Assembly: GCA_010692645.1 (NCBI GenBank)
Contig: JAAHGS010000008.1
Location: 1-45,491 of the forward strand
Length of the DNA: 45,491 bases
From: Symploca sp. SIO2E9
GTDB taxonomy: Bacteria; Cyanobacteriota; Cyanobacteriia; Cyanobacteriales; Coleofasciculaceae
Direction of reading: 5' to 3'
In this document: positions 1-45,491 of the stretch, piece by piece
Layout of the letters: each line of letters starts with the position of its first letter
How positions within the stretch are numbered: the first letter of the stretch is position 1
Made by a program: the position numbers and the translations under genes
The notes under the pieces: model-generated
The model's database searches: none
Told to the model about the DNA's origin: nothing
The model's input: only the letters and a program-made list of their open reading frames with translations

Positions 1-46
1 TACTGAAACCGTTAAGAAGTATATAGAAAGCCAAAAAAACAAGTAA
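1..46 (+). CDS. 3' end of an unidentified gene, possibly IS200-type transposase TnpA
   Basis: An open frame enters from the left edge and stops at TAA 44-46, giving the last 14 residues TETVKKYIESQKNK. A tail of the type V-K-K-Y-I-x-x-Q is common at the C-terminus of IS200/IS605 Y1 transposases (TnpA). The stop is followed at once by a small inverted repeat (CGGGATAAATCCCG, 51-64), which would suit an IS right end. Only 14 residues are visible, so the identity is a guess. IS200/IS605 relics elsewhere in the window make it plausible. Confidence 0.35.
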   Translation, partial: TETVKKYIESQKNK

Positions 47-290
47 CGACGGGATAAATCCCGCCTCCCTCCACTGCCAGCTATTAAAATAGGCTGGCTA
101 ACTCTCGCTCGAAGTATTTTATTGTTTATATCATACTCTTGTTAGAGTCACTTCAATACTCCCTCACTCCTAGTGCAACCATCTTCGTTTTAAAAGGAGT
201 TTTAGCGCTAAGCTGTTACGCATTTAAATCATATATTTATTTGATATTAGTTAATTGCCCAAACTCTTGTGCCTTCTGCCTCCTGCCTTC
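47..290. other. non-coding gap
   Basis: AT-rich sequence between the truncated first gene and the MITE-like element. It starts with an inverted repeat (51-64) and ends in pyrimidine-rich CCTTCTGCC/TCCTGCC units of the heptamer type. The open frames here have no recognisable protein character. Confidence 0.5.
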
Positions 291-386
291 GGGTGAACGA
301 AATTTTGCGTGGGATTTGAATTCTCCGCGTCTGGAGCGTCTGGAGCGTCTGCTTACTCCTTGCCCCACGCCTTTTTTCGCTCACCC
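291..386. repeat. MITE-like element, copy A
   Basis: About 96 bp bounded by imperfect terminal inverted repeats: GGGTGAACGAAA on the left and TTTCGCTCACCC on the right, 11 of 12 complementary. The interior holds TTTGAATTC and tandem GTCTGGAGC units. A second, diverged copy lies at 1778-1882 in the same orientation and shares the ends and the GAATTC...GTCTGGAGCGTCT core. It is non-coding, so a non-autonomous mobile element or dispersed palindromic repeat is the best reading. Confidence 0.55.
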
Positions 387-407
387 CCTGCCTTCTGCCT
401 CCTGCCT

Positions 408-438
408 AGCTGTTGTGCATTAAAAATGCACAACAGCT
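408..438 (-). terminator. perfect hairpin at the stop of the MBL-fold gene
   Basis: A 14 bp perfect inverted repeat (AGCTGTTGTGCATT) with a 3 nt loop touches the stop codon of the minus-strand gene that ends at 438. There is no clear U-run after it on the minus strand. It probably acts as a terminator or 3' mRNA stabiliser for that gene. Confidence 0.6.
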
Positions 439-1346
439 TAAAACACCGGCAAAATCATGCCTTCGTGAGCCAGTATGTGGTTTGGCAATACCGACTGGAC
501 TTGCTGTTGAACCATGTCGAGGAAATCATCATCATGGTCAGGATTGTAGCGAGAGATGACGACTCGCTTGACGCCAGCTTTTTGGGCAGTTTTCATGCCA
601 ACTTGCCAGAGTTGATCTTGCCAGAGTCGGGCGTCATACTTCTCGGCTTCATCAGCTGAGATTGTAAAGGGAGCATCCAAGATTAGTAGATCAGCTTGAC
701 GAGCTAAATGCAGCAGATTATTATCAAGACCCCCAGAGGATGGTGAGCGGTTGGTAGCATAAACCACAGAACGTCCTTGCCAGGTTACCCGATAGCCCAT
801 TGAGCATTGTCTACAGTTGAGGGAGAGTGTCTCAACTGTTATATCATCGATTAAGATTTTATTGCCAGAAGTTAGTTCGTGGAACCTCAATTCTGACTGC
901 ATGATGTTTAGGGGTACGGGAAAATTTGGAGCCAGCATCTGGCGATTAAGGCAATATTCTATTGATTCACCGTCGGAAGTTGCTGCCCCGTAAATATGAA
1001 AGCAATTACCGCTGATAAAAGCCGGTGTAAAAAAGGGGAAACCTTGAATACTGTCCCAATAACAATGAGTAAAGAACATGTTTGCCTTGATTGGCATTTG
1101 CTTGAGCAAATTATTACCCAGAAGCCGCAAACCGCTGCCGCCATCAAAAATTAGCAGTTGCTTGCCGATGCGCATTTCTACGCAGGAGGTATTGCCTCCA
1201 TAGCGAACCGTTGAGTTTCCTGGAGCAGAGATTTGACTTCTAACACCCCAAAACTGAACAATAAAATTGGTGGTAGAGCCAGTTACCATATCGGCTCTAA
1301 TATTCGATGTACATGAGTTTGGTGCCACTGCCTCAAAATCTGGCAT
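438..1346 (-). CDS. MBL-fold protein with lost metal-binding residues
   Basis: A 302-residue protein of the metallo-beta-lactamase fold, in the group common in cyanobacteria near phosphoribosyl-cyclic-phosphodiesterase-like enzymes. The fold is recognised from QFWGVRSQIS (31-40), the GGNTSC strand (51-55) and IFDGGSG (66-72). The C-terminal NPDHDDDFLD is also typical. The metal motif THxHxDHxxG reads THCYWDSIQG here: H94 and D98 remain, but the second and third His are Y96 and S99. The usual ATDHE reads ATNRS and FHHDPDHDD reads SRYNPDHDD. Hydrolase activity is therefore unlikely, and a binding or regulatory role is an inference. The gene stands alone, and its stop touches a strong hairpin. 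Confidence 0.8.
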   Translation of the reverse strand: MPDFEAVAPNSCTSNIRADMVTGSTTNFIVQFWGVRSQISAPGNSTVRYGGNTSCVEMRIGKQLLIFDGGSGLRLLGNNLLKQMPIKANMFFTHCYWDSIQGFPFFTPAFISGNCFHIYGAATSDGESIEYCLNRQMLAPNFPVPLNIMQSELRFHELTSGNKILIDDITVETLSLNCRQCSMGYRVTWQGRSVVYATNRSPSSGGLDNNLLHLARQADLLILDAPFTISADEAEKYDARLWQDQLWQVGMKTAQKAGVKRVVISRYNPDHDDDFLDMVQQQVQSVLPNHILAHEGMILPVF

Positions 1347-1742
1347 CTTTAAACTATGGAGTTAGCCTTGGTTAGCAACTGTTGACATTAGTGAATCACC
1401 TCTAAGTGAGCTTTGAATCAGATTGGCAACAGCAAGTGAATAACTATGGCTTGGTGTAAATTAGCACCAATGTTGCCTATCTAGTTGCATATATATTAGA
1501 AGCTATGGGGTCCTAGTCAAGTAGGAAAATCGACGATGATTATGTACTTCACTCTGCCTCTAATATTCAAGCACCCAAGTCTTGCTCAGGAAGTTTGGTA
1601 GTGCAGGTTAATTTAAGATTGATTTTAGCTTTTTTGATACAAGGTTACTTGTGAGTTCAGTCACAAATTCTAGTAGGGAAGACAAAAAGCCCTACAGGTT
1701 TAGTTATAGTACTAATTTAAGCTACTGTGCATTCTAATTGCC
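1347..1742. other. non-coding upstream region of the MBL-fold gene
   Basis: About 400 bp without a credible gene. It should hold the promoter of the minus-strand MBL-fold gene, but I see no clear regulatory motif. Confidence 0.4.
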
Positions 1743-1764
1743 CTTTTTCCGCTTTCGGAAAAAG
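1743..1764. repeat. short perfect hairpin
   Basis: CTTTTTCCG and CGGAAAAAG form a 9 bp stem with a 4 nt loop, just left of MITE-like copy B. It could be a bidirectional terminator or part of the mobile repeat. Confidence 0.5.
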
Positions 1765-1777
1765 TATGCACTCCCCC

Positions 1778-1882
1778 AGGTGAGCGAAATTTTGGTTGGA
1801 ATTTGAATTCGACCTGTCTGGAGCCTCTCCCCGTCTGGAGCGTCTACTTACTCGTTCCCCCACTCTTTTTTTCGCTTAACCG
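1778..1882. repeat. MITE-like element, copy B
   Basis: About 105 bp resembling the element at 291-386. It begins AGGTGAGCGAAATTTT and ends TTTTTTCGCTTAACC. The interior shares TTTGAATTC and the GTCTGGAGC units, including GTCTGGAGCGTCTACTTACTC. It is more diverged than copy A at the right end. Confidence 0.55.
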
Positions 1883-1898
1883 GTTTACTCTCCCTGCC

Positions 1899-1942
1899 CT
1901 GTATTGATAGTTGGCTGGTTCACCAATCAACTATCAATACAG
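1899..1942 (-). terminator. terminator hairpin of ppa
   Basis: A perfect 15 bp inverted repeat (CTGTATTGATAGTTG and its complement) with a 14 nt loop begins 14 bp beyond the ppa stop codon on the minus strand. The position suggests a transcription terminator, although no U-tract follows. Confidence 0.6.
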
Positions 1943-1955
1943 AATTTATCCCTTA

Positions 1956-2468
1956 TTATCTACTAGCGGCTCGGATACAGTCTTCCACCAGTGGCATAAC
2001 CTGATCTACATTTTTCCAACCGAGGATTTCCGTGACTTTTTTTTCTAAATATTTGTAGGACCTGAAAAATTCAGCAATTTCATCCAAGCGATGTTCTGCA
2101 ACATCTTCGAGAGACTTCACCGAGGCATAGCGCGGGTCTTTGTTGGGAACACAAAGAATCTTCTCATCGCGGTCCCCTGAGTCAATCATCTCTAGCATTC
2201 CGATTGGCCGTGCAGCAATGACACAACCAGGAAAAGTAGGCTCATCGATCAATACCATCCCATCAAGGGGATCGCCATCGTCAGCTAGGGTATTAGGCAC
2301 AAAGCCATAGTCGTAAGGATACTGTACTGAAGAATAAAGTACCCGATCAAGTGCAAAGGCTTGCAAGTCTTTGTCAAATTCGTACTTATTCTTACTACCC
2401 CCAGGAATTTCAATTAAAACATTGAGTATGCCCGGTTTTGGTTGAGGTGGAATTTGGGATAAATCCAT
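1956..2468 (-). CDS. ppa: inorganic pyrophosphatase
   Basis: Soluble family I inorganic pyrophosphatase, which splits PPi to two phosphates in the cytoplasm and so pulls biosynthetic reactions forward. It is 170 residues, the usual length for the bacterial enzyme. The sequence shows the N-terminal [16 protein letters not shown], the [11 protein letters not shown] motif, and the metal-binding signature DDGDPLD, whose three Asp bind Mg2+. Further on, the acidic [15 protein letters not shown] loop is typical. It is a single gene with a long upstream region and a hairpin just after its stop. The assignment is secure. Confidence 0.97.
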
Positions 2469-2906
2469 GATCTAATTTCTAAGGTAAACAGCATAATTTG
2501 GAGCATCTCCGGTTTGCCGACTAACCGCTAACGCATACCGATACAAATCACCCCTGTCCGGATGCTTTTGACCGTTACATTTAGGTACATTGGCATGTAG
2601 TGAGATGCTCCTGGGTAAAGTCATCTCAAAGATGACAATGGGAGTATTCAAGGCCCAATAGCTAACGCTCAGATTTTTGTAAACTAAACACCCCTAGTGA
2701 GCTTTGAGCAATCCCCGTGTAGCATTCTAAGCTAAAATTAGTGCTACCCGCTAACTACGGTTGGGACTTGGCACTAGAAACAATAGCGCCAACTGGCACT
2801 AGGTTCCAAAAAGGAAATCATTGGCAATTATAAATTCTATTGCCAAGGTTGGGGCTGAAAAACAGCAATTTTTAATTCATCATTTCATAGTTATTGATTA
2901 ATTATT
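2469..2906. other. non-coding gap upstream of ppa
   Basis: 438 bp that should carry the ppa promoter (minus strand). A small perfect palindrome, GTCATCT-CAA-AGATGAC, lies at 2620-2636 and could be an operator or a leftover repeat. No gene was recognised. Confidence 0.4.
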
Positions 2907-3095
2907 TCAATCCTTTGACCTAGGCAACGAGTAGGTTGTCTTTGGCCAGACATCAACGCTGCTGCTTGAAGAGTAGTAGGCGATGACTAACAGAGGTAGG
3001 GTCAGGGTCAACAAAGCAATTACCGCGCCTATGATATCTGCCCACCTATGGGGGTTGGCGTCAGAAGAGTTGGCAGGCGGCTCACTTGATTCCAT
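2907..3095 (-). CDS. small single-pass membrane protein, unknown function
   Basis: The ATG at 3095 gives a 62-residue protein beginning MESSEPPANSS. A polar Pro/Ser-rich N-terminus is followed by WADIIGAVIALLTLTLPLLVIAYYSSSS, one clear membrane helix (about residues 20-44), and a short tail. The frame is open up to 3164, but the extra N-terminal residues look like untranslated leader, so I prefer the internal start. I have seen similar short proteins in cyanobacteria as conserved hypotheticals, and no function can be assigned. Confidence 0.55.
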   Translation of the reverse strand: MESSEPPANSSDANPHRWADIIGAVIALLTLTLPLLVIAYYSSSSSVDVWPKTTYSLPRSKD

Positions 3096-3250
3096 AAATT
3101 GTTTTAAATGGTAACTCGTCCAATTGAGAAGCTTCAGAGAAAGTTTAATTCTATGAGCTCTCACTATACATTTTAACGATCTATCCTCCTAAGAATTATC
3201 TCTGCTTAAACAATTTAAAGGAAATCTCCCAATAAAAATCAATCGCCACC

Positions 3251-3493
3251 TCAAAATTTACTACTCAAGGAAGAGGAGTTATCTTTTACCATTGTTCTGG
3301 CTGTTGTTATTGAAATTAATGCAGTAAGTAAATTTGGTTTAAGTAAAACCCGATTGCCCTCTTTGACAAAAGCACCAATCCCTCCCAAGGGTTCGAGCAA
3401 TTGTTCCATAGAGGTTCGCAGGAGTTTTTGCTCATAGGAATGAGCGCGAATTAAACTAACTGTAGGCATGGCTGTCACAGATTTAACTTGCAT
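3251..3493 (-). pseudogene. truncated N-terminus of a DUF362 protein
   Basis: The first ~57 codons match the beginning of cyanobacterial DUF362 (ferredoxin-like iron-sulfur) proteins: VSLIRAHSYEQKLL, LEPLGGIGAFVKEG and RVLLKPNLLTA. Complete members are about 300 residues or more. Here the similarity stops after LLKPNLL and the frame ends 20-odd codons later in unrelated Ser-rich sequence. The rest of the domain, with its Cys motifs, is absent. This is a 5' relic, probably left by a deletion or insertion. Its start region resembles a second short sequence at 13441-13486. Confidence 0.7.
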
Positions 3494-3505
3494 CTTCTTA
3501 GATAG

Positions 3506-3545
3506 ATGGGGAGATGGGGAGATGGGGAGATGGGGAGATGGGGAG
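3506..3545. repeat. tandem GGGGAGAT repeat
   Basis: About five head-to-tail copies of an 8-mer, GATGGGGA. The same motif recurs in longer form at 17447-17520 and briefly after chlL. It is a simple repeat of the cyanobacterial STRR type, not coding. Confidence 0.8.
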
Positions 3546-3689
3546 AAAATTTTAGAGGTTTACTCAAACGGTCGAAAGTGCAATGTCAGATGCACCATGG
3601 GTTAAGGATTGTTGATTTTAGCTTATCCCAAAAAGCAAAAGTACGCACAGAGTTAATCGTTGATGGTTCATCTTTGATGGCAGTAGTCT

Positions 3690-3732
3690 CCAATGAGCAA
3701 TCAGCAATGAGCAATGAACAATGAACCATCAA
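3690..3732. repeat. CAATGAGCAATGAACAATGAACC-type repeat
   Basis: Degenerate tandem CAATGAG/CAATGAA heptamers lie just downstream of aspA. The same family occurs at 24470-24500, 38320-38425 and around 13060. Confidence 0.6.
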
Positions 3733-3737
3733 CAATC

Positions 3738-5156
3738 TCAGGCATCAGATTTTGGTAAAGCGCTCATTTGCTCAAGATTTAACACTTTTGCTAGTTCTTC
3801 CGGACTCATAAGTTCTCGCTCTAGAACTATTTGTCGTAGAGATTTTCCAGTTTCTAGGGATTCTTTGGCAATGGCGGCGGCGTTTAGATATCCGATGTGG
3901 GGATTGAGAGCTGTGACTAAGGCTAGGCTTCCTTCTGCATAGCTCAAAGTGCGATCGCGATTGGCAGTAATTCCTTTAATACAACGGTTAGTTAGGGCAA
4001 AGATAGTATTACCTAAAATTTCTATACTATGAATTAGGTCATAGGCAATTAAGGGCATCATCACGTTGAGTTCTAATTGTCCTGCCTGGGCAGCAAGAGC
4101 GATCGCATTATCGTAACCCATAACCTGAAAGCATACCATTGAGGTCATTTCTGCCATCACTGGATTATATTTACCTGGCATAATTGATGAGCCTGGCTGT
4201 ACTGGCGGCAACTGAATTTCTTTAAAACCAGTTTTTGGTCCAGAATCCATTAATCGTAAATCGTGGGAAATTTTCACGCAATCTTGGGCTAGGTTGCGTA
4301 AACTCCCGGAAACATTAACAAAGGGAGCCATGCTCTGCATTGCTGCCATCAGGTGGGGGGCAGTTTTCAAGGGTTGATCCACTAGTTCCGAGAGAATTTG
4401 AGCAACCTGCTGCCGATATTGGGGATGTGTGTTGAGTCCAGTGCCAGCAGCAGAACCGCCTAAGCCTAGTACCATTAAATCCTCTGAGGCTTTTTCAATG
4501 CGATTAATATGGTCTGAGAGGATTTGCGCCCAAGCCCGAAATCCTTCCCCTAAGCGCACTGGCACTGCGTCTTGCATGTGGGTTCTGCCAGATTTGACAA
4601 TATCTTGGAATTCTTGAGCTTTGTTGTCGAGGGCAGCAACAGCATCTGATAGGGCTGGGTAAAGGGTGTGTTCTAGGGCTAAGAGCGCCCCAATTCTAAT
4701 CGCAGTGGGGATAACATCGTTGGTAGATTGACCATAATTTACATGATCGTTGGGGCTAAGACGCTGGTAGTTGCCCTTGTAGTCACCGAGAATTTCCAGG
4801 GCGCGATTAGCTAGCACTTCATTGACATTCATGTGGTGGGAGGTGCCAGCACCCGCTTGATAGATATCGACTACGAATTGATCACGCAAATCGCCTTGCA
4901 GGATTTGATCGGCAGCTTGGACAATAGCGTTGCTAAGATCTTGGGGAATACAACCGAGGGCACCATTGGCGATTGCTGTCGCTTTTTTGATTAATAGACA
5001 AGCATCAACGTAGGTGGGCAAAGGTTTGATGGCGCTGATGGGAAAATTTTCAATTGCCCGCAGGGTTTGAATACCGTAGTAGGCATCGGCTGGTATTTGT
5101 CGCTCCCCCATTGAATCTTTCTCAATGCGGTAAGATTCCTCTTGTTGTTGTGTCAT
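3738..5156 (-). CDS. aspA: aspartate ammonia-lyase
   Basis: Member of the aspartase/fumarase superfamily, which reversibly converts L-aspartate to fumarate and ammonia as a cytoplasmic tetramer. It is 472 residues, the normal length. The N-terminus (YRIEKDSMGERQIPADAYYGIQTLRAIENFPIS, read in pieces) resembles aspartases more than fumarases. The substrate-binding motifs GAGTSHHMNVNEV and the S-T-N-D segment are present. The flexible catalytic loop signature reads GSSIMPGKYNPV, with Tyr where Val is usual. The C-terminal CIKGITANRDR also favours aspartase. Fumarase class II is the alternative. Confidence 0.88.
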   Translation of the reverse strand: MTQQQEESYRIEKDSMGERQIPADAYYGIQTLRAIENFPISAIKPLPTYVDACLLIKKATAIANGALGCIPQDLSNAIVQAADQILQGDLRDQFVVDIYQAGAGTSHHMNVNEVLANRALEILGDYKGNYQRLSPNDHVNYGQSTNDVIPTAIRIGALLALEHTLYPALSDAVAALDNKAQEFQDIVKSGRTHMQDAVPVRLGEGFRAWAQILSDHINRIEKASEDLMVLGLGGSAAGTGLNTHPQYRQQVAQILSELVDQPLKTAPHLMAAMQSMAPFVNVSGSLRNLAQDCVKISHDLRLMDSGPKTGFKEIQLPPVQPGSSIMPGKYNPVMAEMTSMVCFQVMGYDNAIALAAQAGQLELNVMMPLIAYDLIHSIEILGNTIFALTNRCIKGITANRDRTLSYAEGSLALVTALNPHIGYLNAAAIAKESLETGKSLRQIVLERELMSPEELAKVLNLEQMSALPKSDA

Positions 5157-5216
5157 TGTAGTTTTAGAGTATTACAATATGCTGATAGAATAGGGTTCAT
5201 GGGTATTAATTGAGAG

Positions 5217-7307
5217 TCAAATTTTCAGAAGCCCTTCTGGATTTACCGACAACAGTGTACGCCTTTGCAATCCCTCTCGATGCAGAACTGCATTTGAAGC
5301 TAATAAACCACTGCTAATTGCCCGTTCCATTAAACCACAGGGAAAAGGCATCTTCACCCAGTCACCAGCAAAGAAGAGATTAGCAGCATCGGTGCAAGTT
5401 TCTGGACGTTGAGCATAGCTACCTGGTGGATAGCCAGAGAAATTTTTCTGATTTACTAATTCTCGATGCAGCATCTTTGCCGATGCTAATTGTGGCACAA
5501 TCTCGTATAGTTCCTGCTCAAAGGTGGTCAGCAGTGCTTGTTGATTGGGGAATTCTTGTTCTTTGTAGCAATAAGCATGCAACTCTACCACACTACCACC
5601 AGTTTTTTGACTCCAAGCCACGAATTGTTCTTGAATCCGGTGATATAGAGTAATACTGTCGGTGAGTTGATAGCCAGAGATAGAGGTAAAGTTGCTGTGT
5701 GACCAATCAAAATCGCGGTCAAACCAAAAGCGAGCAACAGCAAAAGGATCAGCCACAGCTAGCTTCTGCACTTGCTCATCTAACTGTTGATTAACCTCAC
5801 CCTCACCAAGAGTAAATAGCTGTTGCACTCCCGGCACATCTGTGGCGAAGACATAATAATCTGCGGCAATTGTCTCCCTAGATGCGGCTGATGCTGTTGC
5901 CACTCCTTGCAGTTGCAACTCATTTTCAGTGCGTTGAGCAATTTGGAAACGGGGCAAATCTCGTTGAGCAGGGCCAGAAATTACTTGCCCCGAAGCACTA
6001 TAGACTGCACCATGACAAGGGCAAAGGAACTTACCATCAGCTTGCTGCTGCACCGTACAACCTTGATGAGTACAACTCAGAGAAATAGCTTCAGTTGCCC
6101 CTCTCACCACAGCAAAAACGCGATCGCCACCACCATAGTATTCTAGATTTAGGGATTGGTTGTTTATAGAGGAATTGAGCTTACTTTTGACAGTATCAGG
6201 AAAACTTCTCTCCTGCTCCGAGAGAGGCTTGGAATTTTCTGTGTTCCCTACTTCTAAATTCGGATTGCGCTTCACCCAAAAAGGGATATCATTCTCAGCA
6301 TTCCCCTGCTGATAGCTAAGGGACTCAATCTTACCTTGCTGCCAGTTAATGCCATTGACAGTTGCCTCAGTGACGATTGTGCCACCTCGACTTTTAATTG
6401 CCTCTGCAATTGGTTGCACTAAACTAGTACCCATATCCTGCCTAGTGCCATTGAAAGCTAAACCCTCAGGATTGCCAAAAAAATAGAAGTGGAAAAACTG
6501 CATCAGTTCTGCTGCACTGAGTTGATCCGGAGCATTTAGACTAGATTTAGCAAAGGGCAAAAAGTACAAATCATAAAGTCCCTGTGGAAAATCTCGTTCT
6601 ACCCACTGGGCAACAGAGAATTGATCAAGACGCTCAAAACTTTGGGGAATTTGGAAACCACCGATTTCTCTAAATACTCGCCAATGTTGAGGTTTGGTGA
6701 GGTTAATGCCCCAGCGCAGCCGATTATCAGAGGCAATTGTCAAATCTACTATATTCCAGGGAAAGGCTGAATGGCTAGGTCGGAATACCTCTGGCTGGTA
6801 CTTGCCATCCCGGAAAATCACTGAGTAAAACTCTAAAGATAGAAAATTATCGCTGATCTTTAATTCTTCCACCAAGCTTTTGAGGTTGTAATACTGGGGG
6901 AAGAAGCCATGGAAACCGTGTTCCATCATCAAGGTTTCACCACCAACCTGAATAGGCCAACTAGCAACCTTACCTCCTAGAATAGGCGATCGCTCCAGAA
7001 GAGTGACAGCAAAACCACGCTGGCTAAGTTCATAGGCACAAGCTAACCCAGCTAATCCTGCACCCACGACGACAACGCTTTTTTGGTGGTTAAGCCGTCG
7101 CGGTAAATCTAGGGTATCCTGCTGAAAAATTGTCGGCTGAGGTTTCCAAAAGCGGGAGTATCCTAGCGCCCCACCAATGGCACCAGCACTAAGCAATTTT
7201 AGGGCAGTGCGCCGAGAAATTGCAGGCAAGTTTAGTTGTGAGAGATTCCCTTGATGAGACGACAACGAAGGGGGTATTGATCGAGGAGAATTATAGGGTT
7301 GACTCAT
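5217..7307 (-). CDS. Tat-type FAD oxidoreductase (carotenoid-desaturase-like) with an inserted Rieske domain
   Basis: A 696-residue flavoprotein. A twin-arginine signal, SRRTALKLL followed by a hydrophobic stretch, sits at 31-50. The FAD-binding Rossmann motif VVVVGAGLAGLACAYELS is at 78-95, followed by LLERSPILGGKVASW, typical of phytoene-desaturase/amine-oxidase relatives. A Rieske 2Fe-2S domain is inserted at about 395-455: CTHQGC (412-417) and CPCHGAVY (429-436). The ligands would be C412, H414, C429 and H432, with C417-C431 able to form the disulfide of cytochrome b6f-type Rieske centres. The C-terminal FFAGDWVKMPFPCGLMERAISSG completes the FAD site. CrtU/CruE-like carotenoid desaturase/methyltransferases are possible relatives, and the substrate is unknown. 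The start codon overlaps that of the divergent permease. Confidence 0.8.
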   Translation of the reverse strand: MSQPYNSPRSIPPSLSSHQGNLSQLNLPAISRRTALKLLSAGAIGGALGYSRFWKPQPTIFQQDTLDLPRRLNHQKSVVVVGAGLAGLACAYELSQRGFAVTLLERSPILGGKVASWPIQVGGETLMMEHGFHGFFPQYYNLKSLVEELKISDNFLSLEFYSVIFRDGKYQPEVFRPSHSAFPWNIVDLTIASDNRLRWGINLTKPQHWRVFREIGGFQIPQSFERLDQFSVAQWVERDFPQGLYDLYFLPFAKSSLNAPDQLSAAELMQFFHFYFFGNPEGLAFNGTRQDMGTSLVQPIAEAIKSRGGTIVTEATVNGINWQQGKIESLSYQQGNAENDIPFWVKRNPNLEVGNTENSKPLSEQERSFPDTVKSKLNSSINNQSLNLEYYGGGDRVFAVVRGATEAISLSCTHQGCTVQQQADGKFLCPCHGAVYSASGQVISGPAQRDLPRFQIAQRTENELQLQGVATASAASRETIAADYYVFATDVPGVQQLFTLGEGEVNQQLDEQVQKLAVADPFAVARFWFDRDFDWSHSNFTSISGYQLTDSITLYHRIQEQFVAWSQKTGGSVVELHAYCYKEQEFPNQQALLTTFEQELYEIVPQLASAKMLHRELVNQKNFSGYPPGSYAQRPETCTDAANLFFAGDWVKMPFPCGLMERAISSGLLASNAVLHREGLQRRTLLSVNPEGLLKI

Positions 7308-8106
7308 GAAGTGGTCAGATTTTGCTCAAATGATGAAATATTGGCGCGAAACACTGGCTGTAGCCCAGCGAATTCTAATAGAACTGTGGCGACGGGGGCG
7401 CAGTCTAGTTTTTTGGGGTATTTTTCCCATTTCCGTGCTCTTACTCAATGGATTTATTTTGGCAGAAAGAGCTCAACTATCAAATGCTAAAGCCTTTGAA
7501 AGTGCTGCCCCCTCAACTTTAGTAGGTGCTGCTTTGTTTTTTAGTTGCTTAGGCGGTAGTGTGGCAACGGTAGTAGCAGAACGAGAACAACAAACCCTTA
7601 AGCGCTTATTTATCTCTCCTTTGAGCGGAACATCTTATTTTCTAGGAATTTTTTTTGCCCATAGCTGCATTGGCAGTGGTCAAACGCTCCTAGTTTATAC
7701 TGTGTCGTCTTTTTGGGGTGCTCAGTTCCAGGGTTCTATCTGGTTGGGAATATTAATTATTTTGCTAAGTATAGTTGCTTATGTAGGTGTAGGATTTATT
7801 CTGGGTACGCAGTTTGCAAGGCGGACTGAAGATGTCAATTCTTTAGTAGCAGCTTTCGGTGTACCTCTGTTAATTTTAGGGGGAGCATTTCTACCAACAT
7901 CCTTATTTCCAGAACAATTACTTGAAATTGCCAAATTCAACCCCGTTTATCATATGAATGAAGCTTTGCTAGGCGTCTGGGCTAGTGGCGACGGTTTGGC
8001 AGAGATTCGAGAGCATTTCTGGTTCTTAAGTGTATTTGCTCTGATTATGGTTGCTGGGGGATGGTTCTCCTATCAGCGGATGCTAAGAGTTGAAAGGAGG
8101 TTATAA
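7306..8106 (+). CDS. ABC-2 type transporter permease
   Basis: A 266-residue membrane protein with about six hydrophobic segments, the layout of ABC-2 permeases that export drugs, polysaccharides or lipids. Visible features are the amphipathic N-terminus (YWRETLAVAQRILIELWRRG), the helix after RSLVFWG, and the conserved VVAEREQQTLKRLFISPLSG loop, which is the coupling region meeting the ATPase. A re-entrant segment LLILGGAFLPTSLFP is followed by FNPVYHMNEALLG, typical of this family. An internal start at 7330 (MMKYWRETL) is possible, because the ATG at 7306 overlaps the divergent gene's start. Its ATPase is probably the gene at 9892. Confidence 0.85.
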   Translation: MKWSDFAQMMKYWRETLAVAQRILIELWRRGRSLVFWGIFPISVLLLNGFILAERAQLSNAKAFESAAPSTLVGAALFFSCLGGSVATVVAEREQQTLKRLFISPLSGTSYFLGIFFAHSCIGSGQTLLVYTVSSFWGAQFQGSIWLGILIILLSIVAYVGVGFILGTQFARRTEDVNSLVAAFGVPLLILGGAFLPTSLFPEQLLEIAKFNPVYHMNEALLGVWASGDGLAEIREHFWFLSVFALIMVAGGWFSYQRMLRVERRL

Positions 8107-8397
8107 TTGAGCCACTCCCACGAATTGAATTCGTGAGATTCAGGCATCAGGGGTGAGATTGCAGGCACAGCCTGTGTGACATCTCCTACGCCTAGGGTTG
8201 AACTCCCAACCCTTTTAATAATTAATGCAGCATTCCCATCTCGATTGGCTTTGTCAGTGCGCGGAGCGCAATCATTTTCAGCTTGAGACGACCGACAACG
8301 CCAACGGCGAACTTCTAAGTCTAGAGACTCTAAAACATGCCCACAGTGATAGCAGGTTTTGCTTGATGGATACCATTGGTCAATTAGGAAAGTCCAG
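8107..8397 (-). pseudogene. C-terminal relic of an IS200/IS605 TnpB
   Basis: On the minus strand an unannotated frame reads WYPSSKTCYHCGHVLESL, then RRWRC, then DKANRDGNAALIIKRVG and STLGVGDVTQAV. This is the TnpB zinc-ribbon (CxxCG, with the second pair degraded to C-x-S) plus the last RuvC motif, DxxNRDGNAA. The tail MPESHEF is also typical of cyanobacterial TnpB. The N-terminal three quarters of the gene is missing. The relic fills the space between the ABC permease and the kinase. Confidence 0.75.
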
Positions 8398-8439
8398 ATG
8401 TGGGTAGCTTTGGCTAAGTCTTATGTAACGGTATTTGAG

Positions 8440-9798
8440 ATGCTCCAAGCACAGCAGGTATTACAAGAGCGTTATCAATTGCAGCAACGGTTAGGGCGAA
8501 CTGCTGCCGGTCGTCAAACCTGGCTTGCTGAGGATTTACAATCTAGTGAACAGGTAATTCTTAAGCTGCTAGCGTTTAGCCCTCAGATGCAGTGGGAAGA
8601 ACTCAAACTGTTTGAGAGGGAAGCACAAGTTCTACAGTCCCTCAATCATCCCCGAATTCCTCGCTATCGAGATTACTTTTGCTTGGATTTGCAGATAGGG
8701 ACCCAAATTTCCTGGTTTGGACTGGTACAGCAGTATATTCCTGGTGTTTCCCTGCAGGAATTCATGGAGTCTGGCAAACGCCTTACTCAGAAGCAGGCAC
8801 AAAAAATTGCTACTGAAGTTTTGCAAATTCTGGTTTATCTCCATCAACTCAGTCCACCTGTTTTACATCGCGATATTAAACCAAGTAATTTAATCTTGGG
8901 AGAGAATAAACAAGTTTACCTAGTAGATTTTGGCGCAGTACAAGCCCAAGCAGCTGTTACGGGAGTAACCTTTACTGTTGTCGGTACCAGTGGCTATGCA
9001 CCTCTAGAACAGTTTTGGGGGCGCTCAGTTGCAGCTTCCGATCTCTATGCCTTAGGTGCCACTCTCATTCACTTAATCACTGGTATTACTCCTGCTGATT
9101 TACCACAAAAAGATTCTCGCATTCAATTTGCAGAGTACGTCAATAATTTAGACCCTATTTTTATAGGCTGGATTGAAAATATGACGGAAATAGCTCTTGA
9201 AAAACGCTACAGCAGTGCGACACAAGCACTAGAAGCACTAGAATCTGGGCAAGTGCAGCCTAAAACTACTTCCAAAAACTCCGTGATCCGAAAAATTCCT
9301 AAACCTTTCGGTAGTTACATTAAGCTTAACAAGTCCAGGGAACAGTTAAAGATTACTGTCCCAGCTCCAGGACTTAGAAAATTAGCAACATCTGGTTTAC
9401 TTGGTCTATTCTTTTATTTATACATGGGGGGTATATTGGTCCTTTCTTTAGTAATAGCATTAGTAGCTGGCATTATTGAAGGACCACCTCTGCTATCATT
9501 TTTTTGTACAGTTTCATTGATAGTTATCCTTACTTTTTTAGCTAAATTATTTGGTGAACGAACCCACGTTGAATTGAATCGGGAATATCTAGATATAGAA
9601 CGGGAGACTTTGGGTATTTCTTATGGTAAACACGGGGTATATTTTGGCAGAATTTTAGGGGTTTTATTGAATCAAAAAGGACAAGTTTATCAAGTACTTA
9701 TTCGTTCAGAGAATAAGAATTATCGGCTTGGTGGTGCTTTGGGTGAAAATGAAGGAGCTTGGTTAGCTCAAGAAATCCAAGACTGGCTTCAATCTTGA
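8440..9798 (+). CDS. membrane serine/threonine protein kinase
   Basis: A Hanks-type kinase of 452 residues from the ATG at 8440, chosen because MLQAQQVLQERYQLQQRLG is the usual beginning; the frame is open back to 8359. Kinase motifs are VILK (Lys42), the catalytic loop HRDIKPSN (Asp145), DFGAVQ (Asp163) and GTSGYAPLEQFWGR (activation segment/P+1). The glycine loop is weak (LGRTAAGRQ). After about residue 290 a linker leads to two hydrophobic helices (about 320-375), then a conserved C-terminal domain of unknown role. It lies between the permease and ATPase genes of an ABC exporter, so it may regulate that transporter. Its substrate is unknown. Confidence 0.88.
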   Translation: MLQAQQVLQERYQLQQRLGRTAAGRQTWLAEDLQSSEQVILKLLAFSPQMQWEELKLFEREAQVLQSLNHPRIPRYRDYFCLDLQIGTQISWFGLVQQYIPGVSLQEFMESGKRLTQKQAQKIATEVLQILVYLHQLSPPVLHRDIKPSNLILGENKQVYLVDFGAVQAQAAVTGVTFTVVGTSGYAPLEQFWGRSVAASDLYALGATLIHLITGITPADLPQKDSRIQFAEYVNNLDPIFIGWIENMTEIALEKRYSSATQALEALESGQVQPKTTSKNSVIRKIPKPFGSYIKLNKSREQLKITVPAPGLRKLATSGLLGLFFYLYMGGILVLSLVIALVAGIIEGPPLLSFFCTVSLIVILTFLAKLFGERTHVELNREYLDIERETLGISYGKHGVYFGRILGVLLNQKGQVYQVLIRSENKNYRLGGALGENEGAWLAQEIQDWLQS

Positions 9799-9891
9799 AA
9801 GAGAGGGTGGGAGGGGGAGCAAGGGAGAGTTGCTTCGCTCCTAGTCAAACTCTCCAACCAAAGGTTGATAAAAGACTTTAGAAAATCATGA

Positions 9892-10806
9892 ATGAAAGTA
9901 GTGCTAAATATCGAACAACTCAGTAAGTCTTACGGCAAACGACCAGTACTCCGAGATTTGAACTTGCATATCCAAGCTGGGGAAATTTATGGATTGCTAG
10001 GACCCAATGGAGCTGGCAAGACCACAACTATTAATATTATCTGCAATTTGCTCCAAGCTGATAGTGGCGTAATTACTATTAAAGGGCAGCCAGTTTCAGA
10101 AGCAACAAAAATATTGGTAGGTGTCGCTCCTCAAAGAAATTTACTTTATCAAACCCTAAGCTGTGAAGAGAACCTAAATTTTTACGCTCGCATCTATGGC
10201 TTAAATTCTCAGCAGTGCAGGCAACAAGTAAAAGCTTGTTTAGAAGCAGTTAACCTCGCAGACAGAGCGCAAAGTCCCGTAGAAACCTTAAGTGGGGGAA
10301 TGCAGCGAAGGCTCAATATTGCTGCTGCCTTGGTACATCAACCACAACTAGTAATTTTAGATGAACCGACTACTGGTTTAGATATTGAGGCGCGTTATGA
10401 GATTTGGAACTTGATCGGCTTGCTGAAAAATCAGGGAATTACAGTGCTGCTGACTACTCATTTATTGGATGAAGCAGAACGCCTGTGTCATAGAATTGGG
10501 ATTCTCAAAACCGGTAGTATTATCGCTGAGGGCAGTTTACCACAGTTACGGCAAAGACTTGCAGCTAAAGAAATTGCCGTAGTTCAAACAACTCAAGAGG
10601 AAAAAGCGATCGCCCGCGCTAAAGAACTGGGTTTCAACCCTAGACGCTACGGAAATGACCTTGCTTTTTGGTTGCCCGAACAATTAGAACTTAAAGAAAT
10701 TATCGCTTGCTTCGATGGCATTCCCTTAGATTCGATTGCGCGCTTGCCAGTGGGCTTGGAGCATATCTACGTTGAAGTGACGCAGGGAGATAAAATCAAA
10801 GTTTAG
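9892..10806 (+). CDS. ABC transporter ATP-binding protein
   Basis: A 304-residue ABC ATPase of the ABC-2/DRA (drug-resistance-like) exporter class. Walker A is GPNGAGKTTT (37-46), the signature is LSGGMQRR (133-140), Walker B is LVILDEPTTGLD (153-164), and the switch His is in TTHLLDEAERL. The C-terminal ~80 residues form the extension typical of this class. No permease lies next to it. The ABC-2 permease at 7306, on the same strand with the kinase gene between, is the natural partner. The exported substrate cannot be told from sequence. Confidence 0.92.
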   Translation: MKVVLNIEQLSKSYGKRPVLRDLNLHIQAGEIYGLLGPNGAGKTTTINIICNLLQADSGVITIKGQPVSEATKILVGVAPQRNLLYQTLSCEENLNFYARIYGLNSQQCRQQVKACLEAVNLADRAQSPVETLSGGMQRRLNIAAALVHQPQLVILDEPTTGLDIEARYEIWNLIGLLKNQGITVLLTTHLLDEAERLCHRIGILKTGSIIAEGSLPQLRQRLAAKEIAVVQTTQEEKAIARAKELGFNPRRYGNDLAFWLPEQLELKEIIACFDGIPLDSIARLPVGLEHIYVEVTQGDKIKV

Positions 10807-10980
10807 TAAGTCTTGGCACGATCAATTCAGTGAATAATGACAATCAAAATTCTTGAGGATGATCACTGTATATAAGCTAGCAGTTGAGCAAGTAATGACT
10901 ATTATTGATAATAAGTGGATTGAAGATATAGAAATTAAGGTTAAATTCAAGAAGGAACAATCTGTAGAGAAAGGAGCCAG

Positions 10981-12474
10981 ATGAGTGCGGCCAAGATTTT
11001 GGTAGTTGAAGACGAATTGATCGTAGCTACGACAATTGCTAATAAGCTGAGTCGAATTGGTTATATCGTTACAGCTAAGGTTGCCTCTGGTTCCCAAGCT
11101 ATTGCTAAGGCGATAGAAACCAAACCTGACTTAATATTGATGGATATTTTTCTCAAGGGAGAGATCGATGGCATCGCTGCTGCTGGGCAAATCCGCCAGC
11201 AGTTGAATATTCCCGTAATTTACTTGACAGCATATGCTGATCCAAACACTCTCGAAAGAGCAAAGCTGACAAAACCCTTAGCTTATATCATCAAACCTTT
11301 TAACGAAACCGAGTTGCAAGTTGCCATTGAACTCGCCTTATACCAAAACCAGTTAGAGCGTACGCTACAAGAGAGCCAAGGGCAGTTAGAAACTATTTTA
11401 CAGTCGATGAATGATGGGGTGATTGCTACTGATCGACAGGGGCTTGTCAGCTTTATCAATCCCACTGCTGAGGAACTAACCGGTTGGCATCACTCAGAGG
11501 CTGTGGGCAAGAAGGTAACAGATATTTTCCAAATTTTAAATGAATTCACGGGTACTTGCAGGGACAATCTAGTAACCCAAGTCCTTGAGACAGAGAAAGT
11601 TGTCGATTTAGAGGATTACAAAATCCTGATTTCTAAGCAAGAGAGGCAAGTTCCCATTTGTTACAGTGTTTCACCCCTCAAGCAGAAATCTGGAGAAGTA
11701 TGCGGTACTGTGGTTGTGTTTTGGGATATCAGCGAGCATCGTCAGACTAAAATACTGGAGGCGGCTCTGGCAAAAGAGCAAGAAGTCAGCAGTTTTCGAG
11801 CCCAGTTCACCTCCATAGTTTCCCACGAATTTCGCAACCCCCTCAGTGCTATTTTGACTGCAGCTGAGTTACTGGATCGCTATGGTGATGTGGCAACAGA
11901 AGTTCAAAAAAAGACCTACCTACAGCGTATAAAAGGCTCTGTAGGTCGCATGAACCAGCTCATAGAAGATTTGCTGCTGCTTGGTCAAGCTGAAATAGGT
12001 AAGTTAGAATTTAACCCAGTTGGGTTGGATCTAGAACAATTCTGTCACGACTTAATAGAAGAACTCTCTGAGACTGAGGAAAGTCCCAATAATATTAACT
12101 TCACCAGTTTTGGGGACTGTACAACGGCTGTAATGGATGTCAGACTTTTACACTATATACTTGCCAATCTACTCTCGAATGCGATCAAATACTCCCCTGA
12201 TACTCAGACGATTGAGTTTGACTTGACTTGCAATAATCACCAGCAAGTAGCAATTTTCCACATCCAGGATCAAGGCATTGGTATTTGTGAGCAAGACCAA
12301 TGCCAAATTTTTGAGTTGTTTTATCGAGGCAACAATGTTAAGAAAATTCAAGGCACTGGTTTAGGACTGGCCATTGTTAAACGGTGTTTAGAGCGACACC
12401 GGGGAGAAATTAGCTTCAGCAGTAAACCTGGATTCGGTACCAAGTTTACTGTTCAATTGCCATTGTCGCCGTAA
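10981..12474 (+). CDS. REC-PAS-histidine kinase hybrid
   Basis: A 497-residue soluble signalling protein. The N-terminal receiver domain (5-120) has the acidic pair E10/D11, phospho-acceptor Asp55 in LILMDIFL, and Lys105 in IIKPF. A PAS domain follows (about 130-250, LQSMNDGVIATDRQGLVSFIN). The HisKA dimerisation helix carries His282 in SHEFRNPLSA. The HATPase domain shows the N box (LLSNAIKYSP), G1 (DQGIGI) and G2 (GTGLGLAIVKR). There are no membrane segments, so the input is cytoplasmic, probably from another kinase acting on the REC domain. An AGAAAGGAG ribosome site precedes the ATG. The partner regulator is not in this window. Confidence 0.93.
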   Translation: MSAAKILVVEDELIVATTIANKLSRIGYIVTAKVASGSQAIAKAIETKPDLILMDIFLKGEIDGIAAAGQIRQQLNIPVIYLTAYADPNTLERAKLTKPLAYIIKPFNETELQVAIELALYQNQLERTLQESQGQLETILQSMNDGVIATDRQGLVSFINPTAEELTGWHHSEAVGKKVTDIFQILNEFTGTCRDNLVTQVLETEKVVDLEDYKILISKQERQVPICYSVSPLKQKSGEVCGTVVVFWDISEHRQTKILEAALAKEQEVSSFRAQFTSIVSHEFRNPLSAILTAAELLDRYGDVATEVQKKTYLQRIKGSVGRMNQLIEDLLLLGQAEIGKLEFNPVGLDLEQFCHDLIEELSETEESPNNINFTSFGDCTTAVMDVRLLHYILANLLSNAIKYSPDTQTIEFDLTCNNHQQVAIFHIQDQGIGICEQDQCQIFELFYRGNNVKKIQGTGLGLAIVKRCLERHRGEISFSSKPGFGTKFTVQLPLSP

Positions 12475-12529
12475 CAGATGGCTCCAAGGCTAATGGTTGA
12501 TCACAATTATTTCCCCCTCTCCCCCTCTA

Positions 12530-12967
12530 CTATTCGGAATCTTTCATAGTCACCAAAATATAAGGCGGTTTACCCTCATCTAAATCCAACCATCGCACCC
12601 TAATGTGAAAAATATCTACATCATCTATAGCGATTTCATCTTCAATAATAACTTTCTGATCAGCAAGTATTTGGCGGCTATCGAGCAAAGTTTGACAAAC
12701 ACGCCAGATTGCCTTTGGTGCTGAATTAATAAGCGTTTCAGAAGGTGAGATTTGCTGACAAATTTGCCTCGCCTGGGCATTAGCGTGAAATAACTCGCCT
12801 TGCTCAGTCAGAATCAAAATACCCTCAACAAAGCTATCAATAATAGCCTGCAGCAAATACTGTACTCTTGCAGATTGATTATTCACCTCTATAAGTGGTT
12901 TTTCTGAATAAGTTCTTCTTGTGCGCGTTTTAACTTGAGAAATAGGTGTAGATGAAACAGTTAACAT
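12530..12967 (-). CDS. PAS-domain protein without its expected output domain
   Basis: A 145-residue protein, convergent with the histidine kinase. After a basic, Ser/Thr-rich N-terminus a PAS fold covers about 35-140 (LLQAIIDSFVEGILILTEQGELFHANAQAR, in pieces). The end, PPYILVTMKD, resembles the junction where related cyanobacterial proteins continue into a LuxR-type helix-turn-helix. Here a stop follows at once and no HTH is encoded downstream. It may be a truncated regulator or a stand-alone sensor that works by dimerisation; I cannot tell which. A likely ribosome site (AAGGAG) precedes the start. Confidence 0.7.
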   Translation of the reverse strand: MLTVSSTPISQVKTRTRRTYSEKPLIEVNNQSARVQYLLQAIIDSFVEGILILTEQGELFHANAQARQICQQISPSETLINSAPKAIWRVCQTLLDSRQILADQKVIIEDEIAIDDVDIFHIRVRWLDLDEGKPPYILVTMKDSE

Positions 12968-13927
12968 TACAAATCTCCTTAGTAATTCTCCAGCGATAAG
13001 TCAATCACTCAAAATCTGAAAATATTCTCTTGGCCCAATTATTCATTGAGATAAATCAGTAATGAAAAATGAACAATGAGGCTTCAGGGCAGAAGGTTTC
13101 TTTTTCCAAGGTGATTGGAATCCCTCAGAGAAAGGGAGCTACTGAACAAAATTCAGTGAGGGATTGTAATCCTTGCTCCCTCCCGGTTGCCAGAAGGCTT
13201 AGGTTCTCGGCATCGGGATAAATCCCATCTGCCATCTGCCATCTGCTTTCTGCCTTTCTTTATTCACCTCAAAAATGAGAACCCCTACTTTGGTCTTAGG
13301 TATCAGCGCTGGATTTTATGCAAAATCTAATTTTTGTAATATAACTTTACATATAGTAAATTAAGAAGCATTCCAAACCTTGATGGTTGATGGTTGATTG
13401 GGAGTATATGGGCTACCTCAATTAACCATCAACTAGGCTCTGACACATTTAACTTGCATTTTTATTTTAGATATAGGGGGAGAGGGACTTTGAAGGCTTG
13501 CTCCCATTCCCCCAATCTTGCCAGAAGGGGCTGGGGGATGAGGGCAAAGGATTGATGTGCAAACCTTACATGCTCCCTATGCTAAGTCTCCAGAAAACTG
13601 CATATGTACTGAGAGTTGAGAGATATTAATGAGTGGTTACCTAGAAGAGCATTCTACTTGATCGAACACCTATAACTCATGAACATCCATAATATCTAAA
13701 CTCCTCTAACTCTTTGTGGACACAGACCCAACAAACAAAATTGATATAGAATGTGAATCTGACAAACCTATCCCACCTAAACTCCCTATCCGATAAAGAG
13801 AGGAAGGAGCAAGGAAACAATAGCTTTTTTCAATCTCTCGCTGTATCGGTCAGAGGTTGTCAGAGGGATCAAACCAAATCCATCGAACTAACGTATATAA
13901 ACAGTAATGTGTACTTAGGATCGCAGT
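12968..13927. other. 960 bp gene-poor region with repeats
   Basis: No convincing gene. It contains an AATCCCTCA/TGAGGGATT inverted repeat (13119-13165), CATCTGC tandem heptamers (about 13227-13247), and a sequence at 13441-13486 resembling the leader of the DUF362 relic. The region before 13928 should hold the CHAT-CHASE2 promoter. A 67-codon open frame at 13753-13956 runs into that gene in another frame and looks spurious. Confidence 0.5.
13119..13165. repeat. imperfect hairpin
   Basis: The arms AATCCCTCA and TGAGGGATT pair perfectly. Inside the loop CTGAA and TTCAG can pair as a second stem. It is similar in style to the IS200/IS605 ends elsewhere, but no transposase relic is seen here. 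Confidence 0.45.
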
Positions 13928-16288
13928 ATGAAAAAGTTAGTTGTCCTCAGACTTGATAGTGAGCCAGAAAATCCTATTGTGCGGGTAAATTTAACCATAG
14001 AATCCCAAGGTACACGACCTTGGATTGAAATGACTGGCTCCTTGCCTCGCTCTAGAGAGCTAACTACCCACACCAAAGAACATTGGCAAGAAAAATATCG
14101 CACTCTAGGAGCACCTTACCGACTCCAACCCAAAAATATTTTGTATGATGGTTCTGTAAACGCTAGGCGTCATGAGTGTAAACAATCAGCAACTAAGCTG
14201 CAAGAAATGTTTCGAGCCTGGCTTGACTCCGAATCATTTCGTCCCCTCGAAAAGCGACTGCGAGCAGAATTAAGTCGAGAGGAAGAAATTAGGTTCCTGA
14301 TTCGCACTCAAGACCGACAATTACAAAAGCTACCTTGGCACCTATGGGATTTTTTTGAGCATTACCCTCATGCAGAAGTGGCTCTAGGTTCTACCAAGAT
14401 TGAGGACACAAAAATCCTAACCAAGCCCAAAGGCAAAACTAAAATCACAATCTTGGCAATTCTAGGTCATAGCGAGGGCCTTGATCTTGAAAAAGACCGA
14501 AACTTGCTGACAAATTTACCTGATGCTGAGACGCTTTTCTTAGTAGAACCATTACGGGAAGAAATCAACGACCAACTCTGGGAACAATCCTGGGATATCA
14601 TCTTTTTTGCTGGGCATAGTCAGACAGAGGGAGAAACTGGTCGCATTTATATTAATCCTACCGATAGCTTAACAATTGATGAACTATGGTATGCCCTGCG
14701 CAAAGCTGTAGAAAAAGGTTTAAAACTGGCAATTTTTAACTCTTGCGATGGTTTGGGATTAGCACGACGACTAGATGATGTGCAAATCCCCCAAATGATT
14801 GTTATGCGGGAACTTGTGCCAGACGAAGTTGCCCAAAAATTTTTGAGGCACTTCCTGCAATCCTTTGCCAATGGCAAATCATTATACTTAGCTGCGCGAG
14901 AGGCGCGGGAGAGATTACAAGGCCTCGAAAATGAATTTCCCTGTGCCAGCTGGTTGCCAGTGATTTGTCAAAATCAAGTGCAAGTGCCGCCGAGTTGGGA
15001 AGATTTGCTCCAACAATCGCAACTAGAACCAGATGAGCCTCAAGTGTTGCCCTCTCACAATCATAAACCTTGGCGGCGCATTGGTCAGAGCTTACTGTTG
15101 GCAAGTTTTGCGATCACAGCTATGGTAACAGGACTACGCAGCCTTGGTGCTTTGCAGTCATGGGAACTCAAGGCTTTTGATCAATTAATGCGACTGCGAC
15201 CCGAGCAAGGGCCAGATCAGCGGCTATTATTGGTTACGATAACGGAAGAAGATGTTCAATCTCAACCCTCAGAAGAAAGAGAATCAGCATCTTTGTCAGA
15301 CCGAGCACTGGCTCAATTACTAACTAAACTAGAACAATATCAACCGAGAGTTATTGGGTTAGATATCTATCGCGATAAACCTGTAGGCATGCAGTACAGC
15401 AACTTAGCCAAGCTGCTGGCAAACAGTAATACTGGGGAAAAACGGTTCGTTGCCATCTGCAAATATGGTAATCCTGGTGTTTCTCCACCTCCGGAAGTAA
15501 CAAACGAGGGTCAGGGCTTCGATAATATTTTACTTGACCCCGATGGTATCCTCCGCCGCCATCTATTGGCTGTAGAGTCACCAGCTCCCTGTCAAACTGA
15601 CTCTTCTTTTAGTTTACAGTTAGCAAAGCATTATTTAGCTGACGAAGGCATTGAGCTAAAAACTACTCCACAACAGTACATACAATTGGGTAATACTGTT
15701 TTTAAAACTCTAGCTAAAGATAGTGGCGGCTATCGCAATCTAGACAGCTTTGGTCATCAAGTATTACTCAATTACCGTCCCTCCCGTGAGATTGCTGAGA
15801 AAGTGACACTCAAAGAAGTTCTCAACAATAAGCTTAATCCTAATTTAGTTAAAAATCGCATTGTCTTAATCGGTACCACTGCTCCCAGTTTTAACAATCA
15901 CCATTGGCGCACCCCCTATAGTAGCAGTCAGTGGTCAATTGAAACCCTTACCGGGCTAGAAATTCAAGCACACATGGTCAGTCATATCCTCAGTACTGTT
16001 GTTGATGAGCGTCCTTTAATTTGGTGGTGGTCTGATTCAGTTGAAGTTCTCTGGATCTTTGGCTGGTCAATGATTGGAGGTTTGCTAGCTTGGCAATTGC
16101 GCTCACCAGTTAAAGTCATCCTTGGTACAGGAGCTGCTCTCACTATTTTATACGGTATCTGTCTAGGTCTAGTGACTATAAAAAGTGGTTGGGTACCATT
16201 AGTACCCTCAGCTTTAGCATTGGTAGTTACCGGAAGCAGCGTAGTGGTTTATAATTCTTATAAACCACTAAAAAATATAAATTTTTAA
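13928..16288 (+). CDS. CHAT-CHASE2 membrane protein
   Basis: A 786-residue protein with two recognisable parts. The N-terminal ~370 residues form a CHAT (caspase-like) peptidase domain. The catalytic dyad is His230 in IIFFAGHSQ and Cys273 in IFNSCDGLG, each at the end of a predicted strand, as in separase/caspase relatives. A membrane helix at about 385-405 (SLLLASFAITAMVTGL) leads into an extracytoplasmic CHASE2 sensor domain (LKAFDQLMRLRP through IVLIGTTAPS). Two or three C-terminal helices (about 705-775) follow. CHAT-CHASE2 fusions are common in cyanobacteria. The layout implies outside sensing coupled to a cytoplasmic protease, and the substrate is unknown. The DUF928 gene follows on the same strand. 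Confidence 0.88.
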   Translation: MKKLVVLRLDSEPENPIVRVNLTIESQGTRPWIEMTGSLPRSRELTTHTKEHWQEKYRTLGAPYRLQPKNILYDGSVNARRHECKQSATKLQEMFRAWLDSESFRPLEKRLRAELSREEEIRFLIRTQDRQLQKLPWHLWDFFEHYPHAEVALGSTKIEDTKILTKPKGKTKITILAILGHSEGLDLEKDRNLLTNLPDAETLFLVEPLREEINDQLWEQSWDIIFFAGHSQTEGETGRIYINPTDSLTIDELWYALRKAVEKGLKLAIFNSCDGLGLARRLDDVQIPQMIVMRELVPDEVAQKFLRHFLQSFANGKSLYLAAREARERLQGLENEFPCASWLPVICQNQVQVPPSWEDLLQQSQLEPDEPQVLPSHNHKPWRRIGQSLLLASFAITAMVTGLRSLGALQSWELKAFDQLMRLRPEQGPDQRLLLVTITEEDVQSQPSEERESASLSDRALAQLLTKLEQYQPRVIGLDIYRDKPVGMQYSNLAKLLANSNTGEKRFVAICKYGNPGVSPPPEVTNEGQGFDNILLDPDGILRRHLLAVESPAPCQTDSSFSLQLAKHYLADEGIELKTTPQQYIQLGNTVFKTLAKDSGGYRNLDSFGHQVLLNYRPSREIAEKVTLKEVLNNKLNPNLVKNRIVLIGTTAPSFNNHHWRTPYSSSQWSIETLTGLEIQAHMVSHILSTVVDERPLIWWWSDSVEVLWIFGWSMIGGLLAWQLRSPVKVILGTGAALTILYGICLGLVTIKSGWVPLVPSALALVVTGSSVVVYNSYKPLKNINF

Positions 16289-16292
16289 ATAA

Positions 16293-16318
16293 TTCAATTG
16301 CTTGCCAAAGCAATTGAA
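16293..16318 (+). terminator. hairpin after the CHAT-CHASE2 gene
   Basis: TTCAATTGCTT and AAGCAATTGAA form an 11 bp stem with a 4 nt loop, 5 bp after the stop codon. There is no long U-run, so read-through into the DUF928 gene is possible. Confidence 0.5.
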
Positions 16319-16609
16319 AGTAGGGTTATGGGTAGTATAGAGAGATTGCAAAGATTTGCTTTTGCAAGGACTATCTCTTAGTAAGAGAAGAACTAGAGAT
16401 TCTCTTGAGAATCAACGAGTATTTTAATGATTTTGCAATCATTTTTAGAAAAGTGGCGTTAGAAATAACTAACCAAAGAGAGATTACAATTTAATGGTAG
16501 AACTTCGATTATTATTACAGTCCTATTTCCTAGATAATATCAGGGATATCTATAAATTTCTTGTTAACCGAAGTTAATTGACTCTAGAGTAACTACCATA
16601 ATCAGAACA
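16319..16609. other. spacer before the DUF928 gene
   Basis: About 290 bp without a gene between the CHAT-CHASE2 hairpin and the DUF928 start. It is long enough for a separate promoter, but I see no specific motif. Confidence 0.4.
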
Positions 16610-17440
16610 ATGGCTGGTACAAAATCTCAAAGCAGATCAAAACTCAAACTTTTATTAGCAACTGTTTCAGTACTTTCGAGTACCTTTAGCTACTTGTCTC
16701 CTGTCTTAGCAGAGCCTGAACAGAAAGTTACTAGTAGTTATAATACTAGTAGCTATAAACAGATACAAATTCATTTTATTCCAGCCAATTCAGACCTACC
16801 CAATAGAGGTACTCCTCCTGCAAAACATGGAACTGGTAGCCGTGGTGACTGCTCTTACAATCAGGAATTTCCTCCTCTAACTAGCTTAACAGGTGGCAGA
16901 AACTTGCAGTTGACCCTCAATGAGCATCCTACATTCTGGTTCTATGTGCCATATAGTTCAGAACATGCAACTTCTGGGCAATTTTCACTACAAGATCAAG
17001 ATGGGGAAAACGATATTTACCGAGTTGATGTCCAGCCACCACCACAGCCAGGAATTGTCAGCATTAGTTTACCATCGACAGAAACTTCTTTAGAGGTTGA
17101 TAAGACCTATCGTTGGAACCTTGAAATTAATTGCCATACCTCAGATTCTTCTGAACCAACAGCAGCAGCTGTAACTGGCATAGTGAAAAGAATTTCACCC
17201 TCAGGAGAATTACAACAACAATTAAATGCAGCAAAAACACCAATAGAGCGTATTACTGTTTATGCTAGACATCACATCTGGCACGAGACACTCAATGAAT
17301 TAGCTCAACTGCGTTTGAGAAAACCGCAAGCTAGCACTCTTGAGAATGCCTGGGTTGAACTCTTGAAAGATGAACACGTGGGCTTAGAAAATATTGCTAA
17401 TGAGCCTATTATTGGCACTCTAGAAAATAGCTCCCAGTGA
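16610..17440 (+). CDS. secreted DUF928 protein
   Basis: A 276-residue protein with an N-terminal signal peptide (basic KSQSRSKLK, hydrophobic LLLATVSVLSSTFSYLSPV, then a likely cleavage after LAEP). The rest matches DUF928, a family largely confined to cyanobacteria: PNRGTPPAKHGTGSRGDC, FPPLTSLTGG and LTLNEHPTFWFYVPY near the N-terminus. The YRWNLEINC segment and the helical tail (RITVYARHHIWHETLNELAQLR) complete it. DUF928 genes often sit beside CHASE2 or CHAT-type genes, as here, so an external accessory role for the CHASE2 sensor is a fair inference. No enzymatic function is known. Confidence 0.88.
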   Translation: MAGTKSQSRSKLKLLLATVSVLSSTFSYLSPVLAEPEQKVTSSYNTSSYKQIQIHFIPANSDLPNRGTPPAKHGTGSRGDCSYNQEFPPLTSLTGGRNLQLTLNEHPTFWFYVPYSSEHATSGQFSLQDQDGENDIYRVDVQPPPQPGIVSISLPSTETSLEVDKTYRWNLEINCHTSDSSEPTAAAVTGIVKRISPSGELQQQLNAAKTPIERITVYARHHIWHETLNELAQLRLRKPQASTLENAWVELLKDEHVGLENIANEPIIGTLENSSQ

Positions 17441-17446
17441 TAAAGG

Positions 17447-17520
17447 GAGATGGGGAGAGGGGGAGATGGGGAGATGGGGAGAGGGGGAGATGGGGAGAGG
17501 GGGAGATAGGGGTATGGCTC
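17447..17520. repeat. GGGGAGAT/GGGGGAGAG tandem repeat
   Basis: About nine purine-rich units alternating GGGGAGAT and GGGGAGAGG, directly downstream of the DUF928 stop. Same family as 3506-3545. Confidence 0.8.
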
Positions 17521-17654
17521 GGGGAGATAAGATTAAATGATTCTGTTAGGCTGCGCCTTATGTAATTCCCTTGTTCAAGAACTAAGGAATTCGTACCTCA
17601 TCCCAGTAACCACTCTTATGAGTTTTAAGTCCTAATTAATAAGTAGATTTTCAG

Positions 17655-17691
17655 TTAAACTTATTACTTATTACTTATTACTTATTACTTG
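17655..17691. repeat. TTATTAC heptamer repeat (STRR)
   Basis: Four to five tandem copies of a 7-mer, CTTATTA. The same heptamer in the opposite orientation (AATAAGT) occurs at 43321-43354. The array reaches the last codons of the DUF4230 gene, so its C-terminal end may have been altered by the repeat. Confidence 0.8.
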
Positions 17692-18528
17692 ATTAACGCA
17701 AGTTCCTGGTGCAGGCGGTTGAGTTTCCACAATCACCTGTTTGTAGCCTGAGGTATTCAACAACTTTGTGACTACAAGTTGAGCACGGTCATTAGCCTTC
17801 TCTAATAAACCATCTCTACAGGCAGCAGCAGTAATTTTTCTGAGGGTTTCTTGTTGAGCTAAAATGTGCAACTGCGGTCCTACATCTGGTCCCAAGCCTA
17901 AGAAACCTCGATCATAGTCGTATATTTGGGAACGATGTACATCAATTTTGCTGTCAAGCATGCGCGGTGGCGGCAGCTGCAGCTGAATATTATTGTCAAC
18001 CGCCTGCACATCCTCAGGTTTTAAATCTCCTAAATCAACTCCAGCTCTTACCTCACCATAAGCAATATAAAGCAGTGTGGTGGTGCCAACGGTATATCCG
18101 GCGAAATTTCTGTCCTGATGGGCAGGGACAACAGCTTCCATGGTAAAAACAGAAGTAGTTAGTTCGCTAACTCCGCGAACTTTACTAACCACAAGGGTGC
18201 GTACATCAACTTTTGGTTGGGGCTGTGGAGCATTGAACACCCCATTGATGGTTTCAAACAAACGATTCCCCGAGCGCCACATCCCAACCATCAACAGTAT
18301 GGCTGTTAGTGCCATACCACCTATAGTCATCGGTATCATGTTTTTCAATAGCCAGGAAGTGACGCTGCTGATTCGGAGTTTCTGAAATTGATCCCTCATT
18401 GGAAAAACCTGCTCAATACCTTGTCTCTGCTTGGCATCAGCGGGGTAGTTTACCTTGTTACTCTGTTCGGGAGGCATTTTCGGCATCAATCGACAGTTGA
18501 GGGCAGATGGCGAAGCCGCTTTGCCCAT
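17671..18528 (-). CDS. membrane-anchored DUF4230 protein
   Basis: A 285-residue protein. A polar N-terminus of about 55 residues precedes one membrane helix (NMIPMTIGGMALTAILLMVGMW, in pieces, about 63-86). The DUF4230 domain then begins at TLVVSKVRGVSELTTSVFTMEAVV and continues through GYTVGTTTLLYIAYGEVRAGVDL. The Pro-rich LQLPPPRMLDSKIDVHRSQIYDYDRGFLG block is typical of this family. The function is unknown; such proteins are presumed to face the periplasm. The gene is in the same direction as ddl and begins 15 bp after it, so co-transcription is likely. Confidence 0.85.
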   Translation of the reverse strand: MGKAASPSALNCRLMPKMPPEQSNKVNYPADAKQRQGIEQVFPMRDQFQKLRISSVTSWLLKNMIPMTIGGMALTAILLMVGMWRSGNRLFETINGVFNAPQPQPKVDVRTLVVSKVRGVSELTTSVFTMEAVVPAHQDRNFAGYTVGTTTLLYIAYGEVRAGVDLGDLKPEDVQAVDNNIQLQLPPPRMLDSKIDVHRSQIYDYDRGFLGLGPDVGPQLHILAQQETLRKITAAACRDGLLEKANDRAQLVVTKLLNTSGYKQVIVETQPPAPGTCVNQVISNK

Positions 18529-18543
18529 TGCTACTAATTGTAT

Positions 18544-19617
18544 CTAATCCCGTAGTCTTGTGGAGATTGGTGATTGTCGCTCCAGCCCAAATTCAATCAA
18601 TTGATCAACCAATTGAGGGAAAGCAATACCGCTTGCTGCCCATAGCTGGGGGTACATGCTGGTAGCTGTGAAACCAGGTAAAGTGTTGATTTCGTTAATC
18701 AACACTTCTCCGGTAGCTTCCAGGTAGAAAAAATCAACTCTTGCTAAGCCGGCAGCATCAACTGCAGCAAACGCCTGAAGTGCCATTTCCTGAATCTGAG
18801 TGATAATGCCAGGTGGCAAAGGGGCTGGGATTAACAATTCAGCTAAACCCTCTGTGTATTTAGTTTTGTAATCATAGAAATCACTCTGATAAGTAATCTC
18901 CCCAACTATGGAAGCTTTGGGATAGTCATTGCCGAGTACTGCACATTCCACTTCCCGCGCTACGACACCTGCTTCTACTATCAATCGTCGGTCATAACTA
19001 GCGGCATTATCTAAAGCTGCTTCTAATTCAGAGCGGGTTCTCACTTTGAAAATTCCTACTGATGACCCTAAATTCCCTGGTTTGACAAAACAGGGATAAT
19101 CTAGAGTTTGCTCAATTTGGTCACACAGTTTGGGGAATATACAGGGATTAGACCAAACTTGAGAACGTAACACTTCCATGTATTTTACCTGGGGCAATTG
19201 TGCCTGGGCAAAGGCTCTCTTCATTGCCAGTTTATCCATACTTAAGGCTGAACCCAAGACGCCACTGCCGACAAAGGGGACTTGCATTAAGCTTAGTAAT
19301 CCCTGAACTGTACCATCTTCGCCATTGGGACCATGCAGGATTGGAAACCAGACATCCACATCGTTTACTTGGGGAGGATATTGCCAGAGATTGCCTTCAC
19401 CCTCCAATTGCAGGGGATTTCCAGATTCAAGAACCTTTTGGGCTGTTGCTCCAGCTTGCCAGATACCGTCTTTTTGGATATAAACTGGCAGCAATTCGTA
19501 CTTAGGAGTATTATGCTCTGAATTTAGGGCTTTGGCGATCGCTCTTGCGGAAATGATTGAAACTTCGTGTTCCCCTGAACGACCACCGAATAGTAGACCA
19601 ACACATAATTTAGTCAT
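18544..19617 (-). CDS. ddl: D-alanine--D-alanine ligase
   Basis: ATP-grasp enzyme that joins two D-alanines for the peptidoglycan stem peptide. From the ATG at 19617 the protein is 357 residues. A GTG at 19635 would add six, but an AGAGG ribosome site sits just ahead of the ATG. Family motifs are [17 protein letters not shown] at the N-terminus, [16 protein letters not shown], the ATP-grasp Lys in [15 protein letters not shown], and [26 protein letters not shown], which holds the Mg2+ ligands Asp, Glu and Asn. The length is normal for a Ddl of the longer type. The DUF4230 gene follows closely. Confidence 0.96.
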
Positions 19618-19693
19618 TGTCAATACCTCTGGCACTCCTCAATTAGGGGATAGGTTATCATAACTAGGGTTTGCTTAATAAGTCTGGTGGTAA

Positions 19694-19731
19694 GGAGAGG
19701 GAGCAGGGAGCAGGGAGTAGGGAGCAGGGAG
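19694..19731. repeat. GGGAGCA tandem heptamer (STRR)
   Basis: Five to six tandem copies of GGGAGCA with one variant, GGGAGTA. It lies between ddl and the Uma2 relic. Confidence 0.75.
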
Positions 19732-19744
19732 GCTGACTTATTAA

Positions 19745-19907
19745 TTAGGTAGTTTTAAACTCAATGTTTTCGTAGATATCTGCAATTTGGATTTGAAATT
19801 CAAGGGTATTAAAAGATAAGGTAATTTTAGGATCATTATATTCAGTGAGCAGCCATTGATGAGCAGCAGTTTTGATGTAGTGTTCTACGTGAATGCTGTA
19901 CTGATCT
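19745..19907 (-). pseudogene. C-terminal relic of a Uma2-family endonuclease-like gene
   Basis: Read on the minus strand, an open stretch gives VEHYIKTAAHQWLLTEYND, then LSFNTLEFQIQIADIYENIEF and a stop TAA. This is the usual C-terminus of cyanobacterial Uma2 (DUF820) proteins, a PD-(D/E)XK-like family. The catalytic core is missing upstream, and the sequence at 19908-19990 does not continue it in frame. It is a decayed gene beside the methyltransferase cassette. Confidence 0.65.
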
Positions 19908-20001
19908 ATGCTGATTCATCAAGGCGATCGCTCCTTCTTCATTCTGCTCGATTACATCACAGGCTTGGTAAAGAATACGAATTTTAAATGATACAAAGCT
20001 T

Positions 20002-21120
20002 TCAAGACTGCATCAATTTCCAATTGCATTTTTGCAAATGCGCAAGTAGACTCTGAGCTATGACCTCACCGATGCGAACAGGAACAGCATTACCGATTAA
20101 GCGACCGAGCCTGTTGAAACGCACCTTTTCTTCAGGAGCAAGGAAACAATAATCTTCTGGAAAAGTTTGGAGAATAGCAGCCTCTCTAAGGGAGATAGCG
20201 CGATCTTGCTCTGGATGTCCAAATCGACCGTTACCATATCCAAAGCATTGGGTCGTGATCGTTGGAGATGGAGCATCCCACTTCATACGACCGTAAACGC
20301 TGGGATAAGTCTGCCCGGATTTCTTACGATGACATTTTGCAAGCAATGATTCATCCCAATCCCGCCATGTACCTCCAGGTTTTGAGGCTTTGATCCTACG
20401 TAGGTTAAGTTCGCTCAGTGATGAAGCAGTATGAAGTGGGTCATTCGGATCAGAACATCCAGCAGTTAATGCAGGTAGATTTGATATAGCTTGACGCACA
20501 GTCGCATGATGATTTTCAGACAAATTAGGAGGTAAAAGTTCTATGGTGCCAAGTCGAGATGCAATTAGCACAAGTCGCCTGCGAGTCTGAGGTACACCAT
20601 AATGAACACAATCTACGATGCGATACCATATTTCATAACCCTTCAAATCTTTTAGAAAATCTTTGAAAACCTGATGGTCTAAAAGTTGTGGTACATTTTC
20701 CATTGTTACAAAATCAGGCTGGGTTTCCTTAACCAATCGACCGAAGTCAGAAACAAGTCCCCATTTTGTATCGTTGCGAACTCGGCGACCTTTGAGGCTA
20801 TAAGTTGAAAATGGCTGGCAGGGCGCACAACCTGCTAGTAGTCTTAATTGTGAATCACCAAATATATTTGCAAGGTCGTTACCTGTTAATTGGCTAACAT
20901 CCCGCTCAATGAATATTGAATCATTATTCTTCTCGTATGGGAAACTACATTGTCGCTCAAGATCCACACCTGCAATGACTCGAACACCTCCTTTGATGAG
21001 TCCATGCGTAAGTCCGCCTACACCGCAAAACAGATCAATTCCGTAGATTGATTTATCTACATTATTGGTATGAATTTCTTCCTTATTATGTGTATCAATT
21101 CGGATCAAAGCTTTGTTCAC
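20002..21120 (-). CDS. DNA (cytosine-5) methyltransferase
   Basis: A 372-residue m5C DNA methyltransferase. The order of motifs is normal: motif I GIDLFCGVGGL (AdoMet), motif IV GCAPCQPFS with catalytic Cys101, motif VI MENVPQ, motif VIII QTRRRLVLI, a target-recognition stretch of about 100 residues (PPNLSENHHATV onward), motif IX in ISLREAAILQTFPEDY, and motif X GNAVPVRIGEVIAQSL. The enzyme should be active. The target site cannot be read from sequence. It is the last gene of a three-gene cassette: its ATG overlaps the HEPN stop by 4 bp. No classical restriction endonuclease lies nearby. Confidence 0.95.
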   Translation of the reverse strand: MNKALIRIDTHNKEEIHTNNVDKSIYGIDLFCGVGGLTHGLIKGGVRVIAGVDLERQCSFPYEKNNDSIFIERDVSQLTGNDLANIFGDSQLRLLAGCAPCQPFSTYSLKGRRVRNDTKWGLVSDFGRLVKETQPDFVTMENVPQLLDHQVFKDFLKDLKGYEIWYRIVDCVHYGVPQTRRRLVLIASRLGTIELLPPNLSENHHATVRQAISNLPALTAGCSDPNDPLHTASSLSELNLRRIKASKPGGTWRDWDESLLAKCHRKKSGQTYPSVYGRMKWDAPSPTITTQCFGYGNGRFGHPEQDRAISLREAAILQTFPEDYCFLAPEEKVRFNRLGRLIGNAVPVRIGEVIAQSLLAHLQKCNWKLMQS

Positions 21121-21860
21121 CTTTTGACTCCTGTAGGTCTCTGTTCTGGAATCAGAAACTCGTAGGTATCTATTGATGACTTAAAGCAAGCTACAACCTC
21201 TCGCAAATACAAACTTGCTAGTTCAGTCAATTCGCGAAGATCACTCACGGTAACTCCCTCACCACATTCTGCAAAAGAGAGGCTACCATGAGCTAATTCG
21301 TTACGGAGCTGTTTAATAAATTCAAGTGCTCCTTTGTCATTGCGGAATGGTCTTTTGACTTTCTGATACACATTATTAGTGATGTTCAATGAAAATCCCA
21401 AACGTGTACTTATTTTCTTGATTGAATTATCATCCCAACCACCACCTGCACCTTTTTCAACTTCAAAAGTTGATACTGGGAGCTTTCGTACTAAATGATC
21501 GCAGAGATCTAATGCAGATTCGAGGCGATTTTCGTAATTGAGCTCAGTATGAGTACGTGCAATAAAACGTACCCATTCTCGACGTAGGCAATCAGATAAG
21601 TGACCAGGATGCGTCGATCTATGAATCACGCTATTAGAAACAGCATCTAAACATCGAGTAATTGTTGATTCTACCAGATTATATAACTGAAGGTAAACGC
21701 TTGAATAAAGGATTCGCTGCTGTTTTACAGTAATAGTTGCCCCATTTTGCCCAAGCTGGGGAAGTCCTTCTTGAACCTGTTTCTCTAAAGCTTCGAGCAA
21801 ATCTAAATAAGTTTCTATCTCTTGCAACCGCTCTTCAAATGCTTGACTCAAATCATCCAT
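21117..21860 (-). CDS. HEPN-domain protein, MAE_28990/MAE_18760-like, predicted RNase
   Basis: A 247-residue, mostly helical protein. The helical pair LYSSVYLQLYNLVESTITRCLDAV (51-74) and the motif RNELAHG carrying R186-x4-H191 match the MAE_28990/MAE_18760-like HEPN family. In active HEPN toxins the Rx4-6H motif is the metal-independent RNase centre. The family is known from comparative genomics to lie beside DNA methyltransferases and DUF262 genes. That is the arrangement here: 3 bp after DUF262 and overlapping the methyltransferase. Role inferred: an RNA-cutting effector held in check until the host is attacked. No activity has been shown for this protein. Confidence 0.85.
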   Translation of the reverse strand: MDDLSQAFEERLQEIETYLDLLEALEKQVQEGLPQLGQNGATITVKQQRILYSSVYLQLYNLVESTITRCLDAVSNSVIHRSTHPGHLSDCLRREWVRFIARTHTELNYENRLESALDLCDHLVRKLPVSTFEVEKGAGGGWDDNSIKKISTRLGFSLNITNNVYQKVKRPFRNDKGALEFIKQLRNELAHGSLSFAECGEGVTVSDLRELTELASLYLREVVACFKSSIDTYEFLIPEQRPTGVKR

Positions 21861-21863
21861 GCT

Positions 21864-22934
21864 TTATTCTCCAAGCAGACGATCTCGAACAAAGTTGATA
21901 CGTCCCCTCAGTCTACCTATAGCATTAGCACCGTCTGCACCAGTTATTTTTCTTAATTCCTGACTATCATGCCAATCTTCTGCATGACAAGATTGCTTAG
22001 CTATTTCAGGTTTCTGCTGAAGTGCATAATAGCTGCCAATAGCGATCGCTTCAAAGCGTGCTCGTGGCGTTGCTTTTCCCTTAACTGTTCGACGAAATCC
22101 CCACGGAAAGTTTTGTCTGACGAATTCCATCGTTTCATTAAATCGTTGACGGTAAGCTTCAACATCTTTTGGTTTCTGCTCGAAATGTGCGTTCATTCTT
22201 TTTGTATATTCGTAAAGAAAAGGAGACACCTGATCCTTATAGTTTTCCAACCCATCTCCGTAGGCAAAGAAGCGAGTAACAAGTTCTTCTCGTTCTCGCT
22301 CTTTCTTCTGCTTCTCTGATATTGGTGCAAGTGCTACGAAAAAGCTTTCTTGGGAAAGCGATTCAACAAGATCTTGGAAGGGTCCTCGTAATGCTCCTCG
22401 GCGTACCTCAGCTTTATTTGCAATCTTGCTGCTTGTATTAATTCGCTCAAACAAATCGAAACGAGATTGCTCATCAGTATGCTCACTTAGCACAATTCCT
22501 CTAATAGAACGATTTTTAACTTTCCTTTGTCTAGATTCTGGAAGATCCTTAAATCTGAAGCCTGGCAGCAAAGATAGTTGATCCAAATCACCTAAACAAA
22601 AGTCGCCTAGGATAAACTGCTCAATTGTTCGGAGACGTTGTGAACCATCAACGATTTCAAGCCTTCCCGTTTCTGGACTTTCCCAGAAAAATAGAAATGG
22701 TATTGGAAGCCCCATCAAAACTGACTCAATAAAACGCGATTTGCGTTTATCTTCCCATGTATCTTCGCGCTGGTAGTTTGGAACCTCAAAATCCCCGTTG
22801 CTCATTTTTATAGCTAAGATTTCAATGGTATATTCTGTAATATAAAACTCTATTCGTCTTGACTGCTCAACAATTTGTTTTTCGGCAGCCGCAACTTGAT
22901 CTTCAGTGAACTTAGGCTGTTCCGTGTTGACCAT
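21864..22934 (-). CDS. DUF262 (ParB/GmrSD-N-like) protein
   Basis: A 356-residue protein led by a DUF262 domain: VPNYQREDTW (51-60), ESVLMGLPIPFLFFWE (70-85), the nucleotide-linked motif VDGSQRLRTIEQF (95-107), and LFERINTSS (161-169). This is the ParB-like fold found at the N-terminus of GmrSD, SspE and BrxU-type defence proteins, where it binds or hydrolyses NTP. The C-terminal HNH (DUF1524) half of GmrSD is absent. The rest is charged and helical without a motif I recognise. It is the first gene of the cassette, with an AGAGGA ribosome site about 10 nt ahead of the ATG. Confidence 0.88.
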   Translation of the reverse strand: MVNTEQPKFTEDQVAAAEKQIVEQSRRIEFYITEYTIEILAIKMSNGDFEVPNYQREDTWEDKRKSRFIESVLMGLPIPFLFFWESPETGRLEIVDGSQRLRTIEQFILGDFCLGDLDQLSLLPGFRFKDLPESRQRKVKNRSIRGIVLSEHTDEQSRFDLFERINTSSKIANKAEVRRGALRGPFQDLVESLSQESFFVALAPISEKQKKEREREELVTRFFAYGDGLENYKDQVSPFLYEYTKRMNAHFEQKPKDVEAYRQRFNETMEFVRQNFPWGFRRTVKGKATPRARFEAIAIGSYYALQQKPEIAKQSCHAEDWHDSQELRKITGADGANAIGRLRGRINFVRDRLLGE

Positions 22935-22957
22935 TTCTAAATGTCCTCTTGTCGTCT

Positions 22958-22981
22958 ATTAATTGTCTATTCCCAATTAAT
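22958..22981 (-). promoter_or_regulatory. perfect inverted repeat ahead of the DUF262-HEPN-methyltransferase cassette
   Basis: ATTAATTG and CAATTAAT flank an 8 nt spacer in the 55 bp between miaB and DUF262. On the minus strand it lies about 23 bp before the DUF262 start. It could be an operator for the cassette or a weak terminator for miaB. It is too short and AT-rich to be sure. Confidence 0.4.
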
Positions 22982-22989
22982 ATAAATAA

Positions 22990-24363
22990 CTAACTGCACA
23001 TGCTCGTAATAACAACAGATTCATTTACCCTTTCACCAGTCAAACTGAAAGCACGCACCTGTGTAATTTTAACCTCCACTAACTTACCCTTTAATTCTTC
23101 AATATCTCCAGCAAAGAAAGTAAGCCTATTTCCCCGAGTACGCCCCATAACTTGAGTTTTATCTTTGGGATTTTGAGCTTCTACCAATACCTCTTCCACA
23201 CGTCCCAAATAACGTTGCGATCGCTCTGCTGCTTTTACTGAAACTAGGCGGTTAAGACGCTGAAGGCGGTCGCTTTTTACCTGTTCACTAAGCTGATTAT
23301 CCCACAATGCGGCTGGCGTACCAGGGCGAGGAGAATAGGCAGCAGTATTAAGCTGGTCAAAGCCAATATCTTCTACTAGCTTTAGTGTATTTTCAAACTG
23401 TGCTTCGGTTTCCCCAGGAAAGCCCACAATGGCATCTGCACTAATAGCAGCATCAGGCATATACTCACGAATGGTATTGATAATGCGGCGATATTTCTCA
23501 TGGGTATAGCCTCGCGCCATCGCCTTGAGAAGCTGATTATCCCCAGATTGAAAAGGAATATGGAAATGTTGGCATACCTTAGGTAAATCTTTACAGGCAC
23601 GAATCAGACGCTCCGTGAAATAGCGGGGGTGACTAGTAGCAAAACGGATACGCTCTATTCCGGGTACATCGTGAACATAATAGAGCAAATCTGTCAAGGT
23701 ATGCTGGTGACGCCCAGACTCGGTGACACCTGGTAAATCCCGCCCATAGGCATCTATATTTTGACCAAGTAAAGTTACTTCCTTGTAACCTTGTCGCCCT
23801 AATTCCTCAATTTCAGCACGAATAGCTTCTGGGGTGCGGGATTGCTCTGTGCCTCGTACATTGGGAACCACACAGTAAGTGCAACGCTCATTACAGCCAT
23901 AAATAACATTTACCCAGGCAGTCACATCACTATCGCGACGGGGTTTAGTGATATCTTCAATAATCTCAATCGGTTCTGTCGCAACTACCTGATTACCATT
24001 GAACACCTGTTCCAACAAATCCTGGAGGTGATTGGCGTGTTGTGGCCCCATCACCAAATCTAGCTCTGGCACCCGGCGTAATAGCGCTTCTCCCTCTTGC
24101 TGGGCAACACATCCAGCAACTACTAGGGTAAGATCAGGGTGTTGTTGTTTGCGCTTTGCCTGTCTACCTAAGTAAGAATAAACCTTTTGCTCAGCGTTAT
24201 CCCGAATAGTACAGGTGTTGTAGAGAATTAAGTTAGCATCGTTGGGGTCTTCTGAGAACTCAAAACCCATATCCTCGAGGATACCAGCCATGCGCTCAGA
24301 GTCTGCTTTGTTCATCTGGCAGCCAAAGGTGGTGATGTGGTAGCGGCGCTCAGAAGTAGTCAT
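22990..24363 (-). CDS. miaB: tRNA-2-methylthio-N6-dimethylallyladenosine synthase
   Basis: Radical-SAM methylthiotransferase that adds the 2-methylthio group to i6A37 of tRNAs reading UNN codons. It is 457 residues, a standard length. The N-terminal MTTase domain has Cys residues in [15 protein letters not shown] and [11 protein letters not shown] for the auxiliary 4Fe-4S cluster. The radical-SAM motif is [11 protein letters not shown]. GSRTxE-type and [18 protein letters not shown] blocks are present. A TRAM RNA-binding domain closes the protein (VLVEAQN through VVITSMCS). The defence-like cassette begins 55 bp downstream on the same strand. Confidence 0.96.
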
Positions 24364-24469
24364 TGTAAATTACTGCCAACGATGTTACTAGGAAATCGAA
24401 CTCCTATTATAGAGAATGGTTCATGGTAGACGCTGGAAACAAGCTAAGTTAACACCAGCAGTAAGACAA

Positions 24470-24502
24470 GTAACAATGAGCAATGAACGATGAACCATTA
24501 AC
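24470..24502. repeat. CAATGAG/CAATGAA repeat containing a gene start
   Basis: Units of the type CAATGAG-CAATGAACGATGAACCAT match the repeat families at 3690 and 38320-38425. The ATG of the following lipoprotein gene lies inside it. Confidence 0.6.
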
Positions 24503-26447
24503 CATCAACAGGAGGCAGAGGGGATATTTTCCTTTACTTAAAATTTCCTTGCCACTGCTGTTTAGCTTCAGTTTAGTTATAGCTAGTTGCTTACACTCAC
24601 AGGTTGCCAGCTCAACACCAACCATACATGTTACAGGTCAACCGCTATCAGTTAACGGTACTACTGAAGTACCTATAGGACTATTTGGTGTACATGCTAC
24701 TGCCCTTACTCCTGAGCAGCAGCAAGAATGGGGTGTTGAATCAGTGCGCGTGATTCAGTCCCAACCTAGCAGCAAACCACTAATACCAGGTAATCACCAA
24801 AGCGTACCAGCTGCAGTGCAAATGATTATCGAGTGTTTCTATGACCGCTACCGTCCTGCACTTATCCTCTCACAGCCTAATAATTGGCAGCGGATTCTCT
24901 CGGAACTAGGCTCAAATTATGGTAAAACATCACTAAATTCTGGTCAAACTCACCACGTTGAATTTTGGAATGAGCCTTATCTCAACTGGGCAGCTAAACC
25001 TGGTGTAAACTACGATGGTCGCTTTTATGACCAGTCAAATGTTGCTAAGGGCGCACCGGTTCGTATTCGTAATCAGCAGCAGTTTACAGAGCATCTAGTT
25101 TGGCGTCGGGGTTTATGGGTATTGCCTGCCGATAGTAACCAGCCAAATTATGTTGCTGCTCGTTATCGACCTCAGGGAGTAGGTGTGGGACAATCTTATC
25201 AGTGGCGCGATCGCACTTACCGTGTAATTGAGACTTGGCTAGCCCGTGACACTACCCAGACTCACTGGTTTTCTGGACAACAGAATCGTATCTTTTACGA
25301 AAAAATGTTAGCTGTCTTCGGCAAAGCACTCAAAGCAGCTAATCCCAAAGTTCAATTAGTAGGGGGTTGGGGTTTCCACATTCATCAAGATGGCTGGGAA
25401 GGTTGGCGTCAACTGTATAAACCACTTGTTGATAATTTTCATCAACTGCTCGACGGTTTAAATGAACACCACTATGGCGGCGACACCAGAGTTGTTACTG
25501 CAGATTATGAGACAGTAACTGCTTACACTGATCGTACCTATGGTAAACGCCTGCATTTTTATAATACCGAAGCTGGTGGTATGCTCGATCCAGAGCGCCC
25601 TGACTCGATACGCCCACGTCCAGAAGGTAGTCCTTTGGCACAGGCGTTAGGTGCGATGACTTATACTCTGAGGGATATTGTACATGTAATTGATATTGCC
25701 CCAGATAAAGCCGTGGCACGCGCTGCCCACGAGGCTGATAAAAATGGCGGTGACGAATATGCCTTCCGCTTGTTACGTCCGCTGCGGGGTAAGTTGCTCT
25801 ATTGTACAAGTCCTTGGTCTGATCTTTGGTGTGTTGCTAGCCGCAACGGCAACAAAATGGCAGTAGTACTATTTAACGATGCCCGAGGGGGGCGTCAAGT
25901 ATCTGTGCAAGTGGATGCGCCGAATTCAAATTATTTTAATAGCGCTCGCAGGTTATCAGTTCATCCCCGTAGGGATAAACAAGGGCTAGAATTAGTCAGT
26001 AATAAATTAAATTTAGATAGTTTTTCCCAGAAGGTATCTCAATTTTCCCAGCAACTAAAACTCAAGGGTAAGTCTGGTACAACTTTAGTTTTTGATATCG
26101 CAGGTGGAGATAATAACACTCAAACAGTAACTCTGACTCAACATTTTGCTGAAGGTATTTTGATGAAGGTGTTACCGGAACAGCCTTTAGAGTTATCTCT
26201 ATCGTTTCCACCAGAGGAACTTGCACAAGCTGATAGGGCGCGGCTGAAGGTGGTATTGCCTGACTACAATGGTCAAGGGAAAGTGGATATTAATGGTAAT
26301 ACCGTTGCTTTGAAAGAAGGTAAATGGACGGTGCGGCAGGATATTGACCCTAGTTTTTTAAAAACTAATACTAAGCTGACTTTTAGAACTGGTAAGCTGG
26401 CTTACGGCTTGTGGATGGTTAGTATTGAATTGATTGATACAGATTAG
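24483..26447 (+). CDS. lipoprotein with a glycoside hydrolase clan-A-like barrel
   Basis: A 654-residue exported protein. After 20 polar residues a hydrophobic signal (LLKISLPLLFSFSLVIASC) ends in a lipobox, with Cys36 as the likely lipidated residue. The middle (about 60-440) resembles clan GH-A (beta/alpha)8 glycosidases. VEFWNEPYLNW carries candidate acid/base Glu164, NEHHYGG the usual His-x-Tyr-type strand, and FYNTEAGG candidate nucleophile Glu363. The C-terminal ~200 residues look like beta-sandwich modules. GH39/GH86-like enzymes are possible relatives, but I cannot choose. The ATG lies in a dispersed repeat, so the true start may be a TTG near the signal peptide. Confidence 0.65.
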   Translation: MNDEPLTINRRQRGYFPLLKISLPLLFSFSLVIASCLHSQVASSTPTIHVTGQPLSVNGTTEVPIGLFGVHATALTPEQQQEWGVESVRVIQSQPSSKPLIPGNHQSVPAAVQMIIECFYDRYRPALILSQPNNWQRILSELGSNYGKTSLNSGQTHHVEFWNEPYLNWAAKPGVNYDGRFYDQSNVAKGAPVRIRNQQQFTEHLVWRRGLWVLPADSNQPNYVAARYRPQGVGVGQSYQWRDRTYRVIETWLARDTTQTHWFSGQQNRIFYEKMLAVFGKALKAANPKVQLVGGWGFHIHQDGWEGWRQLYKPLVDNFHQLLDGLNEHHYGGDTRVVTADYETVTAYTDRTYGKRLHFYNTEAGGMLDPERPDSIRPRPEGSPLAQALGAMTYTLRDIVHVIDIAPDKAVARAAHEADKNGGDEYAFRLLRPLRGKLLYCTSPWSDLWCVASRNGNKMAVVLFNDARGGRQVSVQVDAPNSNYFNSARRLSVHPRRDKQGLELVSNKLNLDSFSQKVSQFSQQLKLKGKSGTTLVFDIAGGDNNTQTVTLTQHFAEGILMKVLPEQPLELSLSFPPEELAQADRARLKVVLPDYNGQGKVDINGNTVALKEGKWTVRQDIDPSFLKTNTKLTFRTGKLAYGLWMVSIELIDTD

Positions 26448-26637
26448 TATCAGTATGCAGTTGCACCTGAAAGCGCTGCAGTGAAGATGCTTTCATTTGC
26501 CCTGGAGCCTCCTGTCTTGATCTGTTAAGGGGCAATTCGTAGCATAACTTAACTAACCAGTGTATTTTGCTTGGCACCAGCATTTCTCTGAAGCTCTTAT
26601 CCTAGAAAGGAAGACTTCACGCATCGTCAACAAAGCT

Positions 26638-27009
26638 ATGGTTAAGCCATTTGATCCAGAAGAGGGCTGGCCCTTTGATGAACAGACAGAAAGGGAATGC
26701 CCCCTTGGTCGAACTCTCGAAGACTATACCCTCACTGGGAAACTACGCCATTTCCACAACTCTTTTGACAGCAGTCTCAGAGCGATCTTACAGGATTGCC
26801 TATACCGAATTGACGATCAAGAAGGGGTTATCACCTTCCAAATCCTTTGTCCTAACGAAACCGTTTATAAACGCCTCCTCAAAAACCGAGAAAAGGTACG
26901 CCGCAGTGTCGGAATCGTCGGTGAAATCGACTACTATGCTTTGTGCATAGAACGAGATAGTATGCACTGTCAAGTACTTGACATGAACAGCTATAAAGGC
27001 GGCGTTTGA
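26638..27009 (+). CDS. conserved small protein, unknown function
   Basis: From the ATG at 26638 this is 123 residues, MVKPFDPEEGWPFDEQT onward. The frame is open from 26560 (GTG), but the extra residues are not protein-like. The body is a compact alpha/beta domain: RAILQDCLYRIDDQEGVITFQILCP, then KRLLKNREKVRRSVGIVGEIDYYALCIER. There is no membrane segment. The alternation of helix, strand and a basic helix loosely recalls DnaA domain I, which is only a weak impression. I do not recognise a named family. Codon use is like its neighbours, and the gene stands alone before the chlL promoter region. Confidence 0.6.
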   Translation: MVKPFDPEEGWPFDEQTERECPLGRTLEDYTLTGKLRHFHNSFDSSLRAILQDCLYRIDDQEGVITFQILCPNETVYKRLLKNREKVRRSVGIVGEIDYYALCIERDSMHCQVLDMNSYKGGV

Positions 27010-27616
27010 GGAAAAATTCAATAAGCCGCGCCTAAGCCAATGCTGCGAGCGCGGCACCTCGCTAGTTTTCAAATAAATCAACATCTGTAATTGTTATTCA
27101 CAAAAATCCTGAGTTACTGAGCAAAACCCTTAATACCTCTCTAGCAAGGATATCTAGCTCAACAAAATTATCCCTGAGCCAACCCTTGCTATTGGGGGAT
27201 GCTCTAGGCCTCAAACCTATCGGGTAAGCACATTTACCCCTAGAATTGAGTAACTGTAGGTCTTGCCAGCTATCTGAAAAGATTAAATTTTTAGGTATAC
27301 ATAATTTTGATTGTTTATTGTACCTATTTCTATATTTAAAGTACACAAAATTTTATAAAAAAGATAAATAAACTATAAAAATACAAATTAAATCAATTTA
27401 ATTAAAATTAGGTTAAAATAATCATTTTAAATCTCTTTTAAACCCTCTTCTAATTAAAAAGCCTCTTTCTTTTGCTTAGCAGTTGGTCAATAATGCAATC
27501 AAAGACAACAAGAAGCGAACAAATTCTGGCTTTGAGTCAAAGCCTTTGTGCCGAAACAAGCCAGCGTCAAATAATAAAATCAATTTGCGATCGCAAAGAG
27601 TAGGAGAAAACAAAGC
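27010..27616. other. intergenic region upstream of chlL
   Basis: 607 bp. The stretch 27340-27480 is very AT-rich and probably includes the chlL promoter. A HIP1 octamer lies at about 27588. An 82-codon minus-strand frame (27098-27346) has no recognised similarity, and I do not call it a gene. Confidence 0.45.
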
Positions 27617-28483
27617 GTGAAACTCTCAGTTTACGGAAAAGGCGGTATTGGTAAATCCACAACGAGCTGTAATATCTCAGTAGCTCTAGCCAAACGTGGT
27701 AAGAAGGTACTACAAATTGGTTGTGATCCTAAGCACGACAGCACCTTTACCCTCACCGGCTTTCTGATTCCTACGATTATCGATACACTTCAGGAAAAGG
27801 ATTACCACTACGAAGATGTTTGGCCTGAAGATGTAATCTATAAGGGCTATGGCGGCGTTGATTGCGTCGAAGCAGGGGGTCCTCCTGCTGGTGCTGGTTG
27901 CGGTGGCTATGTTGTCGGTGAAACAGTAAAGCTGCTCAAAGAACTTAATGCCTTTGATGAGTACGACGTGATTCTGTTTGACGTACTAGGTGATGTTGTC
28001 TGTGGTGGCTTTGCTGCTCCGCTGAACTATTCTGACTATTGCATGATTGTCACTGACAACGGCTTCGACGCCCTGTTTGCTGCTAACCGGATTGCTGCCT
28101 CTGTACGTGAGAAAGCTCGTACTCACCCCCTACGTTTAGCTGGCTTGATTGGCAATCGCACTTCCAAGCGTGATTTAATCGACAAATACATTGAAGCAGT
28201 ACCGATGCCAGTACTGGAGATTCTGCCACTAATTGAAGATATTCGCGTCTCTCGCGTTAAAGGCAAAACCCTGTTTGAAATGGCAGAAACTGACCCTTCA
28301 CTGGAATCTGTATGCCAGTACTACTTAAATATCGCCGATCAGATTTTGGCAGCTCCAGAGGGTGTAGTGCCGAAGGATGCAGCAGACCGTGAATTGTTCT
28401 CATTGCTATCTGACTTCTACCTTAATCCACAGCAGCCAAAGGTAGTGAGCCAAGAAGAAGAACTAGACATGATGATGGTCTAA
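27617..28483 (+). CDS. chlL: light-independent protochlorophyllide reductase, ChlL subunit
   Basis: The ATP-dependent reductase (Fe protein) of dark-operative protochlorophyllide reductase, homologous to NifH. It passes electrons to the ChlN-ChlB complex so chlorophyll can be made in darkness. It is 288 residues from a GTG start, with AGGAGA 10 nt upstream. Features are the P-loop [11 protein letters not shown] (8-18), Switch I DPKHDST, and the two Cys that bridge one 4Fe-4S cluster between subunits, in [12 protein letters not shown] and LGDVVCGGF. chlN follows 135 bp downstream; chlB is not in the window. Confidence 0.98.
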
Positions 28484-28600
28484 ATTAATACCACAGATGG
28501 GGAGATGGGGGAATGGATTTTTATGTTTCGTTCTTCTGACTCCTGACTACTGACTCCTGACTTAGACCTTTCTAGAAAAAGTTAACAGCTTAATTAATAA

Positions 28601-30022
<1,422 letters not shown>

Positions 30023-30147
30023 ACTTTTACCCGGTTGTTAATAGTTCTCTTCTCGATAAGAGCGGTCAAGTTGCGATTACCCTTGCCCAAGAATGCCCGG
30101 AGGGCTGTAAGGCTAGCGCAAAGCGATCGCTCTTTACCTTATTTTCT

Positions 30148-30712
30148 TTGACCTCTCCTCGCGTTAAAACGACGAGGATTCAAGCGGTTGCTGCGGAGCG
30201 CCTTAAAATGACGCTCCTACGCGAGAGTTTCCCAGATTTTATATCTGGTAGGCACGGTCAAAAATGCCCTACAGACCTTGGCTAAGTTCACACTTAACTG
30301 TATCTCTACTTTGCGCAAAATGTTGGCAGCGCCGTTAATATCGGCGTTAACTTCAGTGCCATTTTTTGTCCGATACATACCTCTTGACCAAAAATATGGG
30401 ATTCAAGCCCCGTCCTTCGCTTGACGGCTTTTTGTGGGAGCAATATTGATAAACAATGGGATTGATAGTAGAATATTTTTAGCGGTAAAGCGCACATATT
30501 AAGACGAAGTAGGTCAAGCGGACTATTCGAGATCCGGAACCCTGGTAGTATAAATCCTAAATCTTGTACAAATGTGGGAATCGTTAGGCGAGAATTGGAA
30601 AAACATCGCTTCAAACGCCGCCGGACAGTCGGTGTATGCTTTCTGAGGGCAAGTTCATAACAATCCCCGTGAAGAAAGAATCCTCGTTGCTCTACTCGCG
30701 AGGAGTGTCAAC
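30148..30712 (-). mobile_element. degenerate IS200/IS605-type element with hairpin ends and a tnpB relic
   Basis: A 565 bp unit bounded by two 34 nt hairpin ends in inverted orientation: 30148-30181 begins TTGACCTCTCCTCGCG and ends ACGAGGATTC, and the complement of 30679-30712 begins TTGACACTCCTCGCG with the same ACGAGGATTC end. Inside, on the minus strand at about 30230-30400, a frame reads RGMYRTKNGTEVNADING, then AANILRKVEIQLS. This is the last RuvC motif and tail of TnpB (A-D-x-N-G-A-A-N-I-L). Most of tnpB is missing. The element's high-coordinate end coincides with the break in the cheB-like gene. Confidence 0.7.
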
Positions 30713-31014
30713 AGCAAGTGGCGGTTAGGCGGGGCAATATAGACTATTCCCGGATTTAGGCAGTCTCCTTCTTGAGCCTGCTTAACCTGCAAGAGGGTGC
30801 GCCTACTCAGAATCTCTGCCATCAGAGAGCGGTGTCTGGGGTCGAGATGTTGCACGATCACGATAGCTGCTGGAAAGTCAACAGGCAAATTAGATAGAAC
30901 TTCTGTTAAAGCCTTGAGTCCTCCGGCAGAGGCTGCTATGGCAACAAGGTCAAAGGCTGCATCAGCAAAGGGCTGAGGTCGATTTTGTTCTGATTGAGGA
31001 TTTTGGTTTGGCAT
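30713..31014 (-). pseudogene. truncated CheB-type methylesterase
   Basis: From the ATG at 31014 about 100 codons match the start of a CheB methylesterase domain: FDLVAIAASAGGLKALTEVL with the catalytic Ser in A-S-A-G-G, IVIVQHLDPRHRSLM with the catalytic His, and GIVYIAPPNRHLL. The similarity ends exactly where the IS200/IS605-like end at 30712 begins, and the frame stops at 30655. The catalytic Asp and the rest of the domain (about 90 residues) are gone. I did not find the missing half beyond the element's far end. Non-functional. Confidence 0.8.
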
Positions 31015-31150
31015 AGCTTGACCCCCGTCAGATTCTAGCATCAACAGTTCGCGGGAGTCCCTACCCTCAGCGTAGCAGGGTAGTTGAGTCGATTTCGCCC
31101 CCCTTACCCTGGTGAGTGAAAAAAGGCGTTTTGAACCCCATAAAAATAGC

Positions 31151-31212
31151 CTGGGGGCTATGTATCCCAAGGCTGAGCTTACAGTTACAGCGCAGGATAC
31201 ATAGACCCCCAG
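31151..31212 (-). terminator. long hairpin downstream of the DUF4912 gene
   Basis: CTGGGGGCTATGTATCC (31151-31167) pairs with GGATACATAGACCCCCAG (31195-31212), a 17 bp stem with one bulged base and a 27 nt loop. It lies 35 bp after the DUF4912 stop on the minus strand, which fits a terminator. Confidence 0.6.
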
Positions 31213-31246
31213 ACCCCCCTTTGGGTGGATGTCAATACTTTAGTAC

Positions 31247-32491
31247 TTAACTAAACCATTCCAGGACAGCTTCTTCTTTAGTATTGGTTTGGCGTGATGG
31301 AGTCTCGCGGTTAAATTTCATATGGATAGAACGAGTCTGTTCACCATCTGCCGCCACAGCCATGATTGGATAGTCAATCAGACCATCTTGGAAAGACATC
31401 TGGAAGCGGAAGGTTCCATCAGCATTAAGTTTGATTGGTTGCCCACCAATGGTTACAGTCGCATCAGCTTCAGTGGCTCCATAGACAATTAACTCAGCAT
31501 CAGCAACTAACCAGAACTTGCGAGGACGAATTGGAGGCATAGAAGCGCTGAAACCAACACCAGACATACCCACGCCAGACATATTCAGACCAGATACATT
31601 TGGTACAGCCCACATGCCAACACCAGAGGGGAAGACATAGGAACTGATTGCTTCTTGAGCAACCATTGACCCTGGGACATGCTGCATAGAACCAAACAGA
31701 GAACCAGCAACGCGCTGTGCTTCTGCAGATTCAGCCATGCTGAAGATTTCCTCGTAGATGGGGTTACCAGCAGCATCGACTGTAGCACCTAGCTTCCTGC
31801 TGGGGGGAACCAGTTCCAAAATGGTCTTGCCGCGCAGATCCTCATCCCAATTAACGGTGAGGAAGTGGTCTTCAATCCAGTCAGAAGGATATACAGGAGG
31901 AACGTGAACTGGTGCAGAACGAGCCAGAATCAGCCAACGACCATCGGCAGTCCGGTAGCCGATATCAATAACATAATCGCGATCGCTCACTGGCATAGGC
32001 AAATACCATTCCCGCGCTAGCTCATCACAAGGATATTCTTGAATGCTGTGAGGGCTTCTCGAATCAAGGCTGATGTCAGTAACATCATAAATCCGCAGTG
32101 CTAATTGCTGTCCTCCCTGACGCCGCAAGTCTTCTTTATGCTCATTGGAAATATCCCAATAAGTGTAGGCCCATTGAGGATCGCGAGGCATCAGGACAAT
32201 TCGGCTCTCACCATAGCCCTCTGGTAAATCCGCTAATCCTTCATCAACAGATGCCAGGGTACCACCAATGCGGTCTTCTTGACCTACTTCAAACTTTGCT
32301 GCTTCCACTTCTGACTTTGCCTCCACTGTGCGAGATAGACTGTTTGAGGATTTTGTGTGCTGTATTTTTTGAATTTCTGCCAGTAACTGCGCCTTGCGCA
32401 TCCGGCTGTAACGAGAGACGTTATATTCACTAGCGACTTTACGTAGTTGTCGCAATGTCATCTCTTCTAGGGGTGGACGTTCTTTTGCCAT
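31247..32491 (-). CDS. DUF4912 protein with an N-terminal Rho-N/SAP-like domain
   Basis: A 414-residue protein. The first ~45 residues (EMTLRQLRKVASEYNVSRYSRMRKAQLLAEIQ, in pieces) form a Rho-N/SAP-like helical nucleic-acid-binding module. An acidic linker follows. The DUF4912 domain covers about 95-230: ESRIVLMPRDPQWAYTYWDIS, QLALRIYDVTDI, WYLPMPVSDRDYVIDIGY. A Met/Gly/Val-rich linker precedes a C-terminal beta-sandwich (RPRKFWLVADAELIVYGATEADATVTIGG, in pieces). Cyanobacterial members are conserved but of unknown function. No membrane or signal segment is present. It is a single gene with its own hairpin terminator. Confidence 0.88.
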   Translation of the reverse strand: MAKERPPLEEMTLRQLRKVASEYNVSRYSRMRKAQLLAEIQKIQHTKSSNSLSRTVEAKSEVEAAKFEVGQEDRIGGTLASVDEGLADLPEGYGESRIVLMPRDPQWAYTYWDISNEHKEDLRRQGGQQLALRIYDVTDISLDSRSPHSIQEYPCDELAREWYLPMPVSDRDYVIDIGYRTADGRWLILARSAPVHVPPVYPSDWIEDHFLTVNWDEDLRGKTILELVPPSRKLGATVDAAGNPIYEEIFSMAESAEAQRVAGSLFGSMQHVPGSMVAQEAISSYVFPSGVGMWAVPNVSGLNMSGVGMSGVGFSASMPPIRPRKFWLVADAELIVYGATEADATVTIGGQPIKLNADGTFRFQMSFQDGLIDYPIMAVAADGEQTRSIHMKFNRETPSRQTNTKEEAVLEWFS

Positions 32492-32884
32492 TACTTATGT
32501 TCTCCAATGACTAGGCTTGCTAGTACTTCAAGTTTTGGTTAATTAAATATTTTTGTTTTCATGCAATATTCCAAGCACTTAATTTGTCTGATTTTGTAAA
32601 CAGGGGTATTGGATACTTCTTTCAACCGTTTAGATACTGTGTCACTTAAATCCAGAAACACTGATAATTAGTATTTCTTTGGGATCGGCTCCTTTAATTT
32701 ATGTAACAGAAGTACCCCCCTTGAGGTCAAGGGGTTCTAAGAACCAATTTGCAGTGGATTAACGAATTTATGGGCAAGCGGGGGATCAAAATGTCATGGA
32801 ATCATAACAAAACAGCTTGACTGGGATCAGACTAAGTCAAAAAGTACTTTCGCCACATCCCCCACTTAAAAGAGGGAGCTTTGC
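32492..32884. other. intergenic region between the DUF4912 and phosphatase genes
   Basis: 393 bp. It carries a perfect palindrome, CCCCTTGAGGTCAAGGGG (32717-32734), followed at once by GGTTCTAAGAACC. These lie about 230 bp upstream of the DUF4912 start and could be protein-binding sites or an old terminator. No gene seen. Confidence 0.45.
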
Positions 32885-34147
32885 TCAAAATCCTGTAATA
32901 TTCATGGCTTGGAGTACAGGGGAGCAATTAGTTGCAGGATAGTGAATAACGCTAACGCCTCCCTGACTCAGTTGTAAACGCCAAAACTGATCAGACTTGA
33001 GACCCAGTACTTGAGACAAAATACTCTTGATAATTGATTCACTAGCAACCACTAAGCCAGTAATTAGGTTAGTTGGATCCATCCCTTCTGAAGCAACGCT
33101 CGAACGTCGAGATAAGATTACTTGCTGCCAAGCCTGGGGAAAATCATCCCTCAATACTTGGAATTGTATAGCTGCTGGATGATATTTTAGAATGCCTTGG
33201 GCCGTTGCGTGGGAGCTAGCAAGATCACTGCTGAGACTAAAATTTATCGACTCATGTTTGAGAAATTCTGCAACCATTCTAGTTTGACATAAATCAATTC
33301 CATCAGAAGGCAGCAGCAAGAGACGCAAACCTTGCTTGCCTTTGTTAAGTTTGGGTAGAGTTTCACCTAATTGAGTAGTTAGATTTAACACTTCCAGCTG
33401 AGCTTGCTGAATCTGCGGAACAGAGAAATTCAAAATGTTAATTCCGCAATTTGACTGCTGAAGAGTGTGGTAGCATTCAGGCCTCAAGTTAATAGCGGTG
33501 CTAATCAGGGCACGGTTGGTGCCACCATGACTGACAATTAAAACAGTTTGGCCTACATGGCGCGGTAAAATCTCCTGCCAAAACTGCTTTGCTTGTTCGT
33601 AGAGATCAAGTACAGGAAAAAACTGCTGTTTGGGGGAGTTAGCAACTGCAAGATTCCCCCGTGATATCTGCACGGAAGTGGCGTGCAGTGTCTCTACATT
33701 GGCATGCCATGTCTGTGTGTTTTGGGGTTTCCTGATTTGAAACTTGTGGGGTTGCTCTTGCCAAGAGCGGTATTGTTGAGCAAATTGTTCTTGCACATAA
33801 TTTAAGGGCAAGCCTTCCCAAACATGCATACTTATTTCTTGCAGCTTGTCATGCACATGTACAGGACATAAGTTATCCAAATCTGTGTTCATCGCCGCCA
33901 GAATCTCGATAGCTGTCTGTTGGGCGCGTTGGCTGCGACTGACGTAAGTTGCCTCTATGTCAAGTTCTTTGAGAGCAATACCTGTTTGGAAAGCATTGTT
34001 GTGACCTTGTGGAGTCAATACTGAATCATTGCCACTGCCTTGGTATATACCCTGCTCATTGTAGTTACTTCCACCCTGGCGCACTAGAATTACTCGCGTG
34101 CTAGAAGTATTGGTGATGCACAATCCTGTATTTGGTCTTGATGACAT
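32885..34147 (-). CDS. double-domain histidine phosphatase (phosphoglycerate-mutase-like), catalytic His missing
   Basis: A 420-residue protein of the histidine phosphatase superfamily with two tandem domains. The first (about 15-225) has VSRSQRAQQTA, WEGLPLNYVQEQF and LIVSHGGTNRALI, all typical, but the catalytic RHG reads VRQGGSNYNEQG: the phosphorylated His is Gln, codon CAG. The second domain (about 255-415) is degenerate throughout, with LLPSDGID in place of the RHG motif and VVASESIIKSIL in place of the second His; degeneracy of this half is usual in cyanobacterial homologues. Hydrolase activity is doubtful. A metabolite- or phosphate-binding role is an inference. Confidence 0.82.
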   Translation of the reverse strand: MSSRPNTGLCITNTSSTRVILVRQGGSNYNEQGIYQGSGNDSVLTPQGHNNAFQTGIALKELDIEATYVSRSQRAQQTAIEILAAMNTDLDNLCPVHVHDKLQEISMHVWEGLPLNYVQEQFAQQYRSWQEQPHKFQIRKPQNTQTWHANVETLHATSVQISRGNLAVANSPKQQFFPVLDLYEQAKQFWQEILPRHVGQTVLIVSHGGTNRALISTAINLRPECYHTLQQSNCGINILNFSVPQIQQAQLEVLNLTTQLGETLPKLNKGKQGLRLLLLPSDGIDLCQTRMVAEFLKHESINFSLSSDLASSHATAQGILKYHPAAIQFQVLRDDFPQAWQQVILSRRSSVASEGMDPTNLITGLVVASESIIKSILSQVLGLKSDQFWRLQLSQGGVSVIHYPATNCSPVLQAMNITGF

Positions 34148-34424
34148 ACGTCGTTTTTATTATTGGGGTTATTATTTTTCGATTGCGATGTTTTGACAAA
34201 CGATAAATGCCAATGCTTCGCCCCACTGCATGAGGGGTATAACCCCCCATTAGTTAGTCATAATATAGAATGAATTAATATTAAGCAAAGAAAAATTGAT
34301 GTTTACAGTCGCAATTAGTCATTAAAGCTTGACATTAGGAGTTGTTCAGCGAATTTCGCAAGAATCCTCGCCCTGCTGTGCCTAGGACGAGGATTTTTGC
34401 AATATTTTCGAGTAAAGAAAAGTC
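34148..34424. other. intergenic region with a terminator-like hairpin
   Basis: The region upstream of the phosphatase gene. AATCCTCG (34363-34370) and CGAGGATT (34388-34395) with a following T-run form a terminator-like hairpin. It also resembles the IS200/IS605 end hairpins in the window. No gene seen. Confidence 0.45.
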
Positions 34425-34655
34425 TTGACATCCTCCCCTGCCTGAAGGCGAGGGGATTTCTACTAGCCGAAGAGCAATCGCTGAACGTACTCTCGGCGGG
34501 TTGACGCTTCCCTTACTGCTGGTTCCTTTGCGGGAGTCTGACACCTGTCTCCACGTCTGGTTTTCGTCTCCGAGTGTCCCCAGGCGACTAAAATATTTCT
34601 TGCGGCGTTCACATCACGGTTTTGCGTCTTTTCGGCGTCCAGACAAAATGAAAGT
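34425..34655 (-). pseudogene. TnpB C-terminal relic with its right end
   Basis: On the minus strand a frame reads AEKTQNRDVNAARNILVAWG, then HSETKTRRGDRCQ and EPAVREASTRREYV, stopping at TAG 34463-34465. D-V-N-A-A-R-N-I is the last RuvC motif of TnpB, and the tail is typical of cyanobacterial members. Directly after it lies the right-end hairpin, read on the plus strand as TTGACATCCTCCCC...GGGGATTTC (34425-34460). The rest of tnpB is missing. Confidence 0.72.
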
Positions 34656-34891
34656 TAACCATGGAAACTGAATGATTAATCTTTCTGTATTGCTGCATTT
34701 TAACTGTCGGTCGTGGTATAGCAGTACGTATTAAGGTTAGGACAAGCTAAATCGCTAAAACCTTGTCACAGTCAACTTCTGCCTTCTGCCTGGTCACTGA
34801 GCTTGTCGAAGTGCTGCCTTCACCCCTTGCGCGTAGCGCTATATTATTACTGTGTTGATAGTAAGCGCGCTGCCAACACACACTTGTCATA

Positions 34892-36367
34892 ATGATTTTG
34901 AGCTATGTCTACAAACTACGCCCTTCTGGCAGTCAGTCTGCCAAGATGGATTTGTGGCTCAACATGTTGCGAAGTCATTACAATTGGTGCTTATCTGACC
35001 GCATTCAAACCTACCACCAGCAATTCCTACAAGGAGACTATTGCCATTTAAGGAGTAAAGCCGAAGCTTGTCCTTTAACTTGTTGCGTAGTTAAAAATGG
35101 TGCGACGGGAAACCCTTGGCAAAATAGCGGCAAAAAACGCAATGCTGGCACTATTCAAGATGCAGCATTAGTGGAACTAAAGGCAGCTCGTCCTTGGTAT
35201 AAGTCAATAGACTCAGATGTTTTGCAGCGTAATCTTGCTAGACTAAATATCGCCTATCAAAACTTCTTCAATGGGCGCGGTTTTCCCGCTTTTAAGAACC
35301 GTAGCAACTTTCGTTCTTTTGAGTACAAGCCCAAGGGAGTTAAGCTGATGGGAAACAAGGTGTATCTACCTAAAATCGGCTGGATGCGCTTCTTTAATTC
35401 CCGCTCAATACCTGATGGTTTTGCAGCCAAAAGTGTAACCATCCGCAAGAAGACTGACGGCTGGTTTATGTCGGTGCGACTTGAAGATCAATCAGTGCCA
35501 AAGTTATTGGCTCTACCAATCTCCAAGATCAAGACCGCCATCGGTTTAGATCTGGGGTTGAGCAAGCTGGTACATTGTTCTGATGGCAGCGATATTGCTA
35601 ATCCCAGGTTTGCCACCAACAAGACCACCAAGCGCCTGCTGAAAATTAGACAAAGACGTTTGAGCCGCACCAAGCGCGGAAGCCGAAATCGCAAAAAACA
35701 AGCTGTGCGAATCGCTTCGCTGCACGGACAAATCGCCAATCGTAGAAACGCTTATCAATGGTTTGTTGCCCACAAAGTAGTCAAAAAGGCTGATGCCGTG
35801 GTGGTCGAAGACCTCAACATTAGAGGCATGAGCAAGCGGTGTCAGCCGAAACCAGAGGCAGGCACTGGGCGCTTTCTTCCTAATGGCGCTGCGGCAAAGC
35901 GTGGTCTCAATCGTTCGATTTTAGATGCCTCCTGGGGGAATTTGATTGCCAAAATTGAGTACGTGGCTGAGAAGTCTCGAAAGGTTTTGCTCAAAGTTAA
36001 CCCTAGGCACACTTCTGTAACCTGTAGTGCTTGCGGTTTTGTTGATAAGACTAGTCGCGTTCGTGAGCGGTTCATTTGTAGCAATTGCGGTCATTTCGAT
36101 CATGCCGACAAGCAAGCTGCACGCAATATTAAGCACAAAGCCGTTGTTGAGTACGGTTTAAATCTAATTAAGGTACGCCGGGACTCGGCGAAACCCAAGC
36201 AGTTAGAACTGTTTGAAACGCCCAGCGCTGAATTAACAGCGCCTCAAAGGAGACAATCCGACGCCCTTTTGGGCAATCGTCGGGTGCCTGGGAACTTGGG
36301 ACGACAATTAAACTTGTTTTCCCAGGATATATCGGATATCCCTCCGGTAGAATCCCCCTTTTTCTAA
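34892..36367 (+). CDS. tnpB: RNA-guided endonuclease TnpB, IS200/IS605 family, apparently intact
   Basis: A 491-residue TnpB. In this IS class it uses an RNA from the element's right end to cut DNA beside a short target-adjacent motif, helping the element persist. The N-terminal helical part (MILSYVYKLRPSGSQ...HYNWCLSDRIQTY) is complete. RuvC residues are Asp220 (IGLDLGLSKL), Glu306 (VVVEDLNIRGM) and Asp406 (HADKQAARNI, Gln where Asn is usual). The zinc ribbon has C378xxC381 and C396xxC399. The stop codon lies inside the right-end hairpin. No tnpA is present, so mobility would need one supplied in trans. Confidence 0.93.
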   Translation: MILSYVYKLRPSGSQSAKMDLWLNMLRSHYNWCLSDRIQTYHQQFLQGDYCHLRSKAEACPLTCCVVKNGATGNPWQNSGKKRNAGTIQDAALVELKAARPWYKSIDSDVLQRNLARLNIAYQNFFNGRGFPAFKNRSNFRSFEYKPKGVKLMGNKVYLPKIGWMRFFNSRSIPDGFAAKSVTIRKKTDGWFMSVRLEDQSVPKLLALPISKIKTAIGLDLGLSKLVHCSDGSDIANPRFATNKTTKRLLKIRQRRLSRTKRGSRNRKKQAVRIASLHGQIANRRNAYQWFVAHKVVKKADAVVVEDLNIRGMSKRCQPKPEAGTGRFLPNGAAAKRGLNRSILDASWGNLIAKIEYVAEKSRKVLLKVNPRHTSVTCSACGFVDKTSRVRERFICSNCGHFDHADKQAARNIKHKAVVEYGLNLIKVRRDSAKPKQLELFETPSAELTAPQRRQSDALLGNRRVPGNLGRQLNLFSQDISDIPPVESPFF

Positions 36368-36382
36368 AAGGGGGAGTGTCAA
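36350..36382 (+). mobile_element. right end of the TnpB element, probable 3' part of the omega/reRNA
   Basis: GAATCCCCC and GGGGGAGTGTCAA form a hairpin overlapping the last codons of tnpB. It has the same plan as the ends at 30679-30712, 34425-34460 and 39538-39572. In TnpB systems the guide RNA spans the end of tnpB and the right end, and the flanking DNA supplies the guide. Here that would begin at about 36383. Confidence 0.65.
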
Positions 36383-36392
36383 CCCACAACAC

Positions 36393-36980
36393 CTAATTAG
36401 AAACTTCCGCCAGTTCAATCACGCGCTCTTCCCAATCTTTTACCAAAAAATTAAGGGGCTTCTGCTTACGAACTTTGTACTTGAGTCGTCGCATCTGCAC
36501 CCGCATCAACAATTGTTCTAGACATTCATGATCAAAGCAAACGTGGCGTTCGTTATTTTTAGAACCATAACTTGCCCCTGAAATCACATGCAGCTGCGTG
36601 TTCTTTTTGAGCTGATACCACAGCCCTTCAGTTCCATGAAACTGTGTAGTACTAGTACCTCCCATACCAGTTGACATATACAATGGATCGATACTTGTTG
36701 CTCCAAGGGTTTGTTCGTAGTTGTAATAGTAATGTAGAGGAACCTCTGCTGCAGCGAGTTCGAGGACTCCTTCATAAAAATTCTGAGCCACTTCTAAATT
36801 TGTGACCATGATCGTATGGACTTTGGGGGCGCTGGTGAGAAACATCCACATGGCAACCCCATAGGCTGCCAGCAGCATAACCATGATCCCTTGAGTAGAG
36901 AACAGGCTATCTATAGGCAAAAATGCTCCAAGTGGTAGCGGCTGAAGTAGTAAGGAAATAACATCAACTGATACAATCAT
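36393..36980 (-). CDS. membrane-anchored VOC/glyoxalase-like protein
   Basis: A 195-residue protein. One or two N-terminal hydrophobic stretches (about 5-22 and 28-50, GIMVMLLAAYGVAMWMFL) anchor it. The VOC (glyoxalase/dioxygenase fold) domain starts at VHTIMVTNLEVAQNFYEGVLEL, followed by a Tyr-rich VPLHYYYNYEQTLG and the strand HVISGASYGSKNNERHVCFDHE. A basic C-terminal segment (RVQMRRLKYKVRKQKPLNFL) precedes KDWEERVIELAEV. The possible metal ligands H, H and E are present in part. I recall this as a conserved cyanobacterial protein without a defined substrate. It ends 10 bp beyond the TnpB right end. Confidence 0.75.
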   Translation of the reverse strand: MIVSVDVISLLLQPLPLGAFLPIDSLFSTQGIMVMLLAAYGVAMWMFLTSAPKVHTIMVTNLEVAQNFYEGVLELAAAEVPLHYYYNYEQTLGATSIDPLYMSTGMGGTSTTQFHGTEGLWYQLKKNTQLHVISGASYGSKNNERHVCFDHECLEQLLMRVQMRRLKYKVRKQKPLNFLVKDWEERVIELAEVSN

Positions 36981-37632
36981 GAACTAACAAAGCGTGATGA
37001 GCTGGTTTTAAGTAGGTGGGTGTAAATAAACTGAACATAGCGCTCTGGACAATCTTACTCCCCTCCCCTGAATAAAAATTATTCTTGATCTTCACCCCGT
37101 TTTACGGGATAGAGAGGGACGGAGAGGTTAGAATTTTACTTTTAATCGTGCCTAGCTACTTAATCGTGATTAATCTATGAGCGCAGTTGTAGGTAAGATT
37201 ATTAGCACTATCCCTGTCCACAGATGTTAACAAATCTAACTAAGTTCCACCATTTCCTGATCTCAACTACCTCCAGTTGTCTACTGCAAGAGTCGCACTA
37301 TGTCACACACGGCACAATATTTTCCTAGTTGTGCCTTCTGTCAGTTCCCACCCCCCAGGCTCCCCTCCTGCAAGGGGGGAACATATGATCTTCCAAAATG
37401 TAGCAAGTGGCGTGGCGGCGGCGGGCAGTTCGCCCGTGTCAGCCTGTGGACTCGATAGTGCCGACATTACCAGCGTCAAGCAGGAATAAGATGTTAGCAA
37501 ATGTTAGTGTTTTTGGAGCGGTTATACCAATGCAACGAGTCCCAGTTAGATCACCAGAAGGACATCCACTGATGCCCAGAAGGATCGGGACTCCAGCGAC
37601 TCGTTGAACTCTTTGTTTAAATTGTAAAGATT
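36981..37632. other. 652 bp region between divergent genes
   Basis: The shared upstream region of the VOC (minus) and sigma-like (plus) genes. It contains a GC-rich stretch at 37340-37470 with short inverted repeats (such as CGGGCAGTTCGCCCG), possibly another decayed insertion. Small open frames on both strands here have no recognisable protein features. Confidence 0.4.
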
Positions 37633-38292
37633 GTGCAAATTCCGCATTTTCCTGAATCCAATCATCCACTTGTAAAATCGCTCTTCCATCACAGCGATGA
37701 GGAATTGCTGACGCTGTTTCAGCGCTATCGAGAGCAAGGTAAGTACTTCACGGCAATTTTCTGTCGCTATAGTCCGCTAGTCTACACTCTGATTCGGCAT
37801 TCAGCTCGATCGCCTGTACAAGCAGATTACTTGTTCTCCTTGACTTGGCGTCATATCTACCACGAATTGGGGGGACTGGATTTGCGCAATGGTAATGTTA
37901 TGGGAGCTAGTTCCTTGCAAAGCTGGCTGATTAACCTGACGGCTATCTGCATTAATTCTGCAGATTTGCCACCAGTGGAGTCAATTTACTACGATTTAAA
38001 GGCCGCACCGCCACCTTTGTGGTGTTACCTTGAACAAGTATTAGATCAGCTGCTGCCGGTAATGCGATTAATGGTAGTGATGGCACAGACTTTCCACTGG
38101 AGCGAAACTAGAATTTCTGCTTATTTGCAGGCAGAGGGAGAAGAAATTTCACCAGCACAAGTAAAAAATCAGCTTCAAGAAGGATATAAACTTCTCGAAG
38201 CAGCTTTACCCCAAGATATTCGCGCGATTTATTTAGGCGAAGAACTCACTGAGACACCGCAGGAGTCTAGTACTCTGCCAATTTTCAATTGA
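37633..38292 (+). CDS. sigma-70-family-like protein
   Basis: A 219-residue protein from a GTG start. The N-terminal half, LLTLFQRYREQGKYFTAIFCRYSPLVYTLIRH...QADYLFSLTWRHIYHEL, resembles region 2 of ECF-type sigma-70 factors (core RNA polymerase and -10 binding). The segment after about residue 130 (LDQLLPVMRLMVVMAQTFHWSETRISAYLQ...VKNQLQEGYKLLEAAL) has the helical plan of region 4, which reads the -35. The similarity is distant. The C-terminal tail is short and polar. No anti-sigma gene lies next to it. A sigma-like regulator is likely, but its regulon is unknown. No strong ribosome site is visible. Confidence 0.6.
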   Translation: MQIPHFPESNHPLVKSLFHHSDEELLTLFQRYREQGKYFTAIFCRYSPLVYTLIRHSARSPVQADYLFSLTWRHIYHELGGLDLRNGNVMGASSLQSWLINLTAICINSADLPPVESIYYDLKAAPPPLWCYLEQVLDQLLPVMRLMVVMAQTFHWSETRISAYLQAEGEEISPAQVKNQLQEGYKLLEAALPQDIRAIYLGEELTETPQESSTLPIFN

Positions 38293-38319
38293 TTGCTTAG
38301 GGTTTATTGTTGATTGTTG

Positions 38320-38425
38320 ATCGCTCATTGCTCATTGCTCATTGCTCATTGCCCTGTATGCTGTGGCTGTAGAATACTTTATTCAATGAACTATCAACCA
38401 TGAACCATGAACTATGAACCATACA
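38320..38425. repeat. TCATTGC and ATGAACC heptamer repeats (STRR)
   Basis: Four to five copies of CTCATTG (about 38326-38352) are followed by ATGAACCATGAACTATGAACCAT units (38398-38420). The ATG of the TPR gene lies in the latter. Confidence 0.7.
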
Positions 38426-39502
38426 GTTTTGTTCAAAGCCTTCGCCAAAGCTTGCAGTTTTACTGTTCTCTCACTCTCGTCTGCAGTGCTACTTAGCACA
38501 GGGATTATTGGTTATACATTGCTCAGTAATGCTCAGCCAATTGACATTGAAGAACAATTAGCGATTCCTAGTCAGAATCGATTTGAGAGGGTGCTTAGGA
38601 ATGAGGCAGACTCATTATTGCAGTTGGGAGGACAAGCGCAGCGCCGTGGTAATTTGACAGAAGCGATCGCTCACTGGTTGCAGGCACTAGAAATTTATGA
38701 AGAAATTGGCGATTTTGAGGCACTTAATTTAACCTATGATTATCTAGGGCTGACCTATGCTAGGTTAAAGGACTATAAAAAGGCTGAAGATGCCCTCAGG
38801 CGGCGCTTGGGGATGGCACGTTCTCTGCGGGATTTGCAGGGACAAATTTATGGTTTAAATAACTTGGGGACAGTGCTGCTGCAAAAGGGTGATTTTGAAG
38901 CGGCCCAAAAAACTTTTGCAGAAGCCCTAGAAATTACTCGCAGTGTTAAGAATAGGCAGGGTGAAGGGTTAACTTTGAGTAACTTGGGCTTAGCAGCATT
39001 CCAAATGGGAAAATATGCAGAGGCGATCGAGTATTATGAGGCAGCTTTAGTATTAAGACCTAGATCTGTAAATGCTCAAGGGTCAGTTAATACTCGTAAT
39101 AATATGGGAGATGCCTATCGTGCCGTCAACAGTCCGAGGAAGGCTCTAGGTTACTATCGGGCAGCGTTAATTATAGCTGAGGATAAGGGCGATCTCTCTA
39201 ATCAGTTTCGGGGACTAAGGGGTCTAGTACTATCTTATAAGGATCTACAACAGTATTCCCCAGCTCTGAAGTACCTTAACCAACTACTAGTTTTAGCGCA
39301 GGAACAGGGACATCTTAGGGCCCAATTGGTTTCGCTGCGGTTATATGCAGAGATTTATAAGACTACTGGCGACTTATTTAAAGCTAAGAATTTTTATGAA
39401 CGAGCGATCGCTTTAGCTGCTGCGATCGGAGATACTAAGGAAGAAACCTTTTTGCGTAACGATTTGGCTCAAATTATCTATGAGGGGCGAGGGATAGATT
39501 GA
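38414..39502 (+). CDS. exported tetratricopeptide-repeat protein
   Basis: A 362-residue protein with an N-terminal signal/anchor (FTVLSLSSAVLLSTGIIGYTLL, about 17-38). From about residue 60 to the end it is made of TPR units of the 40-residue class: ADSLLQLGGQAQRRGNLTEAIAHW, YDYLGLTYARLKDYKKAEDAL, NNLGTVLLQKGDFEAAQKTF, SNLGLAAFQMGKYAEAIEYY and more, about seven in all. Such domains hold protein partners, here probably in the periplasm. The start codon lies in a dispersed ATGAACC repeat. A short near-copy of its first TPR lies at 43367-43434, downstream of the NACHT/FGE pair. Confidence 0.85.
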   Translation: MNHTVLFKAFAKACSFTVLSLSSAVLLSTGIIGYTLLSNAQPIDIEEQLAIPSQNRFERVLRNEADSLLQLGGQAQRRGNLTEAIAHWLQALEIYEEIGDFEALNLTYDYLGLTYARLKDYKKAEDALRRRLGMARSLRDLQGQIYGLNNLGTVLLQKGDFEAAQKTFAEALEITRSVKNRQGEGLTLSNLGLAAFQMGKYAEAIEYYEAALVLRPRSVNAQGSVNTRNNMGDAYRAVNSPRKALGYYRAALIIAEDKGDLSNQFRGLRGLVLSYKDLQQYSPALKYLNQLLVLAQEQGHLRAQLVSLRLYAEIYKTTGDLFKAKNFYERAIALAAAIGDTKEETFLRNDLAQIIYEGRGID

Positions 39503-39537
39503 GTTTGTTCATCGTTCATCGTTCATGGTTTACCGCA

Positions 39538-39660
39538 TTGACATCCTCCCGTCGCTAAAAGCGAGGGATTCCTAAGACTCACGACGTCGCTGAAAGCGAG
39601 AGTCTCCTGCCGCGAAGACAGATGAACAAATAAAGAATTCTCCCGTTTTAGAGGGTATCT
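39538..39660 (-). mobile_element. IS200/IS605 right-end relic with a short TnpB tail
   Basis: The plus strand reads TTGACATCCTCCCGTCGC...GCGAGGGATTCC (39538-39572), a hairpin end like those at 34425 and 36350, in the minus orientation. The adjoining minus-strand frame reads RQETLAFSDVVSLRNPSLL into the hairpin, like a TnpB C-terminus. The rest of the element is absent. It sits in the 254 bp gap between the TPR and NACHT genes. Confidence 0.6.
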
Positions 39661-39756
39661 GTAAATAAAACCCTAAGCTCCTGCAATCTCTGGCTCTCAG
39701 AAGATTTTAGAGCCTTTTGCCGGATCTATGCTGCAAATTACTGGAAGATTTAGGCA

Positions 39757-42039
39757 ATGGAAATTATTAGATTTCCTTGTTTTCCTTTTATAGATACCCT
39801 CTTATGTTATAGATACCCTCTTATGCCAAGTGCAAGATCTTTAGTGGTATTACTTACGCAGGCGCTTGCTAATGGTCTTTTCTGTTATCAGATTAACCAA
39901 TTACCTGCAATCAAAGAACTGGGCATTGACGATCCTTTCTATATCTTAGTGCTGACATTGACAGGTGCAGTACTCTTTGCCTTTGCCAATGGGCTAGACA
40001 TTAGCCCTAAGCCCAATTATATGAGGACGAACTCTAAAACTTGGCTTTGGGGCCTTGTTTTCCTACCTGTTATAGGCAATATTGCTTTGTTCGGCTTACT
40101 CAAGTTTGACTTTCAACCCCAAATCTTGCAGCCTTTGGGTCCCAACGTATCTCTGTTTTTTTGGGTTTTGGGGATACTACTGCCAACATTAATGATTTTA
40201 GGGTCACGTCGGAGAAAGCTAATATATTTAGGGCTTTTCAGTGCTGGATTTCTGGTGACTTTTAATTTGCCGTGGAAATGGCTTAAAGCTCTTATATTAG
40301 CAATTTTAACGGTAATAACGGCGCTTTTGCCTATTGTCGAAAGATTTATCAAAACTTTTCGAGAACAAGGCGAGAAAAGACTCATTCCCCTGCTGTTTGC
40401 CTCAATAGATGCCTCAGCAAAGAGCATTGTCAGTCAACTGGAAATGCTTGTCTGGGAATTGACTTCACCATTTAAGCACCAGTATTACCAACACTTGGTT
40501 TATACCTATCGTACCTATCGAACTCAGGGACTAAAAACCCCAGGTGCATTTACACCAGATTTGGATAAGGTGTTTGTGCCACTGCGAATGGCATCCAAGA
40601 GCCCAGGGCAAATATCTCCAGCAATGATTCAGAAACACGAATCTGCCAGAAAACTAGGTATCTGGGATTTTTTGGTAGAAATTCGCAAGCAATCAGCCTA
40701 TAAACGCATAGTCGTAATTGGTTCACCTGGTTCAGGAAAAACCACGCTGTTGGAGAATTTGACTCTGACTTATGCCCGAGATACCCAGCACCAACAACAT
40801 CCCCAAGCACCAAAACTTATCCCAGTACTGTTGTATCTGCGGAAGATTCGTGAAGAAATTACCAATAATCAACTGCTCGACTTGGCACAGCTAATTACAC
40901 AACGATTAAAGAGTCAAGAATCTAGTCTAAAACTTGAACCATCCCCACAATGGTTTGAGAATAAGTTAAAGCATGGGAAATGTTTGGTCATGCTGGATGG
41001 GTTGGATGAAGTGGCAGATGAAACCCAACGTCAGCAAGTCAGCAGTTGGGTAGACAAGCAGATGCGAAAATACCCTGAAACTCCTTTCATAATGACTTCT
41101 AGACCTTATGGTTACCGCAATGCTGAACTAAAACAGGTGGGAATTTCTCTAGAAGTAAAGCCATTTAATCTAGAGCAGATGGAGGAGTTTCTCCACAATT
41201 GGTATCTACAAAACGAAGTTCTACGTCAAGTACGAAAACTAGATCCAGGGGTGGAAGCAAATGCTCGAATCAAAGCAAATGATCTGATTGAGCGCATCAA
41301 AAATCATCCAACCATAGCAGCAATTGCCCTCAACCCCTTGTTGTTGACGATGATTGCTACGGTTCACGATAACCGAGGCGCACTACCAGGATCGCGACTA
41401 GAACTCTATGAGGAGATTTGTGAAGTATTACTGGTAAGGCGACAGGAGGTTAAAGGTATCGCTGATCAAATGCAACTAAAAGCAGCGCAAAAGCAATCTG
41501 TGTTGCGAGTATTGGCGCTGGAGTTAATGAAACGGAAAACTCGTGAATTTACCCTAGCTGTTGCCCAAGATATTGAAGACAAAATGAAGGCAGTGGCAGG
41601 TAATAGAGCCAATCCTCAGGAGTTTCTGAAGCACATTGAGCAAGTCTGTGGGTTGTTAGTAGAAAGGGATGTCGGCGTTTACGAATTTGCTCATCTGAGT
41701 TTTCAGGAGTATTTAACAGCAGTTGAGGTGAAGGAAACTAACCAAGAACAGATTTTAATTGATAATATTAACAATTCCTGGTGGCATGAAACCATCCGTC
41801 TCTATGCAGCGAGAAGTGATACTACTAAATTGATTCGTGCTGCCCTGGAAAATCCCAAGATTGCATCTTTAACCCTTGCCTATGATTGCCTAGAAGAAGG
41901 CAATAGTGTTGATCCAGTAGTAAGGCAGCAGCTGGAAGAAAAGTTAGCAAGTGGTTTGGAATCGACTGAGCCAGAAATTGCAAAATTGGCAGCACAGGTA
42001 AAGTTATCCCGACGATTGAAATATGCTTCTGCGAATTGA
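39757..42039 (+). CDS. membrane NACHT-domain NTPase
   Basis: A 760-residue STAND NTPase. The first ~205 residues hold about five membrane helices. A linker leads to the NACHT domain: Walker A VVIGSPGSGKTTLLE (about 320-334), Walker B CLVMLDGLDEVAD (about 409-421), sensor IMTSRPYGYRN, then the helical part PLLLTMIATVHDNRG and the FAHLSFQEYLTA motif. NACHT proteins work as switch-like sensors, and bacterial ones include antiphage (bNACHT/Avs-like) systems. An alternative ATG is 39823 (MPSARSLVV), at the end of a 19 bp tandem repeat; 39757 has the better ribosome site. The FGE-like gene overlaps its end by 17 bp. Confidence 0.9.
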   Translation: MEIIRFPCFPFIDTLLCYRYPLMPSARSLVVLLTQALANGLFCYQINQLPAIKELGIDDPFYILVLTLTGAVLFAFANGLDISPKPNYMRTNSKTWLWGLVFLPVIGNIALFGLLKFDFQPQILQPLGPNVSLFFWVLGILLPTLMILGSRRRKLIYLGLFSAGFLVTFNLPWKWLKALILAILTVITALLPIVERFIKTFREQGEKRLIPLLFASIDASAKSIVSQLEMLVWELTSPFKHQYYQHLVYTYRTYRTQGLKTPGAFTPDLDKVFVPLRMASKSPGQISPAMIQKHESARKLGIWDFLVEIRKQSAYKRIVVIGSPGSGKTTLLENLTLTYARDTQHQQHPQAPKLIPVLLYLRKIREEITNNQLLDLAQLITQRLKSQESSLKLEPSPQWFENKLKHGKCLVMLDGLDEVADETQRQQVSSWVDKQMRKYPETPFIMTSRPYGYRNAELKQVGISLEVKPFNLEQMEEFLHNWYLQNEVLRQVRKLDPGVEANARIKANDLIERIKNHPTIAAIALNPLLLTMIATVHDNRGALPGSRLELYEEICEVLLVRRQEVKGIADQMQLKAAQKQSVLRVLALELMKRKTREFTLAVAQDIEDKMKAVAGNRANPQEFLKHIEQVCGLLVERDVGVYEFAHLSFQEYLTAVEVKETNQEQILIDNINNSWWHETIRLYAARSDTTKLIRAALENPKIASLTLAYDCLEEGNSVDPVVRQQLEEKLASGLESTEPEIAKLAAQVKLSRRLKYASAN
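39788..39825. repeat. perfect 19 bp tandem duplication at the NACHT gene start
   Basis: TTATAGATACCCTCTTATG occurs twice without a spacer. Each copy ends in ATG. Only the second ATG (39823) is in frame with the NACHT domain, because 19 is not a multiple of three. Confidence 0.85.
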
Positions 42040-43318
42040 TGAGAATCGAGAAATTGACACTAGCTATATAAACTGCGCCGAGTATCAACTTTTTATTGAT
42101 GAAAAGCTAAAAGTTGGTGAATATCGCCAGCCTCCTCATTGGACGACCAGTAGATTTGCACCTGGAGATGCCAATAAGCCGATTACTGGAGTAAAAGCCA
42201 GTGATGCCGAGGAATTTTGTGAATGGTTAACTCAGCGCTATCCTGCACCAGGATTTAAATACAGACTGCCTACTTTAACTGAAGCACAAGAGTATACAGC
42301 TAAAGAAAAACAAATTGGATGCTGGTGTAATGATGGAGAAAAGAAAGCGATTACAGAAATAGAAGTCGAAACAGTTCAACGGCAGCATTGGCAAGCCATT
42401 TTACATGATAGCCTCGACAAGGATCTAGCTCGTGCACGTGATTTAGTTCGTAAGCTGGTTCGTAATCATGCCAGATCATTGAAAAAAGATCTTAATGGTG
42501 TCTATAACTGTGTCAGTGAAGGTAAGCTATTTTTTTCTCATGTACTTACTGGTAGCTTTGCCTATGATTTTGTCAATGATCTTGATTTTGCTATTAACCG
42601 TAGCTATGAACTTACTCGTGCCCGTTATCGTGTCCGTAGACTTGCTGGGAACTACAACCTTAATCTTGCCAACGCCATGCTGGTTGCCCTTGGAATGCTT
42701 CTCCTCATGACTCTTATACTCACAGTAATACTCACAGTAATCTTTTTATTCACTTTATATACTAGGATGATCTTTCAGATTTGGAATGATATTACCATTC
42801 CAGATAAGACTTTAATTGGAATTTCTCTTATTTTTTCTCTTGTTTTTTTTGTAGTTTTTTCTCTTAGATTTTTTGATTCTATTTATAAATTCAACCAAAA
42901 TTTATTAACTCACAAAAATAATCCTCAATATACATTTCCCAGTACTGATGTTTTTGTACGTGATTTAACTTGTATTTATGACCTTGCCCTTGGACTTCAA
43001 AAGAGTCCGAACCGCACCTTTATTATTAACAATAATAGTACGGATATTGCTAAATTTAAAACTATTCGTTCTTACCTGTTGTTATGTTATATACTCTGGG
43101 ATTTGCTATCAAATATTTATGAAAAAACTCCTAGCGATCGCAGGATATTACAAGCCCGAAATCTAACTCGTGAAGACTGCGAAAATTTTCAATTAGAGTA
43201 TGCAACTAAAAGAGATGATACTTGGAATATTTATGCATCATTTCTTTTGATAGATGAACGACGTGAGGGCAAGATGCCAGCTTGGGAAGGAATTAGGATT
43301 GTTAGAGAGAGAATATAA
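42023..43318 (+). CDS. formylglycine-generating-enzyme-like (SUMF1) membrane protein
   Basis: A 431-residue protein. The N-terminal ~100 residues resemble the start of an FGE/SUMF1 domain: YINCAEYQLFIDEK, GVKASDAEEFCEWLTQRYP, YRLPTLTEAQEYTA. The normal continuation is then replaced by a charged region and two to three membrane helices (about 225-290), with the closing AWEGIRIVRERI at the very end. The two Cys of aerobic FGE are not evident, so catalysis is doubtful. In many cyanobacteria this domain is fused behind NACHT. Here it starts 17 bp before the NACHT stop in another frame, so it is either a coupled partner or a fusion split by a frameshift. Confidence 0.7.
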   Translation: MLLRIDENREIDTSYINCAEYQLFIDEKLKVGEYRQPPHWTTSRFAPGDANKPITGVKASDAEEFCEWLTQRYPAPGFKYRLPTLTEAQEYTAKEKQIGCWCNDGEKKAITEIEVETVQRQHWQAILHDSLDKDLARARDLVRKLVRNHARSLKKDLNGVYNCVSEGKLFFSHVLTGSFAYDFVNDLDFAINRSYELTRARYRVRRLAGNYNLNLANAMLVALGMLLLMTLILTVILTVIFLFTLYTRMIFQIWNDITIPDKTLIGISLIFSLVFFVVFSLRFFDSIYKFNQNLLTHKNNPQYTFPSTDVFVRDLTCIYDLALGLQKSPNRTFIINNNSTDIAKFKTIRSYLLLCYILWDLLSNIYEKTPSDRRILQARNLTREDCENFQLEYATKRDDTWNIYASFLLIDERREGKMPAWEGIRIVRERI

Positions 43319-43320
43319 GA

Positions 43321-43354
43321 ATAAGTAATAAGTAATAAGTAATAAGTAATAAGT
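43321..43354. repeat. AATAAGT heptamer repeat (STRR)
   Basis: Four to five tandem copies of AATAAGT start directly after the FGE-like stop codon. This is the reverse complement of the array at 17655-17691. Confidence 0.8.
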
Positions 43355-43366
43355 GTAAAAAGAATA

Positions 43367-43434
43367 GGCAGAATTATTATTGCAGTTGGGAGGGTAGGGG
43401 CAGCGCCGTGGTAATTTGGTAAAAGCGATCGCTG
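43367..43434 (+). pseudogene. fragment duplicated from the TPR gene
   Basis: About 68 bp closely resembling 38604-38671 inside the TPR gene. Shared blocks are TTATTGCAGTTGGGAGG, GCAGCGCCGTGGTAATTTG and AAGCGATCGCT. The corresponding protein segment is LLQLGGQAQRRGNLTEAIA. In this copy the frame is broken by a TAG. It is a relic of a second TPR gene or of a local duplication spanning the NACHT/FGE genes. Confidence 0.7.
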
Positions 43435-43715
43435 ATGAGTTTGTTGATGGTACGCGCTCCACGCATGCTGCGCAAACATGGTTCAGGGCTCATTGATGAA
43501 AGTATTCCACAGCTGCGGTATACAAGCCCATGAGCAATGAGTCGTCAACAATTAACACACCAACTACTATAAGGAATGCGCTTTAGATAAATCAAAGCTT
43601 TGGTAAGTCTGGTTCATTTCTACCGTCGAGTGGGGTGTTTCCCTGGACATGACCCCTTTTGGCTATGCTGAATTGTGACAATGGAGGCACGTCGTTGATG
43701 ATGCGATTTAATCCT
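43435..43715. other. non-coding region
   Basis: About 280 bp between the duplicated TPR fragment and the IS relic. It includes CAATGAG/CAACAATT-type repeats near 43530. No gene recognised. Confidence 0.4.
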
Positions 43716-44030
43716 GTGACATACTCCCACACTGAATCATAGATTACAGTGTGGGCTTCGCAATGACCCCAGCTATTGCTTCGGGCGTTAATTGCGCTTT
43801 ATTAACGACACGGGATGCCCCACCGCACCGGAACAATACATAAATACAAGTTCATCCTATGTACTGTTGGAATTTTACCCACCCACAGACTGCTCAAAAA
43901 CGAGCATTTACTGGATGGAACCCCATATTCCAAGTTGTCTAGGTTCTGTGTTAACGGCAACCAGTATTTGTCCCGCCTAAGGCGGGCCCGCTGACGCTAA
44001 CGACTTTGTTACCTATGTTCATTGTAGACT
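43716..44030 (-). mobile_element. probable decayed IS200/IS605 element
   Basis: A hairpin end (CCCACACTG 43726-43734 pairing with CAGTGTGGG 43747-43755, preceded by GTGACATACT) has the plan of the other IS ends, minus orientation. The minus-strand frame running into it ends AQLTPEAIAGVIAKPTL, like a TnpB tail. Further on, VNTEPRQLG can be read but the frame is broken by stops. No transposase core remains, so this is a tentative call. Confidence 0.4.
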
Positions 44031-44130
44031 TTTTTACAAAGTTTCAGGGCCGCAACTACATTGTATATACTGGCAATTCATCCCACGCTGACCCTTCGGG
44101 TACTTTCCGTGGGGCTTCTTGCAGGACTTG

Positions 44131-45351
44131 CTAAATACCAGAGATAGTATAATGCCAACATTCAGAAGCGATCGCCCAATCTTCTTGAGTATGCACCACC
44201 AACACCCTAACTTTTGAATCGGGTGCAGCAATATCAATATCAACTGGGGATGAAGCATTTTTCTCTAAATCAAGCTTCAACCCCAAAAACTCAAAACCTT
44301 CACAGGTTTTCTCACGCACTGTTACCGCATTTTCCCCAACTCCTGCCGTAAACACCAGCGCCTCCAAACCGCCAAGGGTAGCAACCATCGCTCCAATTGC
44401 AGCCCTCAGACGATGAATATATATATCAAAGGCTAATTGAGCACATTGGTTGCCTTCAGTAATCGCTCTCTGAATAGTCCGTAAATCGGAAGATATACCA
44501 GAAACCCCCTTAAAACCGGAAGCCTTATTGAGCATTTCATCTAATTGATTGGCATCAAAGTTATACTCTCGCATCAAGTAGATTAGAATTGCTGGATCAA
44601 TTGAACCACTACGAGAACCCATCATTAAACCTTCTAGGGGTGTAAATCCCATAGTAGTATCAATACTTACACCGCCCTTGATTGCCGCTAAAGAACAGCC
44701 ATTGCCAAGATGACAAGTAATTAGTCTCAACGACTCTAAGGATTTACCCAGTAATTGGGCGCTACGTCGGGCGCAATATTGATGACTGATACCGTGAAAC
44801 CCATAGCGACGGATGCCTTGGTCAAACCATTCGTAGGGTATAGGATAAACTACAGCTTCTAGAGGCATTTGAGAGTGAAAGGCAGTATCAAATACTGCTA
44901 ACTGAGGGACATCTCCTAATACCTCTTCGACTGCTTCAATTCCTTCTAAATGAGCTGGATTGTGGGTAGGTGCCAAGGGAAATAGGCTAGCGATCGCAGT
45001 TTTAACTTCGGGAGTAATTAAGGTAGCCTGGGAGTAATCTGCACCGCCATGTACGACGCGATGCCCAACAATCTCTATTTCTGATAACTGATTCAAAACC
45101 CTAGTTTCACCTTGAATCAGAGTTGATAATAGGCAGGCAATTGCCTGAGGACGTTTTTGAGATTCGAGTTTAGTTTCGAGTTTTGTTCCCTTGGCGCTAA
45201 CTTTCAAAACGCCAAAATCATTTGCTACACTCCAGTCAATGTGAGCTTCCCAAAGGGGTTCCTGGGGTTGTTCTGGTAGACTATCCTCGTTAAGTTGATA
45301 TAGACAACTTTTTTGAGAGCTAGAACCCGCATTTAATACTAAGATTTTCAT
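44131..45351 (-). CDS. ackA: acetate kinase
   Basis: Makes acetyl phosphate and ADP from acetate and ATP, reversibly, in the cytoplasm; with phosphotransacetylase it links acetyl-CoA to acetate in fermentation. It is 406 residues, the normal length. Signatures of the ASKHA fold are MKILVLNAGSSSQK (1-14, phosphate 1), VVHGG with the acetate-pocket Arg in GHRVVHGG, the catalytic Asp in AVFDTAFH, YGFHGISH, HLGNGCSLAAI (phosphate 2), and FTAGVGENA (adenosine). The phosphotransacetylase gene is not in the window. The assignment is secure. Confidence 0.97.
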   Translation of the reverse strand: MKILVLNAGSSSQKSCLYQLNEDSLPEQPQEPLWEAHIDWSVANDFGVLKVSAKGTKLETKLESQKRPQAIACLLSTLIQGETRVLNQLSEIEIVGHRVVHGGADYSQATLITPEVKTAIASLFPLAPTHNPAHLEGIEAVEEVLGDVPQLAVFDTAFHSQMPLEAVVYPIPYEWFDQGIRRYGFHGISHQYCARRSAQLLGKSLESLRLITCHLGNGCSLAAIKGGVSIDTTMGFTPLEGLMMGSRSGSIDPAILIYLMREYNFDANQLDEMLNKASGFKGVSGISSDLRTIQRAITEGNQCAQLAFDIYIHRLRAAIGAMVATLGGLEALVFTAGVGENAVTVREKTCEGFEFLGLKLDLEKNASSPVDIDIAAPDSKVRVLVVHTQEDWAIASECWHYTISGI

Positions 45352-45458
45352 TGATTTTGAGAAAGAGGTAACAGGAAACAGAGAAGTAAAATAAGAGACG
45401 GTTAAATATCAATAATTCATGATCTCAGTAGTTTAATAATGGATATAAAGGATTAACC

Positions 45459-45491
45459 ATGTTGAAATTGGATATAGAAAATATTGTAGAA
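45459..45491 (+). CDS. start of an unidentified gene cut by the window edge
   Basis: An ATG at 45459, 6 nt after an AAAGGA ribosome-site candidate, opens MLKLDIENIVE and runs to the edge. It is divergent from ackA. Eleven codons are too few to name it. Confidence 0.4.
   Translation, partial: MLKLDIENIVE

What the first reader, a model, noticed from the sequence alone, without database searches (positions are those of the whole stretch)
39757..43318. Membrane NACHT NTPase and FGE-like protein: coupled pair or split fusion
The FGE-like frame begins 17 bp before the NACHT stop, shifted by +1, and an in-frame TGA at 42017-42019 limits any upstream extension. In many cyanobacteria these domains form one protein, and the sequence around the junction (RRLKY then LLRIDENREIDTSYI) reads smoothly across the shift. 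This could be a recent indel, a sequencing error, programmed frameshifting, or real separation with translational coupling. Both proteins carry membrane helices, which is unusual for NLR-like immune proteins.
Basis: partly seen in the sequence, partly recalled or inferred. Interest (0 to 1): 0.62.

Follow-up and report, generated by a model that had tools for sequence, protein, structure and literature searches.

The report
Ancient split of a membrane NACHT-lectin gene
A cyanobacterial immune-receptor-like protein that is one chain in most relatives is made here as two overlapping genes, a separation that is old, shared with relatives and probably undone at least once, which suggests that switch and sensor can work as two partners.

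Summary
In detail: a 760-codon membrane NACHT gene (39757-42039) overlaps a 431-codon FGE-like gene (42023-43318) by 17 nt, in the +1 frame. It is not a sequencing error or a recent break: another genome of the same genus has it with a 14-nt overlap, one codon different. Of 54 distinct loci read, 39 are one fused gene and 15 are two genes; all 15 second genes start with ATG at the junction. The splits fall in two well-supported clades. In the window's clade the cut lies after the last NACHT helix. In the other it lies before that helix, makes an ATGA overlap and carries the helix to the FGE-like protein, the mark of a broken fusion. Two fused rows there carry one extra, frame-restoring base. 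Two relatives in the window's clade have gaps that no single frameshift bridges. Both proteins are under purifying selection, apart from the FGE insert. Best reading: ancient fission with translational coupling, giving a two-subunit NLR-like receptor. The FGE-like protein is itself odd: its lectin/FGE fold is interrupted by a fast-evolving helical insert, a 12-nt minisatellite in a relative. Function (defence) is inferred, not shown.

The parts
39757..42039 (+). NACHT ORF (760 aa as called; probable true start ATG 39823, 738 aa)
   Evidence: start choice from comparison with L047 of the same genus
39940..40338 (+). N-terminal membrane region: four hydrophobic segments (ORF residues 62-80, 97-115, 131-149, 176-194)
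   Evidence: hydropathy scan; helices in the model
40705..41202 (+). NACHT NTPase domain; Walker A GSPGSGKT 40720-40743, Walker B LVMLDGLDE 40984-41010
   Evidence: Pfam PF05729 residues 317-482; motifs read by eye in the sequence
41971..42033 (+). Last helix of the NACHT chain (LAAQVKLSRRLKY...): kept by NACHT in this clade, carried by the FGE-like protein in the other split clade
   Evidence: model helix 717-737; N tails and F heads of 15 split loci
42023..42039 (+). 17-nt overlap: ATG of the FGE-like gene to TGA of NACHT
42023..43318 (+). FGE-like ORF, 431 aa
42023..42355 (+). N-terminal part of the FGE / C-type-lectin fold (residues 1-111)
   Evidence: Pfam over residues 16-106, model, VIA-align matches to FGE and relatives
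42335..43057 (+). Fast-evolving helical insert (residues 105-345) with two hydrophobic segments at 42695-42751 and 42809-42865; short diverged 12-nt repeats at 42716-42741 and 42822-42866
   Evidence: omega 0.72-0.90; period-4 signal; tandem repeats, low scores; hydropathy
43058..43315 (+). Constrained C-terminal part ending in the closing strand (PAWEGIRIVRERI)
   Evidence: omega 0.22; model strand 427-430

Best explanation
An ancestral single-chain membrane NACHT/FGE-like (lectin-fold) receptor was broken at its interdomain linker by a small indel beside an ATG just upstream of the new stop (shown by comparison; direction of change inferred). The two products are kept as separate subunits, NACHT first and FGE-like second, the second probably translated by ribosomes that finish the first (overlap shown, coupling inferred). 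The pair most likely works like a tripartite STAND/NLR receptor cut before its sensor: the FGE-like protein senses a ligand, binds the NACHT superhelix in trans, the NACHT NTPase oligomerises, and the membrane N-terminus acts at or perturbs the membrane (all inferred).
For: Same +1 arrangement in L047, same genus, overlap 14 vs 17 nt, one codon apart. Of 54 distinct loci 39 are fused and 15 split, and 15 of 15 split FGE ORFs begin with ATG at the junction. The tree puts the splits in two clades (100/99 and 100/100); the other 30 rows are all fused. In the second clade the FGE ORF begins with the helix that ends NACHT in fused proteins. L052 and L053 carry a frame-restoring base, and L053 keeps an in-frame Met at the old start. 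Between window and L047 omega is 0.22 for NACHT and 0.32 and 0.22 for the two FGE ends. The NACHT model matches NLRC4, NOD2 and NLRP3, best E 6e-14; the FGE model aligns to FGE-fold proteins at Z 9-12.
Against: No expression, interaction or phenotype data. No clear Shine-Dalgarno before the ATG (by eye), so coupling is inferred. Omega for the whole FGE-like gene is 0.56, with 0.72-0.90 in the insert. Fused L102 lies inside the window's clade on weak support; one origin of that clade's splits is not rejected (p 0.144), nor are two shown false. No defence-family match of weight for the pair; six neighbouring ORFs gave no defence family beyond a generic TPR model and a TnpB-type transposase that rings Cas12 models.
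Confidence: 0.77

Rival explanations
1. Programmed +1 ribosomal frameshifting in the 17-nt overlap makes a fused protein besides, or instead of, two separate ones.
For: Frame direction is the same in the 5 overlapping loci of the clade (window, L047, L103, L109, L111), and the reading resumes within a conserved stretch. Antonov et al. 2013 found that coupling and recoding can be interchangeable (PMC3711429, passages).
Against: L107 (24-nt gap, stops between) and L054 (232-nt gap) cannot be joined by one shift. No -1 heptamer in 15 of 15 split rows, and the codon before the stop varies; +1 sites were judged by eye only. An ATG is present in 15 of 15.
Confidence: 0.07
2. Sequencing or assembly error, or a recent inactivating indel.
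For: The genome is a draft of 383 contigs, and many relatives are MAGs.
Against: L047, a separate assembly, has it too; dN/dS is 0.22 just before and 0.32 just after the junction. Splits also occur in records titled complete chromosome (L051) and Microseira wollei NIES-4236 (L050).
Confidence: 0.02
3. The junction is a slow genetic switch: single-base indels toggle fused and split forms, and the toggling itself is useful (phase variation).
For: At least 7 changes between fused and split on the best tree; the clade-2 splits are not one clade (p 3e-42).
Against: No long homopolymer or short tandem repeat seen at the junction (by eye); within the window's genus both genomes are split.
Confidence: 0.06
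4. Two genes of separate origin that became neighbours, and fused later in other lineages.
For: Unrooted trees cannot tell gain from loss.
Against: The clade-2 FGE-like proteins begin with a NACHT-chain helix that fused proteins also have; the 30 rows outside the two clades are all fused.
Confidence: 0.04

Closest known systems
Bacterial NACHT (bNACHT) / STAND antiphage proteins
   Same: NACHT NTPase with Walker motifs and an NLR-like helical region; fold matches to NLRC4, NOD2 and NLRP3. The described order is effector-NACHT-sensor (PMC12169576, passages).
   Different: The sensor-position domain is a separate, overlapping gene, and the N-terminus is a membrane domain. The best NCBIfam match (EruA, 41 bits) is far below its cut-off of 1000.
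STAND NTPase proteins with C-terminal lectin-fold/FGE sensors in multicellular bacteria (Dore et al. 2024; Kaur et al. 2020)
   Same: NACHT or other STAND domain followed by a C-type-lectin-fold (FGE-type in some) domain, some with predicted membrane or periplasmic placement (PMC10907252, passages; FGS domain in cyanobacteria, PMC7159879, passages).
   Different: Split into two genes; no retroelement repeat found in the one search made; the domain carries a long helical or tetrapeptide-repeat insert.
Treponema denticola variable protein 1 (a DGR target, as recalled)
   Same: FGE-like model aligns to 2y3c, Z 11.2, 116 residues.
   Different: No repeat pair found for the C-terminal 301 bases.
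Translational-coupling frame transitions (Antonov et al. 2013)
   Same: ORF2 ATG close to the ORF1 stop in a set of homologues that includes fusions (PMC3711429, passages).
   Different: NACHT/FGE is not among the coupling clusters named in the passages read.

Membership tests
NACHT STAND NTPase | NACHT domain above curated cut-off, with Walker A and B | tested here: met
   PF05729 55.7 bits vs 26.7; GSPGSGKT and LVMLDGLDE in the sequence
NACHT STAND NTPase | NLR-like fold | tested here: met
   Foldseek vs NLRC4 E 6.1e-14, TMq 0.43; model pLDDT 79. By sequence profile no NLR chain of the PDB was found
NACHT STAND NTPase | Effector, NACHT and sensor on one chain | tested here: not met
   FGE-like part is a separate ORF
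NACHT STAND NTPase | Antiphage activity | not testable with these tools
   no phenotype data; PADLOC scan gave only weak P-loop matches
FGE / C-type lectin fold | FGE-type fold | tested here: met
   Pfam above cut-off over residues 16-106, in 6 of 8 relatives too; profile vs PDB: ToxD E 1.7e-6; VIA-align CarF 12.2, 2y3c 11.2, T. curvata FGE 9.3, 116-126 residues. Caution: unrelated helical chains reach Z about 10 in the same list, and Foldseek alone gave none at E 0.001
Formylglycine-generating enzyme | Complete FGE-sulfatase domain | tested here: not met
   match covers profile 44-138 of 255; the rest is replaced by helices
Diversity-generating retroelement target | Variable repeat matching a template repeat in the genome | tested here: inconclusive
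   only window 43020-43320 was searched in the own genome; self match only at E 0.01
Programmed-frameshift gene | Conserved shift-prone site | tested here: inconclusive
   no -1 heptamer in 15 of 15 split rows; the pre-stop codon varies; +1 sites judged by eye only
Translationally coupled pair | ORF2 start within about 20 nt of the ORF1 stop | tested here: met
   window 17 nt; 13 of 15 split rows overlap by 4-20 nt, two have gaps of 24 and 232 nt
Translationally coupled pair | Translation of ORF2 depends on ORF1 | not testable with these tools
   needs reporters

The most novel reading that the evidence does not exclude
The FGE-like subunit is a variable sensor whose lectin fold is interrupted by a 12-nt minisatellite that grows, shrinks and mutates, a repeat-slippage route to receptor diversity in place of a retroelement. 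In the window's lineage the repeats have drifted into a membrane hairpin. Splitting the gene lets this sensor be made in its own dose beside a conserved NACHT switch, and the split can be undone by one base.
Probability: 0.22. Interest if true: 0.75.

Novelty: new variant of a known kind. Interest (0 to 1): 0.5.

Why it matters
Bacterial NLR-like receptors are described as one chain with effector, switch and sensor. Here the sensor is a separate protein in two clades, cut on either side of one helix, and apparently rejoined by one base. Fused and split natural versions of one receptor are a ready test of how a NACHT switch reads its sensor, whether the contact works in trans, and what dose of sensor is needed. 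The repeat-built insert suggests a way to diversify a lectin-fold sensor without a retroelement.

Tried and rejected
Sequencing error and recent decay: rejected by L047 and by dN/dS. Programmed frameshift: no -1 heptamer, two gapped relatives; +1 slippage in the window itself is not excluded. DGR diversification: the own-genome search with window 43020-43320 found only itself. The reverse transcriptase family PF00078 has 16 matches in the genome, none inside the window; I did not class them. Membrane N-terminus as cause of the split: 11 of 15 split and 5 of 29 fused rows with complete 5' ends have two or more segments, but independent pairs on the tree do not support a link. Foldseek alone on the FGE-like model found nothing at E 0.001; the helical insert's CorA-like matches I take as generic helix matches. 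PADLOC: weak P-loop hits only for NACHT, none for the FGE-like protein. Conserved neighbourhood: the three upstream genes match in L047 and in no other of the 66 entries, most of which hold only short flanks, so this is a weak test. Literature: in eight searches I saw no paper that describes a split NACHT/FGE pair or the 12-nt repeat insert; I saw search listings and abstract starts, and passages of four papers, no whole text; most subscription papers are not held.

Rows not examined: weaker matches that received no locus were not read. L003 and L040 gave no junction. Three short rows (L116, L118, L083) were left out of the tree but are in the 54. The insert was scored for period in 36 of 54 rows; 14 had no anchors and 4 no usable centre. 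Tandem Repeats Finder was run on the window and L051 only. For the structure jobs the alignments held the window and 39 of 46 available FGE parts, and the window and 37 of 49 available NACHT parts.
Full report
What is there. The window holds a NACHT gene (39757-42039) and an FGE-like gene (42023-43318) on the + strand, overlapping by 17 nt with the second in the +1 frame. NACHT is clear by Pfam; FGE-sulfatase is just above its cut-off and covers residues 16-106 only. The NACHT protein has four hydrophobic segments before the NTPase, the FGE-like protein two in its middle. The window lies in a draft genome of 7.75 Mb in 383 contigs.

Survey of relatives. The FGE-like protein was searched in 194 genomes of relatives (23 with a match at E 1e-10), in 388 genomes of the class (28 with a match at E 1e-12; some genomes are in both sets) and in genome contigs (16 loci). 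I read the junction in the loci given, then re-read 66 entries, most with longer flanks. Twelve had a junction identical to another entry: 11 were the same place twice, one (L031) a different genome. That leaves 54 distinct loci including the window: 39 fused and 15 split. Weaker matches that received no locus were not examined.

Three junction forms. Fused genes read, with variation, LES-x-D-P-x-I-F-K-L-A-A-E-V-K-L-S-R-R-L-x-x-L-L-R-I-D in one frame. In the window's group the NACHT chain ends at or just after RRLK(Y/N) and the FGE-like ORF starts with ATG there: overlap 17 nt (window), 14 (L047), 20 (L103, L109, L111), a 24-nt gap (L107) and a 232-nt gap (L054). In the second group (L048-L051, L055, L112, L119, L125) the cut is about 20 codons upstream, with a 4-nt overlap (ATGA), and the FGE-like protein begins with MTERFxLAANVLLSRRL or a variant of it, which matches the last NACHT-chain helix of the fused forms. 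So the two cuts lie on either side of one helix.

History. On a tree of 51 rows (15 split, 36 fused) the window's group forms a clade of 8 (7 split, fused L102; support 100/99), and the second group a clade of 13 (8 split; 5 fused: L052, L053, L123, L129, L135; 100/100); the other 30 rows are fused. At least 7 changes between fused and split are needed on the best tree, 6 without L102. Holding the window-group splits together is not rejected (p 0.144), so one event there is possible. Holding the second-group splits together is rejected (p 3e-42; without L125 6e-16); the groups were named after seeing the tree. In the junction DNA the second-group splits are one base short of the fused spacing of L129 and L135, and L052 and L053 have one extra base a few positions upstream that restores a single frame. 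L053 still reads LMTEGF, with a Met where its split neighbours start. I read this as re-fusion; the tree is unrooted, so direction is inferred. L123 is fused with a different spacing.

Not error, not decay. Window and L047 are separate genomes with the same frame relation. Between them omega is 0.22 for NACHT (0.30 in its membrane part), 0.56 for the whole FGE-like gene, made up of 0.32 for its N-terminal part, 0.22 for its C-terminal part and 0.72, 0.90 and 0.86 for three stretches of the insert; three neighbouring genes give 0.04-0.16 (Nei-Gojobori). Both proteins are therefore maintained, the insert loosely or under change. Splits also occur in a record titled complete chromosome (Microcoleus vaginatus HSN003, L051) and in Microseira wollei NIES-4236 (L050).

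Frameshift or coupling. None of 15 split rows has an in-frame -1 slippery heptamer in the last 14 codons of NACHT. L107 and L054 cannot be joined by one shift. All 15 FGE ORFs start with ATG at the junction; among 39 fused rows only L053 has a Met at either split point (my reading of the printout). The conserved I-D pair in the FGE frame tends to make an out-of-frame stop (T|GA) just after the overlap, which explains the steady stop position without a recoding signal. Translational coupling is the natural reading but is not shown.

The FGE-like protein. The AlphaFold model (mean pLDDT 74.8) has strands and helices in residues 1-111, helices from 117 to 414 (low confidence in 173-190, 204-219 and 254-306), and a final strand at 427-430. 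VIA-align rows for FGE-fold proteins run from residue 1 to 430 or 431 of the model: CarF Z 12.2, Treponema variable protein 11.2, ToxD 10.8, T. curvata FGE 9.3, with 116-126 residues aligned; helical chains such as CorA reach similar Z by the insert, and Foldseek alone had nothing at E 0.001. The profile of the family finds ToxD by sequence (E 1.7e-6). One fused relative, L115, has in addition a complete FGE-sulfatase domain (225 bits). In several relatives the insert is a tetrapeptide array, (D/N)L(Y/N)R (printed); in L051 it comes from a 12-nt tandem repeat of 37.2 copies at 90% match. Of 36 rows scored, a period-4 signal of z 7.9 to 20.2 is seen in 11 (L050-L055, L103, L112, L119, L122, L123); L049 also scores high but holds a masked run that inflates it. 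The window has z 5.2, L047 3.2, and L058-L061 0.3 to 2.1. In 13 close pairs that I chose, some sharing rows, the insert was less alike than the NACHT region in 11 (two of them by 3 points or less) and equal in 2, and differed in length in 7; the C-terminal part was also less alike in several. In the window two low-scoring 12-nt arrays of 2.2 and 3.8 copies coincide with the two hydrophobic segments. That the membrane hairpin grew from such repeats is a suggestion.

Mechanism. The NACHT model (pLDDT 79) matches NLRC4, NOD2 and NLRP3. Described bacterial NACHT proteins have effector, NACHT and sensor in that order (PMC12169576, passages), and lectin-fold/FGE domains on STAND proteins are proposed as sensors but untested (PMC10907252, passages). 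By position the FGE-like protein is the sensor and the membrane region the effector. In the second split clade the sensor protein carries a helix that belongs to the NACHT chain in fused forms, which suggests contact between the two proteins. Defence as the purpose is inference: no phenotype, no strong PADLOC match for the pair, no other defence system among six neighbours.

Surroundings. Three upstream genes are shared with L047. The upstream TPR gene has homologues in 15 of 20 genomes searched, own and L047's included. A piece of the TPR gene is repeated just after the FGE-like gene in both, which suggests that the pair came in beside it.

Noticed in passing
L051:6388-6834: 12-nt tandem repeat, 37 copies, coding DLYR/DLNR tetrapeptides inside the FGE-like domain of Microcoleus vaginatus; similar protein arrays in other relatives.
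   Followed up: partly
window 43362-43433 (source about 38599-38671); L047:7366-7521: A fragment of the interior of the upstream TPR gene is repeated directly after the FGE-like gene in both genomes, like a scar of insertion or duplication.
   Followed up: partly
window 39788-39825: 19-nt tandem duplication (TTATAGATACCCTCTTATG) ending at the probable NACHT start; L047 has one copy.
   Followed up: partly
L118 (own genome contig C67): A second, fused NACHT/FGE-type remnant in the same genome, with most of the NACHT domain missing.
   Followed up: partly
window 43315-43354: Array of about six 7-nt units (ATAAGTA) right at the end of the FGE-like gene.
   Followed up: no
window 34892-36367: TnpB/IS605-type transposase (Pfam OrfB_IS605 and Cas12f1-like TNB) a few kb upstream.
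   Followed up: partly
L115:712-1938 (-): Fused relative that carries a second, complete FGE-sulfatase domain (225 bits) after the interrupted one.
   Followed up: no
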